Below the pieces are notes generated by a model that was given only the letters and a program-made list of their open reading frames with translations, was not told the DNA's origin and did not search any database. Shown here piece by piece: positions 1-64,000 of a stretch of 64,000 nt of DNA (position 1 is the stretch's first letter; each line of letters starts with the position of its first letter). Position numbers and translations under genes: made by a program. Source of the stretch: Rubrobacter indicoceani (lineage in GTDB: Bacteria; Actinomycetota; Rubrobacteria; Rubrobacterales; Rubrobacteraceae); assembly GCF_003568865.1 (NCBI RefSeq), contig NZ_CP031115.1, forward strand, positions 1,302,001 through 1,366,000, given 5' to 3'.

Positions 1-2682
<2,682 letters not shown>

Positions 2683-2709
2683 TTTTCGTTGGGTTCAGTG
2701 CGCTATGTA

Positions 2710-2761
2710 GTTTTCAAAGGTTAGACCCTTTGCGTCGGTTCCGCCGGCGGGCTTTGAAAAC
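2710..2761 (+). other. Inverted repeat in the 23S-5S spacer, probable rRNA processing stem
   Basis: A perfect 10-base inverted repeat, GTTTTCAAAG at 2710-2719 and CTTTGAAAAC at 2752-2761, encloses a GC-rich inner loop. A second small hairpin (CTTTCA, TTTT, TGAAAG at 2775-2790) abuts the 5S gene. Stems in this spacer usually mark RNase processing sites for 23S 3' and 5S 5' maturation, which is the inferred role here. Confidence 0.5.
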
Positions 2762-2789
2762 CGAATATACAGTTCTTTCATTTTTGAAA

Positions 2790-2901
2790 GGGTGATGATA
2801 GCGGCGGGGATACACCTCTTCCCATTCCGAACAGAGTAGTTAAGCCCGCCCGCGCCGATGGTACTGCAGGGGCAACTTTGTGGGAGAGTAGGTCATCGCC
2901 C
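2790..2901 (+). rRNA. 5S ribosomal RNA
   Basis: It has the conserved core ttcccattccgaacagagta, gttaagcccgcc, gccgatggtactgc and gggagagtaggtc. The 5' GGGTGATGA pairs with the 3' TCATCGCCC to form helix I, which fixes the ends to within a few bases. It lies about 110 bases after the 23S gene, as in a standard bacterial rrn operon. A short T run (2903-2908) follows the last stem. Confidence 0.95.
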
Positions 2902-2932
2902 ATTTTTTATGCTCTGATCTGGTCTTTGTCTG

Positions 2933-2967
2933 CGCTCCTCTACCCGGCTTTTCGGGTAAGAGGGGCG
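2933..2967 (+). terminator. Strong hairpin after the rRNA operon, probable terminator
   Basis: The left arm cgctcctctacccg (2933-2946) pairs with the right arm cgggtaagaggggcg (2953-2967) around the loop GCTTTT, with one bulged A and one G-U pair. A moderately T-rich stretch (tagttgtttg) follows. It lies between 5S and the next gene, so termination of the rrn operon is the simplest reading. An attenuator in the leader of the downstream gene is the alternative. Confidence 0.55.
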
Positions 2968-3017
2968 TAGTTGTTTGTAGTGGGGTCAGGTTGTGATCTC
3001 AGGAAAGGAGCAGGAGT

Positions 3018-3386
3018 ATGGCGAACGGGAGCTTGAGTCAGGAGTTCGTGGATGGTCAGCGCGAGAAGCTTGAGGGCTTGAGGGCGCAACTGGAGCGGAT
3101 AATCTCGGGGATGCAGGAGGATGAGCAGGACCGCGCCGATCAGGAGAACGACGCGCAGTTCGACGGTGGCGACATGAGCCAGCAGATGTTCACCCGCGAG
3201 ATGGATGCGACCATCGGTGAGCAGTCCGAGGAGCGGCTGCGAGACGTGAAGCGCGCGCTCGAGAAGATAGACGAGGGAACCTACGGTATCTGTGAGGATA
3301 CCGGTGAGTCCATCCCGGAGGGTCGGCTCAAGGCAATACCCGAGGCGCTCCGCACCGTCGAAGCGCAGGAAAAGCTGGGGAGATAA
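3018..3386 (+). CDS. TraR/DksA-family protein with degenerate zinc finger
   Basis: A 122-residue protein of DksA/TraR length and layout: a long charged, probably coiled-coil N-terminal half (about residues 5-85), then the C-terminal signature GTYGICEDTGESIP, KAIPEA and EAQEKL. The family normally has two CxxC pairs holding zinc. Here only Cys92 of the first pair survives (C-E-D-T), and the second pair is replaced by T-V-E-A, so zinc binding is unlikely. DksA-type proteins bind the RNA polymerase secondary channel and modulate transcription, including rRNA promoters. That role is family knowledge, not proven here. The start is supported by AGGAGCAGGAG just upstream. It sits directly behind the rRNA operon. 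Confidence 0.85.
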   Translation: MANGSLSQEFVDGQREKLEGLRAQLERIISGMQEDEQDRADQENDAQFDGGDMSQQMFTREMDATIGEQSEERLRDVKRALEKIDEGTYGICEDTGESIPEGRLKAIPEALRTVEAQEKLGR

Positions 3387-3409
3387 CATCGCGTCCGGTG
3401 CGTCCCGCA

Positions 3410-3415
3410 TATAAT
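3410..3415 (+). promoter_or_regulatory. -10 element of a leaderless promoter for the ArsA-like gene
   Basis: A perfect TATAAT lies 7 bases before the ATG at 3423, so transcription would start at or next to the start codon. No Shine-Dalgarno sequence is present in the gap ctccacc, which agrees with leaderless translation. No convincing -35 box was seen. Confidence 0.55.
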
Positions 3416-3422
3416 CTCCACC

Positions 3423-4601
3423 ATGACTATGCGGACGATACTTTATACGGGCAAGGGCGGGGTCGGAAAGACGAGCGTTGCGGCGGCGACCGCGCTGAAG
3501 GCGGCGAAGGCTGGGAAAAAGATACTCGTCATGAGCACCGACCCGGCACACTCGCTCGCCGACGCCTTTGACTCACCGATAGGGCCTGATCCGCAGTTGA
3601 TGGCCCAGAACCTTTGGGCGCAGGAGATGGATCAGGGCCAGATTCTCGAAGAGAACTGGTCGGATATCCAGGGCTACGTCACCTCTCTCTTTGAGTGGCA
3701 GGGCGCGGATCAACTCGAAGCCGAAGAGCTGGCGATGTTCCCCGGCATGGACGAACTCTTCGGCCTGCTCATGATCCGGCGGCACCATCAGGAGGGCAAC
3801 TACGATGCCCTGATCGTGGACGCCGCCCCGACCGGGGAAACCCTGAAGCTCCTCAGTCTGCCGGATCAGATGAGCTGGTTTGTGGAGAAGATTCTGCCCG
3901 TGGAGCGACGCGTGGCGAAGGTCATTCGGCCGTTCGCCCGCTCGACAAAGAACCTGCCGCCCCTGCCGGAGGACAGCTTTTTCGGGGCTGTGAAACGCTT
4001 TTACGAGGCCGTCGCGAGCGTCGAGGATATCTTGACGGACAGCGAGAACGCCTCTATCCGGCTTGTCGCGAACGCGGAGAAGATGGTCATAGCAGAGGCG
4101 CGGCGGGCATACACTTACCTGAACCTCTACAGCTACGGGGTTGACGCGGTCGTGGTGAACCGGCTGTTGCCGGACTCCGTCTCCGACCCGTACTTCCGGG
4201 CATGGCGCGAGTCGCAGGCGCGTCACATGGAGACGATTAACGCTTCGTTCAGCCCTATCCCCATTCTTACCGCAAAGCTCTTTGACCGGGAGATGTTCGG
4301 CCTCGAAGCACTCTCGGAACTCTCGGAAGATGTGTTTGCGGACGATGAACCGCTGGATATGCTCTTCCGGGGTACGACGCACGATATAGTGAAGAACGGC
4401 GAGGGCTACGATGTGGTCTGGCACCTGCCGCTTGTCGAGAAGGAGAACGTGGACCTCTCAAAAAAGGGGGCGGAGCTCTCGGTGAAGGTCGGGAACTACA
4501 AGCGGAGCATCGTCCTGCCGGATTCGATGTCGCGGCTGGAGGCGGTCGGGGCTGGCGTGGAAGGCGAGAACCTGAAGGTGAGGCTCAGAGATGCCGGATA
4601 G
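3423..4601 (+). CDS. ArsA/GET3-family ATPase
   Basis: A 392-residue single-domain ArsA-type ATPase. The deviant Walker A GKGGVGKT is at residues 10-17, the switch motif STDPAHSLADAF at 38-49 and the signature VDAAPTGETLKLL at about 132-144. The last 70 residues resemble the HSP20-like C-terminal domain seen in many bacterial ArsA homologues. The arsenite pump ATPase has two fused halves and partner ArsB. Neither the second half nor any ars gene is present, so arsenic resistance is not indicated. A chaperone or targeting role is possible but unproven. The start at 3423 fits a TATAAT 7 bases upstream (leaderless). Two small genes follow, the first overlapping the stop. Confidence 0.9.
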   Translation: MTMRTILYTGKGGVGKTSVAAATALKAAKAGKKILVMSTDPAHSLADAFDSPIGPDPQLMAQNLWAQEMDQGQILEENWSDIQGYVTSLFEWQGADQLEAEELAMFPGMDELFGLLMIRRHHQEGNYDALIVDAAPTGETLKLLSLPDQMSWFVEKILPVERRVAKVIRPFARSTKNLPPLPEDSFFGAVKRFYEAVASVEDILTDSENASIRLVANAEKMVIAEARRAYTYLNLYSYGVDAVVVNRLLPDSVSDPYFRAWRESQARHMETINASFSPIPILTAKLFDREMFGLEALSELSEDVFADDEPLDMLFRGTTHDIVKNGEGYDVVWHLPLVEKENVDLSKKGAELSVKVGNYKRSIVLPDSMSRLEAVGAGVEGENLKVRLRDAG

Positions 4602-4809
4602 CGCGAAGAATCCCGCGAAGTACCCGCTGCTCGCGGCGACGGCGTATCTGCTCGTGCCGGGGGAACGCAGGAAGCGGGCTTCGGGCCACTTCAGGAAGGC
4701 CGGGTTCGAGGCTCTGAAGGGCGTAAACGCGCTCGCGAAGCCCGCAGGGCCGGAGGAAGGTTCGTCGGAAGCTAAACGTGGGCAGCGACAGAGCATCAGC
4801 ATAGATTAG
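4591..4809 (+). CDS. Small basic hypothetical protein overlapping the ArsA-like gene
   Basis: 72 residues, with the ATG lying inside the last codons of the ArsA-like ATPase (11-base overlap), a typical translationally coupled arrangement. The N-terminal half (PLLAATAYLLVPGERRKRAS) has a short hydrophobic segment followed by a basic patch, then FRKAGFEALKGVNAL, which may form an amphipathic helix. The tail is Gln/Ser-rich. I do not recognise a family. Its reality is supported by the overlap, the codon-level GC pattern and lack of a better frame. It could be an accessory of the ATPase; no function is assigned. Confidence 0.55.
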   Translation: MPDSAKNPAKYPLLAATAYLLVPGERRKRASGHFRKAGFEALKGVNALAKPAGPEEGSSEAKRGQRQSISID

Positions 4810-4833
4810 AGATCCGAGGATGTGAGGGATCAC

Positions 4834-5034
4834 ATGGCGAAAGGTGCGATCAAGATAGTCAGGGAGACCGTCGTTCGGGAGGCCGTACCGGCTGCAAAGG
4901 CGATGGTTACGGTCGTCAAGAGGCACGGCAGCCGGATGTTCCAGGACTGGACAAAGGAGTACGGCAAAGAGCGCAAAAAAGTCACTAGGAACATCGGCGA
5001 TCCGAAGAACGACGGCGACCAGAAAAGCCTCTAG
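4834..5034 (+). CDS. Small lysine-rich hypothetical protein
   Basis: 66 residues beginning [12 protein letters not shown], rich in Lys/Arg, with a mostly helical look and a charged, disordered tail ([19 protein letters not shown]). An in-frame GTG lies 12 bases earlier (4822), but the ATG at 4834 has GTGAGGG 5-10 bases before it and is preferred. It follows the previous small gene by 24 bases and probably shares its transcript with the ArsA-like ATPase. No family recognised. Confidence 0.5.
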
Positions 5035-5084
5035 AGCAGATCGCGGCGACGAGTTGCAAAGTCAGAATTTCAAGAGGGAGAGAG

Positions 5085-5993
5085 ATGACCGATACGATCG
5101 AGAACGGTAACGGAACGACGAGCACGTTCCGGGTGAAGAGCGGGATGGCGCGGATGCTCAAGGGCGGGGTTATCATGGACGTGGTGAACGCGGAGCAGGC
5201 GAAGATAGCCGAGGCCTCCGGCGCGGTCGCGGTGATGGCCCTGGAGCGCGTCCCGGCAGATATCCGGGCCGAGGGCGGCGTCTCGCGGATGAGCGATCCG
5301 GAGATGATCCTGGGCATCCAAGAGGTTGTTTCGATCCCGGTGATGGCGAAGGCCCGCATCGGCCACTTTGTCGAGGCGCAGGTTCTGGAGGCGCTGGAGG
5401 TGGACTACATCGATGAGTCCGAAGTCCTGACCCCCGCCGACGAGGCGAACCACATAGACAAGCACGGCTTCGGGGTGCCGTTCGTCTGCGGGGCGACGAA
5501 CCTCGGAGAAGCGCTCCGGCGCATCGGCGAGGGCGCGGCGATGATCCGGTCGAAAGGCGAGGCCGGAACGGGGAACGTGGTGGAGGCGACGCGGCACATG
5601 CGGGCCATCCGGGGCGGCATCAAACGCCTCGCGACGCTGGATGCCAACGAGACCATGGCCGAAGCCAAGAACCTCGGTGCGCCTTACGAGCTGGTGAAGC
5701 ACATCGCCCAGACGGGAGAACTCCCGGTCGTGCTGTTCACGGCGGGTGGCATCGCGACCCCGGCCGACGCGGCGATGATGATGCAGCTCGGGGCCGACGG
5801 CGTCTTTGTCGGGAGCGGCATCTTCAAGAGCGGCGACCCGGCAAAGCGGGCCGAAGCGATCGTCCGAGCGACCACGAACTTCCGCGACGCAAAGGCCATC
5901 GCGGAGGTGAGCAAGGGGCTCGGAGAGGCGATGGTCGGGCGCACGACCACCGACATGCCCGACTCCGAACGCCTCGCAACGCGCGGCTGGTAA
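5085..5993 (+). CDS. pdxS: Pyridoxal 5'-phosphate synthase, lyase subunit PdxS
   Basis: 302 residues, the usual PdxS length. This TIM-barrel subunit makes pyridoxal 5'-phosphate from ribose 5-phosphate, glyceraldehyde 3-phosphate and ammonia delivered by PdxT. Clear family motifs are seen: [14 protein letters not shown] near 26-39, [14 protein letters not shown] at 52-65, [10 protein letters not shown] with the first catalytic Lys at 89, and [13 protein letters not shown] with the second Lys at 157. The C-terminal [16 protein letters not shown] is also typical. The ATG is preceded by GAGGGAGAG. pdxT starts immediately after the stop codon, so the two subunits are co-translated. Confidence 0.98.
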
Positions 5994-6578
5994 GTGGATA
6001 ACGAAAAGAAACGGATAGGCGTCCTCGCGCTTCAGGGAGCGGTCCGGGAGCACCTCGACATCCTCCGCTCCCTCGGCGTCGAACCCGTCGAAGTCCGGGA
6101 CCACGACGACCTCGAAGACCTCGATGGTCTTATAATACCGGGTGGGGAATCAACGGCGATCGGCAAGATGCTGGTCGAGTCGGGGATGCTGGACTCCATA
6201 CGCACGTTCTTTTACGGGGGCGGGGCGGTGTGGGGGACGTGCGCCGGGATGGTGCTCGCCTCTTCTACCACGACGGGCGAGCGGCTGCCGCTGCTCGGCC
6301 TGATGAACGCAATGGTCGAGCGCAACGGCTTCGGGACGCAGGTCTATTCATTTGAGGCGGACCTTGACGTGGAGGGGATGGACGAGCCGTTCACCGGGGT
6401 CTTTATCCGTGCGCCGTACTTCGACATGGTCGGGCCGGGCGTGGAGGTCATGGCCGAGCACGACGGTAAAATAGTCGCTGCAACCGGGGAGAACATCCTT
6501 GTAACGGCGTTTCACCCGGAGCTCACGGACGATGTAAGATTTCACAGATACTTTATAGAGGAGGTCTGTAAAGAATGA
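5994..6578 (+). CDS. pdxT: Pyridoxal 5'-phosphate synthase, glutaminase subunit PdxT
   Basis: 194 residues, a class I glutamine amidotransferase that supplies ammonia to PdxS. Visible motifs are [13 protein letters not shown] at 9-21, [13 protein letters not shown] at 48-60, the nucleophile Cys83 in WGTCAGMV, and His174/Glu176 in AFHPEL completing the triad. The GTG start follows the pdxS stop with no gap. The stop overlaps the ATG of the YebC gene by four bases (ATGA). Confidence 0.97.
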
Positions 6579-7327
6579 GTGGACATTCCAAGTGGTCAAC
6601 GATAAAGCGTAAAAAGGGCGCGGCCGATGCCAAGCGGGGCGCGCTCTTCGGCAAGCTCTCCCGCGCCATAACCGTCGCCGCGAAAGAGGGCGGCGGCGAC
6701 CCGGAGATGAACCCGAACCTCTCGCTTGCGGTGCAGAAGGCCAAAGACGCCAACATGCCGAATGACAACATAGACCGCGCTATCGCCAAAGGAACCGGGT
6801 CGGGCTCGGACGGCTCCGAGTACGAAGCCATCACCTACGAGGGCTACGCGCCGGGCGGCGTCGCGGTGCTGGTGGACGTGCTGACCGACAACCGCAACCG
6901 TACCGCCTCGGACGTAAGGTTTATCTTCACCAAAAACGGCGGCAAGCTCGGGACGAGCGGGTCGGTCGCCTACATGTTCGACCGGAAGGGCGTGATCATG
7001 GTCCCGGCGGACGGCCTCGACGAAGACGAGCTCATGCTCGTCGCGCTCGACACCGGGGCCGAGGATGTGGTTCGGGAGAACGACTACTTTCGCGTAACCA
7101 CCGAAGCCACCGACTTCATGGCCGTCCGGCAGGGTCTTGCCGAAGCCGGGATAACCTGCGAGGACGCCAGCCTCTCGATGGAGCCGCAGAACACGGTAGA
7201 CCTCGACGCTTCTACCGCGAAGCAGACCCTCCGTCTAATAGACGCCCTGGAAGAAAACGATGACGTACAGGAAGTCTTCGCCAACTTCGATGTAAGCGAG
7301 GAAGTCATGGCTGAGGTAGCGGGGTAG
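6575..7327 (+). CDS. yebC: YebC/PmpR-family protein
   Basis: 250 residues with the family start [18 protein letters not shown] and the conserved [14 protein letters not shown] near 67-80 and [19 protein letters not shown] near 89-107. The family includes DNA-binding regulators (PmpR), and members have been linked to translation of difficult sequences. The exact role here cannot be told from sequence. The start overlaps the pdxT stop (ATGA), so it is in the pdxST operon. In many bacteria yebC instead sits beside ruvC; here ruvCAB is 13 kb away. Confidence 0.95.
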
Positions 7328-7374
7328 TTTTTACAACAGGTGGGTACACCGATGCAGGGTCGAAAAGTACACTA

Positions 7375-7959
7375 ATGCATCTGGCGAACACTGCATTAGA
7401 AGAGGTAGATGGATTACGCTTTCGCCTCGTCGCTGAACAGGAGCTTAGACTCGGTGACCACGCGGCTATCTCAGCCTTACTGATTACTGCTTTCCCAAAA
7501 CACGTAGAGATCTTTCGTACAGCCTCGTGGTACCCCGGGCGGCCAGACTATCGTCTGTGGATAGAAGGCTCGGATGGCGCACTGGTGGCCCACCTCAACT
7601 TCGAGCAGCGTTCAGTCAGCGTTGGTGATAAAGAAATAATGATCGCTGGCGTGGGAGGGGTCGCAACACGTCCGGATCTACAGGGAAAGGGTTTGGGAAA
7701 AAGGTTGATGGTCGAATTGCGGCGTGTCTTGATAGAAGAGACGCTGGTCGGCTTTGGGTATCTGGGCTGCCGGGAAGAGGTCGTCGGCTTTTACGAACGT
7801 GCTGGCTGGCGCAGAATCGACCAGGAGACATGGGAGATAGACCCTGCTACCGGGAGACGGACGTTCTCTATAGGCCCGAACCTGATCCTACCTGCGAACT
7901 CACTGCTCTTGGACTGGCCTGGCGCGGGTACGATAGACCTTCGAGGGATGTGGTGGTAG
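7375..7959 (+). CDS. GNAT acyltransferase resembling NodA/AAC(2') proteins
   Basis: 194 residues with a GNAT core: GVGGVATRPDLQGKGLGKRL (about 97-116) is the acetyl-CoA pyrophosphate-binding region, and GYLGCREEVVGFYERAGW matches GNAT motif B. The layout around SWYPGRPDYRLWIEG and the end LDWPGAGTIDLRGMWW recalls NodA N-acyltransferases and, less closely, aminoglycoside 2'-N-acetyltransferases. The substrate is unknown. Base use differs from neighbours: AT-richer, with at least three TTA codons (for example in GCATTAGAA), which are rare around it. This suggests recent acquisition. No good ribosome-binding site precedes the ATG, so the start is uncertain. Confidence 0.8.
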   Translation: MHLANTALEEVDGLRFRLVAEQELRLGDHAAISALLITAFPKHVEIFRTASWYPGRPDYRLWIEGSDGALVAHLNFEQRSVSVGDKEIMIAGVGGVATRPDLQGKGLGKRLMVELRRVLIEETLVGFGYLGCREEVVGFYERAGWRRIDQETWEIDPATGRRTFSIGPNLILPANSLLLDWPGAGTIDLRGMWW

Positions 7960-8055
7960 CAGCAACAGCCGCACTCCGGAATCGTGACCCGGACTTCAGA
8001 CTACATCGTGGCTTTCCTGTAAACAGACCTATGCCGCTGCGCTAAGAGGAGACGA

Positions 8056-8631
8056 GTGAAATTCCCGACCGTAGAACTACGTCTGCCCGATTGGGTCTCC
8101 GGTGTCGTTTCGGGGGATCGAGCCTATCCTGACTCCGAATCCAAGATGAACTTGGCCGTCGAGCTTGCGCGCAGGAACGTGGAGCGCGGGACGGGCGGGC
8201 CGTTCGGGGCGGCGATATTCGATCGGAAGACGGGGAGGCTCGTGGCGCCGGGGGTGAACCTCGTTACGAGCGCGAACTGTTCGGTGGCGCACGCGGAGAT
8301 GGTTGCGATCATGATCGCGCAGAAGGTCGAGGAGACGTTCGACCTCGGCTCTGGTGAGCGGGATTTCGTGCTCTACACTTCGACGGAGCCGTGTGCGATG
8401 TGTCTCGGGGCGGTTCCGTGGAGCGGCGTGAGGCATCTGGTCTGCGCGGCGAGGGACGGGGATGCCCGGGCCGTCGGCTTCGATGAGGGCACGAAGGCCG
8501 AGAACTGGGAGAGAGCCCTCGCCGAACGCGGCATCACGGTAGCCCGGGACGTGCTGCGCGAGGAAGCCGCAGAAGTACTTCGGTTCTACATCGAGCGCGG
8601 CGGAAAGCTCTACAACTCCCGCGAAGGCTGA
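8056..8631 (+). CDS. Nucleoside/guanine deaminase-like zinc enzyme (cytidine-deaminase fold)
   Basis: 191 residues of the CDA-fold deaminase family. The zinc and catalytic motif His79-Ala-Glu81 (VAHAEMVAI) and the Cys pair Cys113-Cys116 in EPCAMCLGAV are intact, and GGPFGAAIFD at 47-56 is typical of GuaD-like enzymes. The enzyme would hydrolyse guanine to xanthine plus ammonia, feeding the xanthine dehydrogenase encoded just downstream. Guanine is favoured over other bases only because of this context. The GTG start has AGAGGAGACGA upstream. A separate promoter lies between this gene and the xanthine dehydrogenase genes. Confidence 0.85.
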   Translation: MKFPTVELRLPDWVSGVVSGDRAYPDSESKMNLAVELARRNVERGTGGPFGAAIFDRKTGRLVAPGVNLVTSANCSVAHAEMVAIMIAQKVEETFDLGSGERDFVLYTSTEPCAMCLGAVPWSGVRHLVCAARDGDARAVGFDEGTKAENWERALAERGITVARDVLREEAAEVLRFYIERGGKLYNSREG

Positions 8632-8651
8632 GTGCTCTGTGCGGTCGGCCA

Positions 8652-8681
8652 TTGACAGCCCCCGAGCCGTTTGCGTATCCT
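8652..8681 (+). promoter_or_regulatory. Sigma-70-type promoter for the purine degradation operon
   Basis: TTGACA at 8652-8657 and TATCCT at 8676-8681 are separated by 18 bases, the best consensus promoter seen in the window. Transcription would start near 8688, leaving a leader of about 110 bases before the TTG start at 8797. The leader contains a GGCGG-TTT-CCGCC hairpin (8765-8777) and a CTCCTC (8751-8756) complementary to GAGGAG (8785-8790) in the ribosome-binding site. Confidence 0.65.
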
Positions 8682-8796
8682 CCCACGAAAGATACACGGG
8701 AGAGAGGGAGAAGGCGCGCACCGGGCTAGCGGGCGATCACCTGGCCGGATCTCCTCACGACGACGGCGGTTTCCGCCTTCACGAGAGGAGGAGCAC

Positions 8797-9666
8797 TTGG
8801 AGTTCCTGCAACCCGAGACTCTTGCCGAGTCTCTGGATATGAAAGCCGCCCACCCGGACGCCCGTCCCATCGCCGGCGGCACCGATTTTATGGTCGAGAT
8901 GAACTTCGACCGAGCCCGGCCCGACAGGATAATAGACCTTTCGCGCCTGGAAGAACTGCGCGGATGGTCGGCCCGGAACGAAACGCTTCGCATCGGGGCC
9001 GGGGTTACGTACACGGACCTTGTCCACGAACTTTCGGACGGGCTCCCCGGCCTCGCTATGGCTTCAAGAATGGTGGGATCGCCGCAGATCAGGAACAGGG
9101 GAACCGTCGGCGGAAACCTCGGCACCGCGTCTCCGGCCGGCGACGGTCTACCGCCACTCTACGCCTCCGACGCCATTATAGAAGTCGCCTCCGTGAGGGG
9201 CACGAGGCAGATGCCCGTATCCGATTTTATCACCGGACCCAAACGAAACGCCCTCGAACCGGACGAGCTTCTATGCGCGTTTCACGTCCGGAAAGCAAAC
9301 GGGCCGCAGCAGTATGCCAAGGTCGGGGCGAGAAACGCCATGGTTATAGCCGTCTGCTCGCTGGGTCTCGCACTTCACCCCGAACGCGGCAAGGTCGGGG
9401 CGTGTATCGGCTCGGCAGGCCCGACCCCGATAAGGGCGACAGACGCCGAATCCTTTATCGAGGGCGTTATATCCGAAGGCGACCTCTGGCAGCGTCGCAA
9501 AGATCTCCCCACCTCGGCAACCTGGCGCTTCGGAGAGCTTGTAGCGGCCGCAGCGAAGCCTGTAGACGATGTTCGCGGTACGGCGGCCTACCGGAGGCAC
9601 GCCGTCGGGGTCCTTGCGAGGCGGACTCTTCTGTGGGTCTGGAACGAATACCGGGGGGAAAGATAA
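8797..9666 (+). CDS. Xanthine dehydrogenase, FAD-binding subunit
   Basis: 289 residues of the CoxM/XdhB (PucC-like) FAD subunit of molybdenum hydroxylases. It starts MEFLQPETLAESL and has ARPIAGGTDFMVEM near 24-37, the first FAD-binding loop. The second loop is IRNRGTVGGNLGTASPAGD, and the C-terminal CO-dehydrogenase flavoprotein domain follows. It passes electrons from the iron-sulfur subunit to NAD or another acceptor. The reading frame is open for another 42 codons upstream, but the TTG at 8797 directly follows GAGAGGAGGAGCAC and gives the family's normal N-terminus. The stop overlaps the next ATG (TAATG). Subunit letters differ between organisms, so no symbol is given. Confidence 0.92.
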   Translation: MEFLQPETLAESLDMKAAHPDARPIAGGTDFMVEMNFDRARPDRIIDLSRLEELRGWSARNETLRIGAGVTYTDLVHELSDGLPGLAMASRMVGSPQIRNRGTVGGNLGTASPAGDGLPPLYASDAIIEVASVRGTRQMPVSDFITGPKRNALEPDELLCAFHVRKANGPQQYAKVGARNAMVIAVCSLGLALHPERGKVGACIGSAGPTPIRATDAESFIEGVISEGDLWQRRKDLPTSATWRFGELVAAAAKPVDDVRGTAAYRRHAVGVLARRTLLWVWNEYRGER

Positions 9667-10142
9667 TGCGGCTGAACTGCACCGTAAACGGAGAGCCCAG
9701 GCAAGTGGACGACGTGTGGCCCGGCGAGAGCCTCCTGAACGTCCTGCGCGACCGCCTGAAGCTCCCCGGCTCCAAAAACGCCTGCGAACAGGGCGAGTGC
9801 GGCTCCTGCTCGGTGTACCTCGACGGTGTACTCGCCTGTTCCTGCCTTGTTCTCGCCGGGCAGGCCGGGGGCCGCGCCATCGTGACCGTCGAAGGTATCG
9901 CACACAAAGACCGCGAACTCCACCCCGTGCAGGAGGCCTTTGTCGAGGCCGGCGCCGTGCAGTGCGGCTTCTGCACTCCCGGCTTTATCGTCGCCACCCA
10001 CGACCTCCTGACCCGCAACCGGCATCCCTCGGAACCGGAGATCCGCGAAGCCCTCGCCGGAAACCTCTGCCGCTGCACCGGCTACCAGAAGATAATCTCC
10101 GCCGTCAGACTCGCCGCCTCTAAGATGGAGCATACGGTTTGA
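9666..10142 (+). CDS. Xanthine dehydrogenase, [2Fe-2S] subunit
   Basis: 158 residues of the CoxS/XdhC (PucE-like) small subunit. The N-terminal plant-ferredoxin-type cluster motif is CEQGECGSCSVYLDG, with its fourth Cys in ACSC. The C-terminal cluster motif is CGFCTPGFI followed by LCRCTGY. Both [2Fe-2S] sites therefore have their expected cysteines. It transfers electrons from the molybdopterin subunit to the FAD subunit. The ATG overlaps the preceding stop by one base. The stop TGA overlaps the TTG of the next gene (TTGA), placing it in the same operon. Confidence 0.95.
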   Translation: MRLNCTVNGEPRQVDDVWPGESLLNVLRDRLKLPGSKNACEQGECGSCSVYLDGVLACSCLVLAGQAGGRAIVTVEGIAHKDRELHPVQEAFVEAGAVQCGFCTPGFIVATHDLLTRNRHPSEPEIREALAGNLCRCTGYQKIISAVRLAASKMEHTV

Positions 10143-11506
10143 GTGCTATAGTTATAGATAATTGCTACATTGCTACTGTGAACTCCATCGGTGAGGAGCA
10201 CGAGTCGGGCTACATCGTTATAGAGGATGGGGAGATCTCTGCGGTCGGGGCAGGGGTTGCGCCGGAGGTCGGGGGGGTGCGGCGGGTAGATGCTTCGGGG
10301 TGCATTGCGACGCCGGGGTTCGTGAACAGTCACCATCATCTGTATCAGTGGTTGACGCGGGGGAGGGCGGTGGATTCGACGCTCTTTGAGTGGCTGGTCG
10401 AGTTGTATCCGGTCTGGGCGGGAATAGACGAGGAGGTTGAGTATGCGGCTGCTCGGGCGGGTCTTGCGACGCTTGCCGGGTCGGGTTGCACGACGGTGGT
10501 GGATCACCACTACGTCTTTCCTCGGGGTGTCGGGGATCTGCTCGACGCTGGGGTGCGGGCGGCGAGGGAGGTCGGGCTGCGTTTCAATCCGACTCGGGGC
10601 TCGATGGATCTCGGCGAGTCCGAGGGCGGGTTGCCGCCCGACTCCGTTGTAGAGAAGCTCGACCATATCCTTGCGGCGAGCGAGGAAGCGGTAGACCGCT
10701 ACCATGACCCGTCGCCGGGCTCGATGCTCAGGGTCGCGCTCGCGCCGTGTTCGCCGTTCAGCGTTACGGACGAGTTGATGAAGGAATCCGCCGAGCTTGC
10801 GCAGAAAAAGGGCGTCCGGCTGCACACGCACCTGGCGGAGACGCCCGATGAGGACGTCTTCTGTCGGGAGAAATTCGGGTGTCGTCCGGTCGAGTATCTG
10901 GAGGGTTTGGGTTGGATCGGCCCGGACGTCTGGCTTGCGCACTGCGTCCACATCAACCCCGACGAAGCGAAGCGTTTCGGAGAGATCGGGGCCGGGGTAG
11001 CGCACTGTCCATCGTCCAACGGAAGGCTCGGGGCCGGGATCGCACCCGTCAGGGAGCTTCTGGACGCGGGTGCGGCGGTCGGACTCGGGGTGGACGGCGG
11101 GGCCTCCAACGAGCGTGGGGAGCTCGGTCCGGAATTGAGGCAGGCCCTGCTCGCGGCGCGGTACCGCGGCGGTCCGACCGCGCTCACCGTCCGGGAGTCG
11201 CTCGCGATGGCGACTATTCACGGTGCGCGGTGCCTGGGGCGGGAGGATGAGATCGGCTCCATAGAAGTCGGGAAACGGGCCGACATCGCCCTCTGGAACC
11301 TTGAAGAAGTCGGGTTTGCGGGGATAGTCGACCCCGTCGCCGCGCTGGTGCTCGGGCCGGATCGCCCGGTCCAGATGCTTATCGTAGACGGGGAGGTTAT
11401 CGTGGAAGAGAAGCAACTCCTGACGGCGGACCTGCACGAGGTCGCGGAGAGCTTGAAGCAAGCCAGCGCAAAGGTGCTGGCCAGATCAGAGGGAGCGAAG
11501 CCATGA
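10139..11506 (+). CDS. 8-oxoguanine deaminase-like amidohydrolase
   Basis: 455 residues of the metal-dependent amidohydrolase superfamily (TRZ/ATZ group). Visible metal and active-site motifs are NSHHHLYQ at 63-70, LHTHLAETPDED in the middle, LAHCVHINPDE, and GVDGGASNE towards the end. HHHLYQ with these neighbours matches the 8-oxoguanine deaminase/hydroxydechloroatrazine group. In a xanthine dehydrogenase operon, deamination of 8-oxoguanine to uric acid would feed uricase directly. Plain guanine or another aminopurine is the alternative substrate. The TTG start overlaps the previous TGA, and its own TGA overlaps the next ATG. Confidence 0.88.
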   Translation: MSAIVIDNCYIATVNSIGEEHESGYIVIEDGEISAVGAGVAPEVGGVRRVDASGCIATPGFVNSHHHLYQWLTRGRAVDSTLFEWLVELYPVWAGIDEEVEYAAARAGLATLAGSGCTTVVDHHYVFPRGVGDLLDAGVRAAREVGLRFNPTRGSMDLGESEGGLPPDSVVEKLDHILAASEEAVDRYHDPSPGSMLRVALAPCSPFSVTDELMKESAELAQKKGVRLHTHLAETPDEDVFCREKFGCRPVEYLEGLGWIGPDVWLAHCVHINPDEAKRFGEIGAGVAHCPSSNGRLGAGIAPVRELLDAGAAVGLGVDGGASNERGELGPELRQALLAARYRGGPTALTVRESLAMATIHGARCLGREDEIGSIEVGKRADIALWNLEEVGFAGIVDPVAALVLGPDRPVQMLIVDGEVIVEEKQLLTADLHEVAESLKQASAKVLARSEGAKP

Positions 11507-13902
11507 CGGGGTCAGCTGCGACCTCGGAGACGGCTCCGAAGACCCCCGTCAGGGAGCGACCCGTAATCCCGACGCGCGTCGGGGAGAGCATGGCGCGACC
11601 GGACGGCGTGGCGAAGGTAAAGGGCGAGTTCGAGTATTCCTCCGATCTCCGGGTAGACGGGATGCTGCACGGCGCGACGCTCCGAAGCCCGCACCCCCAC
11701 GCCAGTATCGTCTCGATCAGCACGGGCGAGGCCGAGGCGATGGCCGGGGTGTACGCCGTCCTGACGCACAGGGACGTGCCGGGGCGGAAAGTTTACGGGA
11801 TGGAAGTTCCGGACCAACCCGTCCTTGCCTGGGAAAAAGTGCGCTATCAGGGGGAAGCGGTGGCCGTGGTCGCAGCTGACCACCCCGAAACGGCAAGACG
11901 CGCTCTGGAGAAGATCCGGGTCGAATACGAAGTCCTCGACCCGCTCGCAGACGCCGAAGATGCCTTAAAGGACAGCGCCCCTAAGCTGCATCTGTCGGGA
12001 AACGTCCTGAGAAAGGTGGATGTCCGGCACGGGGATACGGACGCGGAGGCGGAGATCGTGGTCCGGGGGGAGTATGAGATCGGGATGCAGGATCAAGCCT
12101 TTTTAGGGCCGGAGTCCGGACTCGCCGTGCCGGACGGGGCCGGCGGCGTTGACCTCTACATCTCCACCCAGTGGCTCCACGTTGACCGCGACCAGCTCGC
12201 CGAATCGCTCGACCTTGCGCCGGAGATGGTGCGCCTTGAGATGTCCGGCGTCGGCGGGGCGTTCGGCGGTCGCGAAGACCTCTCGATGCAGGTCCACGCC
12301 TGCATGCTCGCCCTCGCCACCGAACGTCCGGTGCGGATGGTCTACGACCGCGAGGAGTCTTTCTTCGGTCACGTTCATCGTCATCCGGCGAAGATGACCT
12401 GCGAACACGGCGCAACTCGTGACGGGAAACTCGTCTACGTGAGGGCGCGGCTTCTTTTCGACGGGGGCGCTTACGCGTCGAGTTCCCGCGCCGTCTGCCT
12501 CAACGCCGCGACGTTTGCGTGCGGACCCTACAGCGTGCCGAACGCGCACATCGAGAGCATCATGATGTATACGAACAACCCGCCCTGCGGCGCGATGCGC
12601 GGCTTCGGCGCCGTTCAGGTCTGCTTCGCCCACGAATCCCAGATGGACAGGCTCGCCGCCGAACTCGGCCTCGACCCGCTCGAGTTCAGGCTGAAAAACG
12701 CTTTGAAGGCCGGTGACACCTTCCCGTTCGGGCAGAAGGTGCCGGAGCCCGCGCCCGTTGAAGAGTTGATACTGGCCCTGAGAAGCCTCCCGAGGCCGCC
12801 TGAGGAACCCCTGCAAAACCGCGATATTCGGCGGCTCCCCGGTGGTGTCTCGAACGTTACGCACGGCGAAGGCGTGAGGCGCGGCGTCGGGTACGCGGTC
12901 GGTTACAAGAACGTCGGGTTCTCGGCGGGCTTCGACGACTACTCAACGGCGCGCATCGTCCTGCAGGTCGAGGACGGAGAAGCCGTTGCGGAAGTCCACA
13001 CCGCGGCCGCCGAAGTCGGACAGGGGCTTGTGATGTTGAAGGCCCAGGTAGCCCGCCACGAACTCGGCGTCGAGAAGGTGCGCGTCCTGCCCGCCGACAC
13101 CTGCGTCGGCTCAGCCGGTTCCACGTCGGCCTCGCGCCAGAGCTACGTAACGGGCGGCGCGGTCAAGCTCGGCTGTGAGACCGTTCGGGAACTGGTCTTA
13201 GAGCGCGTCCGGGAGGAGTTCGATGTTTTTGAGGAGCTTTTTCTGCGCGACGGGGAAATCGTTACCTCAGGCGGGGAACTCGTCGTGCCGCTCGTCGAGG
13301 TGCTGGACGCGCCGGTAGAGAAGACCGTTACCTACAGACACAAGCCGACGCATCCGGTGGACAGAGACGGGCAGGGAGAAGCGCACTTCCAGTTCGCGTT
13401 CTCGGCGCACCGGGCGGTGGTGGAGGTGGACAGAGAGCTGGGGCTCGTGCGCGTGGTGGAGCTTGCGACAACGCAGGAGGTCGGAAAGATAATGAACCCG
13501 CAGGCGCTGGAGGGACAGGTAGAAGGCGGCTCGGCCCAGGGACTCGGGCTTGCGCTGATGGAGGAGATCCAGACAAAAGACGCCAGGATAGTAAACGCTT
13601 CCTTTACCGACTACTTGCTGCCGACCATCCTTGATATGCCACCGGTGAAGATGAAGTTCCTTGAACACCCCGACCCGGATTCCCCCTACGGCCTGAAAGG
13701 CGTCGGGGAGCCGCCGACGATCTCGTCCTCCCCCGCGATAGTCGCCGCGCTGCGAGACGCAACCGGACAGAGGCTTACGCGGATGCCCGTAAAACCGGAG
13801 CAGCTCGCGGGCATCGCCGAGCGTCCACTGGAAGAACCTCCGGCCTATGGTGGGGACGGTCGCGAGAGCGTTGGGCGGCCTGACGAGAGAGGGGAACTCT
13901 GA
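11503..13902 (+). CDS. Xanthine dehydrogenase, molybdopterin-binding subunit
   Basis: 799 residues of the large catalytic subunit (PucD/XdhD-like). It begins with an Ala/Xan-dehydrogenase hammerhead domain (GESMARPDGVAKVKGEFEYS, about 26-45). The molybdopterin-binding region follows, with VGGAFGGRED, NPPCGAMRGFGAVQ and GSAGSTSASRQSYVTGGA. The late motif GLKGVGEPPTISSSPAIVAA contains the conserved catalytic Glu. It hydroxylates hypoxanthine/xanthine to uric acid. The ATG overlaps the previous stop (ATGA) and the stop overlaps the next ATG. A clear Mo-cofactor maturation gene such as xdhC/coxI is absent from the cluster. Confidence 0.95.
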   Translation: MTGSAATSETAPKTPVRERPVIPTRVGESMARPDGVAKVKGEFEYSSDLRVDGMLHGATLRSPHPHASIVSISTGEAEAMAGVYAVLTHRDVPGRKVYGMEVPDQPVLAWEKVRYQGEAVAVVAADHPETARRALEKIRVEYEVLDPLADAEDALKDSAPKLHLSGNVLRKVDVRHGDTDAEAEIVVRGEYEIGMQDQAFLGPESGLAVPDGAGGVDLYISTQWLHVDRDQLAESLDLAPEMVRLEMSGVGGAFGGREDLSMQVHACMLALATERPVRMVYDREESFFGHVHRHPAKMTCEHGATRDGKLVYVRARLLFDGGAYASSSRAVCLNAATFACGPYSVPNAHIESIMMYTNNPPCGAMRGFGAVQVCFAHESQMDRLAAELGLDPLEFRLKNALKAGDTFPFGQKVPEPAPVEELILALRSLPRPPEEPLQNRDIRRLPGGVSNVTHGEGVRRGVGYAVGYKNVGFSAGFDDYSTARIVLQVEDGEAVAEVHTAAAEVGQGLVMLKAQVARHELGVEKVRVLPADTCVGSAGSTSASRQSYVTGGAVKLGCETVRELVLERVREEFDVFEELFLRDGEIVTSGGELVVPLVEVLDAPVEKTVTYRHKPTHPVDRDGQGEAHFQFAFSAHRAVVEVDRELGLVRVVELATTQEVGKIMNPQALEGQVEGGSAQGLGLALMEEIQTKDARIVNASFTDYLLPTILDMPPVKMKFLEHPDPDSPYGLKGVGEPPTISSSPAIVAALRDATGQRLTRMPVKPEQLAGIAERPLEEPPAYGGDGRESVGRPDERGEL

Positions 13903-14156
13903 TGCCCGCTTCCGCAAGGGTCGAGGTCACCGCCGAGCTGAGCGTCAGGCCGGACAAGTGCCTCGCCGCGACAAAAAGAGCCGCCGGGGAGACCGGGCTC
14001 GCTCACGAGGCCGGGCCGGACGCCATAAACCTCGCCGGGAGCAGGACCGAAGTCCTGGGCGCGCTGAACAGAGTGGTAGACGCCGCGCTCGAAGCGGGGG
14101 CGAAGTCCGTCGAGGTAAAGGTCGAAGCCGAAGCCGACGCGGAGAGGTTTGGATGA
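13902..14156 (+). CDS. Small thiamine-binding/YkoF-like domain protein in the purine operon
   Basis: 84 residues: ARVEVTAELSVRP, then an Ala/Gly-rich helix, LAHEAGPDAINLAGSRTEV, and VVDAALEAGAKSVEVKVEAE. The beta-alpha-beta pattern with a late A-L-E-A-G-A-K-S-V-E-V resembles the MTH1187/YkoF family of small ferredoxin-like thiamine-binding proteins. The match is by eye and modest. It overlaps the xanthine dehydrogenase large subunit by one base and uraD by four bases, so it is firmly embedded in the operon. Glyoxylate carboligase, a later enzyme of this route, uses thiamine diphosphate. No more can be said of function. Confidence 0.65.
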   Translation: MPASARVEVTAELSVRPDKCLAATKRAAGETGLAHEAGPDAINLAGSRTEVLGALNRVVDAALEAGAKSVEVKVEAEADAERFG

Positions 14157-14671
14157 TCTCGACCCTTCAGAGAGCGAACGCGCTGTCGGACAAGGAGTTC
14201 GTAGCGAAGTTCGGCTCGCTCTACGAACGTTCGTCCTGGGTTGCCGCAGGCGCATCGAAGGAGCGTCCTTTCGGGAGCGTGGACGAGATGCACGCGGCGT
14301 TCGAGCGCGTTGTAGCGGCGGCTTCGGACAGACGGAGGCTTGCGCTTATCGAGGCCCACCCGGACCTCGCCGGAAAGGCCGCGATCGCCGGGGAGCTCAC
14401 GGAGGAGTCGGCCGGGGAGCAGGCCACGGCGGGACTCGATCGGCTCTCGCCGGAGGAGTTCAAGGCGTTTACGCGGATAAACCGGGCGTATCGGGAGAAG
14501 TTCTCCATGCCCATGATCGTCTGCGTCCGGAGGCACACAAAGTGGTCCATACTCCGACAGGCAGAGAAACGGCTGTCCAGCACGAAAGACGCGGAAGTGC
14601 GGGTCGCGCTCGGGGAGATCGCCAAGATAACTCGCCTCAGGCTGAACGACATCATCGAGGAGCAAGGTTGA
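14153..14671 (+). CDS. uraD: OHCU decarboxylase
   Basis: 172 residues. It catalyses decarboxylation of 2-oxo-4-hydroxy-4-carboxy-5-ureidoimidazoline to S-allantoin, the last step of urate breakdown to allantoin. Family motifs are visible: the region RPFGSVDEMHAAFERVV, the active-site stretch LIEAHPDLAGKAAIAGELT with the catalytic His, and EFKAFTRINRAYREKFSMP followed by MIVCVRRHTK. The ATG at 14153 overlaps the stop of the small gene before it. Its TGA overlaps the TTG of the uricase gene (TTGA). Confidence 0.95.
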   Translation: MISTLQRANALSDKEFVAKFGSLYERSSWVAAGASKERPFGSVDEMHAAFERVVAAASDRRRLALIEAHPDLAGKAAIAGELTEESAGEQATAGLDRLSPEEFKAFTRINRAYREKFSMPMIVCVRRHTKWSILRQAEKRLSSTKDAEVRVALGEIAKITRLRLNDIIEEQG

Positions 14672-15537
14672 CCGGGACCAACAGACCGAAAACAAGGGTA
14701 GTCCTCGGGCAGAACAACTACGGCAAGTCGGATATCCGGCTGGTAAAGGTATTCCGCGACCGGACGCCGCAGGAGATCAAAGACATACACGTCGCCGTTT
14801 CGCAGGAGGGAGACTTCGAGGCGGTACACGTCGCCGGAGACAACTCGGGCGCGATGGCGACGGATACGATGCGCAACTCCGTCTACGCGCTGGCAGAGAA
14901 CAAACTCACCACGAGCATCGAGAACTTCGGGGTGGAGCTAGTTAAATATTTCGTCGAGGCCGCGCCGCTTACGACCGGCATCCGCGTTGACCTGAGCGAG
15001 CATCCCTGGGAGCGGATCGTCGTCGACGGCGAGTCGCACGAACACGCTTTCAGCCGGGGCGCGGGCAGACGAACGGCGCGGGTAACCGGGGACGGAACGT
15101 TTTTCAAGGTCGAGGCCGGGGTAGACGATCTCGTAGTCCTTAAAACTACCAACTCCGGCTGGGAGAACTTCCACCGCGACCGCTTCACGACGCTCCCCGA
15201 CACCGACGACCGCATCCTCGCGACCGTTGTAACGGCGAAGTGGGAGTACGGCGGCGCGACCGACCTTGACTTCGATGGGCTGTGGGAAAGGGTGAGACGG
15301 CGCATCCTCGCCACCTTCACCGACCACTACAGCCCGTCTGTTCAGAATACGCTCTACCGGATGGGGAGGGCGGTTCTTGAGGACTTCGAGGAGGTCGAGC
15401 GGATACACTTCTCGCTCCCGAACCGGCATCACATAAAATACGATTTGCAGAGGTTCGGCCTCAAGGATGAGAACGAAATCTTCCACGCCGCCGCCGAACC
15501 TTACGGCCTTATAGAAGGCTGGGTCGAGCGGGCGTGA
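14668..15537 (+). CDS. pucL: Urate oxidase (uricase)
   Basis: 289 residues, a cofactor-free T-fold oxidase converting urate and oxygen to 5-hydroxyisourate and hydrogen peroxide. Characteristic segments are [16 protein letters not shown] near the start, the conserved [35 protein letters not shown], and the C-terminal [16 protein letters not shown]. The TTG start at 14668 overlaps the uraD stop and yields the normal N-terminus, although the frame is open further upstream. The stop overlaps the GTG of uraH. In B. subtilis the decarboxylase is fused to uricase (pucL); here they are separate adjacent genes. Confidence 0.96.
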
Positions 15538-15872
15538 CGGGCTTCCTGACCACGCACGTACTCGATACGGCGAACGGGGTCCCGGCGGCCGGGATGAGGG
15601 TCGAGCTTTTCCGCATCGAAGGGGTGAGGCGAAGGCACCTGAAGTCCGCGACCACCAACGGCGACGGACGCACCGATGCTCCGATCCTCCCGAAAAAGGA
15701 GTTCTCCGCCGGGGAGTACGAGATCCTGTTCTTCGTCGGGGAGTACTTCGGCTGTGACGACCGGTTTCTGAACGAAGTCCCGGTTCGGTTCGGGGTTGCG
15801 GATGAGGGGTCGCACTACCATGTGCCGCTTCTTGTATCGCCGTACTCGTATGCGACTTACCGGGGGAGTTGA
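15534..15872 (+). CDS. uraH: 5-Hydroxyisourate hydrolase
   Basis: 112 residues of the transthyretin-like family. It hydrolyses 5-hydroxyisourate to OHCU between uricase and UraD. Diagnostic features are the N-terminal [17 protein letters not shown] with the conserved His, the Arg-containing [25 protein letters not shown], and the C-terminal tetrapeptide YRGS that separates these enzymes from true transthyretins. The GTG start overlaps the uricase TGA. The stop overlaps the start of the amidohydrolase that follows. Confidence 0.97.
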
Positions 15873-17089
15873 TGGGTACCGCCGCGAAGACCGTAATGGA
15901 ACGCTGTGAGCTTCTGGGTGGGCTCTCCGAAGACCCTGACGGTATCTTTCGGCCTTACGGCTCCGGTTCGATGCGCGAGGTGAACCGCCTCGTCTCCGGC
16001 TGGATGCGCTCCGCCGGTCTGTCCGTCCGCACCGATGCCGTGGGCAACCTTATCGGTCGCTACGAGGGTGAGGCCCCCGAAACGCTCGTACTCGGTTCGC
16101 ACCTCGACACCGTACGCGACGCCGGAAAGTACGACGGCGTACTCGGGGTGATGATCGCTCTCTCGTGCGTGGAGCAACTCGGCGAAAGGCGGCTGCCGTT
16201 CTCCGTCGAGGTCGTGGCTTTCTGCGATGAGGAAGGCGTCCGGTTCGGAACGACGTACCTCGGAAGTTCGGCGTTCTCGGGGCGCTTCGACGGGCGGCTG
16301 CTCGACTTCGGGGACGAGGCCGGGATCTCGCTCCGGGAGGCCGTACGGGATTTCGGCGGGGAGCCCGGGACGCTCGTCGGGGCGGCTCCGCGCCGGAATC
16401 TCCTCGGCTACTGCGAGGTTCACATCGAGCAGGGGCCGGTGCTAGAACATAAAAACCTCCCCGTCGGGGTCGTTGCGGGGATTCAGGGCCAGAGCCGCGT
16501 TCGGGTGAGCTTCACGGGCGGGGCGGGACATGCCGGGACGGTTCCGATGCAGAACCGTAGAGATGCTCTGTGCGCCGCCTCGGAGTTTGTTCTGGAGGTG
16601 GAGCGGGCCGCGAAGCCCGGCCCGGATGTGGTGGCGACGGTCGGGGAGCTTCGGGTGCTTCCGGGGGCGTCTAACGTGATCCCCTCGTCGGTCGTTCTCT
16701 CCCTCGACCTGCGCCATCCAGAGGACGCGACACGGAAGCGGCTGCGGGACGCGCTGGAGGAGCGGGCGCGGGGAATCTCGACCGCCAGAGGCCTCGGGCT
16801 CGGCTGGGAGGTCCGGCAAGAGAGCGCGGCCGTTCCGATGCACCGGGGGCTTAGTGGTACGCTCCGTCGGGCGGTGGAGTCCACCGGGGTCTCGCCCCTC
16901 GAACTGCCGAGCGGCGCGGGCCACGACGCCGCCGGGATGGCCGCCGTTGCCGCCGCCGCGATGCTCTTCGTGCGCTGCAGGGGCGGCGTGAGCCATAACC
17001 CGGCCGAGTCGGTCGAGGAGGCCGATGTCGCGGTCGCGGTCGAGGTGGTCGGGGAGTTCCTGCGGCGGCTCGCCGAAGAAAGAGCCTGA
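15872..17089 (+). CDS. allC: Allantoate amidohydrolase (M20 family)
   Basis: 405 residues of the M20 zinc-hydrolase group that includes allantoate amidohydrolase, ureidoglycine/ureidoglycolate hydrolases and N-carbamoyl-amino-acid hydrolases. Metal-site motifs are LVLGSHLDTVRDAGKYDG, FCDEEGVRFGTTYLGS and CEVHIEQGPVLE. The dimerisation domain has GGAGHAGTVPMQNRRDA, and SGAGHDAAGMA is near the C-terminus. Given uricase, uraH and uraD immediately upstream, allantoate is the likely substrate, giving ureidoglycine/ureidoglycolate, CO2 and ammonia. The ATG at 15872 overlaps the uraH TGA; an in-frame TTG three bases earlier is an equally possible start. Confidence 0.88.
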   Translation: MGTAAKTVMERCELLGGLSEDPDGIFRPYGSGSMREVNRLVSGWMRSAGLSVRTDAVGNLIGRYEGEAPETLVLGSHLDTVRDAGKYDGVLGVMIALSCVEQLGERRLPFSVEVVAFCDEEGVRFGTTYLGSSAFSGRFDGRLLDFGDEAGISLREAVRDFGGEPGTLVGAAPRRNLLGYCEVHIEQGPVLEHKNLPVGVVAGIQGQSRVRVSFTGGAGHAGTVPMQNRRDALCAASEFVLEVERAAKPGPDVVATVGELRVLPGASNVIPSSVVLSLDLRHPEDATRKRLRDALEERARGISTARGLGLGWEVRQESAAVPMHRGLSGTLRRAVESTGVSPLELPSGAGHDAAGMAAVAAAAMLFVRCRGGVSHNPAESVEEADVAVAVEVVGEFLRRLAEERA

Positions 17090-17151
17090 ACAGGCCTGCA
17101 GACCGCGGCGAGCGACGGGTTGGTAAAGCCGGAGAATACGAGAGGAGTTTC

Positions 17152-17568
17152 ATGAGCGAGGTCAGGATCGCGGCCGGGCCGTACGAATTCCATGCAAGGT
17201 GGGAGCGGGAGCGGTCACCAAAGACGTGTCGGGCGTTCGAGAAGCTGCTGCCGTACCGGCAGAAGATCATCCACGTAAGATGGAGCGGTGAGGCGTGCTG
17301 GATCCCCCTCGGCGATTATGATCTCGGTGTGGGCTTCGAGGACGCGACGAGCTACCCGCAGGCCGGGGAGATCCTGTTCTATCCGGGTGGTTTTTCGGAG
17401 ACGGAGATCCTCTTTCCTTATTATGGAACCCATTTTAAGAGCAAGCTCGGAACCCTCGCCGGGAACCACATGCTTACGATCACCTCCGGCCACGAGAACC
17501 TCCGGGCGCTCGGGGAGCTGACGCTCTGGGAGGGCGCGCAGGACATCACCTTCGAGGCGAACGGCTAG
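17152..17568 (+). CDS. DUF3830 (cyclophilin-like) family protein
   Basis: 138 residues resembling the DUF3830 family: APK/SPKTCRAFEKLLPY near 22-36, the strongly conserved HVRWSGEACWIPLGDYD near 41-57, YPQAGEILFYPGG, and a C-terminal G-N-H-M-L-T-I. The fold is reported as cyclophilin-like; no enzymatic activity is established. The ATG has GAGAGGAGTTTC upstream, and it follows allC by 62 bases, so it is probably in the same transcript. Homologues are often seen beside amidohydrolases, which suggests a role in ureide or hydantoin turnover. That is inference. Confidence 0.8.
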   Translation: MSEVRIAAGPYEFHARWERERSPKTCRAFEKLLPYRQKIIHVRWSGEACWIPLGDYDLGVGFEDATSYPQAGEILFYPGGFSETEILFPYYGTHFKSKLGTLAGNHMLTITSGHENLRALGELTLWEGAQDITFEANG

Positions 17569-17627
17569 AGGGCGGGTCGGCCCGGTCTGCGGTATCTTTT
17601 CCGGTAGCGAAAAGAGGGGGAGATGCC

Positions 17628-18437
17628 GTGCGCTTCGAGGTGAACATCTCGATACTGTTCAAGGAGCATCCGTTTGCGGAGCGGTTCGCCGCCGCAAAGG
17701 ATGCGGGGTTCTCGGCGGTCGAATTCTGGTGGCCTTCGGGCGAGAACCTGGGCGAGATAGAAGCCGCCATAGAGAGCTCGGGCGTCGAAGTCGCGCTCTT
17801 CAACTTCGATGCGGGGGACATGGCCGCCGGGGACCGCGGCCTCGCAGGAGACCCGGAGCGGTACGAAAGGTTCCTTGAAAACGTCCCGGCTGCGCTGGAG
17901 CTTGCAGAGAAGATCGGCTGCCGAAAACTGAACGCGCTTGTAGGTCACGAGCTTCCGGGGCGGCGCGAGGAGCAGCTGGAACTCGCCGCGCAGAACGTCC
18001 GGTACGCGGCGGGCGAGGCGGAGAAGCGCGGCATCGGGTTGACGGTCGAGGCGGTGAACACCTTCGAGAACGGGGCGTTTCTGCTGCACACTACGGCCCA
18101 GGGGATGGAGTTCGTGCGGCGGGTTGGACGGGAGAACGTCGGGTTTCAGTACGACGTGTACCACATGCAGCGGATGGAAGGGAACCTTATCGCGAACCTC
18201 CGGGCGAACATCGCGGGGATAAGCCACGTCCAGATCGCAGACTCCCCGGACCGCCGCGAACCGGGTACGGGGGAGATAAACTTCGCCCGCGTCCTGGCCG
18301 AACTCGAAGCTGCGGGCTACAAAGGTCACGTCGGCCTTGAGTACAACCCGACCGGCGAAGATACGCTCGCGAGCCTCGACTGGATACCGGGAGCCTCCCG
18401 CAGCGGCGACGCAGATCTGAATTCCCTCGGACTATAG
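17628..18437 (+). CDS. hyi: Hydroxypyruvate isomerase-like TIM-barrel enzyme
   Basis: 269 residues of the AP-endonuclease-2/xylose-isomerase-like TIM-barrel group. Motifs are FEVNISILFKEHPFAERF, FSAVEFWWPSGEN, GLTVEAVNTFENGAF with the metal Glu, FQYDVYHMQRMEGN with metal Asp/His, and GHVGLEYNPTGED with the last Glu. All four metal ligands seem present. It would interconvert hydroxypyruvate and tartronate semialdehyde in glyoxylate assimilation after purine breakdown. The GTG start has GAGGGGGAG upstream. Glyoxylate carboligase, the usual neighbour, is missing here. Confidence 0.88.
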   Translation: MRFEVNISILFKEHPFAERFAAAKDAGFSAVEFWWPSGENLGEIEAAIESSGVEVALFNFDAGDMAAGDRGLAGDPERYERFLENVPAALELAEKIGCRKLNALVGHELPGRREEQLELAAQNVRYAAGEAEKRGIGLTVEAVNTFENGAFLLHTTAQGMEFVRRVGRENVGFQYDVYHMQRMEGNLIANLRANIAGISHVQIADSPDRREPGTGEINFARVLAELEAAGYKGHVGLEYNPTGEDTLASLDWIPGASRSGDADLNSLGL

Positions 18438-18445
18438 GAGAGAGC

Positions 18446-19336
18446 ATGCCCGAAAAGGAGCGCATCGGCTTTATAGGACTCGGCATCATGGGGCTCCCGA
18501 TGGCAGGAAACCTGCTTGAGGCCGGCTACGCCGTAACCGTTCAGAATCGCTCCCCCGGGAAAGCGGAGAAACTCGCCGGAGAGTATGGAGGGGCGACCGC
18601 CGTGAAGACCCCGAAAGAAGTCGCCGAGAACAGCGACATCATAGTGACCATGCTCCCCGACTCACCGGACGTAATGGCGGTGATGAGCGGTGAGGACGGC
18701 GTGCTGGCGGGGCTCTCCGGCGGCGCGCTCGTCGTGGATATGTCCACCATCTCGCCCGGGGTCACGAAGGGGCTTGCAGAGGAGGTCGGCGGGAAAGGGG
18801 CCGGGTACCTGGACGCTCCGGTCTCCGGCGGGGACGTCGGGGCGAAAGGCGGGACGCTTTCCATCATGGTCGGCGGCGAGAGATCGGACTTCGCTCGCGC
18901 GAGGTCTATCTTCGAGGTGATGGGCGGCACGGTAACTCACGTCGGGCCGGTCGGGGCCGGACAGGTCGTGAAGGCCGCGAATCAGGTCGTGGTCGCCCTG
19001 ACGATACAGGCGGTTTCGGAGGCGCTGGTTCTGGCCGAGCGCGGCGGGGTCTCGCGGGAGGTCGTGCTGGACGTGCTCGGCGGGGGGCTTGCCGGCAACA
19101 AGGTGATGGAGGTCAAGCGGGAGAAGTTCCTGAGCGGGGAATACGAGGCGGGTTTTCGGGCTGAGCTTCATCACAAGGACCTCGGCATCGCGCTTGCGGC
19201 GGGTCGGGAGTTCGGGGTCGCGCTCCCGGCTACGGCCGTTGTGGATCAGATGCTCCTCGCGATAAAGCAGAAGGGACTCGGGGGGGAGGATCACTCCGCG
19301 CTTATCAGGATCGTCGAGGGGCTTTCGGGGGCGTAG
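18446..19336 (+). CDS. glxR: 2-Hydroxy-3-oxopropionate (tartronate semialdehyde) reductase
   Basis: 296 residues of the beta-hydroxyacid dehydrogenase family. The N-terminal dinucleotide-binding motif is GFIGLGIMGLPMAGNLL (about 8-24). The substrate-binding signature is DAPVSGGDVGAKGGTLSIM, and the catalytic Lys lies in GQVVKAANQVVV. The region FRAELHHKDLGIAL is also typical of tartronate semialdehyde reductases. It reduces tartronate semialdehyde to glycerate with NAD(P)H. It starts 8 bases after the hyi stop with TAGGAGAG upstream, in the same operon. Other hydroxyacid substrates cannot be excluded. Confidence 0.9.
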   Translation: MPEKERIGFIGLGIMGLPMAGNLLEAGYAVTVQNRSPGKAEKLAGEYGGATAVKTPKEVAENSDIIVTMLPDSPDVMAVMSGEDGVLAGLSGGALVVDMSTISPGVTKGLAEEVGGKGAGYLDAPVSGGDVGAKGGTLSIMVGGERSDFARARSIFEVMGGTVTHVGPVGAGQVVKAANQVVVALTIQAVSEALVLAERGGVSREVVLDVLGGGLAGNKVMEVKREKFLSGEYEAGFRAELHHKDLGIALAAGREFGVALPATAVVDQMLLAIKQKGLGGEDHSALIRIVEGLSGA

Positions 19337-19340
19337 CTGC

Positions 19341-20012
19341 TCAGGTGGCGGGGACAAGAACGTAGTGGTAGATCGCAAAAAACTGCAGCACGCTCCCGGC
19401 GACAACGAAACCGTGCCAGATGGCGTGCGAGAAGGGCAGCTTGCGGTTGGCGTAGAAAGCGACCCCGGCGGTGTACGCAACCCCGCCCGAAGCAAGCAGA
19501 ACGAGCGCGGCGGTCGGCAGGCTCTCCACCAGCGGCCTCGCCACCACGACGCACAGCCAGCCCATCAACACGTAGGCGGCGGTGGAGAGGACGTTCAGAC
19601 GGCCAGTGAAGAGGATCTTCAGAACCACGCCCACGACGGCTATTGTCCAGATCGCCCCGAACAGCGCCCAGCTCCTGCCTTCCTCGCGCAGCACGACAAG
19701 GGCGAACGGGGTGTACGTACCGGCTATCAGGACATAGATAGCGGAGTGATCCAGGATCCTCATCACCCGCTTCTGGCGCGGGGAGGGGAGCGCGTGATAG
19801 AGCGTCGAGGCGGCGTATAGCGCGATAAGCGCACCCCCGTAGACTATGGAACTCGCAAGCTGCCAGCCGTCGCCACCGGTGGCCGTCAGAACGATGAGCA
19901 GCACCGCCCCGACTATGCTGCCGATAAGCCCTGCGCCGTGCGTCAGCGTGTTGGCGAGCTCCTCGGCCTTTGTGTAGCGCGGTTTCGGGTGGTCTGTTCC
20001 GGTCTCTGACAT
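19341..20012 (-). CDS. Hemolysin III/TrhA-family membrane protein
   Basis: 223 residues with about seven membrane segments. Family features are YTKAEELANTLTHGAG near the start (with the conserved Glu and His), AASTLYHALPSPRQKRVMR in the middle with the Ser/His pair, DHSAIYVLIAGTYTPFAL, and a late HAIWHGFVVAGSVLQFFAIY. This is the PAQR-like YqfA/TrhA family. Despite the name, most members are not toxins; roles in membrane lipid homeostasis have been proposed. The frame is open for 19 more codons upstream, but the ATG at 20012 gives the usual N-terminus. It ends 4 bases from the end of the convergent glxR gene. Confidence 0.9.
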   Translation of the reverse strand: MSETGTDHPKPRYTKAEELANTLTHGAGLIGSIVGAVLLIVLTATGGDGWQLASSIVYGGALIALYAASTLYHALPSPRQKRVMRILDHSAIYVLIAGTYTPFALVVLREEGRSWALFGAIWTIAVVGVVLKILFTGRLNVLSTAAYVLMGWLCVVVARPLVESLPTAALVLLASGGVAYTAGVAFYANRKLPFSHAIWHGFVVAGSVLQFFAIYHYVLVPAT

Positions 20013-20114
20013 TCTAGCCCGAAACTTTACCAGAGGGCGTTGTACCCGGAGCGCGCCGCGACCCCACATCTCGTCCGTGGTGCAGCCGTCCGGGTCAGCG
20101 GTTAACCTTACGAT

Positions 20115-20678
20115 ATGCTCAGGACCGGCAACACCAGAGAGACCTCGCGCACCGTTCTCGGCATAGACCCCGGAACCGCGACGATGGGCTGGGGCGTTGT
20201 CCGGGAGACGGGCAGCCGCCTAACCTACGTCCAGCACGGGGCGATAACCACGCCCCCCGACTGGACCATGCCGCGCCGCCTGGACAAACTCTTCCGGGGG
20301 GTCTCACAGCTGACGGCGGGCTACCGGCCCGACGCCGTCGCCGTCGAAGAACTTTTCTTCAACACCAACGTTACGACCGCCATCACGGTCGGGCAGGCGC
20401 GGGGGGTCGCGCTGCTCGCGGCGTACCGGGCGGGTTGCGAGGTCTTTGAGTACACGCCCCTGCAGGTCAAGCAGGCCGTCACGAGCTACGGGCGGGCCGA
20501 CAAAAAACAGGTTCAGGAGATGGTCAAGGCCCTGCTCTCGCTCCCCGAAATCCCGAAGCCCGATGACGCTGCCGACGGCCTCGCCATCTCCATAACCCAC
20601 CTCTTCTCCAGCCGGATGGGCGGGCGGCAGACCGGCACCCACAAACCGAAACCCGGCAAAGCCGGGGTGGGAAAATAA
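20115..20678 (+). CDS. ruvC: Holliday junction resolvase RuvC
   Basis: 187 residues. This endonuclease cuts Holliday junctions in complex with RuvAB. It has the RNase H-like fold with acidic motifs [17 protein letters not shown] (first Asp), [15 protein letters not shown] (Glu), and [14 protein letters not shown] (last Asp pair). The C-terminal tail is Lys/Gly-rich and slightly extended. It is the first gene of ruvCAB and is transcribed away from the hemolysin III-like gene. Confidence 0.97.
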
Positions 20679-20689
20679 GCGACAGGCGG

Positions 20690-20695
20690 GATAAT
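20690..20695 (+). promoter_or_regulatory. Possible -10 element of a leaderless promoter for ruvA
   Basis: GATAAT lies 6 bases before the ruvA ATG at 20702, in the 23-base gap after ruvC, with no Shine-Dalgarno sequence between. This matches the spacing seen before the ArsA-like, DUF2905, RSH and cysteine desulfurase genes. It would allow ruvAB to be expressed without ruvC. Confidence 0.4.
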
Positions 20696-20701
20696 TAGCC
20701 C

Positions 20702-21322
20702 ATGATACACCGCTTAAGAGGACAACTTATAGAGAAGGACAACGAGGGCGTTGTAGTGGAGTGCGCCGGGGTCGGATACCGGGCCCTCACCTCGCTGACA
20801 ACGGTGCAGGCCCTGCCGCCGACGGGCGAGGAGTGCGTGGTGCATACGCGCCTGATCGTCCGCGAAGATGCGCAGCTTCTGTTCGGGTTCGCCTCCCGCG
20901 ACGAACGGGCCGTCTTTGATGCGATCACCTCGGTGTCGAGGGTCGGGCCGAAGCTGGCGCTTGCGGTGCTGTCCTCGATGTCACCGGGGCAGGTCGCCGA
21001 GGCCGTAGCCCGCGGCGACGTTCTGAAGTTCGCGAGCGTCTCGGGCCTCGGAAAAAAGACCGCCGAACGGCTCGTGCTGGAGCTGAAGGGAAAGGAAGCG
21101 GCCTTCTTCGAGGTTGTACCGGAGCTTTCGTCGAAAAACGGGTCGTCCGCCCCGGTCGCACCGGCATCGCCGGGCGGCGGACCGTACCTGGAGGCCCGGG
21201 AGGCTTTGACGGGGCTCGGGTACTCGCTCGAGGAGGCCGAGGCCGCGCTGTCGGGGGCGGGGGAGCAGGACTCCGTCGAGGCGTACATCAAGGCCGCGCT
21301 GCGCGGCGTACGGAGGCGTTAG
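20702..21322 (+). CDS. ruvA: Holliday junction branch migration protein RuvA
   Basis: 206 residues. It begins [20 protein letters not shown], then GVGYRAL, the OB-fold domain, helix-hairpin-helix repeats ([20 protein letters not shown] and [21 protein letters not shown]), a Gly/Pro/Ser-rich flexible linker near 140-160, and the C-terminal three-helix domain III ([16 protein letters not shown]) that contacts RuvB. It binds four-way junctions and loads RuvB. ruvB starts one base after its stop codon. Confidence 0.97.
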
Positions 21323-21323
21323 C

Positions 21324-22484
21324 ATGGCCGACGACGAGATGGACGATTTCACGGTGCGTCGAAACGCCGGGCCGGAGAACAGCGGCGAAGTAGAGGACAT
21401 AACCGGGGCCGCCGGGTGGGCGCCGACGGGTGAAGTACCACCGGTGGGCGACCCTTCCGACGAACGACCGCTCGACCCGGGGCCGTTCGAGGGCGACGAC
21501 GAGCCGACCCTACGGCCACGCACCCTCGGTGAGTTTATCGGGCAGGAGAAGCTCAAGGAGAACCTCGAGATCTTTCTCGAAGCCGCAAAGCGTCGGGGGG
21601 AGGCTCTGGATCACATGCTCCTCGCAGGTCCGCCGGGGCTCGGGAAGACAAGCCTGTGTCGCATCCTGGCCGCCGAGATGGGCGTACAGCTGCATCCGAC
21701 GAGCGGTCCGACGCTGGAGCGGGCCGGAGACATGGCCGCGATCCTCACGTCTCTGGAAGAGGGCGATTTCCTGTTTATAGACGAGATACACCGCCTGAAC
21801 CGACAGATCGAAGAAGTCCTCTACCCGGCGATGGAGGACTACGCCCTCGACATCGTTCTCGGACAGGGACCGTCGGCGCGGACCATTCGGATGGATTTGC
21901 CGAAGTTCACGCTCGTCGGGGCGACGACGCGCACCGGGCTTATGACCAAGCCCCTGCTCGACCGCTTCGGTTACACCGCACAGATGGACTACTACAGGCC
22001 GGAGGATCTGAGGAAGATAGCCGTTCGTAGCGCGGGGATTCTGAACGTGCCGATGACGGAAGAGGGAGCGTCGCAGCTTGCCCGCCGCAGCCGGGGGACG
22101 CCGCGCGTCGCAAACCGCCTTCTTCGGCGGGTTCGCGACTACGCCGAGGTCCGGGGCGACGGCACGGTAGACGAGGCGACCGCAAAGGCCGCCCTTGAAA
22201 TGCAGGGCGTTGACGACCTCGGCCTCGACCGCGCCGACCGCAACTACCTGACGCTGATAATCGACAAGTTCGACGGCGGGCCGGTCGGGGTCGGGACCAT
22301 CTCCGTCGCGCTCGGCGAGGCCCGCGACACCGTCGAGGAGGTCTTCGAACCGTTCCTGCTTCAGTCCGGTCTGATACAGCGCACCAGCCGGGGGCGCATC
22401 GTAACCCGGCGCACCTACGAACACCTCGGCCTCTCGACGCCCGGCTCAGACAACGCCTCCCCACCGGATAACGGCCTTTGGTAG
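21324..22484 (+). CDS. ruvB: Holliday junction branch migration ATPase RuvB
   Basis: 386 residues. Walker A is GPPGLGKTS at 102-110 and Walker B is [11 protein letters not shown]. Other conserved stretches are the sensor 1 [11 protein letters not shown], the arginine-finger region [19 protein letters not shown], and the C-terminal winged helix ending [17 protein letters not shown]. Core homology starts near residue 62 ([13 protein letters not shown]). That leaves an acidic, Pro/Gly-rich N-terminal extension about 40 residues longer than in E. coli RuvB and of unknown purpose. It directly follows ruvA. Confidence 0.97.
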
Positions 22485-22701
22485 CCGGTCTTTTCGCCCG
22501 TAGCCGGAGAACATACACGCAAAGCGCAGAACGTCGAGACGCTCGCCCTGCGCCTGATAGAGCGGTGTTCGAGCCGTACGGCCTGCCGGAGGACGTCTCC
22601 GACGATGATCCGCCGACCGCGCTGCTCGCGTTCGCTCCGGGCGACGTTCGCTGGCGTAGAATCCGGGCAGCGTTGCAGGACGAGTCCGACGGGAGGGCCG
22701 G

Positions 22702-22953
22702 ATCGAGCTCATCTACCACTACGGTCTGTTTCTCGCGGGCCTGCCGCTGCTTTTGCTGATCGGTCTGACGGTTTTTACCCTGGCCACGCTCGGACGCATC
22801 CGGGAGGCCGACCGGCGCGGCGGCATCAGCGAGTCGGGCCGTCAGTACATCGTGCGCCTTCGGCGACGCGGCAGGTACCTCTGGGCCGCCTCGTCTGTCA
22901 GCTGGGGCGTGTTTATCTGGTGTCTGGCCGGGTTCCTCGGGGCGTTCGGCTAG
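22702..22953 (+). CDS. Small two-helix membrane protein, start codon unclear (AUC or UUG)
   Basis: The open frame encodes I/M-ELIYHYGLFLAGLPLLL, a first membrane helix, then a basic stretch RIREADRRGG and RLRRRGRY, and a second helix SSVSWGVFIWCLAGFLGAFG up to the stop: 83 residues if started at 22702. The only standard start, TTG at 22753, would cut the first helix and has no ribosome-binding site. GGGAGG at 22691-22696 stands 5 bases before an ATC at 22702, and a TAGAAT (22657-22662) precedes it, suggesting a non-canonical AUC start. No family recognised. The stretch 22485-22656 shows no convincing gene. Confidence 0.5.
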   Translation: MELIYHYGLFLAGLPLLLLIGLTVFTLATLGRIREADRRGGISESGRQYIVRLRRRGRYLWAASSVSWGVFIWCLAGFLGAFG

Positions 22954-22960
22954 AGTTCGC

Positions 22961-23608
22961 CTAGCGAAACGGCTTGAGGGGCTCCTCCCCGGCCCGCTTC
23001 ATCGCCCGCTCGAACGCCGGACGGGCCTGTAGCCTCCCGTAGTACTCACCGAGGTTCGGGAAGCTTTCCACGAGGCCCATCTTGTGAGCCGCCTCCACAG
23101 CAAAGGCCATCTGCACGTCCGCCCCCGTCAGGCCGTCCCCGACAAGGAACTCCCGTCCTTCGAGATGACCGGAGATGTACCCGAAGTGGTTCGCGAGCTC
23201 GCCGGATATTCGGGGTCTCACGGGTTTGTCGGCGCCGGGCGCAAGCCGCGACATATACAGCGAGAGCATCACCGGCAGCATCGCGGAGGACTCGGCGTAG
23301 TGTAGCCACCGGACGTAGTCGTCATACTCCGGGTCGGTCGGCTTCGGGGCGAGCGCGTTCTGTCTGTCGTAGTTGCGGACCAGGTACTCGATTATCGCCC
23401 CGGATTCAAAGACGAGCCTGCCTCCGTTGTAGCCGTCCTCGACCGTCGGGGACTTTCCGACGGGGCTTACCGGGCGCATCTCCGGCGGAGCGAGGTTTGT
23501 TTGCGGGTCGCGACTGTAGCGGATTATCCGGTACTCGAGGCCGAGTTCTTCGAGCAGCCAGAGAACCCGCATCGAGCGCGAAGCGTTCAGGTGGTGGACC
23601 GTGATCAC
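22961..23608 (-). CDS. Glutathione S-transferase-like protein
   Basis: 215 residues in two-domain GST layout. The thioredoxin-fold N-terminus has ITVHHLNASRSMRVLWLLEE with the catalytic-loop Ser, then MRPVSPVGKSPTVEDG with the cis-Pro, and FESGAIIEYLVRNYD, the E-S glutathione-binding pair. The all-helical C-terminal domain has a G-x-x-LTGADVQMAF motif. Actinobacteria generally use mycothiol or other thiols rather than glutathione, so the true thiol is uncertain. The GTG at 23608 has GGAGGGGAA upstream. The open frame continues far upstream but that part is not GST-like. Confidence 0.9.
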   Translation of the reverse strand: MITVHHLNASRSMRVLWLLEELGLEYRIIRYSRDPQTNLAPPEMRPVSPVGKSPTVEDGYNGGRLVFESGAIIEYLVRNYDRQNALAPKPTDPEYDDYVRWLHYAESSAMLPVMLSLYMSRLAPGADKPVRPRISGELANHFGYISGHLEGREFLVGDGLTGADVQMAFAVEAAHKMGLVESFPNLGEYYGRLQARPAFERAMKRAGEEPLKPFR

Positions 23609-23923
23609 GGCTGTTCCCCTCCGGATTGTGTCGAGTTTTACGCGGCGTCGGGGCCGGCAATTGCTGTTACGGACGTTACACGCTTTCGGGGACCGAGTCA
23701 CGGGCAGAGTCAGGACGATCCTCGGAAAAGGGGAACAGGTGCCGGTAAGCACCCGTGCCTGCCGATGCGAAGAGCGTCGTACGACGCGGTGGAGAAGGTC
23801 CGCACCGGGGGCTTCGACCCGCAGGACAGGGGCGGAACAGACCTGATCATCTCCCGGTAGCGGCCCGTGAGGGCCGGCCCGCAGGTGTCGGGGGGCGGGA
23901 GTTCGGGTAGAGTACGGCCCGGT
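23609..23923. other. Intergenic region between divergent GST and DUF2183 genes
   Basis: This 315-base stretch carries the ribosome-binding site of the GST gene (minus strand) at its left end. At its right end TAGAGT (23908-23913) lies 10 bases before the DUF2183 ATG and is a candidate -10 element. A 31-codon frame (23765-23860) reads MRRASYDAVEKVRTGGF and onward and looks protein-like, but it has no ribosome-binding site and is not called as a gene. Confidence 0.4.
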
Positions 23924-25111
23924 ATGGGAGCTTCCTGGAGCAAAAAAGACCTGTTTATAAAAGCTGTAACGCCCTCGCGGCCCGTGCGGGTTGCCGGACG
24001 CTTCGCCCTGCGGCAGGTCCGGCACGTAGCCGGAGCGACGTTTCACCGGGGCGAGGTTGTCTTTGACCGGGTGAGGCTCCGGTGGAAGATACGCCTCGGG
24101 CTTCTGGAACGGCTGGAGGTGCTGCCCTACCGGGGGTACGGCACGCGCGACGTTCTGCACATTCGGGGCCGGGTGCTGGAGGAGAAAGGCGTGACCCACT
24201 CCTCGCACGCCGACAGCGCCTACGCCAACTTCAGGAACATGATCCGGCGCTTCAACAGCTCCGAGATGCCGCATGCAAGGGTGCGCGGCAGGCACTCCGG
24301 CGTCGAGGCCGAGACGACCGCTGACGAAGAAGGCTTCTTTGAGTTCCGCTTCGAGCTGCCCGAGGGCGAGGACCCGAACGAGAAGTTCGAGTGGCATCCG
24401 GTAGACCTAGAGTTGATCTCACCCGGCAAGCCGGGGACCGCGCGGGACAGGGGATGGTCGCTCGTCCCGCCCGCAGACTCTCAGTTTTACGTTATAAGCG
24501 ACCTCGACGACACCGTGCTCCACTCGCGAGTGACCAACGTGCTGGCGATGCTCTGGATAGTTCTTTTCGGCAACGCCCACACCCGGTTGCCGTTCCCCGG
24601 CGTCGCGGAGTTCTACGAAGCCCTCAAAGGCGGCGGCGACGGTCGCCGCCGGAACCCGCTCTTCTACGTGTCGAGCAGCCCGTGGAACATCTACGACCTT
24701 CTTGTCGAGTTCATGGACCTCAACGACGTACCTCACGGGCCCATCTTCCTTAAAGACTGGTCCCTGAACGTCTTCGGGAGCCACGAAGACCACAAGCTCG
24801 GCGCCATTCAGCGCCTTCTCGACGAGTACCCCGCCGCGCCGTTTGTCCTTATCGGTGACTCCGGCGAGGAAGACCCGGAGATCTACTCAAAAGCCATCTT
24901 CGAGAACCCGGGCCGGATAAAGGCCGCTTTTATCCGGAACGTTACCGGGGAGGCCCGCCGCGAGGAGGTCCGGGAGATAGCGACGGGCCTGCCACCCGCC
25001 GAGGGCAGGATGTACCTGGTCAAGGACTCCGGCGAGGCCGCCGAGATCGCCGCCTCGCTCGGCCTGCTCTCTGAAGCGAGCGTCCGGAAGGTCTACGAAA
25101 ACCTGCCGTAA
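23924..25111 (+). CDS. DUF2183 (App1-type) phosphatidate phosphatase-like protein
   Basis: 395 residues. The C-terminal half carries the App1/DUF2183 HAD-like phosphatase core: YVISDLDDTVLHSRVTN (the DxDxT nucleophile motif), FYVSSSPWNIYDLL (motif II Ser), and the K/GDSGEEDPEIY acidic motif with PFVLIGDSGE. Yeast App1 is a phosphatidate phosphatase; bacterial members are uncharacterised. The N-terminal 190 residues form a separate all-beta-looking region with RGRVLEEKGV and GVEAETTADEEGFFEF. No signal peptide or membrane helix is seen. The ATG at 23924 lacks a ribosome-binding site, and TAGAGT upstream suggests a leaderless transcript. Confidence 0.85.
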   Translation: MGASWSKKDLFIKAVTPSRPVRVAGRFALRQVRHVAGATFHRGEVVFDRVRLRWKIRLGLLERLEVLPYRGYGTRDVLHIRGRVLEEKGVTHSSHADSAYANFRNMIRRFNSSEMPHARVRGRHSGVEAETTADEEGFFEFRFELPEGEDPNEKFEWHPVDLELISPGKPGTARDRGWSLVPPADSQFYVISDLDDTVLHSRVTNVLAMLWIVLFGNAHTRLPFPGVAEFYEALKGGGDGRRRNPLFYVSSSPWNIYDLLVEFMDLNDVPHGPIFLKDWSLNVFGSHEDHKLGAIQRLLDEYPAAPFVLIGDSGEEDPEIYSKAIFENPGRIKAAFIRNVTGEARREEVREIATGLPPAEGRMYLVKDSGEAAEIAASLGLLSEASVRKVYENLP

Positions 25112-25160
25112 GAGCGGTGGATGGTTGGCGGGTATCCCGATCATCCACCGTAGCGGGAAA

Positions 25161-26843
25161 CTAGACCTTCGGGTTCGTTACCGCGCCCTCGGAGGCGGAA
25201 GAGACCTGAGCGGCGTACTTCGCCATCACACCCGTTGCAAAGGCGGGCTCCGGCTCGACCCAGTCGGAGAGACGTGACTCGATCTCCTTGTCGGTGAGGT
25301 CCACGGTGAGCGAGCGGCTCGGAAGGTCGAAGGTGATGGTGTCGCCGTCCTTCAGGGCAGCGATCGGACCGCGGTGCGCCGCCTCGGGGGCGACGTGTCC
25401 GGCCATAAAGCCTCGCGTCGCGCCGCTGAACCTGCCGTCCGTGAGCAGCGCGACCGTGTCGCCGAGACCCTGCCCGACGATGGCCGAGGTCACGCCGAGC
25501 ATCTCGCGCATGCCGGGGCCGCCCTTCGGACCCTCGTAGCGAACGACAACGACGTCCCCGCTCTTTATCCGGCGCGACTGGACCGCCGCCATCGCCTCCT
25601 CCTCCGAATCAAAGACGCGAGCCGGGCCGGAGTGGTCGTCCCTTGTATACCCGGCGACCTTTATAACGCAGCCCTCCGGCGCGAGGTTGCCTTTCAAGAT
25701 AACGAGGCCGCCCGATTTCCTGAGCGGCTCGTCCACGCTTACGATAACCTCCTGACCCGGTGTTTCCTTTGCGTTCTCGACGGCTTCGGCGAGCGTCTGG
25801 CCCGTAGCCGAGAGCGCGTCCCCGTGAACCAGCCCGGCCTCCAGCATCCGCTTTCCGAGCAGCTTCGAGCCGCCGGCCCGGTCCATGTCTATGGCGACGA
25901 ACCTGCCGCCCGGCTTCAGGTCGGCGATTATGGGGGTCTTTGTGCTGACGCGGTCGAAGTCGTCTATGTTGAGTTCTATCCCGGCTTCGCGGGCTATGGC
26001 AAGAAAGTGAAGCACGGCGTTTGTCGAACCGCCCGTCGCCGCGACGCTTGCGATGGCGTTCTCGAAAGACTCTTTGGTGAGGATGTCCGAGGGCTTCAGG
26101 TCGCGCTCCACAAGCTGCATAACGAGCCTGCCGGCCTCGACGCACACGTCGTGCTTGCGCCCGTCGAGGGCCGCCGGGTCGGCGCTCCCGATGGGCGACA
26201 TCCCGAGAAACTGCAGCGCAAGGGCCATCGTGTTGGCGGTGAACTGGCCGCCGCACGCCCCGGAGCGGGGGCAGGCGTTCTCTTCGAGCTCCATGAAGTC
26301 CTCGTCGGACATCGTGCCGGCGGCGTTTGCGCCCGCGCCCTCGAAAACATCCTGGATTGTTATGTCGCGGCCCTTGAAGCGACCCGGCCCGATGGAGCCG
26401 GAGTAGACGATCGCCGACGGAATATCCAGCCGGGCGTGGGCCATCGCCGCGCCCGGAAGCGTTTTGTCGCACCCGACGAGCGTGACCATCGCGTCGAACA
26501 TGTGTCCGCGCCCGACAAGCTCTATGGAGTCCGCTATAACCTCGCGGGAGACAAGCGAGGTCTTCATCCCCTGAGTCCCCATCGTGATGCCGTCCGAGAT
26601 GGCGATGGTGTTGAGCTCCATCGGGGTCCCGCCCGCCTCGCGGACGCCCTGCTTTACGCGCTCGGCGAGGTCGCGCTGGTTGAAGTTGCAGGGCATCGTC
26701 TCGATCCACGAGTGAGCCACCCCGACTATCGGTTTGGCGAGGTCCTCGCGCGAGTAGCCCATCCCGAGCAGGTACGAGCGGGCCGCCGCCCGGTCGCGTC
26801 CCTCGACGATGGTGCGGCTTTTAAGCCTGTTCTTTGTCTCCAC
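25161..26843 (-). CDS. ilvD: Dihydroxy-acid dehydratase
   Basis: 560 residues. It converts 2,3-dihydroxy-isovalerate and 2,3-dihydroxy-3-methylvalerate to the 2-keto acids of valine and isoleucine synthesis. Cluster and substrate motifs are complete: Cys52 in METMPCNF-like [10 protein letters not shown], Cys125 in VGCDKTLPG, and Cys197 in [17 protein letters not shown]-terminal motifs are [21 protein letters not shown]. These cysteines fit a [2Fe-2S]-type enzyme. The GTG start has ACAGGAGGCCC upstream, and TATACT on the minus strand (26885-26890) is a candidate -10. No other branched-chain gene is nearby. Confidence 0.97.
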
Positions 26844-26955
26844 CGGGCCTCCTGTTCTGAGTAAACAAGCTCCAACTGGCCCTGAGTATAGACTCGCAAA
26901 CGGACGAAATCCGCGTCCGAACAGCGCCCCGCCGGGAGAGATGCGGAAGTCCGTC

Positions 26956-29859
26956 CTAACCCGGCACGACCTGAACGTCCACCCAGTCAACGGCGCGGGT
27001 ATCCTTCGGGTCGGGCATTCTGGCGACGATCTTGATGTAGAGCATCCTGTCGGCCTGATCGTAGAAGTAGCTGGACTTCTGGACGTTCGCCGAGCGAAGC
27101 TCCGCGACGCTTTTTACCTGCACGCCCTGTGCCCAGGATGGACCCGCCGGCCCGAGGTCGTACTCGCCCCACCGAAGTACTTTCGGGGTCCCCGCGTACG
27201 GGACCTGGACGATGACGTTTTTCGTGTCGCCGTCCCGGAGTACAAACTGGAGCCTCTCGCTCGTCGGGGTCCCGCCGTTATAGGCGACCCTGTACATCTC
27301 GTTTACGACGACGCTCGTCTCCGCCGCCCTTGAGTAGTCGCAGCAGCCGTTGAGGGTCTGATCCACGCCCTTCTCGGTTGTGAGGCGGAGGGGTTTTATG
27401 GAGGTCGGGCTGCCGCCGAGCGTCCCGACCATGAGGGTCGCGTGCTCCAGACCGGGCGGGCAGACGTAGGCGTTCCAGTCGGCGTTCTTTGTGCAGCCCT
27501 CTCGGGTCAGGAACGGGCTGTTCGCCGTGAGGACGCTCCCGGCGGTCCCGGTCAGGGAGCCGTCCGCGTCCCGGAAGACAAGGGAGCGGTCGCCGTCCCT
27601 GTTCTCAGCCGGGCCGGGAAGGTATAGCTTTCTTGCGTCCACGAACCGGAGGCCGCTGGTGTAGTTGCCGGGATGCACTCCGAAAGCGTCTTCCAGAAGC
27701 ATGCCGAGCGCGCTCGCCTGGCGCATGTCGTTCGGCTGGAAGTCCGCAAAGGTCGTGCCTCTGGTCCCGACCTTGCCGTCGTAGAACTCGTAGCCCCGGA
27801 TGGGGAAGTCGGGTCGCCAGGGCATCGGGAGGCTCCGGTTCTCCGCCCCGACCCGACCGTTTTCCCGCTCCCAGCTGTTCGTGTTGCCGAGGTTTCGCGT
27901 CTCCCCGACGACCAGGGAGCCGTCCAGGTAGGTTTCGTGGGAGGCAAAGGTCGCCCCGATGGCGTTGTCAGCGAGAACGGCGTCTGTGAAAACGTTCCGT
28001 GTGCCGCGCTGCCAGATGCCGCGCTCGCGGTTCTTGTAGCCCGTGAAGCGGTCGAAGACGGCGGGGACGGGCGAGGAGTTCCGGTCGGACGGGTTGAGGA
28101 GGGGGCGGTAGTTTGTGGTCTCCGTGGTCGAACCGTCGGGCTTCGGGCCGTCGTCTATAAAGAGGCCGGTCAGGTTGTTTGAGTGGGCGGTGTTGCCGGA
28201 GAAGACGCCGAGCGGGGTTCGGCGGGGCCAGATGGCGGTTGTCCTGGAGAGGCCGGTCGGGTTCTCGGGGAGGGCAAACCAGAAGCCGAAGCCCTCGGAA
28301 CCCGCCGCGACGTTGCCCCGGAGGGTGTTGTCGGGGTTGGTGATCCAGAACGTCGCCGGGCGGGCGTCGCTCAAGAGAAGCCGCTCTGATTCCGGGGGCT
28401 TGCGGGTTACAAACCCGAGGTTGCCTTCAAGGACGTTATCCGTCTCGGCCCCGTCCTCGAGGAAGAAGGCGTGGCCGGGGGTGTTGTAGCAGGTGTTGCC
28501 TGCGACGCGCAGCCCGTTTGTGCCGTGGATGGTTACGCAGCGGTTGAAGGTGTTGTGGAGGGTGGTGTTCGTCAGGTACGAGTCGGCCCCGGCGTTCGAG
28601 AGCAGGTGGAAGTGTACTGGGTAGCGGCGCAGGATGTTTCTCTGGCCCATCCGGGTGAGCTCAGCGCCCTCCATCCGGAGTTTGCCATCGTCCATGACCA
28701 TAAGCTGGCCGCCGAAACCGTCCGCGCTGGATGCGGCTTCCCCCTCGATAACGACGTTTCGTGAGAGCAGGGCGACCTCGGCGCGCTCGTCTACGGTTCC
28801 GCCGGCGATGGACTGCTTCTCGCCGTAGTGGGAGTACGTGAGCCTGCGCGAAAGGGTGAGGCGGTTGTCCGAGACGGCGGTGATCGTCGCCTCCTCGGCC
28901 TGCAGCGGCGCGAAGTCGGTCGAGGCGATGGCGATGCGGTCTCCGACTCGCCAGCCGGGGTCTTTTTCAAGGGTGATGGTGTTGGACCCGGCGGCGGCGG
29001 TCGCCCCGAGGCGGGTCCAGCCGCTTCGCGCCTCGCCGTGAACGTCGAGCGTACCGCCCATGACGCCCAGAACCTTTGCCCCCATCCCCATTATGTTCTG
29101 GGCCCTGTCGGAGCCGGTGAGGACTATTCTCGCCCGGGTTTCGATCGGGTCTTCCCGGGTGCCGACCTCCAGAGCCCCGTGAACCATTACGTAGCCGGAG
29201 GTGAGGGTTACGTCGCTGTCGGCGAACCGGAGCGTACCGTTTACGGTGAGGCCTCCGAGCGCCGGGGTGTCGCGGTCGAGCAGAACGGTCTTTCCGGCCG
29301 GCACGATGACCTCCTCGCCCGCTCCGGGGATCGCCCCGCCCCAGGTTACGGCGTCCGACCACCGCTCGGCGGTCCCGGAAGAGCCCGTCCCCGACTGCGG
29401 GTCCTCGACGGGCTCGGGGGCGGGTTCGGCCGTCGGCGGTGGGGGAGCTTCCGGACCGGGAGCCGGGATACTGACTGTTGTCTGCGCCCTTCTCGGGGGT
29501 TTCGCGGTCTTTGCGGTGAGGGTTCCGGTCGCGGCGTTCGCGGGGATCTTCCAGCTTCTGACAAAGCGTCCCCGGCGGTCGGTCATGACCTTTGCAACGC
29601 GGCGGTTCTCGAAGCGGATCTCGATCGGCGTCGATTTCGGAAAGCCGGAGCCGGAGATCCTGACCGCTAGCCCCGGGGCCGTCTGGCCCGAAACCGTGAG
29701 CTTCGGGGCGAGGCCTGCCGGGTTTGCGGAGGCCGCCGTGGCGCAGGCGAGCACGATAGCGGTGGCAACAAGGAGGGCGAGTCGAACGCCGAGGCGGTAC
29801 GGGGGACCGGAGCCGCCGGCTTCAGCGTCCCGGGCGTAACCCGAAGGTCTCGTAGTCAT
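26956..29859 (-). CDS. Large secreted G8-domain/parallel beta-helix protein (CEMIP-like)
   Basis: 967 residues. A basic N-terminus and hydrophobic stretch (about 26-46) ending at ATAASA-N look like a Sec signal peptide. Next come an immunoglobulin-like region (50-130, [18 protein letters not shown]), a Pro/Glu-rich linker (132-156), and a G8-type domain starting [20 protein letters not shown] at 167-186. A long right-handed beta-helix-like part follows with repeated N-x-x-x-G/N turns ([52 protein letters not shown]). This order recalls the extracellular core of animal CEMIP/TMEM2 and their bacterial relatives; binding or cleavage of a polysaccharide is plausible. Conserved His in VHFHLL and [11 protein letters not shown] are notable. 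It lies upstream of ilvD on the same strand. Confidence 0.82.
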
Positions 29860-29958
29860 CCGTTCCCCGTTTCGATCTTCCGTCTCCGCTACAAGAAAGC
29901 CATTTCAGGGTCGTTTATCGGTCCAGAGGGGGCGGGGCTTAACGCTTGACGGGGGAGA

Positions 29959-29964
29959 TAGAAT
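29959..29964 (+). promoter_or_regulatory. -10 element of a leaderless promoter for the DUF2905 gene
   Basis: TAGAAT is followed by the six bases AAAAAG and then the ATG at 29971. The spacing equals that of the RSH gene, implying transcription starts at the start codon. A GGGGGAGA stretch sits upstream of the -10 element and could not act as a ribosome-binding site if this promoter is used. Confidence 0.45.
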
Positions 29965-29970
29965 AAAAAG

Positions 29971-30189
29971 ATGGATCTCTCGACCATAGGCAGGGTGATG
30001 ATCTTCGGCGCGCTCGGGCTGCTCGTGCTCGGCGGGCTATTCGTGCTGCTCGGACGCTTCGGCCTGACGCGGCTGCCGGGCGATCTGTCGTTTCAGCGCG
30101 GCGGGCTTACGGTCTACTTCCCGATAGGGCTTATGATCCTTCTCTCGGTGGTCGGGACGATCATCCTCAACCTTTTCTTTCGCCGCTAG
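29971..30189 (+). CDS. DUF2905 small membrane protein
   Basis: 72 residues with two hydrophobic helices (about 7-28 and 49-68) joined by the loop LGRFGLTRLPGDLSFQRGGL, whose L-P-G-D-x-x-x-x-R pattern is diagnostic of DUF2905. The function is unknown. In many bacteria this gene lies between ruvB and queA; here it still precedes queA by 12 bases but is separated from ruvB by about 7.5 kb. Confidence 0.9.
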   Translation: MDLSTIGRVMIFGALGLLVLGGLFVLLGRFGLTRLPGDLSFQRGGLTVYFPIGLMILLSVVGTIILNLFFRR

Positions 30190-30201
30190 AACCGCCCGGG
30201 C

Positions 30202-31203
30202 TTGCAGACCTCAGAACTCGACTACAGTTTGCCCGAGGCCCTGATCGCCCAGCGCCCCGCTTCGCCCCGCGACGCCTCCCGGCTTATGGTCGTAGACGCC
30301 GGCTCCGGCTCGATAGAACACCGCACCTTCCGCGAACTACCGGGCTTTCTGCGTCCCGAAGACGCCCTTGTAGTAAACGAAACCAGGGTTATCCCGGCCC
30401 GACTCGAAGCCCGCCGCTCGACCGGTGGCGCGGTCGAGCTGCTGTTCCTCAGAGAGCGCGAGGCCGGGGTTTGGGAGGCGCTCGCGAGGCCAGGCAAGCG
30501 CCTCCGGCCGGGGATGGAACTCACCGTCGGCGGGGAGACCCTGACGGCCGTCGGGCCCGCCGGGGACGGACGGTGGCTTGTCTCCGGCAGAGACCTTCCG
30601 GCTACGATGGGTCGGCACGGACGCGCCCCGCTGCCGCCGTACATCGCCCCGACCGGCGCGGCGGAGGCCGAGTACCAGACCGTCTACGCCCGGCGTCCCG
30701 GCTCCGCCGCGGCCCCGACCGCCGGGCTGCACTTCACCGAAGCGACCCTCGACGGGGTGAGCAGGGCCGGAGCTGCGCTGCTGAAGGTAACTCTGCACGT
30801 CGGGGTCGGGACCTTTACCCCGGTGCGCACCGAAGACCTCGCCGAGCACCGGATGCACGCCGAGTTCTACTCCGTGGCGCCGGAGACCGGGCGGGAGGTA
30901 GACGCCGCGGAGCGGACCATCGCCGTCGGGACGACCGTTGCAAGGACGCTCGAAAGCCGGGCCGGGAGCGGTCGGGACGAGGGGGAGTCGGAGCTTTTCA
31001 TCTACCCCGGCTACCGGTGGCGGGCGGTTGACGCCCTTGTAACGAACTTCCACCTGCCGCGCTCGACGCTCCTTGCGATGGTGATGAGCTTCGGGGGCAC
31101 GGAGCTTGTGCGGGAGGCCTACCGGGTGGCGGTCGAGGAGAAGTACCGGTTTTTCTCCTTCGGAGATGCGATGCTCGTCCTGAACGGGGGGCGCAGCCGA
31201 TGA
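30202..31203 (+). CDS. queA: S-adenosylmethionine:tRNA ribosyltransferase-isomerase
   Basis: 333 residues. It transfers the ribosyl moiety of S-adenosylmethionine to preQ1 in tRNA to form epoxyqueuosine. It starts ELDYSLPEALIAQRP, then DALVVNETRVIPARL, PLPPYI with tyrosine downstream in YQTVYARRPGSAAAPTAGLHF, and LHVGVGTFTPV; the end FHLPRSTLLAMVMSF is typical. The TTG start sits 12 bases after the DUF2905 stop. The stop overlaps the tgt ATG (ATGA). Queuosine-tRNA modification is therefore represented by a queA-tgt pair. Confidence 0.97.
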   Translation: MQTSELDYSLPEALIAQRPASPRDASRLMVVDAGSGSIEHRTFRELPGFLRPEDALVVNETRVIPARLEARRSTGGAVELLFLREREAGVWEALARPGKRLRPGMELTVGGETLTAVGPAGDGRWLVSGRDLPATMGRHGRAPLPPYIAPTGAAEAEYQTVYARRPGSAAAPTAGLHFTEATLDGVSRAGAALLKVTLHVGVGTFTPVRTEDLAEHRMHAEFYSVAPETGREVDAAERTIAVGTTVARTLESRAGSGRDEGESELFIYPGYRWRAVDALVTNFHLPRSTLLAMVMSFGGTELVREAYRVAVEEKYRFFSFGDAMLVLNGGRSR

Positions 31204-32315
31204 AGCCGCCCGTAACCATCGAGATAACCGCCCGCGACGGTGAGGCCCGCGCCGGGACGCTCGACACCCCGCACGGTTCCGTCGAGACCCCGACCTTCAT
31301 GCCCGTCGGGACAAAGGGGACGGTGAAGGGGCTCTCGCGGGAGGAGCTCCAGGACATCGGGGCCGGGGTCGTGCTGGGGAACACGTACCACCTGTATTTC
31401 AGGCCGGGGCGGGAGGTTGTACGCGAGGCGGGCGGGCTGCACGGTTTCACGGGCTGGGACGGGGCAATGCTCACGGACTCGGGGGGCTACCAGGTTTTCT
31501 CGCTGGCGAAGACGCGGAGGATCTCGGAGCGCGGCGTGGAGTTCGCTTCGGTCTACGACGGCTCCGTCCACGAGTTTACGCCGGAGCTTGCGACGAGCGT
31601 TCAGGGAGACCTCGGAGCGGATATCGCGATGGTCCTGGACGAATGTCCGCCCGCCAACGCCCCGCACGAGTACCACCGGGACTCGCTGCGCAGAACCGCC
31701 CGCTGGGCCGAGCGGTGCAAAGAGGCGCACGCCGGGGGGGATCAGAGCCTCTTCGGGATCGTCCAGGGCGGGCTTTTCCCAGACCTGCGCAAGGAGAGCC
31801 TGCGCCTGACGACCGACCTCGACTTCCCCGGCTACGCCGTCGGGGGGCTTTCGGTCGGGGAATCGCGGGCGGAGATGCTCGAGGTGCTCGAACAAACCGC
31901 GCCGCTTCTGCCCGCAGACAAGCCGCGCTACTTCATGGGGATCGGGGACCCGGCCGGGATCCTTCAGGTGATACGCCTCGGGGTGGATATGTTCGACTGC
32001 GTGCTGCCGACGCGTCTTGCCCGCCACGGCTCCGTCCTTACGCGGGACGGACGGCTGAACCTGCGCAACGCACGCTTTCGCCGGGACTTCTCGCCGCTTG
32101 ACGCGGGGTGCGACTGCCCTACGTGCGCGGGGTACAGCCGGGCGTATCTGGCGCACCTCGTCCGGGAGGACGAGCTGCTCGGACACCGGCTCGTTACGTA
32201 TCACAACGTCCGGTTCGTGACCCGGCTCTGCGAGGAGGCGCGGGGTCACATCCGGGCCGGGGATTTCGGGGCCTGGTCGGAGACGTGGATCTCGCGTTAC
32301 GAGGGTCGGGGGTGA
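31200..32315 (+). CDS. tgt: tRNA-guanine transglycosylase
   Basis: 371 residues. It replaces guanine 34 by preQ1 in tRNAs with GUN anticodons. Motifs are the N-terminal TPTFMPVGTKGTVKGLS, MLTDSGGYQVFSL with the catalytic acid, GGLSVGESRAEMLE, MGIGDPAGILQVIRLGVDMF with the nucleophilic Asp, and the C-terminal zinc site CDCPTCAGYSRAYLAHL with the later His. The stop lies inside a large inverted repeat that extends to the secD start codon. Confidence 0.97.
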   Translation: MKPPVTIEITARDGEARAGTLDTPHGSVETPTFMPVGTKGTVKGLSREELQDIGAGVVLGNTYHLYFRPGREVVREAGGLHGFTGWDGAMLTDSGGYQVFSLAKTRRISERGVEFASVYDGSVHEFTPELATSVQGDLGADIAMVLDECPPANAPHEYHRDSLRRTARWAERCKEAHAGGDQSLFGIVQGGLFPDLRKESLRLTTDLDFPGYAVGGLSVGESRAEMLEVLEQTAPLLPADKPRYFMGIGDPAGILQVIRLGVDMFDCVLPTRLARHGSVLTRDGRLNLRNARFRRDFSPLDAGCDCPTCAGYSRAYLAHLVREDELLGHRLVTYHNVRFVTRLCEEARGHIRAGDFGAWSETWISRYEGRG

Positions 32316-32351
32316 TCGTCTGCGGGCGGTGCTAGAATCCGCCCCGATCAC
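32312..32351 (+). promoter_or_regulatory. Nested inverted repeat with embedded extended -10 element before secD
   Basis: GTGATCG (32312-32318) is repeated inverted as CGATCAC (32345-32351), and inside it GGGCGG (32324-32329) pairs with CCGCCC (32339-32344). RNA reading through from tgt could form a 13-pair stem with a five-base bulge, ending exactly at the secD ATG. The loop contains the extended -10 element TGC-TAGAAT (32330-32338). A transcript begun from that element would lack the left arm. This suggests a dual terminator/attenuator and promoter function, inferred only. Confidence 0.6.
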
Positions 32352-33830
32352 ATGAATATTCTCAGAAACAACCTTATCATCCTCGGTCTGGTCGTTGCGT
32401 TGCTCGCGGTGGCGGCGTATCTGATCTTTATCCGCCAGCCCGTTTCGCAGGCGACGCAGCTCGGCCTCGACCTCGAAGGCGGCGTGAGGGTGCAGCTTCA
32501 GGGTTTCAAGAACGACGGCACGGACGTAACAAGCGATGAGATGGCCCGCGCCATAGAGGTTATCCGCCAGCGCGTGGACAGCCTCGGCGTAACGGAGCCG
32601 GAGATCAGGCAGCAGGGGGCGAACGAAGCCCTTGTAGACATCCCCGGCATCACCGATTCGGATCAGGCGGTCGAGATCATCGGCCGGACGGCCCAGCTTG
32701 GCTTCTACCGGGTGATCTCATCCGACGCACAGCAGGCCGTCCCGGATGCGGAGGTGGAGGACGCCCGCGAAGAGCTGCGCGAGTCCCTGCGCGAGTCCAG
32801 CGACTTCGAGGAGGGTGAGACGAAAGTCCTTTTCGAAGAGACCCCGGACCCTTCGGGCAACGGCAACATCGTCGCCGGGTACATCGTCAGCGAGCAGCCG
32901 CAGCTCACCGGGGAGGCGATAGATTCAGCCTCGCTCGCCCGCGACCAGCAGGGAAGGCTCGAGGTCCAGATGAACCTGACCGGCCAGGGCGGGCGCGACT
33001 TCGGACAGCTCTCGCAGGACATCGTTCAGGGGGCTCTGGCCGAGGGCGCACCGGGGACGGGGCAGCTTGCCGTCGTGCTCGACGAAGACGTGGTGAGCGC
33101 GCCGACCGTGCAGGAGCCGATCCTCGGCGGTCAGGTTTCGATCAACAACACCTCAACGCCCGAGGGTCTGCCCGAGGATGAGGCCAGAGAACTGGAGGTC
33201 GTTCTCCAGACGGGCGCGCTGCCTATAAACATGGAGGTTCTCTCGGTGCAGTCCATCGGGCCGACGCTCGGGGCGGAGTCCTTGCGAAGCGGACTTCTGG
33301 CCGCGCTTGCGGGGCTGGCGTTCGTGCTGGTCTTCCTGACGTTCATCTACCGCGCGCTCGGCATCGTGGCGAGCCTTGCCCTGCTTATCTACGGGTTTCT
33401 TTTGTGGGGGATCATCGTCGCCGTGCCGATCACGATGACGCTTCCGGGCATCGCCGGGATCGTGCTCTCGGTCGGCGTTGCGGCGGACGCGAACATCGTT
33501 ATCTTTGAGCGCATAAAGGAGGAGGTGAGGGCCGGGAAGTCGGCTCGCGCGGCGATTCAGGCCGGTTATAGAAAGGGTTTCCGGGCGGTTCTGGACGGAA
33601 ACGTTACAACGCTTATCACCGCCGTGATCCTCTTTGCGCTCGCGAGCGCGCAGGTCCGGGGGTTCGCTGTTCTGCTCGCCATCGGGGTCCTGCTCTCGAT
33701 GTTCACGGCCATCGTGGTGACGCGCGCCCTGCTCGGCATCCTCGCCAGCCGGGGCATGAACATTTCGCCTTCGATGATGGGGGTTACAAAGCGGAGCATG
33801 GAGCGCGAGAACGCCGGTGACAAGGCATGA
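32352..33830 (+). CDS. secD: Protein translocase subunit SecD
   Basis: 492 residues, a membrane component that uses proton motive force to aid late steps of Sec export. Membrane helix 1 is at about 10-27. The large extracytoplasmic region begins LGLDLEGGVRVQLQ (the conserved D-L-x-G-G motif), with VEVIRQRVDSLGVTEPEI-like IEVIRQRVDSLGV. The RND-type membrane bundle starts QSIGPTLGAESLRSGLLAA and contains GIVLSVGVAADANIVIFERIKEE. An acidic insertion near 137-160 (DAEVEDAREELRESLRE) lengthens the periplasmic part. yajC, usually between tgt and secD, is absent. secF overlaps the stop (ATGA). Confidence 0.97.
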   Translation: MNILRNNLIILGLVVALLAVAAYLIFIRQPVSQATQLGLDLEGGVRVQLQGFKNDGTDVTSDEMARAIEVIRQRVDSLGVTEPEIRQQGANEALVDIPGITDSDQAVEIIGRTAQLGFYRVISSDAQQAVPDAEVEDAREELRESLRESSDFEEGETKVLFEETPDPSGNGNIVAGYIVSEQPQLTGEAIDSASLARDQQGRLEVQMNLTGQGGRDFGQLSQDIVQGALAEGAPGTGQLAVVLDEDVVSAPTVQEPILGGQVSINNTSTPEGLPEDEARELEVVLQTGALPINMEVLSVQSIGPTLGAESLRSGLLAALAGLAFVLVFLTFIYRALGIVASLALLIYGFLLWGIIVAVPITMTLPGIAGIVLSVGVAADANIVIFERIKEEVRAGKSARAAIQAGYRKGFRAVLDGNVTTLITAVILFALASAQVRGFAVLLAIGVLLSMFTAIVVTRALLGILASRGMNISPSMMGVTKRSMERENAGDKA

Positions 33831-34765
33831 TGGAGCGTCTTCGGAAAATAGATTTCGCCCGGGGCTGGAAGATGTGGTTCGCGCTCTCCGGGTTCATTCT
33901 CGTGCTCGGCCTCGGGGCCATCGCGCTCGGCAACCTGAACTTCGGGATAGATTTCCAGGGCGGGGCGCAGTTCACCGCAACGGGGGCACAGAACAACCTC
34001 GACGAGGACGAGCTGCGGCAGGAGTTGCCGGCGTCCGTGCGGCAGGACGCCCTTATACAGAGCCTCGGTCAGAACGGCTACGAGGTCAGGACGCCGGTCG
34101 TGGAGCAGCAGGAGTCCTCCGAGGTGCGCGACGCGATAGCCGGGGCTACGGACGCGGAGGTAAGCGTTAATTCGATCAGCCCGAGCTTCGGGGAACAGAT
34201 AAGAAACCAGGCTCTCTCGGCGGTCGCTGCCTCGTTGCTCATCGTCGTGATCTTTATAACCATTCGCTTTGAGTTCGCCTACGCCGTCGCCGCCCTTGCG
34301 GCCCTCCTGCACGACATCTTTATCACCATCGGGTTCTACGCCATAGTCGGTCGGGAGGTGAACCTCGTAACGGTCGTCGCGGTGCTTACGGTGCTCGGCT
34401 ACTCGCTCTACGATACGATCATCATCTTCGACAGGGTCCGGGAGAACACGCCGGAACTCGGCTACCGGCGCGACCGCTTCGAGAACATGGTCAACGTATC
34501 CATTCTGCAGGTGATAAGGCGTTCGCTCTACACGGCTATCTCCACTCTCATCCCGGTCATCGCTCTGCTCGTGTTCGGAGAGACAGTTCTCTCAGACTTT
34601 GCTTTCGCTCTTCTGGTCGGGATAGCCGCCGGGACTTACAGTTCCATCTTTATCGCCTCGCCCGTCCTATGTCTGTACAAAGCGTGGAGCGAGCCGCGCA
34701 AGGCTCGCCGCGAGGCTGAAGAACAGCGTCGTCCGAAACGGTCTTCGGGCGAGCCGCAGGTGTAG
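33827..34765 (+). CDS. secF: Protein translocase subunit SecF
   Basis: 312 residues. N-terminal membrane helix (about 15-35), then the LNFGIDFQGGAQFTATG motif equivalent to D-F-x-G-G. The C-terminal bundle has QAL-like helices with LVTVVAVLTVLGYSLYDTIIIFDRVRENTPEL, and RRSLYTAISTLIPVIALLVFG. The Arg/Lys-rich tail lies in the cytoplasm. It works as a complex with SecD, with which its ATG overlaps by four bases. It is the last gene of the queA-tgt-secDF run. Confidence 0.97.
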   Translation: MMERLRKIDFARGWKMWFALSGFILVLGLGAIALGNLNFGIDFQGGAQFTATGAQNNLDEDELRQELPASVRQDALIQSLGQNGYEVRTPVVEQQESSEVRDAIAGATDAEVSVNSISPSFGEQIRNQALSAVAASLLIVVIFITIRFEFAYAVAALAALLHDIFITIGFYAIVGREVNLVTVVAVLTVLGYSLYDTIIIFDRVRENTPELGYRRDRFENMVNVSILQVIRRSLYTAISTLIPVIALLVFGETVLSDFAFALLVGIAAGTYSSIFIASPVLCLYKAWSEPRKARREAEEQRRPKRSSGEPQV

Positions 34766-34852
34766 TCGGTTCCACTACAGACCCTCCGGTTTCCGTTTGT
34801 GTAATAGTATTTCCTTGAAGTGTCTCTATCCGCAATTTGTAAGAGGGTCCGG

Positions 34853-35542
34853 TTGGGCGCGCTGAAAAGAGAATTTCTGGAAGTGTTTTACGCCGTCTTG
34901 CCGATCATCTTCGTGATAGCACTGTTGCAGGTTTCTCTGATCCACATGCCCCTGGCCGATTTCTTTCAGTTTTTGCTGGCCGCTACCATGACCATAGTCG
35001 GTCTGGCGTTGTTCCTCTTCGGCGTGAAGCTCGGTCTTCTGCCGCTTGGCGAGTCACTGGGCTCGTACCTGCCGAGCAGAGGGTTCGTCCTTATCCTCCT
35101 TTTCGGGTTTCTGCTCGGGTTCGTCATAACGGTGGCCGAGCCGGACGTGCGTATCTTTGCCTCCCAGATCAACGACGCCTCCGAAGGCCTCACCTCCGAG
35201 AACCTGCTGATTTACTCGATCTCGCTCGGGGTCGGGATCTCGGTGGTAGTCGCGATGATCAGGACGGTTTTCGACCTGCGTCTGATCCACATCCTCATTC
35301 CCTGCTACGTCGTCGTGTTCACCCTGAGCTTCTTTGTGCCGGAGGACTATTTCTCTATCGCGTTCGACGCCGGGGGCGTTACGACGGGGCCGATCACCGT
35401 TCCTTTCCTGATCGCCTTGAACGTCGGCGTCGTCTCGGTTCTGGCCGGACGCAACGGGGTCTCGCAGGGGTTCGGGCTTGTGGCGCTCGCTTCGATAGGG
35501 CCGATCATCGCCGTAATGATTCTGGGGGTGCTTTTTAGTTGA
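34853..35542 (+). CDS. DUF1538 membrane protein, first copy
   Basis: 229 residues with six to seven predicted membrane helices. DUF1538 features are FLFGVKLGLLPLGESLGSYL, FVITVAEPDVRIFASQ (acidic residues within a helix), and AFDAGGVTTGPITVPF, a re-entrant-loop-like Gly-rich motif. The family is uncharacterised; the broken helices and E-P/D-A-G-G motifs look transporter-like. The TTG at 34853 has AGAGGG five bases before it and is chosen; an in-frame GTG at 34820 near a TAATAG could be a leaderless alternative. The second DUF1538 gene overlaps its stop. Confidence 0.85.
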   Translation: MGALKREFLEVFYAVLPIIFVIALLQVSLIHMPLADFFQFLLAATMTIVGLALFLFGVKLGLLPLGESLGSYLPSRGFVLILLFGFLLGFVITVAEPDVRIFASQINDASEGLTSENLLIYSISLGVGISVVVAMIRTVFDLRLIHILIPCYVVVFTLSFFVPEDYFSIAFDAGGVTTGPITVPFLIALNVGVVSVLAGRNGVSQGFGLVALASIGPIIAVMILGVLFS

Positions 35543-36318
35543 ATCCTCTTCGCGTCTTCGACGGCTACCCGGAGACCTTGCTGGAAGTGCTCTTCGCACT
35601 CGCTCCGCTGCTCGTTTTACTTCTCGTATTTCAGGGGATCGCCGGTCGGTCGGCCCTGCCGAACCTGCCGAGAATGCTCATGGGTATCGTACTGAGCATT
35701 TTCGGTCTATCGCTGTTTTTGCAGGGAGTTCATGTCGGGTTCCTTCCCTTCGGGGAGTTCACCGGGGCTGTTTTGAGCAGCGTGAGCTACAGTTGGATCT
35801 TGATCCCGGTCGGCTTCGTCCTGGGGTTCGCCTCGATCATCGCGGAACCTGCCGTGCGTGTCTTGAACTACGAGGTCGAGAAATTATCCACCGGCTCCAT
35901 ACGAAGCACGCCGATACTGATCACGCTCGCCGTCGGCGTCGGCTTCGCGGTCGCCCTTGCGATGGCGAGGATACTTTACGGGATCCCGCTGTGGGGGATA
36001 CTCGTTCCGGGCTACCTTCTCGCCTTTGCTCTGACCTGGTTTTCGTCGGATACCTTTACCTCCATCGCCTTCGACTCGGGTGGTGTGGCGACAGGCCCGA
36101 TGACCGTCACGTTCATACTCTCCCTTGCCGTGGGGGCTGCGACGGGCCTTGAAGGGCGGGACCCGGTGGTCGAAGGCTTCGGGCTTGTCGCCCTGGTGGC
36201 ACTTGCCCCCATACTGGCCGTCCTTATCCTGGGGATTATCTATAGAATCCAGGAAGGCGGAAGCAACCCGACACCCGAAAAGGAGGAGCAACGAGTTGAG
36301 ACCTCTGGCGGAGCTTGA
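35539..36318 (+). CDS. DUF1538 membrane protein, second copy
   Basis: 259 residues, a paralogue of the preceding protein with the same landmarks: FLQGVHVGFLPFGEFTG, ASIIAEPAVRVLNYEVE and AFDSGGVATGPMTVTFIL. Seven or so membrane helices are followed by a charged tail (QEGGSNPTPEKEEQRVET). The TTG start overlaps the first copy by four bases. Two adjacent half-sized paralogues suggest an obligate heterodimer; in other genomes DUF1538 can be a single long protein (recalled, not checked). The 3' end overlaps the PII-like gene by 23 bases. Confidence 0.88.
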   Translation: MNPLRVFDGYPETLLEVLFALAPLLVLLLVFQGIAGRSALPNLPRMLMGIVLSIFGLSLFLQGVHVGFLPFGEFTGAVLSSVSYSWILIPVGFVLGFASIIAEPAVRVLNYEVEKLSTGSIRSTPILITLAVGVGFAVALAMARILYGIPLWGILVPGYLLAFALTWFSSDTFTSIAFDSGGVATGPMTVTFILSLAVGAATGLEGRDPVVEGFGLVALVALAPILAVLILGIIYRIQEGGSNPTPEKEEQRVETSGGA

Positions 36319-36631
36319 CCTGATAGTGACGATAATCCCGAAAGGTCAGTCAGACAAAGTCGTCGCGGCCTCCAAGCGGGCGGGAGCCGAGGGAGGGACC
36401 ATACTCTACGGGCGCGGAACGGGCATACACGAACACAAGAAGCTCTTCGGCCTCTCCATAGAGCCGGAGAAGGAGATCATCCTGACGCTCGTCCCCGAGC
36501 ACAAGACGGATGAGATTCTGGAGGCCATAGTGAAGGCCGGACAACTCGACAAGCCCGGCACCGGCGTCGGTTTCGTGCTGGAGGCGAGAAAGATAGTCGG
36601 TATAAACCACCTGATCGAGGCGATGCGGTAA
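36296..36631 (+). CDS. PII-family signal protein linked to DUF1538
   Basis: 111 residues matching the PII fold: start LAELDLIVTIIPKGQSDKVV, core EKEIILTLVPEHKTDEILEAIV, end GFVLEARKIVGINHLIEAM. Classical GlnB/GlnK marks are missing. The T-loop segment reads GRGTGIHEHKKLFGLSIEPE, without the modified Tyr-51 site, and the B-loop is LDKPGTGVGFV rather than TGKIGDGKIFV. It is therefore a diverged PII-like regulator that may bind a nucleotide and control the DUF1538 pair. AAAGGAGG lies upstream of the TTG start. The frame is open much further upstream, inside the DUF1538 gene. Confidence 0.87.
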   Translation: MRPLAELDLIVTIIPKGQSDKVVAASKRAGAEGGTILYGRGTGIHEHKKLFGLSIEPEKEIILTLVPEHKTDEILEAIVKAGQLDKPGTGVGFVLEARKIVGINHLIEAMR

Positions 36632-36771
36632 TGGAATCGTGCCGCCTCGGAGTCGTTGATGCCGGTAGCGAGTAGGAACAGAAAGAAGGTCTTTCTTGTG
36701 GAGGCCGGAAAGAGGCCCGCAAGCGAGCCTGCAAGGACCGCCGGGGGAGAACGAGTATCCAGACCCTTCGT

Positions 36772-37683
36772 TCAGGAAGGGTGGATCAAGACCGATCCGC
36801 GGGCGGCTCTCAGCACCTTTGTCGAGACGCTGCCGAGCCTGAGACGGTCGAGCACACCGAGGCCCCGGCTTCCGACCGCTATCAAAGCTGACCCACCGCA
36901 CTCGTTGCTTTCTTCAGCGGCTTTAAGAATTACTGAGGCCGCGTCCCCTTCCCGGACGCTGACGCGCGGGCGGAGCCCGAACCTCTTCTCCAGCGCGTCC
37001 GCCCGCTGATTCAGAGTCAGCTCATGGCGACCTAGCGAGACTTCTGGCGACACCGCCGCAGTCTCCCTGAACCTCCCTGCCTCTGACGCGTCAACGAATA
37101 CGTGGTGTACGCGCAAGAGCAGCATCTGTATTCCCAGTACGCTTGCGATGGCGCCCGCCAGCTCTCCGGTTCTTTTCGCGCCCGCTGAGGTATCGTCGCC
37201 GACGATCACGTGGGAGGGCGGCCACGCCCGGTCACCACCCCGCACCACAAGAACCGGACGGGAAGCGAGGCCGACGACACCCTCGGAGACGCTTCCCACA
37301 ACGAGCCGCCGGATCGTTCCGAGACCCCGGCTGCCCGTGATGATCAGCCCCGCGCCAAGTTCGTCCGCCAGGACGGCGATTCTCGTGGACGGTCTTCCCC
37401 GGAGGAGGTGGGCACCCGCTGCGGTTCCTCCGGCTGCATACAGCGCATCCAGTTGCTGAAATAGAACTTTCCGGGCGTCCTCTTCACAGACGCCGGAGTC
37501 CGTCGCCATCGCGATGGCCGGATGGGAGTAGGGCGGGGCGGCCTGCCAGGCGTGGGCCAAGTGCAACTCTGAATCGGCTTTGTTTGTGAGATCCACCGCC
37601 GCCCGCAGGGCGAGTGTCGCATCTTCGGAGTCGCTAACGGCTAGCAGAACCTTTCGTGAAAATCCGCTATCCGGATGCGTCAT
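36772..37683 (-). CDS. Tandem universal stress protein (UspA family)
   Basis: 303 residues with two Usp domains. The first (about 8-148) has VLLAVSDSEDATLALRAA and the nucleotide-binding ITGSRGLGTIRRLVVGSVSEGV. The second (about 157-303) has VIVGDDTSAGAKRT and AVGSRGLGVLDRLRLGSVSTKVL. Both carry a G-x2-G-x9-G-S/T ATP-binding motif. The start overlaps the end of khtU by 17 bases, so it is the last gene of khtT-khtU-uspA. Usp domains are common partners of ion antiporters. The 140 bases between it and the convergent PII gene include only a weak AT-rich hairpin (36681-36697). Confidence 0.92.
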   Translation of the reverse strand: MTHPDSGFSRKVLLAVSDSEDATLALRAAVDLTNKADSELHLAHAWQAAPPYSHPAIAMATDSGVCEEDARKVLFQQLDALYAAGGTAAGAHLLRGRPSTRIAVLADELGAGLIITGSRGLGTIRRLVVGSVSEGVVGLASRPVLVVRGGDRAWPPSHVIVGDDTSAGAKRTGELAGAIASVLGIQMLLLRVHHVFVDASEAGRFRETAAVSPEVSLGRHELTLNQRADALEKRFGLRPRVSVREGDAASVILKAAEESNECGGSALIAVGSRGLGVLDRLRLGSVSTKVLRAARGSVLIHPS

Positions 37684-38878
37684 CTGCGGCTTTCTCGCGG
37701 CTGAAAGCTTTGCTTACGAGGCCGAATATCCTCCCGGACTCCTTTGTGAGCAGCGGACCCAAGAGCGAGAGGATCAGGACGTAGAGGGCCGCGAAGGGTT
37801 GGATCAGGCCCGAAAGCCCGCCGCCGATGGCCAGGCTCGCGACGATTATCGAAAACTCCCCGCGCGAGACTATCGTAAGCCCGACGTTCGCCGAAGCCCG
37901 GCTCGAAAGCCCGGCGTTACGGCCTGCGATCATCCCCGCAACGAAGTTTCCAGCGATGGTCAGCACGACGGCCAGAACAGACAGCAGGGCCGCGTCGAGC
38001 AGCGTGAGCGGGTCTATGCTCAGGCCGAAGCTGAAAAAGAAGATCGCCCCGAAGAAGTCCCGGAACGGGATCACGAGCCGCTCTATCCGCTGCCGGTGTT
38101 CGGTCTCGGAGAGAACGAGGCCGAGTAACAAGGCCCCGATGGCCTCCGCGACGTGCAGCGTCTCCGAGAAACCCGCTACAAAGAACAGCGCGGCGAAAAC
38201 CACGAGGATAAACGTCTCCGACGAGCGGATGTCGAGAACGCGATTCAAAAACGGTGAAGCCTTCCTCGCCAGGACAAAGAAGAGCAGGATATAGCCGAGG
38301 ACGATGAGCATCGTGATTATGGTTCCGCCGACAGAACCGCCCTCCGAGAGTACGAGGCCGGAGAGAATGGACAGGTAGACGGCCAGGAAGATGTCCTCGA
38401 ACATGATGATGCCGAGGATCATCTCCGTCTCCGGGTTCGCGGTTCGCCTCAGATCCACGAGCATCTTTGCGACTATCGCGCTCGATGAGATCGTAATGAT
38501 TCCAGCCACGATCAGTATCTCAGCTAGCTGAAACCCGGCGAGCCAGCCGAAGAGGAGGCCCAGGGTGAAGTTTATGCCGATGTATACGGAGCCGCCGACC
38601 GCAATGGATCTGCCGGAGTTGATGAGCCTTCCGATAGAAAACTCCAGCCCCAGATAGAAGAGCAGGAACAGCACCCCGACCCTTCCGAGAAACTGGAGCA
38701 GGTCATAGCTCTCTTCGAAGCCGAGGTCGAGCGGGCCGATGGCGGGGATGTGCGGCCCGACCACCATCCCGATGATGATCAGGAACGGAACGTTTGAGAA
38801 CTTGAAGCGGTTTGCGAGCAGTGTGGCGACCGCCGCGAGAACCAGCGCCGCCCCGACCTCGAATACGAGGTGATCCAA
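37667..38878 (-). CDS. khtU: Potassium/proton antiporter, CPA2 family (KhtU-like)
   Basis: 403 residues with about 12 membrane helices. CPA2 motifs are FLIIIGMVVGPHIPAIG, VGVLFLLFYLGLEFSIGRL, SSSAIVAKMLVDL, MFEDIFLAVYLSIL with the ion-binding acidic residue, and SRGEFSIIVASLAIG. KhtU exports potassium (or ammonium) in exchange for protons under control of KhtT. The TTG at 38878 follows the khtT stop by one base and yields the usual N-terminus; the longer open frame upstream is khtT in another phase. No RCK/TrkA-N domain is fused at the C-terminus. Confidence 0.92.
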   Translation of the reverse strand: MDHLVFEVGAALVLAAVATLLANRFKFSNVPFLIIIGMVVGPHIPAIGPLDLGFEESYDLLQFLGRVGVLFLLFYLGLEFSIGRLINSGRSIAVGGSVYIGINFTLGLLFGWLAGFQLAEILIVAGIITISSSAIVAKMLVDLRRTANPETEMILGIIMFEDIFLAVYLSILSGLVLSEGGSVGGTIITMLIVLGYILLFFVLARKASPFLNRVLDIRSSETFILVVFAALFFVAGFSETLHVAEAIGALLLGLVLSETEHRQRIERLVIPFRDFFGAIFFFSFGLSIDPLTLLDAALLSVLAVVLTIAGNFVAGMIAGRNAGLSSRASANVGLTIVSRGEFSIIVASLAIGGGLSGLIQPFAALYVLILSLLGPLLTKESGRIFGLVSKAFSREKAADDASG

Positions 38879-38879
38879 G

Positions 38880-39371
38880 CTAGCTTCGGTCCGCTGTGAG
38901 TGCGGCCTGAAAACCTGCCACCTGCTCACGCTCCCCGGCCACCACCAGCGTTGTTCCGCTCCTGATGGATACCTCCGGTCCGGGGTTGATGATCTGCTCG
39001 CCATCGCCGATCACCGCCACGATAGTAGCCCCGAAGTTCTTCCGAACTCCAAGCTCACCGATCGTGCTGCCCTCCGCTCGCGAACCCTCCTCTACCTTGT
39101 GCCACTCGATGACCAGGGCATCGAAGGCCATCTCGACCCTCTCCAGCGCGCGCGGCGTGTAGACCATCCCGCCCACTATTCCGGCAAGCTGCCGGGCCTC
39201 GTCGTCGTCGAGGTCGAAGGAAGCGATGCTCTCGTCGAGGTCCTTCCGGTCGAACTGGTAGATTTCACGCCGCCCCTCGTCGTGTATCACCACCACGATC
39301 CTCTCTCCGCTCCGAAGATCGGCCTGAAACTTCCTGCCGATGCCCGGCAACTGCGTCTCTCTTACGTTCAA
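38880..39371 (-). CDS. khtT: Antiporter regulatory subunit with RCK-C domain (KhtT-like)
   Basis: 163 residues very similar in plan to B. subtilis KhtT. The N-terminal domain reads RETQLPGIGRKFQ, IVVVIHDEGRREIYQF and DDDEARQLAGIVGGMVYTPRAL. The RCK-C/TrkA-C domain (about 80-160) has LVIEWHKVEEGS, STIGELGVRKNFGATIVAVI and TLVVAGEREQVAGF. In Firmicutes KhtT gates KhtU and binds the second messenger c-di-AMP; conservation of that binding here is unknown. The TTG start has AAGGAGG upstream, and TATATT on the minus strand near 39400 is a possible -10. Confidence 0.92.
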   Translation of the reverse strand: MNVRETQLPGIGRKFQADLRSGERIVVVIHDEGRREIYQFDRKDLDESIASFDLDDDEARQLAGIVGGMVYTPRALERVEMAFDALVIEWHKVEEGSRAEGSTIGELGVRKNFGATIVAVIGDGEQIINPGPEVSIRSGTTLVVAGEREQVAGFQAALTADRS

Positions 39372-39625
39372 CTCCGACCTCCTTGACCTGAAACATACTC
39401 TTACGGAATATAGACGATAACGGGTACGCTCGAAGGCCCGGCACCCCTTGCGCAGAACCGTCTGAGGGATATGCCTCTACGGGCACTCTTTATCGCCAGC
39501 CCAGATTACGCCCCCTGACGAGTCTCGGGTACAAGCCACGCTTCGCGAAGCACCTCGTGGGTTATCATGGGGAAGCGGGTCCGGAAGAAGTGAAGCCTGC
39601 AACCCTAGTAACCGGAGGTTTTGAG

Positions 39626-40087
39626 ATGCGAAGCAGCATAGGGGAGACGCTGGAGCGACTGGTTCTACTGCAGATCGGAGCGGCAGCGGCCACCCGCGAC
39701 CGGGTCGAGGAGTCGGTCGAGCGGTTGATCGCCCAGGGACGCATTCAGCGCGAGGAGGGCCGCACGGTCGTTGACGACGTGATGACCAGCGCGAGGCAGC
39801 GCACCTCCGGGGCCCGCTCGATGGTGGACGCCTCGGTACAGCAGGGGATGCGCTCCGCCGGGCTACCGACCCGCGAGGACTACGAGGACATGGTTTTCCG
39901 CGTCGAGCAGCTCGAACACCGCGTCCGGATGCTCGAAGACCGCCCCGCCGCCCCGCCCTCGGCCCCCTCCGCGGCAACGACCACCCCCTCGTCCTCCACG
40001 CCGCCGACATCGGGTACGACCGGGGCATCCGCCCCTTCGGGTCGCCGGCCCCAGAACGATGAAGGCTCCGGTTCCTCGGGCCTGTAG
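39626..40087 (+). CDS. Phasin-like coiled-coil protein
   Basis: 153 residues. The first 110 are Ala/Arg/Glu-rich helices (SIGETLERLVLLQIGAAAATRDRVEESVERL, then IAQGRIQREEGRTVVDDVM and YEDMVFRVEQLEHRVRMLED), similar to PhaF/PhaI-type phasin-like proteins. The last 45 are a low-complexity Pro/Ala/Ser/Thr tail. Phasins coat polyhydroxyalkanoate granules; here that is only a fold-level guess. The ATG at 39626 has GGAGG eight bases upstream. TATCAT at 39563-39568 is a possible -10. The neighbouring kinase gene starts 27 bases after the stop. Confidence 0.7.
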   Translation: MRSSIGETLERLVLLQIGAAAATRDRVEESVERLIAQGRIQREEGRTVVDDVMTSARQRTSGARSMVDASVQQGMRSAGLPTREDYEDMVFRVEQLEHRVRMLEDRPAAPPSAPSAATTTPSSSTPPTSGTTGASAPSGRRPQNDEGSGSSGL

Positions 40088-40114
40088 AGCGGGTTTCGTG
40101 GCGGGGGTGAGGTC

Positions 40115-41830
40115 GTGATCGGCCCCGAAACACCCCCCGGCGCCGCCGGAGGCGCTGCGGACTTCAGGGTCCGGGAGGTCCGGGAGAAACCCTCCGGCAA
40201 CCTCCGCCGCTTCTCCCAGATAGGCCGCGTCCTTGTAAAGCACGGCTTCGGATTTGTCTTCGACGCCCGGAGTGAGAGGCGCAGGAGCAAGGGCGTGCGC
40301 GAGGTTCTCGCCCCGAACTTCGGCATCCGGCTCCGCCGCGCGTTCGAGGATCTCGGACCGACCTTCGTGAAGTTCGGACAGCTTCTCTCTACCCGACCGG
40401 ACGTGCTGCCCGAGAGCGTCCTGACGGAGCTTCAGCGGCTCCAAGACACCGCCTCACCCATGGACTTCGAGACGGTTGTCGGGCTCGTGGAGCGCGAGCT
40501 CGGCGCGTCCGTCTCCGAAGTCTTCGACGAGCTCGACCCCGACCCTCTGGGCTCGGCGAGCATCGGTCAGGTTCACCGGGCCGTTCTGCGCGGCGGCGAA
40601 ACCGTCGCGATAAAGGTGCAGCGTCCGGATGCCCGGCGGCGGGTGGACGCCGACCTGACGCTGATGAAGGAGTTCGCGGGCTTTCTTGGCCGAAGGCTCG
40701 GTGACCGCCTCGTTATAGACGTGCGCGGCCTCGTGGACGAGTTCGAGGGGGTCATAAGGCGCGAGCTCGACTACACCGCCGAGGCCCGGGCAGCGAGAAG
40801 GTTCGCCATAAACTTCAGAGGCAGCCCGGTCGTTATCCCGCAGGTCTACACTGCTCGTTCAACCGACCGGCTCCTGACGATGGAGTACATCCGGGGGACG
40901 CGTTTTCACGACATAGAGCCGCTGACGATGAAGCCCTCGGAGCGCCGCAGGGTGGCCGAGATGGGGGCGGAGGCTATCTTCGAGATGGCCTTCGAGCACG
41001 GCTTCTTTCACGGCGACCCGCACCCGGGGAACCTGATCCTCACCCCGGAGGGCAACCTCGCCCTTCTTGATTTCGGGATGGTCGGGTTTCTGAGCCGGGG
41101 TGACGTAGATGCTCTCAGCAGGCTTTTTATCTCCGTTATTAACCGCGACGCCCGGGCCGCCCTGCGCGCGCTCGAAGGGCTCGGCGTGCGCTACGACTCC
41201 GAGGTGCGCGACGACCTTATCCAGAACATCGGGGAGTTTCTGCACAAATATTCCGGGCTTTCGGTCGGGGAGGTAACGCTCGGGCAGGCGCTGTCCGAGT
41301 TGATCGGCCTCGCGAGGCGGTACCACCTGCGCGTCCCGCCGGTCTTTCCGCTTCTGGCGAAAGCCCTTGTCACCGCCGAGGGGCTTGCCCGCTCTATAGA
41401 CCCGACGATCAACGTCTACGAGGTCGCAAGACCGTACGCCCGCAGGCTTCTCTCCGAGCGTTACAGCCCGTCCGCGCTCGCCGAGAGTGCGCAGGAACGC
41501 TCCTTTGAGTACGCAAGGTACCTCGGGGAGTACCCGGAGCAGATGCGACAACTGCTCTCCGAGCTCGCCGACGGGGAGCTGGAGGTCCAGCTTAAACACG
41601 GCGGCCTCGAGGAGCTTGTCGGCGAGCTGGACGTTCTGGCCAACCGGCTCGTCTTCGCGGTTGTAACGGGCGCGCTGCTGATCGGGTCCTCGATGCTCGG
41701 GGCTTTCGATCTCGGTGGACCGCTCGTTCCGTACATCGGTCTGAGCGTCGTGAGCTTTATCGGGTTCACGCTCTCGGTGCTGCTCGCCGCCATGGTTATT
41801 TTCTCGATCTTCCGTTCCGACCGACTGTGA
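40115..41830 (+). CDS. ABC1/UbiB (AarF) family protein kinase-like protein
   Basis: 571 residues. The kinase-like core carries the family hallmarks: LGPTFVKFGQLLSTRPDVLP (the KxGQ motif), LGSASIGQVHRAVLRGG (Ala-rich loop), AIKVQRPD (Lys), HGFFHGDPHPGNLIL (catalytic loop) and LLDFGMVG (DFG). The C-terminus holds two membrane helices (about 515-565). Members support quinone biosynthesis or lipid metabolism through atypical ATPase/kinase activity. A menaquinone link would be expected in an actinobacterium, but no quinone genes are nearby. The GTG start follows GGGGGTGAGGTC. Confidence 0.93.
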   Translation: MIGPETPPGAAGGAADFRVREVREKPSGNLRRFSQIGRVLVKHGFGFVFDARSERRRSKGVREVLAPNFGIRLRRAFEDLGPTFVKFGQLLSTRPDVLPESVLTELQRLQDTASPMDFETVVGLVERELGASVSEVFDELDPDPLGSASIGQVHRAVLRGGETVAIKVQRPDARRRVDADLTLMKEFAGFLGRRLGDRLVIDVRGLVDEFEGVIRRELDYTAEARAARRFAINFRGSPVVIPQVYTARSTDRLLTMEYIRGTRFHDIEPLTMKPSERRRVAEMGAEAIFEMAFEHGFFHGDPHPGNLILTPEGNLALLDFGMVGFLSRGDVDALSRLFISVINRDARAALRALEGLGVRYDSEVRDDLIQNIGEFLHKYSGLSVGEVTLGQALSELIGLARRYHLRVPPVFPLLAKALVTAEGLARSIDPTINVYEVARPYARRLLSERYSPSALAESAQERSFEYARYLGEYPEQMRQLLSELADGELEVQLKHGGLEELVGELDVLANRLVFAVVTGALLIGSSMLGAFDLGGPLVPYIGLSVVSFIGFTLSVLLAAMVIFSIFRSDRL

Positions 41831-41842
41831 TGCCGCGCGGGG

Positions 41843-41848
41843 TATAAT
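41843..41848 (+). promoter_or_regulatory. -10 element of a leaderless promoter for the RSH gene
   Basis: A perfect TATAAT is followed by TCGTGC and then the ATG at 41855, so the transcript would begin at or next to the start codon. No ribosome-binding site exists in between. The -35 region (around 41820) has no good match. Confidence 0.6.
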
Positions 41849-41854
41849 TCGTGC

Positions 41855-44095
41855 ATGGATGCAGCCCGAAAGAACGTTCACGATGCCCCGCTCAAGGATG
41901 TCTCCGCCCCGGCGGTGACGATCTCCTCGCTCCTTGAGAAGATCCGGTCCTACTGCCCGGAGGGCGCTCAGGAGATAGTCTCCGAGGCCTATCAGGTCGC
42001 TCACTCGGCGCACAGGGGGCAGCTCCGCCGCAGCGGTGAGCCGTTTGTCTACCACCCGCTCGCAACCGCCGACATCTGCGCCGACCTCATGCTCGACCCG
42101 ACGACCGTCGCGTCCGCCTTGCTGCACGACGTGATCGAGGACACGGACGTATCGAAAGACGAACTCGTCGGAAAGTTCGGGGAGGACATCGCGGAGATAG
42201 TGGACGGGGTAACGAAGCTGACGCGACTGCCGTCCGACTCCGTCGAGGAGCGGCAGGCCGAGTCCTACCGGAAGATGATCGTCGCGATGAGCCGCGACGT
42301 GCGCGTCATAATAATCAAGCTGGCCGACCGCCTCCACAACATGCGGACCCTCGCCTATCTCAAGCGCGAGACGCAGATGAGGAAGGCGACCGAGACCCTT
42401 GAGATCTACGCCCCGCTCGCGCACCGGCTCGGTATCTACTCGGTGAAGTGGGAGCTCGAGGACCTTGCGTTTCTTGCGCTGCACCCGAGGCGCTACGAGG
42501 AGATAAAACGGCTCGTGGCCGCAAGGCGCGGCGACCGGGAAACCTTTATCAACGACACGGGCGAGCGGCTCAAGGGGCATCTACGGGAGGCCGGGGTCGA
42601 GGCCGATGTAAAGGGCCGGGTAAAGCACTTCTACTCGATCTACAACAAGATGATCCGGCGCAACAAGGAGTTCAACGAGATCTACGACCTCGCCGGGCTG
42701 CGCGTGGTCGTCTCTTCGCTGCGCGACTGCTACGGTGCTCTGGGCGTTATCCACTCCGTCTGGAAGCCGCTCCCCGGACGCTTCAAGGACTACATCGCGA
42801 TGCCGAAGTTTAACATGTATCAGTCGCTTCACACAACGGTCATGTCAAACGAGGGTAAGCTGCTCGAGATCCAGATAAGAACCGCTGAGATGGACGTAAC
42901 CGCCGAGTACGGCATCGCGGCGCACTGGATGTACAAGGAGGGCGCTCGCGACGGCGAGGTGGACCGCCTGAGCTGGCTCAAGAGCATGATGGAGTGGCAG
43001 CGTGAGACGACCGACGCCGAGGAGTTCATGTCTTCCCTGAAGGGCGAACTCGTCGCGGACGAGGTCTTTGTCTTTACGCCGAAGGGCGACGTTATAAGCC
43101 TTCCGGCGGGCGCGACCCCGATAGACTTCGCTTACCACGTCCACACCGAGATAGGGCACAAGACGGTCGGGGCGAAGGTCAACGGGCGGATAGTGCCGCT
43201 GGACTCGGAGCTTGTCTCGGGCGACCGGGTCGAGGTCATAACCGGGAAGGGGTCGCATCCGTCCCGGGACTGGCTGACGGTCGTTCAGAGCGGACGCGCC
43301 CGGAACAAGATCCGCCAGCACTACAACCGCGCCGACCGCGAAGACAACCTCTCGCTCGGGCGCGAAAAGGTGATGGCGCTCCTGAAGAAGCGTCGCTCCC
43401 CGAAGGTCCCGACCGCCGTCTTTGAGGAGATAGGCTCCGAGACCGGGAACAACAGCGCGGAGGACATGTTCGCCGCCGTCGGGGCGGGGTTGCTCTCGGC
43501 GGAAAACATCGCCGGGCGCGCCCTTGAACGGGTCATGCCGGACGAGGACGAGATCCCCGAAAAGGCCGTAAGCCCGGCGTTCTCGCCGCTCCCGATACCG
43601 GAGGAAGAGGGCCGTCCCGACTCGGAGACCGGCATCCGGGTTATAGGCTCGAGCGGCATAATGACCCGCCTGGCGCGCTGCTGCACCCCGATGCCGGGGG
43701 ATGACATCGTCGGCTACGTCTCTCTTGGCCGGGGCGTCGTCGTTCACGATTCGGGCTGTCAGAACGCCCGCGCCCTCAGCACCCGCGATCCGGAGCGTTT
43801 CACGGAGGTGGAATGGGCCGCGGGGCCGGGCAAACTCTTCACGGTGGAGCTTCAGGTGGAGGCTCTGGACCGGATGAACCTTCTGCGGGACATCACCTCG
43901 ACCATCTCGGACGCGGGGGTGAGCATACTCTCCGCAAGGGTGGACACCATCGAGAACCGCACCGCCCTCAGCCGGTTCGCCTTCCGGGCTGCAAGCGCAA
44001 AGCACGTGGATGAGATCATCAATAAAGCCCGCTCCATCCCCGACGTCTACGATGTCTACCGGGTCTCGCGCGACGGAACCCCGCTGGACAAGTAG
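41855..44095 (+). CDS. relA: Bifunctional (p)ppGpp synthetase/hydrolase (RSH)
   Basis: 746 residues, full RelA/SpoT layout. The HD hydrolase domain (about 45-200) has HSAHRGQLRRSGEPFVYHP, ALLHDVIEDT and LADRLHNMRTL, so hydrolysis is probably active. The synthetase domain has GRVKHFYSIYNKM, YDLAGLRVVV and MPKFNMYQSLHTTVM. TGS (FVFTPKGDVISLPAGATP), zinc-finger-like CCTPMPGDDIVGY and a C-terminal ACT domain (VEALDRMNLLRDITSTIS) follow. It makes and degrades the stringent alarmone. The gene appears leaderless. A MOSC gene starts 5 bases after the stop. Confidence 0.97.
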   Translation: MDAARKNVHDAPLKDVSAPAVTISSLLEKIRSYCPEGAQEIVSEAYQVAHSAHRGQLRRSGEPFVYHPLATADICADLMLDPTTVASALLHDVIEDTDVSKDELVGKFGEDIAEIVDGVTKLTRLPSDSVEERQAESYRKMIVAMSRDVRVIIIKLADRLHNMRTLAYLKRETQMRKATETLEIYAPLAHRLGIYSVKWELEDLAFLALHPRRYEEIKRLVAARRGDRETFINDTGERLKGHLREAGVEADVKGRVKHFYSIYNKMIRRNKEFNEIYDLAGLRVVVSSLRDCYGALGVIHSVWKPLPGRFKDYIAMPKFNMYQSLHTTVMSNEGKLLEIQIRTAEMDVTAEYGIAAHWMYKEGARDGEVDRLSWLKSMMEWQRETTDAEEFMSSLKGELVADEVFVFTPKGDVISLPAGATPIDFAYHVHTEIGHKTVGAKVNGRIVPLDSELVSGDRVEVITGKGSHPSRDWLTVVQSGRARNKIRQHYNRADREDNLSLGREKVMALLKKRRSPKVPTAVFEEIGSETGNNSAEDMFAAVGAGLLSAENIAGRALERVMPDEDEIPEKAVSPAFSPLPIPEEEGRPDSETGIRVIGSSGIMTRLARCCTPMPGDDIVGYVSLGRGVVVHDSGCQNARALSTRDPERFTEVEWAAGPGKLFTVELQVEALDRMNLLRDITSTISDAGVSILSARVDTIENRTALSRFAFRAASAKHVDEIINKARSIPDVYDVYRVSRDGTPLDK

Positions 44096-44100
44096 GCCAC

Positions 44101-44769
44101 GTGAAGCTCGTAAGCGTCAACGTCGGTGCGTCTAGGCCGATAGCCGGGGCCGGAAAGTCGGGCTTTACCGGGATCTTCAAGGAGCCGCAGAGCGGTCTCG
44201 TCTCCGTCGGTCGGCTCGGGCTTTCGGGGGACGCCATCGTGGACACGGAAAACCACGGCGGCCCGGATCAGGCCGTCTACGTTTTCTCGACCGAGGACTA
44301 CGCATGGTGGTCAGACCGGGTCGGGCGGGAGCTCGCGCCGGGGACTTTCGGAGAGAACCTGACGGTCTCGGGCTTCAGAAGCGCGGAGATAAGCGTCGGG
44401 GACCGCTTCGTTATCGGGGAGGTCGTTCTGGAGGTAACGGGGCCGAGGATCCCGTGTGGGACGGTCTCCGCCCGCATGAAGGACCGTTTGTTCGTGAAGA
44501 AGTTTCGCGCCGCCGAGAGGCCGGGAGTCTACTGCCGGGTGATCCGCAAGGGCAGGGTCCGGGCGGGTGAGGGGGTCGGCTTCGAGCCGTATTTCGGGGA
44601 ACTCGACCCGCCGCTCGGGGTGATAGAGGACTTTCGGGAGTTTTTCGAGCCTCACAACACCGAGGCGACTCTGAGGCGGCAGCTCGCCGCGCCCATCGCC
44701 GTGCGTGACCGGGTGTACAAGGAGCGGCTCCTTCTGGAGCTTCGGTCGCGGCAGGCGTCGTCGCAGTAG
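44101..44769 (+). CDS. MOSC-domain protein (YiiM-like)
   Basis: 222 residues. It starts KLVSVNVGASRPI and has the conserved TGIFKEPQ, GLSGDAIVDTENHGGPDQAVYVF, the W-W-S-D segment, APGTFGENLTVSG, and VTGPRIPCGTVSARM with the conserved Cys. The C-terminal 3-alpha/Yiim-type helices follow. MOSC proteins bind the molybdenum cofactor and often reduce N-hydroxylated compounds. The cluster encoding a molybdenum enzyme is 30 kb away, so no direct link is seen. The GTG start is 5 bases behind the RSH stop. Confidence 0.9.
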   Translation: MKLVSVNVGASRPIAGAGKSGFTGIFKEPQSGLVSVGRLGLSGDAIVDTENHGGPDQAVYVFSTEDYAWWSDRVGRELAPGTFGENLTVSGFRSAEISVGDRFVIGEVVLEVTGPRIPCGTVSARMKDRLFVKKFRAAERPGVYCRVIRKGRVRAGEGVGFEPYFGELDPPLGVIEDFREFFEPHNTEATLRRQLAAPIAVRDRVYKERLLLELRSRQASSQ

Positions 44770-44853
44770 CTCGGCTCGTGGCGGTCGGGCGGGTCGGATT
44801 AGGGTAGTCTTCGTCGGCAGGGAAACGTACTTTCACGGCTTCGGGAGGTCCGC

Positions 44854-45468
44854 GTGCAATCTGAATACCAGGCAAGTCATATAGAGCAGGTCCCCGTGAC
44901 GATGGGTGGTTTCGGCGTGAACGCGTACATCATCCACGCTTCGGGGGGCGACATCATCGTGGACGCCGGGGCGGAGCCGGAGAAGATCCTGGCCGCCGTC
45001 AAAGAACCGGTCGCCGCGATCCTGATAACGCACGGACACGCCGACCACATCTCGGCGCTCGAAGATATCCGGGGGGCGACGCAGGCCCCGGTACACATGC
45101 ACCCCGACGACGCCGAACCGGCCGGGATAAAGGACTACGAACCGTTTCAGGACGGGCAGGACCTCGTGATAGCGGGGGAGATGATACACGTTATCCACAC
45201 CCCCGGGCACTGCCCGGGCTCCGTTACGCTCGTCGTCGGTCACGACCAGATAGTCGGCGACCTCATCATGCCCGGCTCGGTCGGGCGCACGGATATCGGC
45301 GGGGCGAAGTGGGAGGACCTCGAAGTCTCCATCCGCAAGGTGATGCCGCTCTGGACGGAGAGCACCCGCCTGTACGCCGGGCACGGCGACGTGATGCACG
45401 CCTTCTCCGAGATGAAAACAAACCCGTACCTGCCGCCCGTCATCCCCGACCCGCCGGAGAAGGTCTAG
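44854..45468 (+). CDS. Metallo-beta-lactamase-fold hydrolase (glyoxalase II-like)
   Basis: 204 residues. Metal-binding motifs are THGHADHISAL, HTPGHCPGS and the Asp of IVGDLIMPGSVGRTDI, with a final His in YAGHGDVM. This is the glyoxalase II-like YcbL/MBL group. The gene often sits between RSH and hisS in Gram-positive bacteria, as here. The physiological substrate is unknown; thioester hydrolysis is plausible. The GTG start has GGGAGGTCC upstream. The hisS TTG follows immediately after the stop codon. Confidence 0.92.
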   Translation: MQSEYQASHIEQVPVTMGGFGVNAYIIHASGGDIIVDAGAEPEKILAAVKEPVAAILITHGHADHISALEDIRGATQAPVHMHPDDAEPAGIKDYEPFQDGQDLVIAGEMIHVIHTPGHCPGSVTLVVGHDQIVGDLIMPGSVGRTDIGGAKWEDLEVSIRKVMPLWTESTRLYAGHGDVMHAFSEMKTNPYLPPVIPDPPEKV

Positions 45469-46755
45469 TTGAGCCAGAGTAAATACCGGGGTCCCAAGGG
45501 GACCTACGACGTTCTGCCGGGGGATGCGGGAACAAAGCGCGAACCGCACGAGCGGCCCGAGATGTGGGCCTGGATCGAGGCGATAGCCCGTAAGACCTTT
45601 GCCCGCTACAACTACCGCGAGGTCAGGACGCCCGTCTTTGAGGAGGCGGACCTCTTTGTGCGCAGCGTCGGGGAATCGTCGGACATCGTCCGAAAGGAGA
45701 TGTTCACCTTCACCGACCGGGGCGGGCGGGAGCTTTCGCTGCGTCCCGAAGGGACCGCCGGGGTCGTCCGAGCCTACGTCGAGCGTTCGATGGACCGGAT
45801 GGCCCGGCCCGTAAAGCTCTGGTACACGGGGCCGATGTTCCGCTACGAAAGGCAGCAGAAGGGCCGCTACCGCCAGCACAGCCAGATCGGGGCCGAAATT
45901 CTCGGTTCCGCCGATCCGCTCGTGGACGTGGAGGCGATGGCCCTTCTCTACGACATCCACCGGCAGGCCGGGGTCCGCGAAGAGGTTATCCACGTAAATA
46001 ACCTCGGCGACCTCGAAACAAGGGAACGCTACGTTCCGGAACTGAAGGCGTACCTCGAGAAACACCGCCCCGACCTCGACCCGGACTCCGTCGCCCGCCT
46101 CGACACGAACCCGCTCCGCACCTTTGATTCAAAGGATGCGAACACGCAGGCGCTTCTTGAAGACGCGCCGAAGCTTGAGGAGTACCAGACCGACGACGCC
46201 CGGACCCACTTCTCGGCGGTTACCTCCGGCCTCGACGCTCTCGGGATCCCGTACCGGGTGGACCCGGCGCTCGTGCGCGGCTTCGACTACTACACGCTGA
46301 CGGTCTTCGAGGCGAAAAGCTACGCGCTCGGGGCGCAGGACGCGGTCGGGGGCGGAGGTCGCTACAACGACCTCGTCAGGGACATCGGCGGGCCGGACAT
46401 GCCCGGCATCGGCTTCGGGAGCGGCGTCGAGCGGATACTCCTCGCCGCCTCCGCCCCCGACCTGACGCCCGAGCTCGACGTGTACTTTGTAACGCTCGCG
46501 CCCGAGGCGAGGAACGTCGCCCTGAAGCTTGCGGCGGAGCTGCGGTCCTCGGGTCTTTCGTGCGACCTCGACTACCTCGGACGGAGCGCAAAGGCCCAGT
46601 TCAAGCAGGCCGACCGGACGGGGGCGCGGTTCTCGGTTGTGATCGGGGCCGACGAGCTGGCCGGAAACTCCTGCAAGGTACGAGACATGCAGGGCGGCGG
46701 GGAGGCCGCCGTCCCGCTCTCGGGCGGTGAGGTACTGAAGGCGGTCTCGGGTTAG
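45469..46755 (+). CDS. hisS: Histidyl-tRNA synthetase
   Basis: 428 residues, a class II synthetase. Motifs are KGTYDVLPGD near 7, motif 2 GPMFRYERQQKGRYRQHSQ with EILGS, the histidine-specific loops RGFDYYTLTVFEA and GGGGRYNDLV, motif 3 GIGFGSGVERILLA, and a C-terminal anticodon-binding domain with VYFVTLAPEA. The TTG start follows the MBL gene stop directly, with GGAGAAGG upstream. aspS, normally the next gene, is 12 kb away on the opposite strand. Confidence 0.97.
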   Translation: MSQSKYRGPKGTYDVLPGDAGTKREPHERPEMWAWIEAIARKTFARYNYREVRTPVFEEADLFVRSVGESSDIVRKEMFTFTDRGGRELSLRPEGTAGVVRAYVERSMDRMARPVKLWYTGPMFRYERQQKGRYRQHSQIGAEILGSADPLVDVEAMALLYDIHRQAGVREEVIHVNNLGDLETRERYVPELKAYLEKHRPDLDPDSVARLDTNPLRTFDSKDANTQALLEDAPKLEEYQTDDARTHFSAVTSGLDALGIPYRVDPALVRGFDYYTLTVFEAKSYALGAQDAVGGGGRYNDLVRDIGGPDMPGIGFGSGVERILLAASAPDLTPELDVYFVTLAPEARNVALKLAAELRSSGLSCDLDYLGRSAKAQFKQADRTGARFSVVIGADELAGNSCKVRDMQGGGEAAVPLSGGEVLKAVSG

Positions 46756-46759
46756 ACGG

Positions 46760-47503
46760 GTGGAGATCCCGTCGGAACTCGTCCGAGAGTTGCGCTCGGC
46801 GAACGCCGTCTGCGTTCTGACCGGAGCGGGAATTTCCGCCGAGAGCGGCGTCCCGACCTTCCGGGACGCTCAAACGGGGCTGTGGCAGAACTACGACCCC
46901 ACCCGACTGGCAACCCCGGAAGCGTTCGCCGCCGACCCGAAGCTTGTCTGGGACTGGTACGCCTGGCGGCGGGGACTGGTGGCGGAGGTCGAGCCGAACC
47001 CGGCCCACCACGCTCTTGCAGAGCTTGAAGACCTTGTCCCGGAGTTTGTTCTTGCAACGCAGAACGTGGACGGTCTGCACCGGCGGGCGGGAAGCCGGAA
47101 CGTGGTGGAGCTTCATGGAAATATCGGGCATGTTATCTGCTCCGTTGAACGAACGCCCGTCGCGCCGGAGGATTTTGTAGACGCAAGCGACGGCGCGCCG
47201 CCGGCCTGTCCGGGTTGCGGGGCGTTTCTCAGGCCGGACGTGGTGTGGTTCGGGGAGATGCTGCCCGTCGGGGCGATAGCGCGCGCTCAGGCCGCTGCTG
47301 CGGGCTGCAACGTTTTCCTTCTGGTCGGGACCTCGGGCGTGGTGTATCCGGCGGCGGGGCTCGCCGGCGAGGCAGGTCGCTCGGGCGCGACCGTCGTGGA
47401 GGTCAACCCGGAGAGGACGCCGCTCTCCGGGGAGGCGGATTTCGTGCTTCGCGGTGCTGCGGGGCGGGTCTTGCCGGATCTCGTCGCGAGGCTTCGGGAG
47501 TAA
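46760..47503 (+). CDS. cobB: NAD-dependent protein deacylase, sirtuin CobB-type
   Basis: 247 residues. NAD motifs are LTGAGISAESGVPTFRD (20-36) and TQNVDGLHRRAG, with catalytic His119 in ELHGN. Tyr67 and Arg70 in WYAWRR match the class III pair that favours succinyl/malonyl-lysine, as in E. coli CobB. The zinc site has only one Cys in its first half (Cys127 in ICSVERT) and a normal CPGC in the second (150-153), again like E. coli CobB. It would remove acyl groups from lysines of metabolic enzymes. The GTG start is 4 bases after the hisS stop. Confidence 0.93.
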   Translation: MEIPSELVRELRSANAVCVLTGAGISAESGVPTFRDAQTGLWQNYDPTRLATPEAFAADPKLVWDWYAWRRGLVAEVEPNPAHHALAELEDLVPEFVLATQNVDGLHRRAGSRNVVELHGNIGHVICSVERTPVAPEDFVDASDGAPPACPGCGAFLRPDVVWFGEMLPVGAIARAQAAAAGCNVFLLVGTSGVVYPAAGLAGEAGRSGATVVEVNPERTPLSGEADFVLRGAAGRVLPDLVARLRE

Positions 47504-47568
47504 GAAGCTTCACCGTAAACCCCGGTCTTGCGGGTACGTTTGTCGGGCAGGCAAACGTAAGGAGCAAC

Positions 47569-47949
47569 ATGTCGGTAGAAGACTTGAGGCAGAGTAAGAC
47601 CATGACGAACCTTCTCGACGGCCTCGAAAACGGCGAGGACGTCGGACATTACGGGCGGCTGACGCTCGCGATGGTGGGACGGTATTTCGTGTCAGACGAA
47701 GACCTGGCCGAACTGCTCGCAAAAGACCCCGACTGCACCGGGCAGGAGGCCCGCGCGCTGGTCGGTCAAGTCGCGGAGAAGGGCTACAACCCGCCGCGCC
47801 GCGAAAGGCTTATCGAGTGGCAGGCCGAGCAGGACTTCAAGTTCGTAGACGCAAACAACCCGGACGCCGGAAACCTCTACTCCGAGCTTCAGTTCCCGGA
47901 CGAGGTCTTTGAGGACATCGAGGAGTACCGCGAGGAAAAAGCAAACTAG
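47569..47949 (+). CDS. Acidic hypothetical protein
   Basis: 126 residues. The N-terminal half is LDGLENGEDVGHYGRLTLAM, then VGRYFVSDEDLAELLAKDPDCTGQEARALVGQVAEKGYNPPRRERL. The tail is strongly acidic (FPDEVFEDIEEYREEKAN). There is no signal peptide or membrane helix. I do not recognise the family. The ATG at 47569 has TAAGGAGCAAC upstream, which is a good ribosome-binding site. The gene ends 23 bases before a strong terminator, so it is the last gene of the hisS-cobB run or its own unit. Confidence 0.75.
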   Translation: MSVEDLRQSKTMTNLLDGLENGEDVGHYGRLTLAMVGRYFVSDEDLAELLAKDPDCTGQEARALVGQVAEKGYNPPRRERLIEWQAEQDFKFVDANNPDAGNLYSELQFPDEVFEDIEEYREEKAN

Positions 47950-47972
47950 AGCACCCGAAACATCGCTTTACG

Positions 47973-48008
47973 GCCCGGTTTCTCGCGCTGCGGGGACCGG
48001 GCTTTTTC
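47973..48008 (+). terminator. Rho-independent terminator
   Basis: GCCCGGT (47973-47979) pairs with ACCGGGC (47996-48002), extended by G-U pairs, and is followed directly by TTTTTCTT. It closes the hisS-sirtuin-hypothetical transcript and separates it from the cyd operon. Behind it, TTGACG (48020-48025) with TGAATT 17 bases later is a possible cydA promoter. Confidence 0.8.
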
Positions 48009-48102
48009 TTGACCCACTCTTGACGTTACCGTGAAAGTACCTTGAATTCCGCCTCGTATATTCCCATCACGTAGAAACCGACCGAAACCGGAAGGAGATG
48101 GG

Positions 48103-49590
48103 ATGTTCGATCTCACGATGCTGGATCTCTCACGCATCCAGTTCGCCCTGACGGCGGCGTTTCACATGGTCTTTCCGGCGGTCACGGTCGGGCTCTCGCT
48201 CTTTCTCGTAGTCGTGTACGCGCTGTACATGAGGACGGACAACCCGGCGTATCGTTCCATCTACCGTTTCTTCAGAAACCTTTTCGCCATCGGGTTCGGG
48301 CTCGGGATCGTTTCGGGCATCATGCTCACCTTCCAGTTCGGTCTGAACTGGGGGCCGTTCGCCAACGCCACCGGCCCGATCGTCGGGACGCTTCTCGCGC
48401 TCGAGGTCGTTACGGCGTTCTTTCTTGAGGCCGCGTTTCTCGGGATCATGATCTACGGCGAGGGCCGTTTCCCGCGCAAGGTGGTCCTGTTCGCAACGGC
48501 GATGGTCGCCCTCGGGGCGTTTCTCTCTACAACCTGGATCATGTCCTCCAACTCCTGGATGCAGACCCCGGCGGGCTTTGACTTCGTAAACGGTCAGTTT
48601 GTCCCGACGGACTGGCTCGCCGTGATCTTCAACCCCTCTTTCCCCCTGCGCTACATCCACATGGTCGTCGCGACCATCCTCTCCTCTGCGCTGCTCGTTA
48701 CGGGCGTCGGGGCGTGGTACCTCATCCGGGGCACGCACACCGAGTTCGCCCGCCGGACGTTCTCGATGGGCCTCGGCTTCCTTGCCATCTTCGCCCCGCT
48801 CGAACTCTACACGGGCGACGCGCTCGGACAGGACATCCTCGCCGAGTACCAGCCCGCCAAGCTCGCCGCCGCCGAGGGGAACTGGGGCTCGGAGAACACC
48901 GGCTGGAACCTGCTCATACTCCCGAACCGCGACGCCGAAGAGAACACTTTCCAGCTCGGCGTGCCGTTTGCCGGGTCGCTGATCGTCAACCACGACTTCA
49001 CCTTCTCCGAGGCGGTCGGCGGGATGGACGAGTTCTCCGAGGAGGAACTGCCACCCATCATGTGGACGTTCTACGGCTTCCGCATCATGCTCGCCGCCGC
49101 CGGGGTGATAGTCCTTCTTGCCGCAACGAGCGTTGTGCTGCGGGTGCGCGGAGAGCTTTTCTCGGCGCGCTGGTTTCACTGGCTCTCGATGCTCGCCATC
49201 CCCGCCGGGGTTGTAGGCATCGTCGCCGGGTGGGTAACGTCGGAGGTCGGACGACAGCCCTGGGTTGTCTACGGCGAGCTTGCGACAAGCGAGACGGTCT
49301 CGAACCTCGCCCCGGCCTCGCTTGTCTTCTCGGTCGCGCTTATCCTCGGCACCTACGCCGCGCTCTTCGGGACGTACGTCTACTATCTGGTTCGGGCGAT
49401 GAAGTCCGGCCCGGAGAGCGTCTCGGACGACGGCGATGACGACTTCGACGTCGAAGACGACGACCTCCCCGGGGACGACGGTGCTTTCACCCTCGACGCC
49501 CCGCGCGAGTACGTCGGGTCGGGTTCCGGGGGGCGCAGCGCCGCCGGACGAGCGTACTTCCGGATAGACGGCGCCGGGGAGGTCCGCTGA
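48103..49590 (+). CDS. cydA: Cytochrome bd quinol oxidase, subunit I
   Basis: 495 residues. It oxidises quinol and holds hemes b558, b595 and d. Visible features: His21 in AAFHMVFPAVTVG, GPFANATGPIVGTLLALEVV with the conserved Glu, a second heme His in RYIHMVVATILSS, the heme Met in MWTFYGFRIMLAA, and SEVGRQPWVVYG. The quinol (Q) loop between helices is of the short type. The tail (about 445-470) is unusually acidic (DDGDDDFDVEDDDLPGDDG). The ATG has GAAGGAGATGG upstream. cydB overlaps the stop by one base. Confidence 0.96.
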   Translation: MFDLTMLDLSRIQFALTAAFHMVFPAVTVGLSLFLVVVYALYMRTDNPAYRSIYRFFRNLFAIGFGLGIVSGIMLTFQFGLNWGPFANATGPIVGTLLALEVVTAFFLEAAFLGIMIYGEGRFPRKVVLFATAMVALGAFLSTTWIMSSNSWMQTPAGFDFVNGQFVPTDWLAVIFNPSFPLRYIHMVVATILSSALLVTGVGAWYLIRGTHTEFARRTFSMGLGFLAIFAPLELYTGDALGQDILAEYQPAKLAAAEGNWGSENTGWNLLILPNRDAEENTFQLGVPFAGSLIVNHDFTFSEAVGGMDEFSEEELPPIMWTFYGFRIMLAAAGVIVLLAATSVVLRVRGELFSARWFHWLSMLAIPAGVVGIVAGWVTSEVGRQPWVVYGELATSETVSNLAPASLVFSVALILGTYAALFGTYVYYLVRAMKSGPESVSDDGDDDFDVEDDDLPGDDGAFTLDAPREYVGSGSGGRSAAGRAYFRIDGAGEVR

Positions 49591-50651
49591 TGGCCCTCTT
49601 CGACGCGCTCGCCCCGTACGTGCCGCACATCCTGCTCGGGTGCGCGGCCGTCTCGCTCCTGCTCTACGTTGTTCTCGACGGCTTTGACCTCGGCGTCGGC
49701 GTTCTCTCGCTCTTCGAGCCAGACGGCACGCGTCGGGAGGAGATGATGGAGTCCATCGCGACCGTCTGGGACGGCAACGAGTCGTGGCTCGTTATGCTCG
49801 GGGCGGTCCTGTTCGCCGGGTTCCCGCTTGTCTTCGGGGTCGTGCTGCCCGCGCTCTACATCCCGCTTTTCCTGATGCTCTTCTTTCTGACCTTCCGGGG
49901 GATAGCCTTTGAGTTCCAGGCCCAGCACTCGGAGCACTCCCGGCTCTGGGGCTACTCGTTCGCGCTCGGCTCGCTCGGAACGGCGTTTTTCCAGGGGGTC
50001 TCGCTCGGGGCTTTCATGGACGGTCTTTCGTTCTCCGGTGATGCGTTCACGGGCGGCGCGTTTGACTTCGTCTCCCCCCTGAGCCTCGCAACCGGGCTGC
50101 TCGTAACCGCTGTCTACGTCCTTAGCGGGGCGGGCTGGCTTGTCTACAAGTCCGGGGGCGAACTACTCGCCTCGGCCCGCCGCTGGGGGAGAAGGGCGGT
50201 CCCGGTCGCGCTGGTCCTCGCGCTCGTGACGGTCGCTCTATCCTCTGTATACAGCCCGGCGGCCGGGAACGTTACCGGCCTGACGGTCCAGAGTTTTCTG
50301 GCGTTCGGTCTGTTCGGTGCGGCGGGCGTTTCGATGGTTGCGGCGTACTTCGCGCTCGGCGGACGCGACGACCTGAAGTCGCTCGGGTTCGCGGCTCTGG
50401 CTATGGCGGGGCTTGTCGGGGGGTTTATGGCGATGATATACCCGAACGTCATCCTGCCGGGGGTGACGATGCAGGAGGCCGTGGCCCCGAATTCCTCGGC
50501 GGGGCTGCTGCTCGTCGTGATCGTACCCCTCATCCCGGTGACGATGGCCTACAACGCGGTCGCCTACTACCTTTTCCGGGGCAAGACGGAGGTCGGGCAT
50601 CACAAGAAACCGGGCGGCGAAAGCACCGGAACTTCAACTCAGGAAGGCTGA
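49590..50651 (+). CDS. cydB: Cytochrome bd quinol oxidase, subunit II
   Basis: 353 residues with about eight membrane helices. Family motifs are LYVVLDGFDLGVGVLSLF, ATVWDGNESWLVMLGAVLFAGFP, LPALYIPLFLMLFFLTFRGIAFEF, and YPNVILPG near the C-terminus. It pairs with CydA in the terminal oxidase. The ATG overlaps the cydA TGA. A small membrane-protein gene begins 1 base after its stop. Confidence 0.96.
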   Translation: MALFDALAPYVPHILLGCAAVSLLLYVVLDGFDLGVGVLSLFEPDGTRREEMMESIATVWDGNESWLVMLGAVLFAGFPLVFGVVLPALYIPLFLMLFFLTFRGIAFEFQAQHSEHSRLWGYSFALGSLGTAFFQGVSLGAFMDGLSFSGDAFTGGAFDFVSPLSLATGLLVTAVYVLSGAGWLVYKSGGELLASARRWGRRAVPVALVLALVTVALSSVYSPAAGNVTGLTVQSFLAFGLFGAAGVSMVAAYFALGGRDDLKSLGFAALAMAGLVGGFMAMIYPNVILPGVTMQEAVAPNSSAGLLLVVIVPLIPVTMAYNAVAYYLFRGKTEVGHHKKPGGESTGTSTQEG

Positions 50652-50652
50652 T

Positions 50653-50901
50653 ATGAAGGATATGATGGGACAACTCTTCGAGGCGCTGAAGAACAGAAGG
50701 CTTATGATGGAGGTCTCGCTCTGGGGACTTTTCTGGTCGGTTGCGATGACGTTCAGCGTCGGCATCTTCGGCCACATCCCGGCTCTGGTGACCATCGCCA
50801 TGCTCGCCGGCTTTACGTCTTGCGTCTGGTACCGTACCGGGAAGCGCGACGAACGCCGGATGGAGGTGGCCCGCAGCCGCAACGTCCGCCGTAGAGGCTG
50901 A
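50653..50901 (+). CDS. Small membrane protein within the cyd operon
   Basis: 82 residues: an amphipathic start (MKDMMGQLFEALKNRRLMM), two hydrophobic helices (about 21-37 and 41-60, with SLWGLFWSVAMTFSVGIFG and ALVTIAMLAGFTSCVWY) and a very basic tail (KRDERRMEVARSRNVRRRG). It lies between cydB and cydD with AGGAAGG upstream. It is longer than the single-helix CydX/CydS accessory subunits and not clearly related. Position suggests a role in cytochrome bd assembly or stability, or in CydDC. Family unrecognised. Confidence 0.7.
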   Translation: MKDMMGQLFEALKNRRLMMEVSLWGLFWSVAMTFSVGIFGHIPALVTIAMLAGFTSCVWYRTGKRDERRMEVARSRNVRRRG

Positions 50902-50944
50902 CGGGCCGGGGCAGGCAACGCAGAAAAAGCAGTGCAGGAGCCGC

Positions 50945-52696
50945 ATGAGCAAGGCCGCAGAGAAACCCGCAGGCGAAGGTAAAAGCACCCGAAGTCGCGC
51001 CGAACGCGCCTTTTTGAACCGTCAGATGGTCTACGGCCGGTTCGGGGTCTTCGGCTCGGTCGCGTTCGGGGTTCTCGGGACGGTATGTACGATAGTCGCG
51101 GCCTACGCAACGGCCTCCGCCCTCGCGGGGGTGGTGGTCTCCGGCGCGTCCGTCTTCGAGGTCTCGGGCTGGTTCTGGGTTCTCGGGGCGGCGGTCGTGT
51201 TTCGCTCGGCCTTCGGCTTTTTTCAGGAGAGGCTGGCGGCGAACGCCTCCATTTCCATCCGTCGCGGGGTGCGCAGGAGAATAGTCGTCCGCCTGACCTC
51301 GACCCGGCGTGATCCGGACGGCGCACCACCCGGAGCCGGGGCAACGACGACGGCCTTTATAGAGCAGGTGGACAAGCTGGACGGTTACTACTCGCGTTTC
51401 GTGCCGCTCACGGCCCTTGCGGTCCTCGCGCCCCTCATCATGCTCGCGGTCATCCTCCCGGTGAACTGGGTCGTCGCCGTGATCCTCGCCCTCTCCGCGC
51501 CCCTGATACCGCTGTACATGGCCCTTGTCGGGCTTGGGGCGGAGGACGCGAGCCGTCGTCAGATGGACTCGATGCGCCGCCTCTCGGGCTACTTTCTCGA
51601 CCGCCTTCAGGGGCTTCCGACCCTCCGCAGGCTCGGCTACGCATCCCGCGAGCCGGAGAACATCCGCGTCGCCTCCGAGGAGCTGCGCAGGCGCACGATG
51701 AAGGTGCTTCGGATAGCGTTCCTCTCCTCGACGGTGCTGGAGTTCTTTGCGACCTTCTCCATCGCTATCGCGGCGACCTACGTGGGCCTCTCGCTTCTTG
51801 GCTGGATCTCCTTTGGAGCCGGGGCAACGGGCATAGACCTGCGCGACGGTCTCTTTCTTCTGCTGCTCGCCCCGGCTTATTTCCAGCCGCTTCGAGATTT
51901 CGCCGCCTCCTACCACGACCGCGCCGATGCCCTGGCCGCCGCGGGGGACCTTATGCCGCTGACCGGGGGAGACCCCGACGGGGGAGATCCCGGCGATGAA
52001 ACCGGGAGGGATGGCCTTTTCACCCCGGCGTACGCCCCGGAGGTAAAACTCTGCGACGCAACCGTCCAGTACGCCGGAAGGACTGCCCCGGCGCTCGACT
52101 GCGTGGATCTCAAAGTCCCGGCGGGCGGCTCCGTCGCGCTCCTCGGGCCGTCGGGCGGGGGCAAATCCACCCTGCTCGGCCTCGTCGCCGGGCAGATAGG
52201 TGCCACCGGGGGCGAGGTCTCCGTAGACGGAAACCCGGCGGCTTTTACCTCCCCGGCCACAACGGCGTGGGTCGGCCAGCGACCGTATCTTTTCCCGGCG
52301 ACGATCCGGGAGAACATCGCCCTCGGACAGTCGGACAGGTCGCCCGCAGAGATAAACGCCGCCGCAGAGAAGGCCCGCGTTACGGCTTTCGCCGCGCAGC
52401 TCCCGGCCGGCCTCGATACGGTACTCGGCGAGCGCGGCGCGGGGCTCTCCGGCGGCGAGGCCCAGCGGGTCGCGCTCGCCCGCGCCTTTCTGAAAGACGC
52501 GCCCGTAGTCCTGCTCGACGAACCGACCGCAAACCTCGACGCCACAACCGAAGCCGAAATCTCCGAGACCATACGGACCCTTATAGAAGGTCGGACCGCC
52601 CTGATCGCAACCCACCGCAGCCCGCTTGCAAGGCTGTGCTCCTCAACGGTCCGCCTGGAGGAAGGCCGTATCACGAGAACAGTAGAAAATGTATAA
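50945..52696 (+). CDS. cydD: ABC exporter subunit CydD
   Basis: 583 residues: six-helix exporter domain (about 35-340) and a C-terminal ATPase. Walker A is GPSGGGKSTLLGL, the signature is LSGGEAQRVALARAF, Walker B is VVLLDEPTANLD, and the switch His is in TALIATHRSP. CydDC exports reduced thiols and heme-related compounds needed to assemble cytochrome bd. A Gly/Asp-rich linker (LTGGDPDGGDPGDETG) joins the domains. It overlaps cydC by eight bases. Confidence 0.95.
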   Translation: MSKAAEKPAGEGKSTRSRAERAFLNRQMVYGRFGVFGSVAFGVLGTVCTIVAAYATASALAGVVVSGASVFEVSGWFWVLGAAVVFRSAFGFFQERLAANASISIRRGVRRRIVVRLTSTRRDPDGAPPGAGATTTAFIEQVDKLDGYYSRFVPLTALAVLAPLIMLAVILPVNWVVAVILALSAPLIPLYMALVGLGAEDASRRQMDSMRRLSGYFLDRLQGLPTLRRLGYASREPENIRVASEELRRRTMKVLRIAFLSSTVLEFFATFSIAIAATYVGLSLLGWISFGAGATGIDLRDGLFLLLLAPAYFQPLRDFAASYHDRADALAAAGDLMPLTGGDPDGGDPGDETGRDGLFTPAYAPEVKLCDATVQYAGRTAPALDCVDLKVPAGGSVALLGPSGGGKSTLLGLVAGQIGATGGEVSVDGNPAAFTSPATTAWVGQRPYLFPATIRENIALGQSDRSPAEINAAAEKARVTAFAAQLPAGLDTVLGERGAGLSGGEAQRVALARAFLKDAPVVLLDEPTANLDATTEAEISETIRTLIEGRTALIATHRSPLARLCSSTVRLEEGRITRTVENV

Positions 52697-54404
52697 ACAC
52701 AATGATGCAAAGTGGGGGATGTGGCGGGTGATCTCCTTGTTTCTCTTGGAGCGAGGGGTTCGGCGGCGGGCGTTTTTCGGGCTGCTGTTTGCGTGCGTGG
52801 CGGCCGGGGCCTCGGTGGGGCTTGTGGGGCTTGCCGGGTGGTTTATCGCGGCGTCGGCTCTGGCGGGGATCTCGGGTGCTGCGGTGTTTATCGTGGCGTA
52901 TCCGAGCAGCGGCATCCGGGCCTTTGCGGTGTTGCGGGTGGTGTTCCGGTATCTGGAACGGCTGACAAACCACCGGGTTACGTTTTCGCTTCTGTCACGG
53001 CTCCGGGTCTACTTTTTCGAGCGGGCGCTGGAGGTGTCGCCGGTCCGGTTCGGTGGGTACCGGTCGGGGGACATGCTCGGCCGGGCAACCTCGGACGTGG
53101 ATGCCCTGGACAACGTGTTTCCGAGGGTGATCGTCCCTACGGTAGCGGCCTTTGTGGTGTGTTTCGGATCGGTGATCTTCCTGGCGTATTTCTCACCGGT
53201 TCTGGCGATGATACTGGCCGTCGGGTGCGTGGTGGCGGGGGTAGCGCTGCCGTCTGCCTCGTCGGTCGCGGGTCGCGGGTCCGGGTCGGGGATGACGCGC
53301 ACGAAGGCGAGGCTCCGCACCGAGATGGTCGAAGCCGTCGAGGGGATGCCCGAGGTAAGGTCGTACGGGGCCGGGGGGGTCGTTGCCGCAAGGCTCGGAG
53401 GCGCGCTAGACGATGTCGAGGGTCACGAACGCCGGGCGAAGGCCGCAGACGCGGCAGGGACATCGGCGGGAACGTTCGTGGCGCAGGCGACGACGCTCGC
53501 CATGCTTCTGGTCGGCCTCGCTCTCTACCAGACAATCGGGCTTGCCGGGCCGATCGTCGCCCTCGCGGTGCTGCTCGCGACCGGTGTGTTCGAGCAGCTC
53601 GGCGCGCTCCCGGCGGCCTACCGCGCCCTCGGCGTTACCCGCGCCGCCGCCGGCAGGCTGTCAGAGGTCTTTGTCCCGGACAACTCGGGACAGGGCTCAC
53701 GAGACCTCCTGGAGCCGAACGGCACCGGACCCGGGATCCGGGTCTCGAGCGCGGGCTTTCGCTACGGAGGTCGCGACGCGCCCGCGCTCGATGACGCGAC
53801 GTTCGTCGTTGAGGCCGGTGGGATAACCGCGCTCGTCGGGCCGTCGGGGTCGGGGAAGACCACGCTTCTGAAGCTTATCGGCGGGGAACTCGTGCCGGGG
53901 AGCGGGTCGGTCGAAGTGGGGGGCGTGCCGGTCGGTGAGATAGGCTCCGAGAGCCTGACCGGACGGCTGGCCTACGCTTCGCAGGACGAGCACGTTTTCG
54001 ATGCAACGCTCCGGGAAAACCTGCTCCTCGCCACGCCGGAGGCCGACGACGCCGTGCTTGGTTACGTTCTCGAAGTGGTCGGGCTGGGGTCTTTCTACGA
54101 GGGTCTGCAAGACGGGCTCGACACAAGGGTCGGGGCGCACGGTCGCGAGGTCTCGGGGGGGCAGGGGCGGCGGCTCGCGGTGGCGCGGGCGTTGCTTCGC
54201 AGGCCGGACGTGCTGCTCCTGGACGAGCCGACCGGGAGCCTCGACGATGAAACGGCCCGGCGCATGATGAGGAGCATCCGCGAAAACCTGCCGCGGGCGA
54301 CGATCGTTGTTGCAACCCACGACCCGGAGGTCGTCGCTGAAGCCGTGCCGGAGACAAAGGTCGTGCGCGTCGGCCCACACCCCGAAGCCCGGACGATGCT
54401 TTAA
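52689..54404 (+). CDS. cydC: ABC exporter subunit CydC
   Basis: 571 residues, the partner of CydD. The membrane domain starts with GLLFACVAAGASVGLVGLAG and contains the CydC-like RVVFRYLERLTNHRVTFSLL. The ATPase has Walker A GPSGSGKTTLLKLIGG, signature VSGGQGRRLAVARALL, Walker B DVLLLDEPTGSLDD, and VVATHDPE. The ATG at 52689 overlaps cydD; an in-frame ATG at 52719 is possible but its G-rich upstream stretch is too close. It ends the cydAB-cydDC run. Confidence 0.94.
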   Translation: MYKHNDAKWGMWRVISLFLLERGVRRRAFFGLLFACVAAGASVGLVGLAGWFIAASALAGISGAAVFIVAYPSSGIRAFAVLRVVFRYLERLTNHRVTFSLLSRLRVYFFERALEVSPVRFGGYRSGDMLGRATSDVDALDNVFPRVIVPTVAAFVVCFGSVIFLAYFSPVLAMILAVGCVVAGVALPSASSVAGRGSGSGMTRTKARLRTEMVEAVEGMPEVRSYGAGGVVAARLGGALDDVEGHERRAKAADAAGTSAGTFVAQATTLAMLLVGLALYQTIGLAGPIVALAVLLATGVFEQLGALPAAYRALGVTRAAAGRLSEVFVPDNSGQGSRDLLEPNGTGPGIRVSSAGFRYGGRDAPALDDATFVVEAGGITALVGPSGSGKTTLLKLIGGELVPGSGSVEVGGVPVGEIGSESLTGRLAYASQDEHVFDATLRENLLLATPEADDAVLGYVLEVVGLGSFYEGLQDGLDTRVGAHGREVSGGQGRRLAVARALLRRPDVLLLDEPTGSLDDETARRMMRSIRENLPRATIVVATHDPEVVAEAVPETKVVRVGPHPEARTML

Positions 54405-54434
54405 TTGCCCCGTGAAAGCGACGGAGCAGGAGAC

Positions 54435-55148
54435 GTGAGCCAGAAAGCACTTATCGTCGAGGACGAGCAGAACATCGTGGACCTTCTCCGAAGCTACCTG
54501 GAGCGCGAGGGCTTCGAGGTCGAGGAGGCGCTCGACGGCAACACCGCGCTCAGGAAGATCGAGCACTTCGAGCCCGACGTGGTGGTCCTTGACTGGATGC
54601 TCCCCGGCCTTAACGGCATGGAGGTTCTGCGCCGGATGCGCGTCTTCTCCGAGGCATACGTGGTCGTTCTTACGGCCCGCTCGGAGGAGACGGACAAGAT
54701 CGTCGGCCTCTCCTCCGGCGCGGACGATTACGTTACGAAACCGTTCTCACCGGGCGAGCTCGTGGCCCGCATCCGGGCGATGCTCCGCCGTCCCCGGGGC
54801 GGTCGGGGCGGGGCGGTTCCGGACGAACCCGAGAACAGGACGCTGACCTTCGGGGATCTGGTGATAGAGCCGGGGAGCCGGGAGGTCGTGCGGGCCGGAG
54901 AACCTGCGGGCCTGACCGCCCTTGAGTTCGACCTGCTGCTGACGCTCGCGGAGCGTCCGGGCTACGTTTATTCGCGCTCGCGGCTTCTGGAGCGGCTCTG
55001 GGGCGAGGATTACTTCGGCGACGACCACGTTGTGGACGTGCACATCGCAAACCTCCGCAAAAAGGTCGAGCCGGACCCGCCTGAACCGCGCTTTATCCAG
55101 ACGGTGCGCGGGGTCGGCTACCGCTTCAGCCGGGGGCCGTGGGGGTGA
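54435..55148 (+). CDS. OmpR/PhoB-family response regulator
   Basis: 237 residues. The receiver domain (1-115) has acidic IVEDEQ, the phosphoacceptor Asp53 in VVLDWMLPGLNG, LTAR with the conserved Thr, and YVTKPFSPGEL with the Lys. The winged-helix DNA-binding domain (about 140-235) has LTALEFDLLLTLAERPGYVYSR, DDHVVDVHIANLRKKVE and VRGVGYRF. The GTG at 54435 has GGAGCAGGAGAC upstream; the frame is open 10 codons more. The kinase gene overlaps its stop by four bases. Confidence 0.95.
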   Translation: MSQKALIVEDEQNIVDLLRSYLEREGFEVEEALDGNTALRKIEHFEPDVVVLDWMLPGLNGMEVLRRMRVFSEAYVVVLTARSEETDKIVGLSSGADDYVTKPFSPGELVARIRAMLRRPRGGRGGAVPDEPENRTLTFGDLVIEPGSREVVRAGEPAGLTALEFDLLLTLAERPGYVYSRSRLLERLWGEDYFGDDHVVDVHIANLRKKVEPDPPEPRFIQTVRGVGYRFSRGPWG

Positions 55149-56242
55149 ACCCCTTCCGACGGGCCGTCACCTACGTAACGTCCCGCCCCCTGCGCCCCAA
55201 GCTCTTTATCTCCCACTGCCTTGTAGCGCTCGTGACGATGGCGATCTTTGTTCTGATGACCCTTTTCTTTAACCCGGAGTTCTCCTCTTTTCTGCGACAG
55301 GGTGGGAGCCTTGCTGCGGTCGTCCCCTACGTAGCCCTTGCGGCGGTCGTGAGCGGGGTCGTGGCGACGGCGGCGAGCCTGTTCGTATCCTCGCGCATAA
55401 CGCGCCCCGTGACCCGGATGCTCTCGGCGACGCGCCTCGTCTCCTCCGGCGATTACAGCGAGCGCGTTCCAAAGCAGGAGGACGACGAACTCGGGGAACT
55501 CTCGCAGTCCTTTAACCAGATGGCCGAAGCCCTGGAAGCCGCCGAGTACCAGCGCAGCGAGTTTATCTCAGACACCTCACACGAGCTCAAGACCCCCATA
55601 ACGACCCTGCAGGGCTACCTCGAGGGTTTGCTCGACGGGGTAATAGAGCCCTCGGACGACACCTGGGGCCTGATGTACGTCGAGGCCGAGCGCATGCGGC
55701 GGCTGGTCGAAGACCTCAGGCAACTCTCGCGGGCCGAGTCCGAGACGCTTACCCTGCACCTCACCGACCTCGACCCGGAGGAGGTCACGGACCTCGCCGC
55801 CGACGGGATGCGACCGCTCTTCACCGAGAAGGGCGTCGCCCTTGAATCACACCACAGCGAGGCCCACCCGAACGTCCGGGCCGACCGCGACCGGACCCTG
55901 CAGGTACTCGCCAACCTTCTCTCCAACGCCCTGCGTCATACCCCGAAGGGCGGGACGGTCTCGGTCAGGCTCGCGAGGCGCGGCCAGAAGGTGGCCTTCG
56001 AGGTCGCGGACAGCGGCTCGGGGGTGGAGGCGGAAGACCTCCCGCGCCTCTTCGACCGCTTCTACCGCGTCGAGAAGTCCCGCTCCAGAGAGGGCGGCGG
56101 AAGCGGCATCGGGCTCGCTATCTCCCGCGCCCTTGTCGAGGCGATGGGCGGACGTATCCGCGCCGAGAGCGAGGGCGTCGGTCGGGGCGCGACTTTTGTT
56201 TTTACGCTTCCGATATCGAACAACGCCAAGAGTTCGCGCTGA
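55145..56242 (+). CDS. Sensor histidine kinase
   Basis: 365 residues. Two membrane helices (about 22-42 and 57-81) enclose a very short extracytoplasmic loop of about 15 residues, so it probably senses a membrane or cytoplasmic signal. A HAMP domain follows (82-135), then HisKA with His146 in SDTSHELKTPITTL, and HATPase motifs N (LANLLSNALRHTP), G1 (ADSGSGVEAEDLP), F (LFDRFYR) and G2 (GGSGIGLAISRALVEAMGG). It overlaps the response regulator (GTGA). The target genes are unknown; cyd lies directly upstream. Confidence 0.95.
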   Translation: MNPFRRAVTYVTSRPLRPKLFISHCLVALVTMAIFVLMTLFFNPEFSSFLRQGGSLAAVVPYVALAAVVSGVVATAASLFVSSRITRPVTRMLSATRLVSSGDYSERVPKQEDDELGELSQSFNQMAEALEAAEYQRSEFISDTSHELKTPITTLQGYLEGLLDGVIEPSDDTWGLMYVEAERMRRLVEDLRQLSRAESETLTLHLTDLDPEEVTDLAADGMRPLFTEKGVALESHHSEAHPNVRADRDRTLQVLANLLSNALRHTPKGGTVSVRLARRGQKVAFEVADSGSGVEAEDLPRLFDRFYRVEKSRSREGGGSGIGLAISRALVEAMGGRIRAESEGVGRGATFVFTLPISNNAKSSR

Positions 56243-56596
56243 CACAGACCGAGCCGCGCCCCTCACGGGCAAAGACCACCGCAGACCCCGAAACGGTCAA
56301 ACCCCGGCGAAGATACCGCAGAAAAAGACGACCGTACTCGTCCCCGGGGACAGACCCCGCACCGACGCTTCCTTGAACGACCGGCCCTTGACAACCGGAC
56401 CCGGACCCCTAGGTCGCGCCCGCCGGCCCCCCGCTCGCAACCGGAAGAAGCTTGAACCTTCCCCCTTATGGACCACCGGGGCGCCGGTAAAAGGCTCCGC
56501 ACCAGACCGGCTCCGGAGCAAGCCGCAGCCGCCCGACTTTCGTGATATCATCCGTGTGGATGGTAGAGAGATGTTATCTGGATTAAAAGGAGGGTT
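56243..56596 (+). promoter_or_regulatory. 354-base leader region before the RHH-esterase pair
   Basis: No convincing gene in most of it. TTGACA (56386-56391) lies too far from the next gene to assign. Near the right end are an 8-base palindrome TGATATCA (56543-56550) containing TATCAT (56546-56551), a possible -10. Eight bases later is a tiny frame ATG...TAA of eight codons (56560-56586) whose stop touches the ribosome-binding site AAGGAGGG of the next gene. The palindrome is a candidate operator for the ribbon-helix-helix protein. Confidence 0.4.
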
Positions 56597-56995
56597 ATGG
56601 CGGCGAGCGATCTGGAGAAGATCACGATAAACGTAGCGCCGGTGGATCTCGGACAGATCGATCTTCTGGTGCGGGAGGGCTTCTATCAGAACCGCTCGGA
56701 TTTCATCAGGACGGCTATTCGCAATCAGGTTTCGGTCCACGCCGAGTCGGTGAGGCAGACGGTGTCGCGGCGGGAGCTGGTGCTCGGGTTGCAGCATTAT
56801 TCTGCGCGGGACCTCGAAGCTGTGAGGGCGGCGGGGGAGCGGCTTGAGATCAAGGTCGTCGGTCTGGCCTCCATCGCCGACGACGTGGACGCCGAGCTCG
56901 CCCGTGCCGCCATCGGGTCCATCACGGTGCTCGGGGCGTTCCGCGCTTCAAGGGAAGTCAAGGCCGCTCTGGCCGACAAGATCCAGTCAACATAA
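56597..56995 (+). CDS. CopG-type ribbon-helix-helix protein
   Basis: 132 residues. The first 55 form a ribbon-helix-helix DNA-binding domain: [22 protein letters not shown] (strand and helix 1) and [15 protein letters not shown] (helix 2). The C-terminal part ([54 protein letters not shown]) is an extension that, from memory, occurs in alphaproteobacterial proteins encoded before PHB-depolymerase-like genes. It probably autoregulates and controls the esterase 28 bases downstream. AAGGAGGG precedes the ATG. Confidence 0.88.
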
Positions 56996-57023
56996 GCGTC
57001 CTCAGGGACAAAGAGGAGAGCGA

Positions 57024-58214
57024 ATGATAGAAGACATGCAAAGCTCGATGACCGAGGCGACGCGCCTTACCCGCGAGGGCCGGCTGGCCGAGGCGACCGC
57101 CCTTATACAGCGGACCCTTGGAGGAGGGGGCACGGCGCCCGCAGGCCCATCGGGCAGCCCGGGCAGGGTCTTTGACGTGGCGTCGGAGTTTATCCGGGAG
57201 ACGACGCAGTCCGCCGAGCCGGAGGAACCGAAGAGCGAAACCGCGTCGCGTAAAACCCACAATCTCCGGCGTCCACCCGTCCCGCCGCGGCCTCACCGGG
57301 GCGCGCCCCGCAGGCCCGAAGCCCCGAACGTCTCCCCGTCCGAGGCTGGCGGAAAAAACAGGGGCACGTTCTTCGGCAAGACCTTCGCCAACCGGGCCGG
57401 GTCGCGGTCTTACAAGCTCTACGTGCCGGGCGGGTACGGGGGGCAGGAGGTCGCGCTCGTGGTCATGCTTCATGGCTGTACTCAGAACGCGGACGACTTC
57501 GCCCGCGGTACGACCATGAACGCCCTGGCCGAAAAGCACACCTTTCTGGTCGCGTACCCGGAGCAGAACCAGAGCTCGAACATGAACAGATGCTGGAACT
57601 GGTTCAAGGCTTCGGACCAGGGCCGGGGTGCCGGCGAGCCATCCATCATCGCCGGGATCACTTGCGAGGTCATCGGAGAGTACAACGTCGCGCCCGGGCG
57701 CGTCTACGTCGCCGGGATGTCCGCCGGAGGTGCGATGGCCGCCGTCGTCGCCGACGCCTACCCGGATCTCTACTCCGCCGTCGGCGTTCACTCGGGCCTT
57801 GTCTCCGGGGCCGCCCACGACCTGCCGTCCGCCTTCTCCGCGATGCAGGGAACTGGACCGGGCGGGCAAGCGAAAGCCCCCGGCGAACGTCGGACCCCGG
57901 CGATAATCTTCCACGGCGACCGCGACACGACCGTCAGCCCGAAGAACGCTGTGCGGTTGATCTCACACTACAGAACCGGAACCGCCGAGCACGACGCCGA
58001 GCAGGGGCGCTCCCCCGGCGGGCGCGCCTACACAAAGACCCTCTACCCGGACGCCGAGGGTCGCATCGCCGTTGAAAGCTGGAGCGTCTCGGGCCTCGGG
58101 CACGCCTGGAGCGGCGGAGACGCCTCGGGTTCATACACCGACCCGACCGGACCGGACGCCTCGGCGCGCATGCTTGACTTCTTTGAGCGGAGCGCCCGCG
58201 ACCGGCGGAAATAA
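57024..58214 (+). CDS. PHB depolymerase-family esterase
   Basis: 396 residues. The N-terminus ([20 protein letters not shown], then TALIQRTL) is the leader helix typical of this subfamily, followed by a Pro/Arg-rich linker (about 40-115). The alpha/beta-hydrolase domain has the oxyanion segment [12 protein letters not shown], nucleophile Ser233 in GMSAGGAM, Asp301 in GDRDTTVSP, and His360 in GLGHAWSGG. There is no clear signal peptide, so it may act on intracellular polyhydroxybutyrate or another polyester. The ATG has AGAGGAGAG upstream. The frame is open further upstream but overlaps the RHH gene. Confidence 0.9.
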
Positions 58215-58272
58215 CGCGGAGAAAGTACGGAGAAAGTAATATAGTCTGCGGTCTCAGGCCGGCGCCGGGAGG

Positions 58273-58824
58273 TTGCGTGCCACAGACGGTCCACACCGGG
58301 TTTTACAACTGACGACCCCGCAGGAAAAGGGCCGCGACCACGAACGCGAGGTCATCGCCCTCTGCCTCGACCGGCTGTTCATCGGGGAAAGACAGGTGGT
58401 GCGCTCGCCTACCCGGAGCGGCCTCGGTCTCAGGTCCGACAGGGAGCGGATGCTCCGCTCCCTCCGCGAAAACCTACCGGAGCTGAAAGAAAGCACGGTC
58501 TCCGGCTTCCGCAGAGCAAACCGGGAGCAGCACGGGATAACCCCCGACTTCGACCCGAAAAGCTGCCTCGTCCCTGTGGACGACAGACGCTTCCGACACC
58601 TCTTTCGCGACGATGAAGGCTGGGATCGGTTCCGGGAAGCCTTCCCCGACTCCGACGGCACGCTCCGTATCTCGCGCGTCGGCTTCGACCAGAGCTGTAC
58701 GCAGGCTCTTCTCTACACCGGGCAGCAGTTCGACTGGACGGTCGGTCTCTCCGGGTTCTGGCTTTTCGAGCGGAGCCTCGGCGGCTGGGAACTCGCCGGA
58801 CGCGCCGGGACGGACGTTTCGTAG
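58273..58824 (+). CDS. Hypothetical protein
   Basis: 183 residues if the TTG at 58273 is the start; GGGAGG touches that codon, so the true start may differ. Features: an N-terminal helix EKGRDHEREVIALCLDRLF, a middle FRRANREQHGITPDFDP, and a C-terminal beta-rich part RISRVGFDQSCTQALLYTGQ then GLSGFWLFERSLGGWELAG. The pattern 'R-x-G-F-(x)-C-T-Q-A-L-x-Y ... W' recurs in small uncharacterised bacterial proteins. No signal peptide. TAATAT upstream (58237-58242) is a possible -10. It is convergent with aspS. Confidence 0.65.
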   Translation: MRATDGPHRVLQLTTPQEKGRDHEREVIALCLDRLFIGERQVVRSPTRSGLGLRSDRERMLRSLRENLPELKESTVSGFRRANREQHGITPDFDPKSCLVPVDDRRFRHLFRDDEGWDRFREAFPDSDGTLRISRVGFDQSCTQALLYTGQQFDWTVGLSGFWLFERSLGGWELAGRAGTDVS

Positions 58825-58937
58825 CGACCCGAAGCCTCCGGTAAAGGTTCCTGAAGCAACGGTCCGGCGCAGCCGGGAACGAAAGTTCGTCGGGGCGGTC
58901 CCGAAGCAGAGGAGGCTATGGCCTTGGGGTGGCACCC

Positions 58938-60773
58938 TCAGTTGTTCCCCTCTGCCAGGGTCGAAGCCGGGTTTGCTCCGACATCGCCCTCCGGCTCCCG
59001 GCGGAGCGCGATGTTCAGTTCCTTCAGCTGCGCCTCTGCCACCGGACCCGGCGCGTCCATCATCTCGTCGCGGGCGGCCTGGGTTTTCGGAAAGGCCATG
59101 ACCTCCCGGATGTTCGGCTCGTCGCGCAGCAGCATCACGAAGCGGTCTATGCCGGGTGCTATGCCGCCGTGCGGGGGCGCGCCGTAGGTAAACGCCGTCA
59201 GCATCGCACCGAAGCGCCGCATCGCCTCCCCGGCGTCTATGCCTATGGTATCGAAGACCTTCTGCTGGATGTCCGGGCGGTGTATCCGGATGCTTCCCGA
59301 CGCAAGCTCCGTCCCATTCGCAACAAGGTCGTAGAGCTGCCCGATGACGCGCAGGGGGTCGGTGTCTAGGAGCGCGAGGTCTTCTTCGCGGGGCATCGTG
59401 AACATGTGGTGCATCGGTTCGATACGGTCCTCGTCGGCGTTGTACTCGAAAAGCGGGAAATCCGTCACCCAGCACATCCCGAGAATATCCTTATCCGCCA
59501 GGTCCAGGCGGTCGCGCAGGTGCAGCCGGAGCTGGTTCAGGCTCGCGAACACGACCGCATCCGAGTCGGCGACAAAGAAAAGCCAGTCGCCGGGCTTTGC
59601 TTCGAGCCTTGCCTTTATCTCCTGCTGCCGCTCCTCGGAGAAGAACTTGGCAACCGGGCTTTTCAGCGTTCCGTCCTCCTCGACGTGGAAGTGCGCGAGG
59701 CCGCGGGCGCCGCCGAGCGCCGCGACCTTTGTCAGGCCGTCTATGTCCTTGCGCGAGAGGTCGCCGAGGCCGGAGACGCAGACCCCGCGCACCGAACCCC
59801 CGTTCTCGACCGCGCCCCGGAAGACCTTGAAGTCCGACCCAGAGGCGACCTCCGAGACATCCTGCAGCTCCAGCCCGAAGCGAACGTCGGGTTTGTCCGA
59901 ACCGTACCGCCTCATCGCCTCGGCGTAGGTAAGCTTCGGGAACGGTTTCTCGAGGAGCCTCTTCTCCGTCAGGCCCTCGACTATCTCCGTGTAGAGCTCT
60001 TCTACAAGGTCGAGTACTTCCTTCTGCGTCGTGTAGCTCATCTCAAGGTCGAGCTGGGTGTGTTCGGGCTGACGGTCGCCGCGCCCGTCCTCGTCCCGGA
60101 GAGCGCGGGCGATCTGGAAATACCGCTCGAACCCGGCCACCATCAGAAGCTGCTTGTACTGCTGAGGCGACTGCGGCAGCGCGTAGAACTGCCCCGGATA
60201 AAGCCGCGCCGGAACAAGGTAGTCCCTGGCCCCCTCCGGCGACGAAGCCGTCAGCAAAGGCGTCTCTATCTCGACGAAGTCCCGTTCGGAGAGGTAGTTG
60301 CGGATGTGCTTTACGACCCGATCCCGAAAAAGGATGTTCTCGCGCATCCGTTCGCGGCGGAGGTCGAGGTAGCGGTACTTCAGGCGCAGGTTCTCGTCAA
60401 CGTCCCTTTCGCGTTCGATCTCAAACGGCGGTGTAACGGACTCGTTGAGGATGGTGAGGCTCCTCGCCTCGACCTCGACCTCTCCGGTCGGCAGGTTTTT
60501 GTTCTGGTTGCCCTCGGGGCGTTCGGAAACGACTCCCTCGACGGAGATAGACCATTCCGGTCGGAGCTTCTCGGCCCGGGAGAAAACCTCGCCGTTCTCG
60601 GGATGGAACGTAACCTGGGTCAGCCCCCAGCGGTCGCGGAGGTCTATGAAGATCAGGCCACCGTGGTCCCGCCTGCGGTGGACCCACCCGGCGAGCCGCA
60701 CCGTCTCACCGACGTTCTCCCGTCTCAGTTCGCCGTCGCTGTGGGTTCTGTAAGGGTTGTCTTTGTAAGCCAT
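58938..60773 (-). CDS. aspS: Aspartyl-tRNA synthetase, bacterial type
   Basis: 611 residues. N-terminal OB fold (VRLAGWVHRRRDHGGLIFIDLRD), class II motif 1 region FLSERDFVEIETPLLTASSPEGARD, motif 2 FQIARALRDEDGRGDRQPEHTQLDLEMS, the bacterial insertion domain (about 280-420), and motif 3 GGIAPGIDRFVMLL. A GGAGGGATCAG ribosome-binding site precedes the ATG. Whether it also charges tRNA-Asn cannot be told from sequence alone. It is convergent with the preceding hypothetical gene and divergent from the lipoprotein-like gene; the 176-base gap holds no obvious T-box. Confidence 0.97.
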   Translation of the reverse strand: MAYKDNPYRTHSDGELRRENVGETVRLAGWVHRRRDHGGLIFIDLRDRWGLTQVTFHPENGEVFSRAEKLRPEWSISVEGVVSERPEGNQNKNLPTGEVEVEARSLTILNESVTPPFEIERERDVDENLRLKYRYLDLRRERMRENILFRDRVVKHIRNYLSERDFVEIETPLLTASSPEGARDYLVPARLYPGQFYALPQSPQQYKQLLMVAGFERYFQIARALRDEDGRGDRQPEHTQLDLEMSYTTQKEVLDLVEELYTEIVEGLTEKRLLEKPFPKLTYAEAMRRYGSDKPDVRFGLELQDVSEVASGSDFKVFRGAVENGGSVRGVCVSGLGDLSRKDIDGLTKVAALGGARGLAHFHVEEDGTLKSPVAKFFSEERQQEIKARLEAKPGDWLFFVADSDAVVFASLNQLRLHLRDRLDLADKDILGMCWVTDFPLFEYNADEDRIEPMHHMFTMPREEDLALLDTDPLRVIGQLYDLVANGTELASGSIRIHRPDIQQKVFDTIGIDAGEAMRRFGAMLTAFTYGAPPHGGIAPGIDRFVMLLRDEPNIREVMAFPKTQAARDEMMDAPGPVAEAQLKELNIALRREPEGDVGANPASTLAEGNN

Positions 60774-60949
60774 CTGATCCCTCCGGTTTTGCAGATCGGT
60801 CTCGTATTCTTCTGCCGCCCGTAGATGTTAGTCGAAAGTCGGGGGGATGGTCGGGGCGGGGGCCGACCCGCTGCGCCCGGAACCGGGGCGTGCTAAGTTG
60901 AACGCCGTACCGGAGGTCTGGTCGCGGGTTCTCGAGGCACGAGGGAGAT

Positions 60950-61972
60950 ATGAGGCGTAGAAAAGCAGACGGAAATCTCGGGCTTGCCTGCGGGATCTGT
61001 GTGTCCTTTCTTGTCCTGATGCTTTTCGGTGTGGGCTGCGCCGGGCGGGTCGTCGAGGTGGACAACGCCCAGAGGTCGACAACGGTCATAACCGAGACCA
61101 CCGGATCGGAAGACGCGGAGACGACCGCCGGGGGCGAGCCGGTCGGGGTCGGGCAGCAGGAGACAGCGGACGAAGAGCCGTTTGTCCTAAACACGGAGCA
61201 GCCCGTCCCGCCGGACTTCCTGACGGCCTACAGGCGGGGGACCCGGATCGTGGTGGAGTTCTACGGTCGGTCCGCCGATGGCTTCTACCCGCAGGGTCTC
61301 GGGCCGGACGAGTCCGGAAGCTCCACGCTCGAAGGCCTCCGCGGCGAGTACCCGGCGGTCGAGTTCTTCTCCTACAACATCAACGACCCGGGTGATGTCG
61401 GCGCGGCGGCGAACGGCGAGGCGACGCTTGAGCCGGGGCAGTACGGAACGCTCACCGCGCAGCTGAACGTCGGCTACACCCCGTTTGTAGCCACGATGGC
61501 CCCGAGCGGGGACGGCTACCTTATCCTGAACCGCTTTCAGGGCTACACGCCGCCGCCCGTGCTCTCGCAGGCCCTCTACGACCTTGACCGGATAGAGGTC
61601 GAGGACAACGCAAGCGACGTGGTGCTGGAGTTGAACTCGGTGCGCCTCACGGACACCGGGGGCGGCATCGAGTACTTCACCGTCTCAAACCCCTCCGAGA
61701 GCCGGGTAGACCTCCAGGGCTTCTCGCTGAGGGAGATCGGGGCTGAGGGTGAGATCACCTCCGACTCGCCCGGCGTCAGCGTAGACGAGGCGATCGAAGT
61801 TCCGACCGACGGGGTTTCGTCCATCGGGCGCGTCCCGGATGCCCTTACCGACGAGGGGGAGACGGTCGACGGGACCTTCACGGGCGGCGACCGCCTGGAG
61901 CTAGTCGCCGGAGACCAGGTCGCCCTGCTCGACTCCGGCGGCGCGGTGGTCGCCACGCTCTCCGTGTCGTGA
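60950..61972 (+). CDS. Probable lipoprotein with thioredoxin-fold and LTD-like regions
   Basis: 340 residues. A basic N-terminus and hydrophobic segment (about 10-28) end at FGVGCAG; Cys30 could be lipidated although the residues before it are a poor lipobox. A Thr/Glu-rich linker follows (about 38-75). Residues 85-210 (RRGTRIVVEFYG, VEFFSYNINDPG, LTAQLNVGYTPFVATMA) look like a thioredoxin fold lacking a CxxC. Residues about 225-335 (VVLELNSVRLTDTGGGIEYF, RVDLQGFSLREIG) resemble a lamin-tail/LTD beta-sandwich. Role unknown; a cell-surface adhesion or scaffold role is possible. AGGGAGAT precedes the ATG. Confidence 0.75.
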   Translation: MRRRKADGNLGLACGICVSFLVLMLFGVGCAGRVVEVDNAQRSTTVITETTGSEDAETTAGGEPVGVGQQETADEEPFVLNTEQPVPPDFLTAYRRGTRIVVEFYGRSADGFYPQGLGPDESGSSTLEGLRGEYPAVEFFSYNINDPGDVGAAANGEATLEPGQYGTLTAQLNVGYTPFVATMAPSGDGYLILNRFQGYTPPPVLSQALYDLDRIEVEDNASDVVLELNSVRLTDTGGGIEYFTVSNPSESRVDLQGFSLREIGAEGEITSDSPGVSVDEAIEVPTDGVSSIGRVPDALTDEGETVDGTFTGGDRLELVAGDQVALLDSGGAVVATLSVS

Positions 61973-62035
61973 CTCCTGCAACAGCGCTTACGCCACGAAG
62001 GTCCGCTGACCGGCTGAAAAACGCCGCTCCTGCGA

Positions 62036-62041
62036 TAGACT
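62036..62041 (+). promoter_or_regulatory. Possible -10 element of a leaderless promoter for the cysteine desulfurase
   Basis: TAGACT is followed by seven bases (CCGGCGC) and then the ATG at 62049. No ribosome-binding site is present in the interval. The arrangement matches other leaderless-looking genes in the window. Confidence 0.4.
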
Positions 62042-62048
62042 CCGGCGC

Positions 62049-63263
62049 ATGGATTACGTTTACCTGGACAACGCTGCAACGACCCCGCTGGACGGTCGCG
62101 TACTCGAGGCGATGCTGCCCTGGCTGCGTCGACCGGACGGGGGAGTTCGCGGTAATCCGTCGTCTTTGCACCGGGCCGGAGCGGTCGCTTCCGAGGCGAT
62201 AGAAGCCGCAAGAGAATCGGTCGCGGCCATGATCGGGGCCGTCCCCGGTGAGATAGTCTTCACCTCTGGCGGCACCGAGGCCGATAACCTCGCCGTTTTC
62301 GGGCTGGCCGGAGCCGCACCGCCGGAGAAGCGGCACGCCGTGATCTCGCAGATAGAACACGCCGCCGTGCGCGAAGCCGGACGTTATCTCGAGGAACGCG
62401 GTTTCACGGTGACGTGGCTTGAAACGGACGGTTTCGGCCGGGTGGACGTTTCTCGACTGGAGGCCGAACTCAGGCCCGATACGGCCTTCGTCGGCGTGAT
62501 GTGGGCAAACAACGAGGTCGGGACGGTTCAGCCCGTAGCGGAGATAGCCGAGCTATGCGCCGCCCGGGGCGTTCCGTTTCACACCGACGCCGTGCAGGCC
62601 GCCGGGCGCGAGCGCATAGAGGTCGGATCCCTGCCGGGGGTCTCCACCCTCGCCCTCTCGGCGCACAAGCTCGGCGGACCGCAGGGGACGGGGGCGCTGT
62701 ACGTGGGGACCGGGGTCGAGCTCACGTCGCGTACCTTCGGCGGCGGTCAGGAGCGGGGGCTTCGCAGCGGCACGGAAAACGTCGCCGGGATAGTCGGCTT
62801 CGGGGCGGCCGCGAGGCTCGCCACCGGGGAGTTCACCCGGCGGGTACACACGGAGAGGGCGCTGCGCGACCGCATCATAGACGGCGCAACGCAGATACCG
62901 GGCGTCCGGCTGAACGGCCACCCGTCGCGCCGGTTGTCGGGCAACGTCCACCTGACCGTGCCGGGTGCGGAGTCCGAGAGCCTTGTCCTGATGCTCGACG
63001 CGCTCGGCTTCGCCGTCGGCAAGGGCTCGGCCTGCTCGTCTTCGGGACACAAAGCCTCACCCGTCCTTGAAGCGATGGGACAGGGTGCGGACGAAGCGTT
63101 CTCCGCCCTGCGGGTCTCCGTCGGCTTCGAGAACACCGCCGAAGAGATAGACGCCTTCCTTGAAGCCCTCGGGGAGTGCGTATCCCGGTTAAGGGAGATG
63201 GCCCCGAGAACCCTGAAGGCAAACTCACCGGATATGGACTTACAGACAGAGAAGGGGGCCTGA
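62049..63263 (+). CDS. iscS: Cysteine desulfurase (IscS/NifS family)
   Basis: 404 residues. This PLP enzyme removes sulfur from cysteine. It begins VYLDNAATTPLDGRVLEAML, then SGGTEADNLAVFG (PLP phosphate binding), QIEHAAVREAG, NNEVGTVQPV and HTDAVQAAG. Lys207 in SAHKLGGPQG holds PLP, and Cys329 in GKGSACSSSGHK is the catalytic persulfide-bearing residue in a group-I-like flexible loop. The tail is slightly extended. The next gene, an IscU-like/MnmA fusion, overlaps its stop by one base, so sulfur is likely passed on to tRNA thiolation and/or iron-sulfur assembly. Confidence 0.96.
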   Translation: MDYVYLDNAATTPLDGRVLEAMLPWLRRPDGGVRGNPSSLHRAGAVASEAIEAARESVAAMIGAVPGEIVFTSGGTEADNLAVFGLAGAAPPEKRHAVISQIEHAAVREAGRYLEERGFTVTWLETDGFGRVDVSRLEAELRPDTAFVGVMWANNEVGTVQPVAEIAELCAARGVPFHTDAVQAAGRERIEVGSLPGVSTLALSAHKLGGPQGTGALYVGTGVELTSRTFGGGQERGLRSGTENVAGIVGFGAAARLATGEFTRRVHTERALRDRIIDGATQIPGVRLNGHPSRRLSGNVHLTVPGAESESLVLMLDALGFAVGKGSACSSSGHKASPVLEAMGQGADEAFSALRVSVGFENTAEEIDAFLEALGECVSRLREMAPRTLKANSPDMDLQTEKGA

Positions 63264-64000
63264 TGGCCGATAGGTACACGCCGGAGGTTCTGGATCACCT
63301 CGTTCGGCCTCGCAACGTCGGGGAAGTCAGGCCGGACGATGGTTTCGGAGAGTCGGGCGATACGGCCTGCGGAGATGTCGCGCAGTTCACCATCCGCGTC
63401 GCAGAAGACCTGACCCTCAGGGAAGTCCGTTACCGGGTCTACGGCTGCGCGGCGTGCATCGCGTGCGGTTCCGCGCTCTCGGAGCTCGTCGAAGGCAAGA
63501 ACCTTATAAGCGCGGCTGCGATCACCAGAGAAGACATCATCACCGCGCTCGGCGGCTCGCTCCCGCCCGGAAAGGAACACGCCGTAACCCTTGTCCTCGA
63601 CGCGCTCCACAAGTCCTTCGAGGATCACTGGACCCGCGACCACAGGACCCTTCTCTCCGACGAGGGGTACGTCCGGGCCGGGAACAGAAACGGAAAAAAG
63701 ACCGTTGTCGCGGCGATGAGCGGCGGCGTCGATTCCGCTGTTACCGCGCTCCTGATGCGCGAGAAAGGCTACGACGTCGTGGCCTGCACCTTCCGGCTGC
63801 ACGACGCCGAACCGGGGAGCCGGTCGTGCTGCTCGCCGGACACGGTACTCTTCGCAAGGGACACCGCCCACCGGATGGGGCTGCCGCACTTCACCCTGAA
63901 CCTGAAAGAACTCTTCGGCAAGCGGGTAATGCGAGACTTTATAGCCTCGTATGCCGCCGGGAGCACCCCGAACCCGTGCGTCGCCTGCAACGCGCACGTC
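63263..64000 (+). CDS. mnmA: Fused IscU-like scaffold and tRNA 2-thiouridylase MnmA, 3' end cut by window
   Basis: 246 residues are present with no stop before the edge. Residues 1-125 form a NifU_N/IscU-like domain: YTPEVLDHLVRPRNVGEV, Cys36 in DTACGDVAQF and Cys62 in RYRVYGCAACIACGSAL. The third scaffold Cys is replaced, as EHAVTLV has Ala107. After a short linker, residues 147 onward are MnmA: the PP-loop SGGVDSAV (153-160), the CCSPDTVLFARD segment (189-200), and NPCVACNAHV with Cys239 at the position of the catalytic Cys. MnmA thiolates U34 of Lys/Glu/Gln tRNAs. It is co-transcribed with the desulfurase. Confidence 0.9.
   Translation, partial: MADRYTPEVLDHLVRPRNVGEVRPDDGFGESGDTACGDVAQFTIRVAEDLTLREVRYRVYGCAACIACGSALSELVEGKNLISAAAITREDIITALGGSLPPGKEHAVTLVLDALHKSFEDHWTRDHRTLLSDEGYVRAGNRNGKKTVVAAMSGGVDSAVTALLMREKGYDVVACTFRLHDAEPGSRSCCSPDTVLFARDTAHRMGLPHFTLNLKELFGKRVMRDFIASYAAGSTPNPCVACNAHV

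Follow-up and report, generated by a model that had tools for sequence, protein, structure and literature searches.

PII proteins are usually read as regulators of nitrogen and carbon metabolism, and some of them control transporters, as in the GlnK-AmtB and SbtB-SbtA systems. The DNA stretch analysed here, 64,000 nucleotides long and referred to as the window, carries at positions 34853-36631 of the + strand two DUF1538 membrane-protein genes followed by the gene for a diverged PII protein, as identified from open reading frame calls and Pfam. The sequence-only reading had proposed that these genes encode a PII-gated transport system of unknown substrate. What does the membrane pair carry, and is the PII protein its regulator?

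Gene overlaps and the DUF1538 membrane pair

The umpA-like gene (34853..35542, + strand) and the umpB-like gene (35539..36318, + strand) each encode a DUF1538 (PF07556) protein, and the PII-fold gene (PF00543; 36296..36631, + strand) encodes 111 residues; the latter two genes start with TTG. The start of the umpA-like gene is uncertain and lies either at TTG 34853, which has GAGGG 5 nt upstream, or at GTG 34820, which gives the longest frame. All three frames claimed by the sequence-only reading are present, and so are both overlaps, one of 4 nt (35539-35542) between the DUF1538 genes and one of 23 nt (36296-36318) between the umpB-like gene and the PII gene. The same reading had offered TAGAAT at 36243-36248, inside the second DUF1538 gene, as a possible promoter for separate PII expression. 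The hexamer exists, but a sigma-70 scan of 34500-36900 found no promoter-like site and no sigma-70-like pair there, and this candidate was set aside in favour of translational coupling. A strong AGGAGG Shine-Dalgarno sequence (36281..36286, + strand) stands within the umpB-like gene 9 nt before the PII start, which together with the overlap points to translational coupling rather than an internal promoter.

The genes secD and secF precede the module on the + strand (32352-34765), ending about 88 nt ahead of the probable umpA start, and may be co-transcribed with it. Downstream, a convergent cluster on the - strand (36772-39371) encodes a double universal stress protein, a CPA2 Na+/H+ exchanger (PF00999) and a TrkA-C protein. 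The arrangement resembles KhtT/KhtU and gives the ump-PII genes another cation/proton antiporter as their neighbour.

Each of the two membrane proteins matches PF07556 along its full length (235 and 236 bits, cut-off 22.6) and has seven hydrophobic peaks and seven predicted transmembrane helices. By the positive-inside rule the UmpA-like protein is predicted to be N-in and the UmpB-like protein N-out/C-in, and charge counts at 193 loci gave the same assignment, indicating inverted halves. Both proteins carry the two motifs that had been read from the window, and both motifs were also recognised in the family alignment: the E-P motif at 35138..35143 (UmpA-like, invariant) and 35845..35850 (UmpB-like), and the longer motif as F-D-A-G-G-V-T-T-G-P at 35363..35392 (UmpA-like) and F-D-S-G-G-V-A-T-G-P at 36070..36099 (UmpB-like), all on the + strand. 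Across an alignment of 34 fused homologues, E97/P98 and D175 of one half and E341/P342 and D417 of the other are invariant; an initial alignment that mixed single halves with fused proteins, in which the halves apparently fell on one repeat, was left out of the results. An AlphaFold2 model of a fused DUF1538 protein of 481 residues (L044; pLDDT 87.9, pTM 0.87) places E97-P98, D175, E341-P342 and D417 at or near predicted helix breaks, as is often the case for ion-binding residues. Sequence searches yielded no PDB relative of DUF1538 up to E 10, and no clear PDB fold match was obtained for the model, for which the best Foldseek hit had E 0.012 and probability 0.35 and the best VIA-align hits, CAT4 with Z 5.6 across 59 residues and NCX_Mj with Z 5.2 across 171, did not rise above the stated noise range. 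The lack of a clear match to this model suggests, rather than proves, that DUF1538 is a new fold.

The sole characterised DUF1538 pair is UmpAB of Halomonas zhaodongensis, a heterodimer discovered through complementation of E. coli KNabc that performs pH-dependent Na+(Li+,K+)/H+ antiport with an optimum at pH 9 and is active when umpAB alone is expressed; the paper makes no mention of PII (PMC5484666). To call the substrate of the window pair unknown was therefore too pessimistic, since a relative is a characterised antiporter. Like UmpAB, the window genes form two adjacent overlapping paralogues of about seven transmembrane helices each. The first window protein scores 134 bits against the UmpA model (NF041627) and the second 102 bits against the UmpB model (NF041628), where the equivalog cut-offs are 490 and 500. 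By sequence the window pair are thus relatives of UmpA and UmpB and not certified equivalog members, and at this distance the ion carried by UmpAB is no certain guide to theirs. None of the sampled genomes exceeded the UmpA cut-off, the top match being 416 bits in a locus with PII (L201), nor did any plasmid.

The same PII-gated complex might move an anion, an organic solute or a metal through the DUF1538 pair, a possibility to which we give rather low odds. Just one DUF1538 pair has been assayed so far, the window pair falls far under both cut-offs, and its motifs read GGVTTGP and GGVATGP as opposed to GGVTTST in many proteobacterial UmpAB-like pairs. The E-P and F-D elements are nevertheless invariant across both motif types, and the adjacent convergent cluster likewise encodes a cation/proton antiporter. 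Cation exchange is also favoured by a 2026 machine-learning model of growth pH in which DUF1538 is among the key features (PMC13255231).

A PII protein that has lost the classical contacts

The window PII protein scores 33 bits against PF00543 (cut-off 25), and its nearest named matches come from Rubrobacter metagenome-assembled genomes, with 90% identity over PII. Its AlphaFold2 model has a PII fold (pLDDT 85, pTM 0.79). Foldseek ranked GlnK/PII chains highest, among them the AmtB-bound GlnK 2ns1, with SbtB and CPII lower, and VIA-align scored PII and CutA1 chains equally, at Z about 10-11. The protein has Phe in place of the uridylylation Tyr, as had been recognised from the letters, and among 272 relatives the Tyr51 position holds F, L or M, with Y in <1%. 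The accompanying claim that the classical B-loop is absent stands in part: its residues are replaced, but the two Gly of GxG are kept in P-G-T-G (36554..36565, + strand), with Val as the Lys90 equivalent. The T-loop carries the signature G-R-G-T-G-I-H-E...I-E-P-E-K-E, aligned at 36410..36475 (+ strand), which has no Tyr51 equivalent.

The losses extend to the 2-OG/ATP residues that define GlnB/GlnK, from which the protein departs: R38, Q39, K58, K90, R101 and R103 correspond to I44, H45, E58, V91, G102 and N104. In the 272 relatives R38 is replaced by I, V or L, Q39 mostly by H, K58 by E or Q, K90 by I, V or L, and R101 by G. The clade conserves instead G-R-G-x-G-I-H-E in the T-loop, I-E-P-E-K-E at the T-loop end, P-G-x-G in the B-loop and a C-terminal G-x-x-H. 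Since the pocket keeps its Gly-rich parts, it may bind a nucleotide-like ligand, though not through the classical contacts, which are gone. The window PII is the sole PF00543 match in the 3.08-Mb genome, which has AmtB without GlnK, and it is therefore not a spare copy of GlnB/GlnK.

Conserved linkage of DUF1538 and PII

If the three genes form one system, their association should recur elsewhere, and a lack of conserved linkage in other lineages had been named as grounds for abandoning the idea. Searches that started from DUF1538 gave 159 distinct modules that were not truncated, from Actinomycetota, Pseudomonadota, Bacillota and archaea, and 156 of them had PII after DUF1538; these modules are the seeded loci minus duplicates and fragments, a sample biased towards the best-scoring locus per genome and offset by an added set of divergent Pseudomonadota. 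Among loci with enough flanking sequence, PII was found at 25/25 in Actinomycetota, 30/30 in the Bacillota-type phylum, 29/30 in archaea, 30/30 top-scoring and 24/26 divergent Pseudomonadota, and 48/49 UmpA-like loci. Starting from PII, with one genome per species, DUF1538 lay directly upstream on the same strand in 79 of 80 loci spanning Bacillota, methanogens, Chloroflexi, Actinomycetota, Pseudomonadota, Balneolales and others; the exception (L080) begins at a contig end 40 nt before the PII match. With one or a few PF00543 genes in a genome of thousands of genes, the two would be expected side by side by chance in well under 1% of cases. DUF1538 itself occurred in 18/296 genomes sampled from the window's phylum, 126/398 from Pseudomonadota, 84/249 from the Bacillota-type phylum and 33/197 from the archaeal phylum. 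Named plasmid records show the same gene order, with the PII gene annotated as "P-II family nitrogen regulator".

Three of the 159 modules have no PII gene (L143, L189 and L277). Two of them (L143, L189) are GGVTTST-type pairs, and the L189 genome contains other DUF1538 modules. The third, an archaeal pair (L277:3-572, - strand), has a TnpB-like transposon frame downstream, perhaps a recent disruption.

The survey covered both the co-occurrence and the fusion of the two halves that the sequence-only reading had called for, and both were seen. The 233 distinct modules comprised 141 pairs with one PII, 29 pairs with two PII, 18 fused DUF1538 proteins with one PII and 24 with two, one fused protein with three PII domains, and 20 single or cut DUF1538 genes with PII. 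From the last DUF1538 stop to the PII start the median distance was -4 nt, with overlap in 132 of 228 cases and a distance within 50 nt in 210 of 228. One locus (L292:1094-3043, - strand) joins UmpA, UmpB and PII in a single 650-codon frame, the PII domain being recognised at E 7e-12; with one record only, an assembly error is possible. The C-in charge pattern of UmpB would place the C-terminal PII of this fusion in the cytosol. PII also occurs as covalent multimers, as PII-PII and, in L227:1267-2481 (- strand), as a 405-residue frame of three tandem PII-like domains after a 739-residue fused DUF1538 protein, which suggests a PII trimer with covalently joined units. UmpB and PII sequence distances were correlated (Mantel r 0.85, permuted maximum 0.05), as would be the case for genes that descend or move between genomes as one cassette; with species ancestry uncontrolled, this lends weak support.

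In Rubrobacter relatives (L003, L056, L094-L098) a single DUF1538 gene has its own PII, and in L003 and L056 this arrangement directly follows a pair with PII; such single halves may work as homodimers. In some proteobacteria (L293:1199-8289, - strand, and L290) two different DUF1538-PII modules lie side by side.

The linkage seen from both sides and across domains, together with the in-frame fusion in L292, strongly supports a PII-linked transport system, and it is evidence of functional coupling, not of direct contact. It also bears on whether the window PII could be an ordinary nitrogen regulator of the GlnB/GlnK type that sits in this operon by chance. The match to PF00543 and the annotation of its relatives' records agree with such a regulator, but the near-constant linkage in both directions and the unconserved equivalents of Tyr51, R38, Q39, K58, K90, R101 and R103 contradict it, and we regard it as very improbable. 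The PII labelled as a nitrogen regulator is more likely the built-in control switch of an ion exchanger.

Proposed function and known PII systems

We put at roughly 60% the probability that the module is an UmpAB-type cation/proton antiporter putatively bound and gated by a dedicated PII trimer. The two DUF1538 proteins would form an UmpAB-type heterodimer of inverted 7-TM halves that, as we infer from the one characterised relative, moves protons in exchange for a monovalent cation, whether Na+, K+ or Li+. A PII trimer would dock directly at the cytosolic face by the UmpB C-terminus, and binding of a small effector would change the T-loops so that PII binds or leaves UmpAB. Docking would set the exchange rate and so switch the exchanger on or off, much as GlnK acts on AmtB or SbtB on SbtA, with an unrelated transporter and a different effector site. 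PII is more likely to be a modulator than an obligatory subunit, since Halomonas umpAB was active in E. coli without supplied PII.

The flow of information could run the other way, with UmpAB recruiting and releasing PII as a cytosolic messenger that informs other targets of the ion or pH status. AmtB offers an analogy, for it sequesters GlnK and thereby changes soluble regulation, and the sole PII of a genome that has AmtB without GlnK could have other targets. A UmpA-UmpB-PII fusion is hard to square with free diffusion, however, and the 2-OG and uridylylation residues are lost, so that we hold this role to be improbable. Gating of the antiporter by PII remains our preferred reading.

A full-text search of open-access papers found no association of DUF1538 or UmpAB with PII; the leads that it gave to Borrelia BB0017 and a Caulobacter P-II protein proved unrelated. 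The UmpAB antiporter and PII-controlled transporters are each known, and their combination appears to be the new part within that literature. More tentatively, UmpAB antiporters at large may be three-part machines, in which inverted 7-TM halves, of a fold without a solved relative, work with a separate, widespread PII clade that has a new effector site, for example for AMP, c-di-AMP, a cation or pH. If gating holds, PII signalling would reach Na+/K+/pH homeostasis in bacteria and archaea, an antiporter family common in Pseudomonadota and Bacillota-type genomes would gain its missing regulator, and work on the membrane pair alone would observe unregulated transport. Were the three-part arrangement general, very many annotated P-II nitrogen regulators would be switches of pH and ion homeostasis.

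Compared with UmpAB, the window pair shares adjacent overlapping DUF1538 genes, seven transmembrane helices each and conserved acidic and Gly/Pro motifs, and differs in scoring 98-134 bits against the UmpA/UmpB models. The module has the conserved operon with a transporter that marks PII-gated transporters (156/159 modules and one natural fusion). As in GlnK-AmtB, a PII-fold protein shares an operon with a membrane transporter, and the 2ns1 GlnK is among its best fold matches, but the transporter is unrelated and the window PII has neither Tyr51 nor the classical 2-OG/ATP residues. Its T-loop is about 5 residues shorter than that of GlnK and may be unable to block a pore in the way that GlnK blocks AmtB. 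Altered ligand sites on a PII fold are also found in the c-di-AMP-binding PstA/DarA, which belong to another Pfam family, whereas the window protein matches PF00543 only; c-di-AMP has a role in K+ homeostasis. The SbtB-SbtA system resembles the module in having a dedicated PII-like partner of a transporter with a non-canonical effector site. It differs in that the window partner is DUF1538 and not SbtA, and the 111 residues contain no Cys, and hence neither the Cys pair nor the C-terminal redox R-loop that, with linkage to sbtA, defines SbtB.
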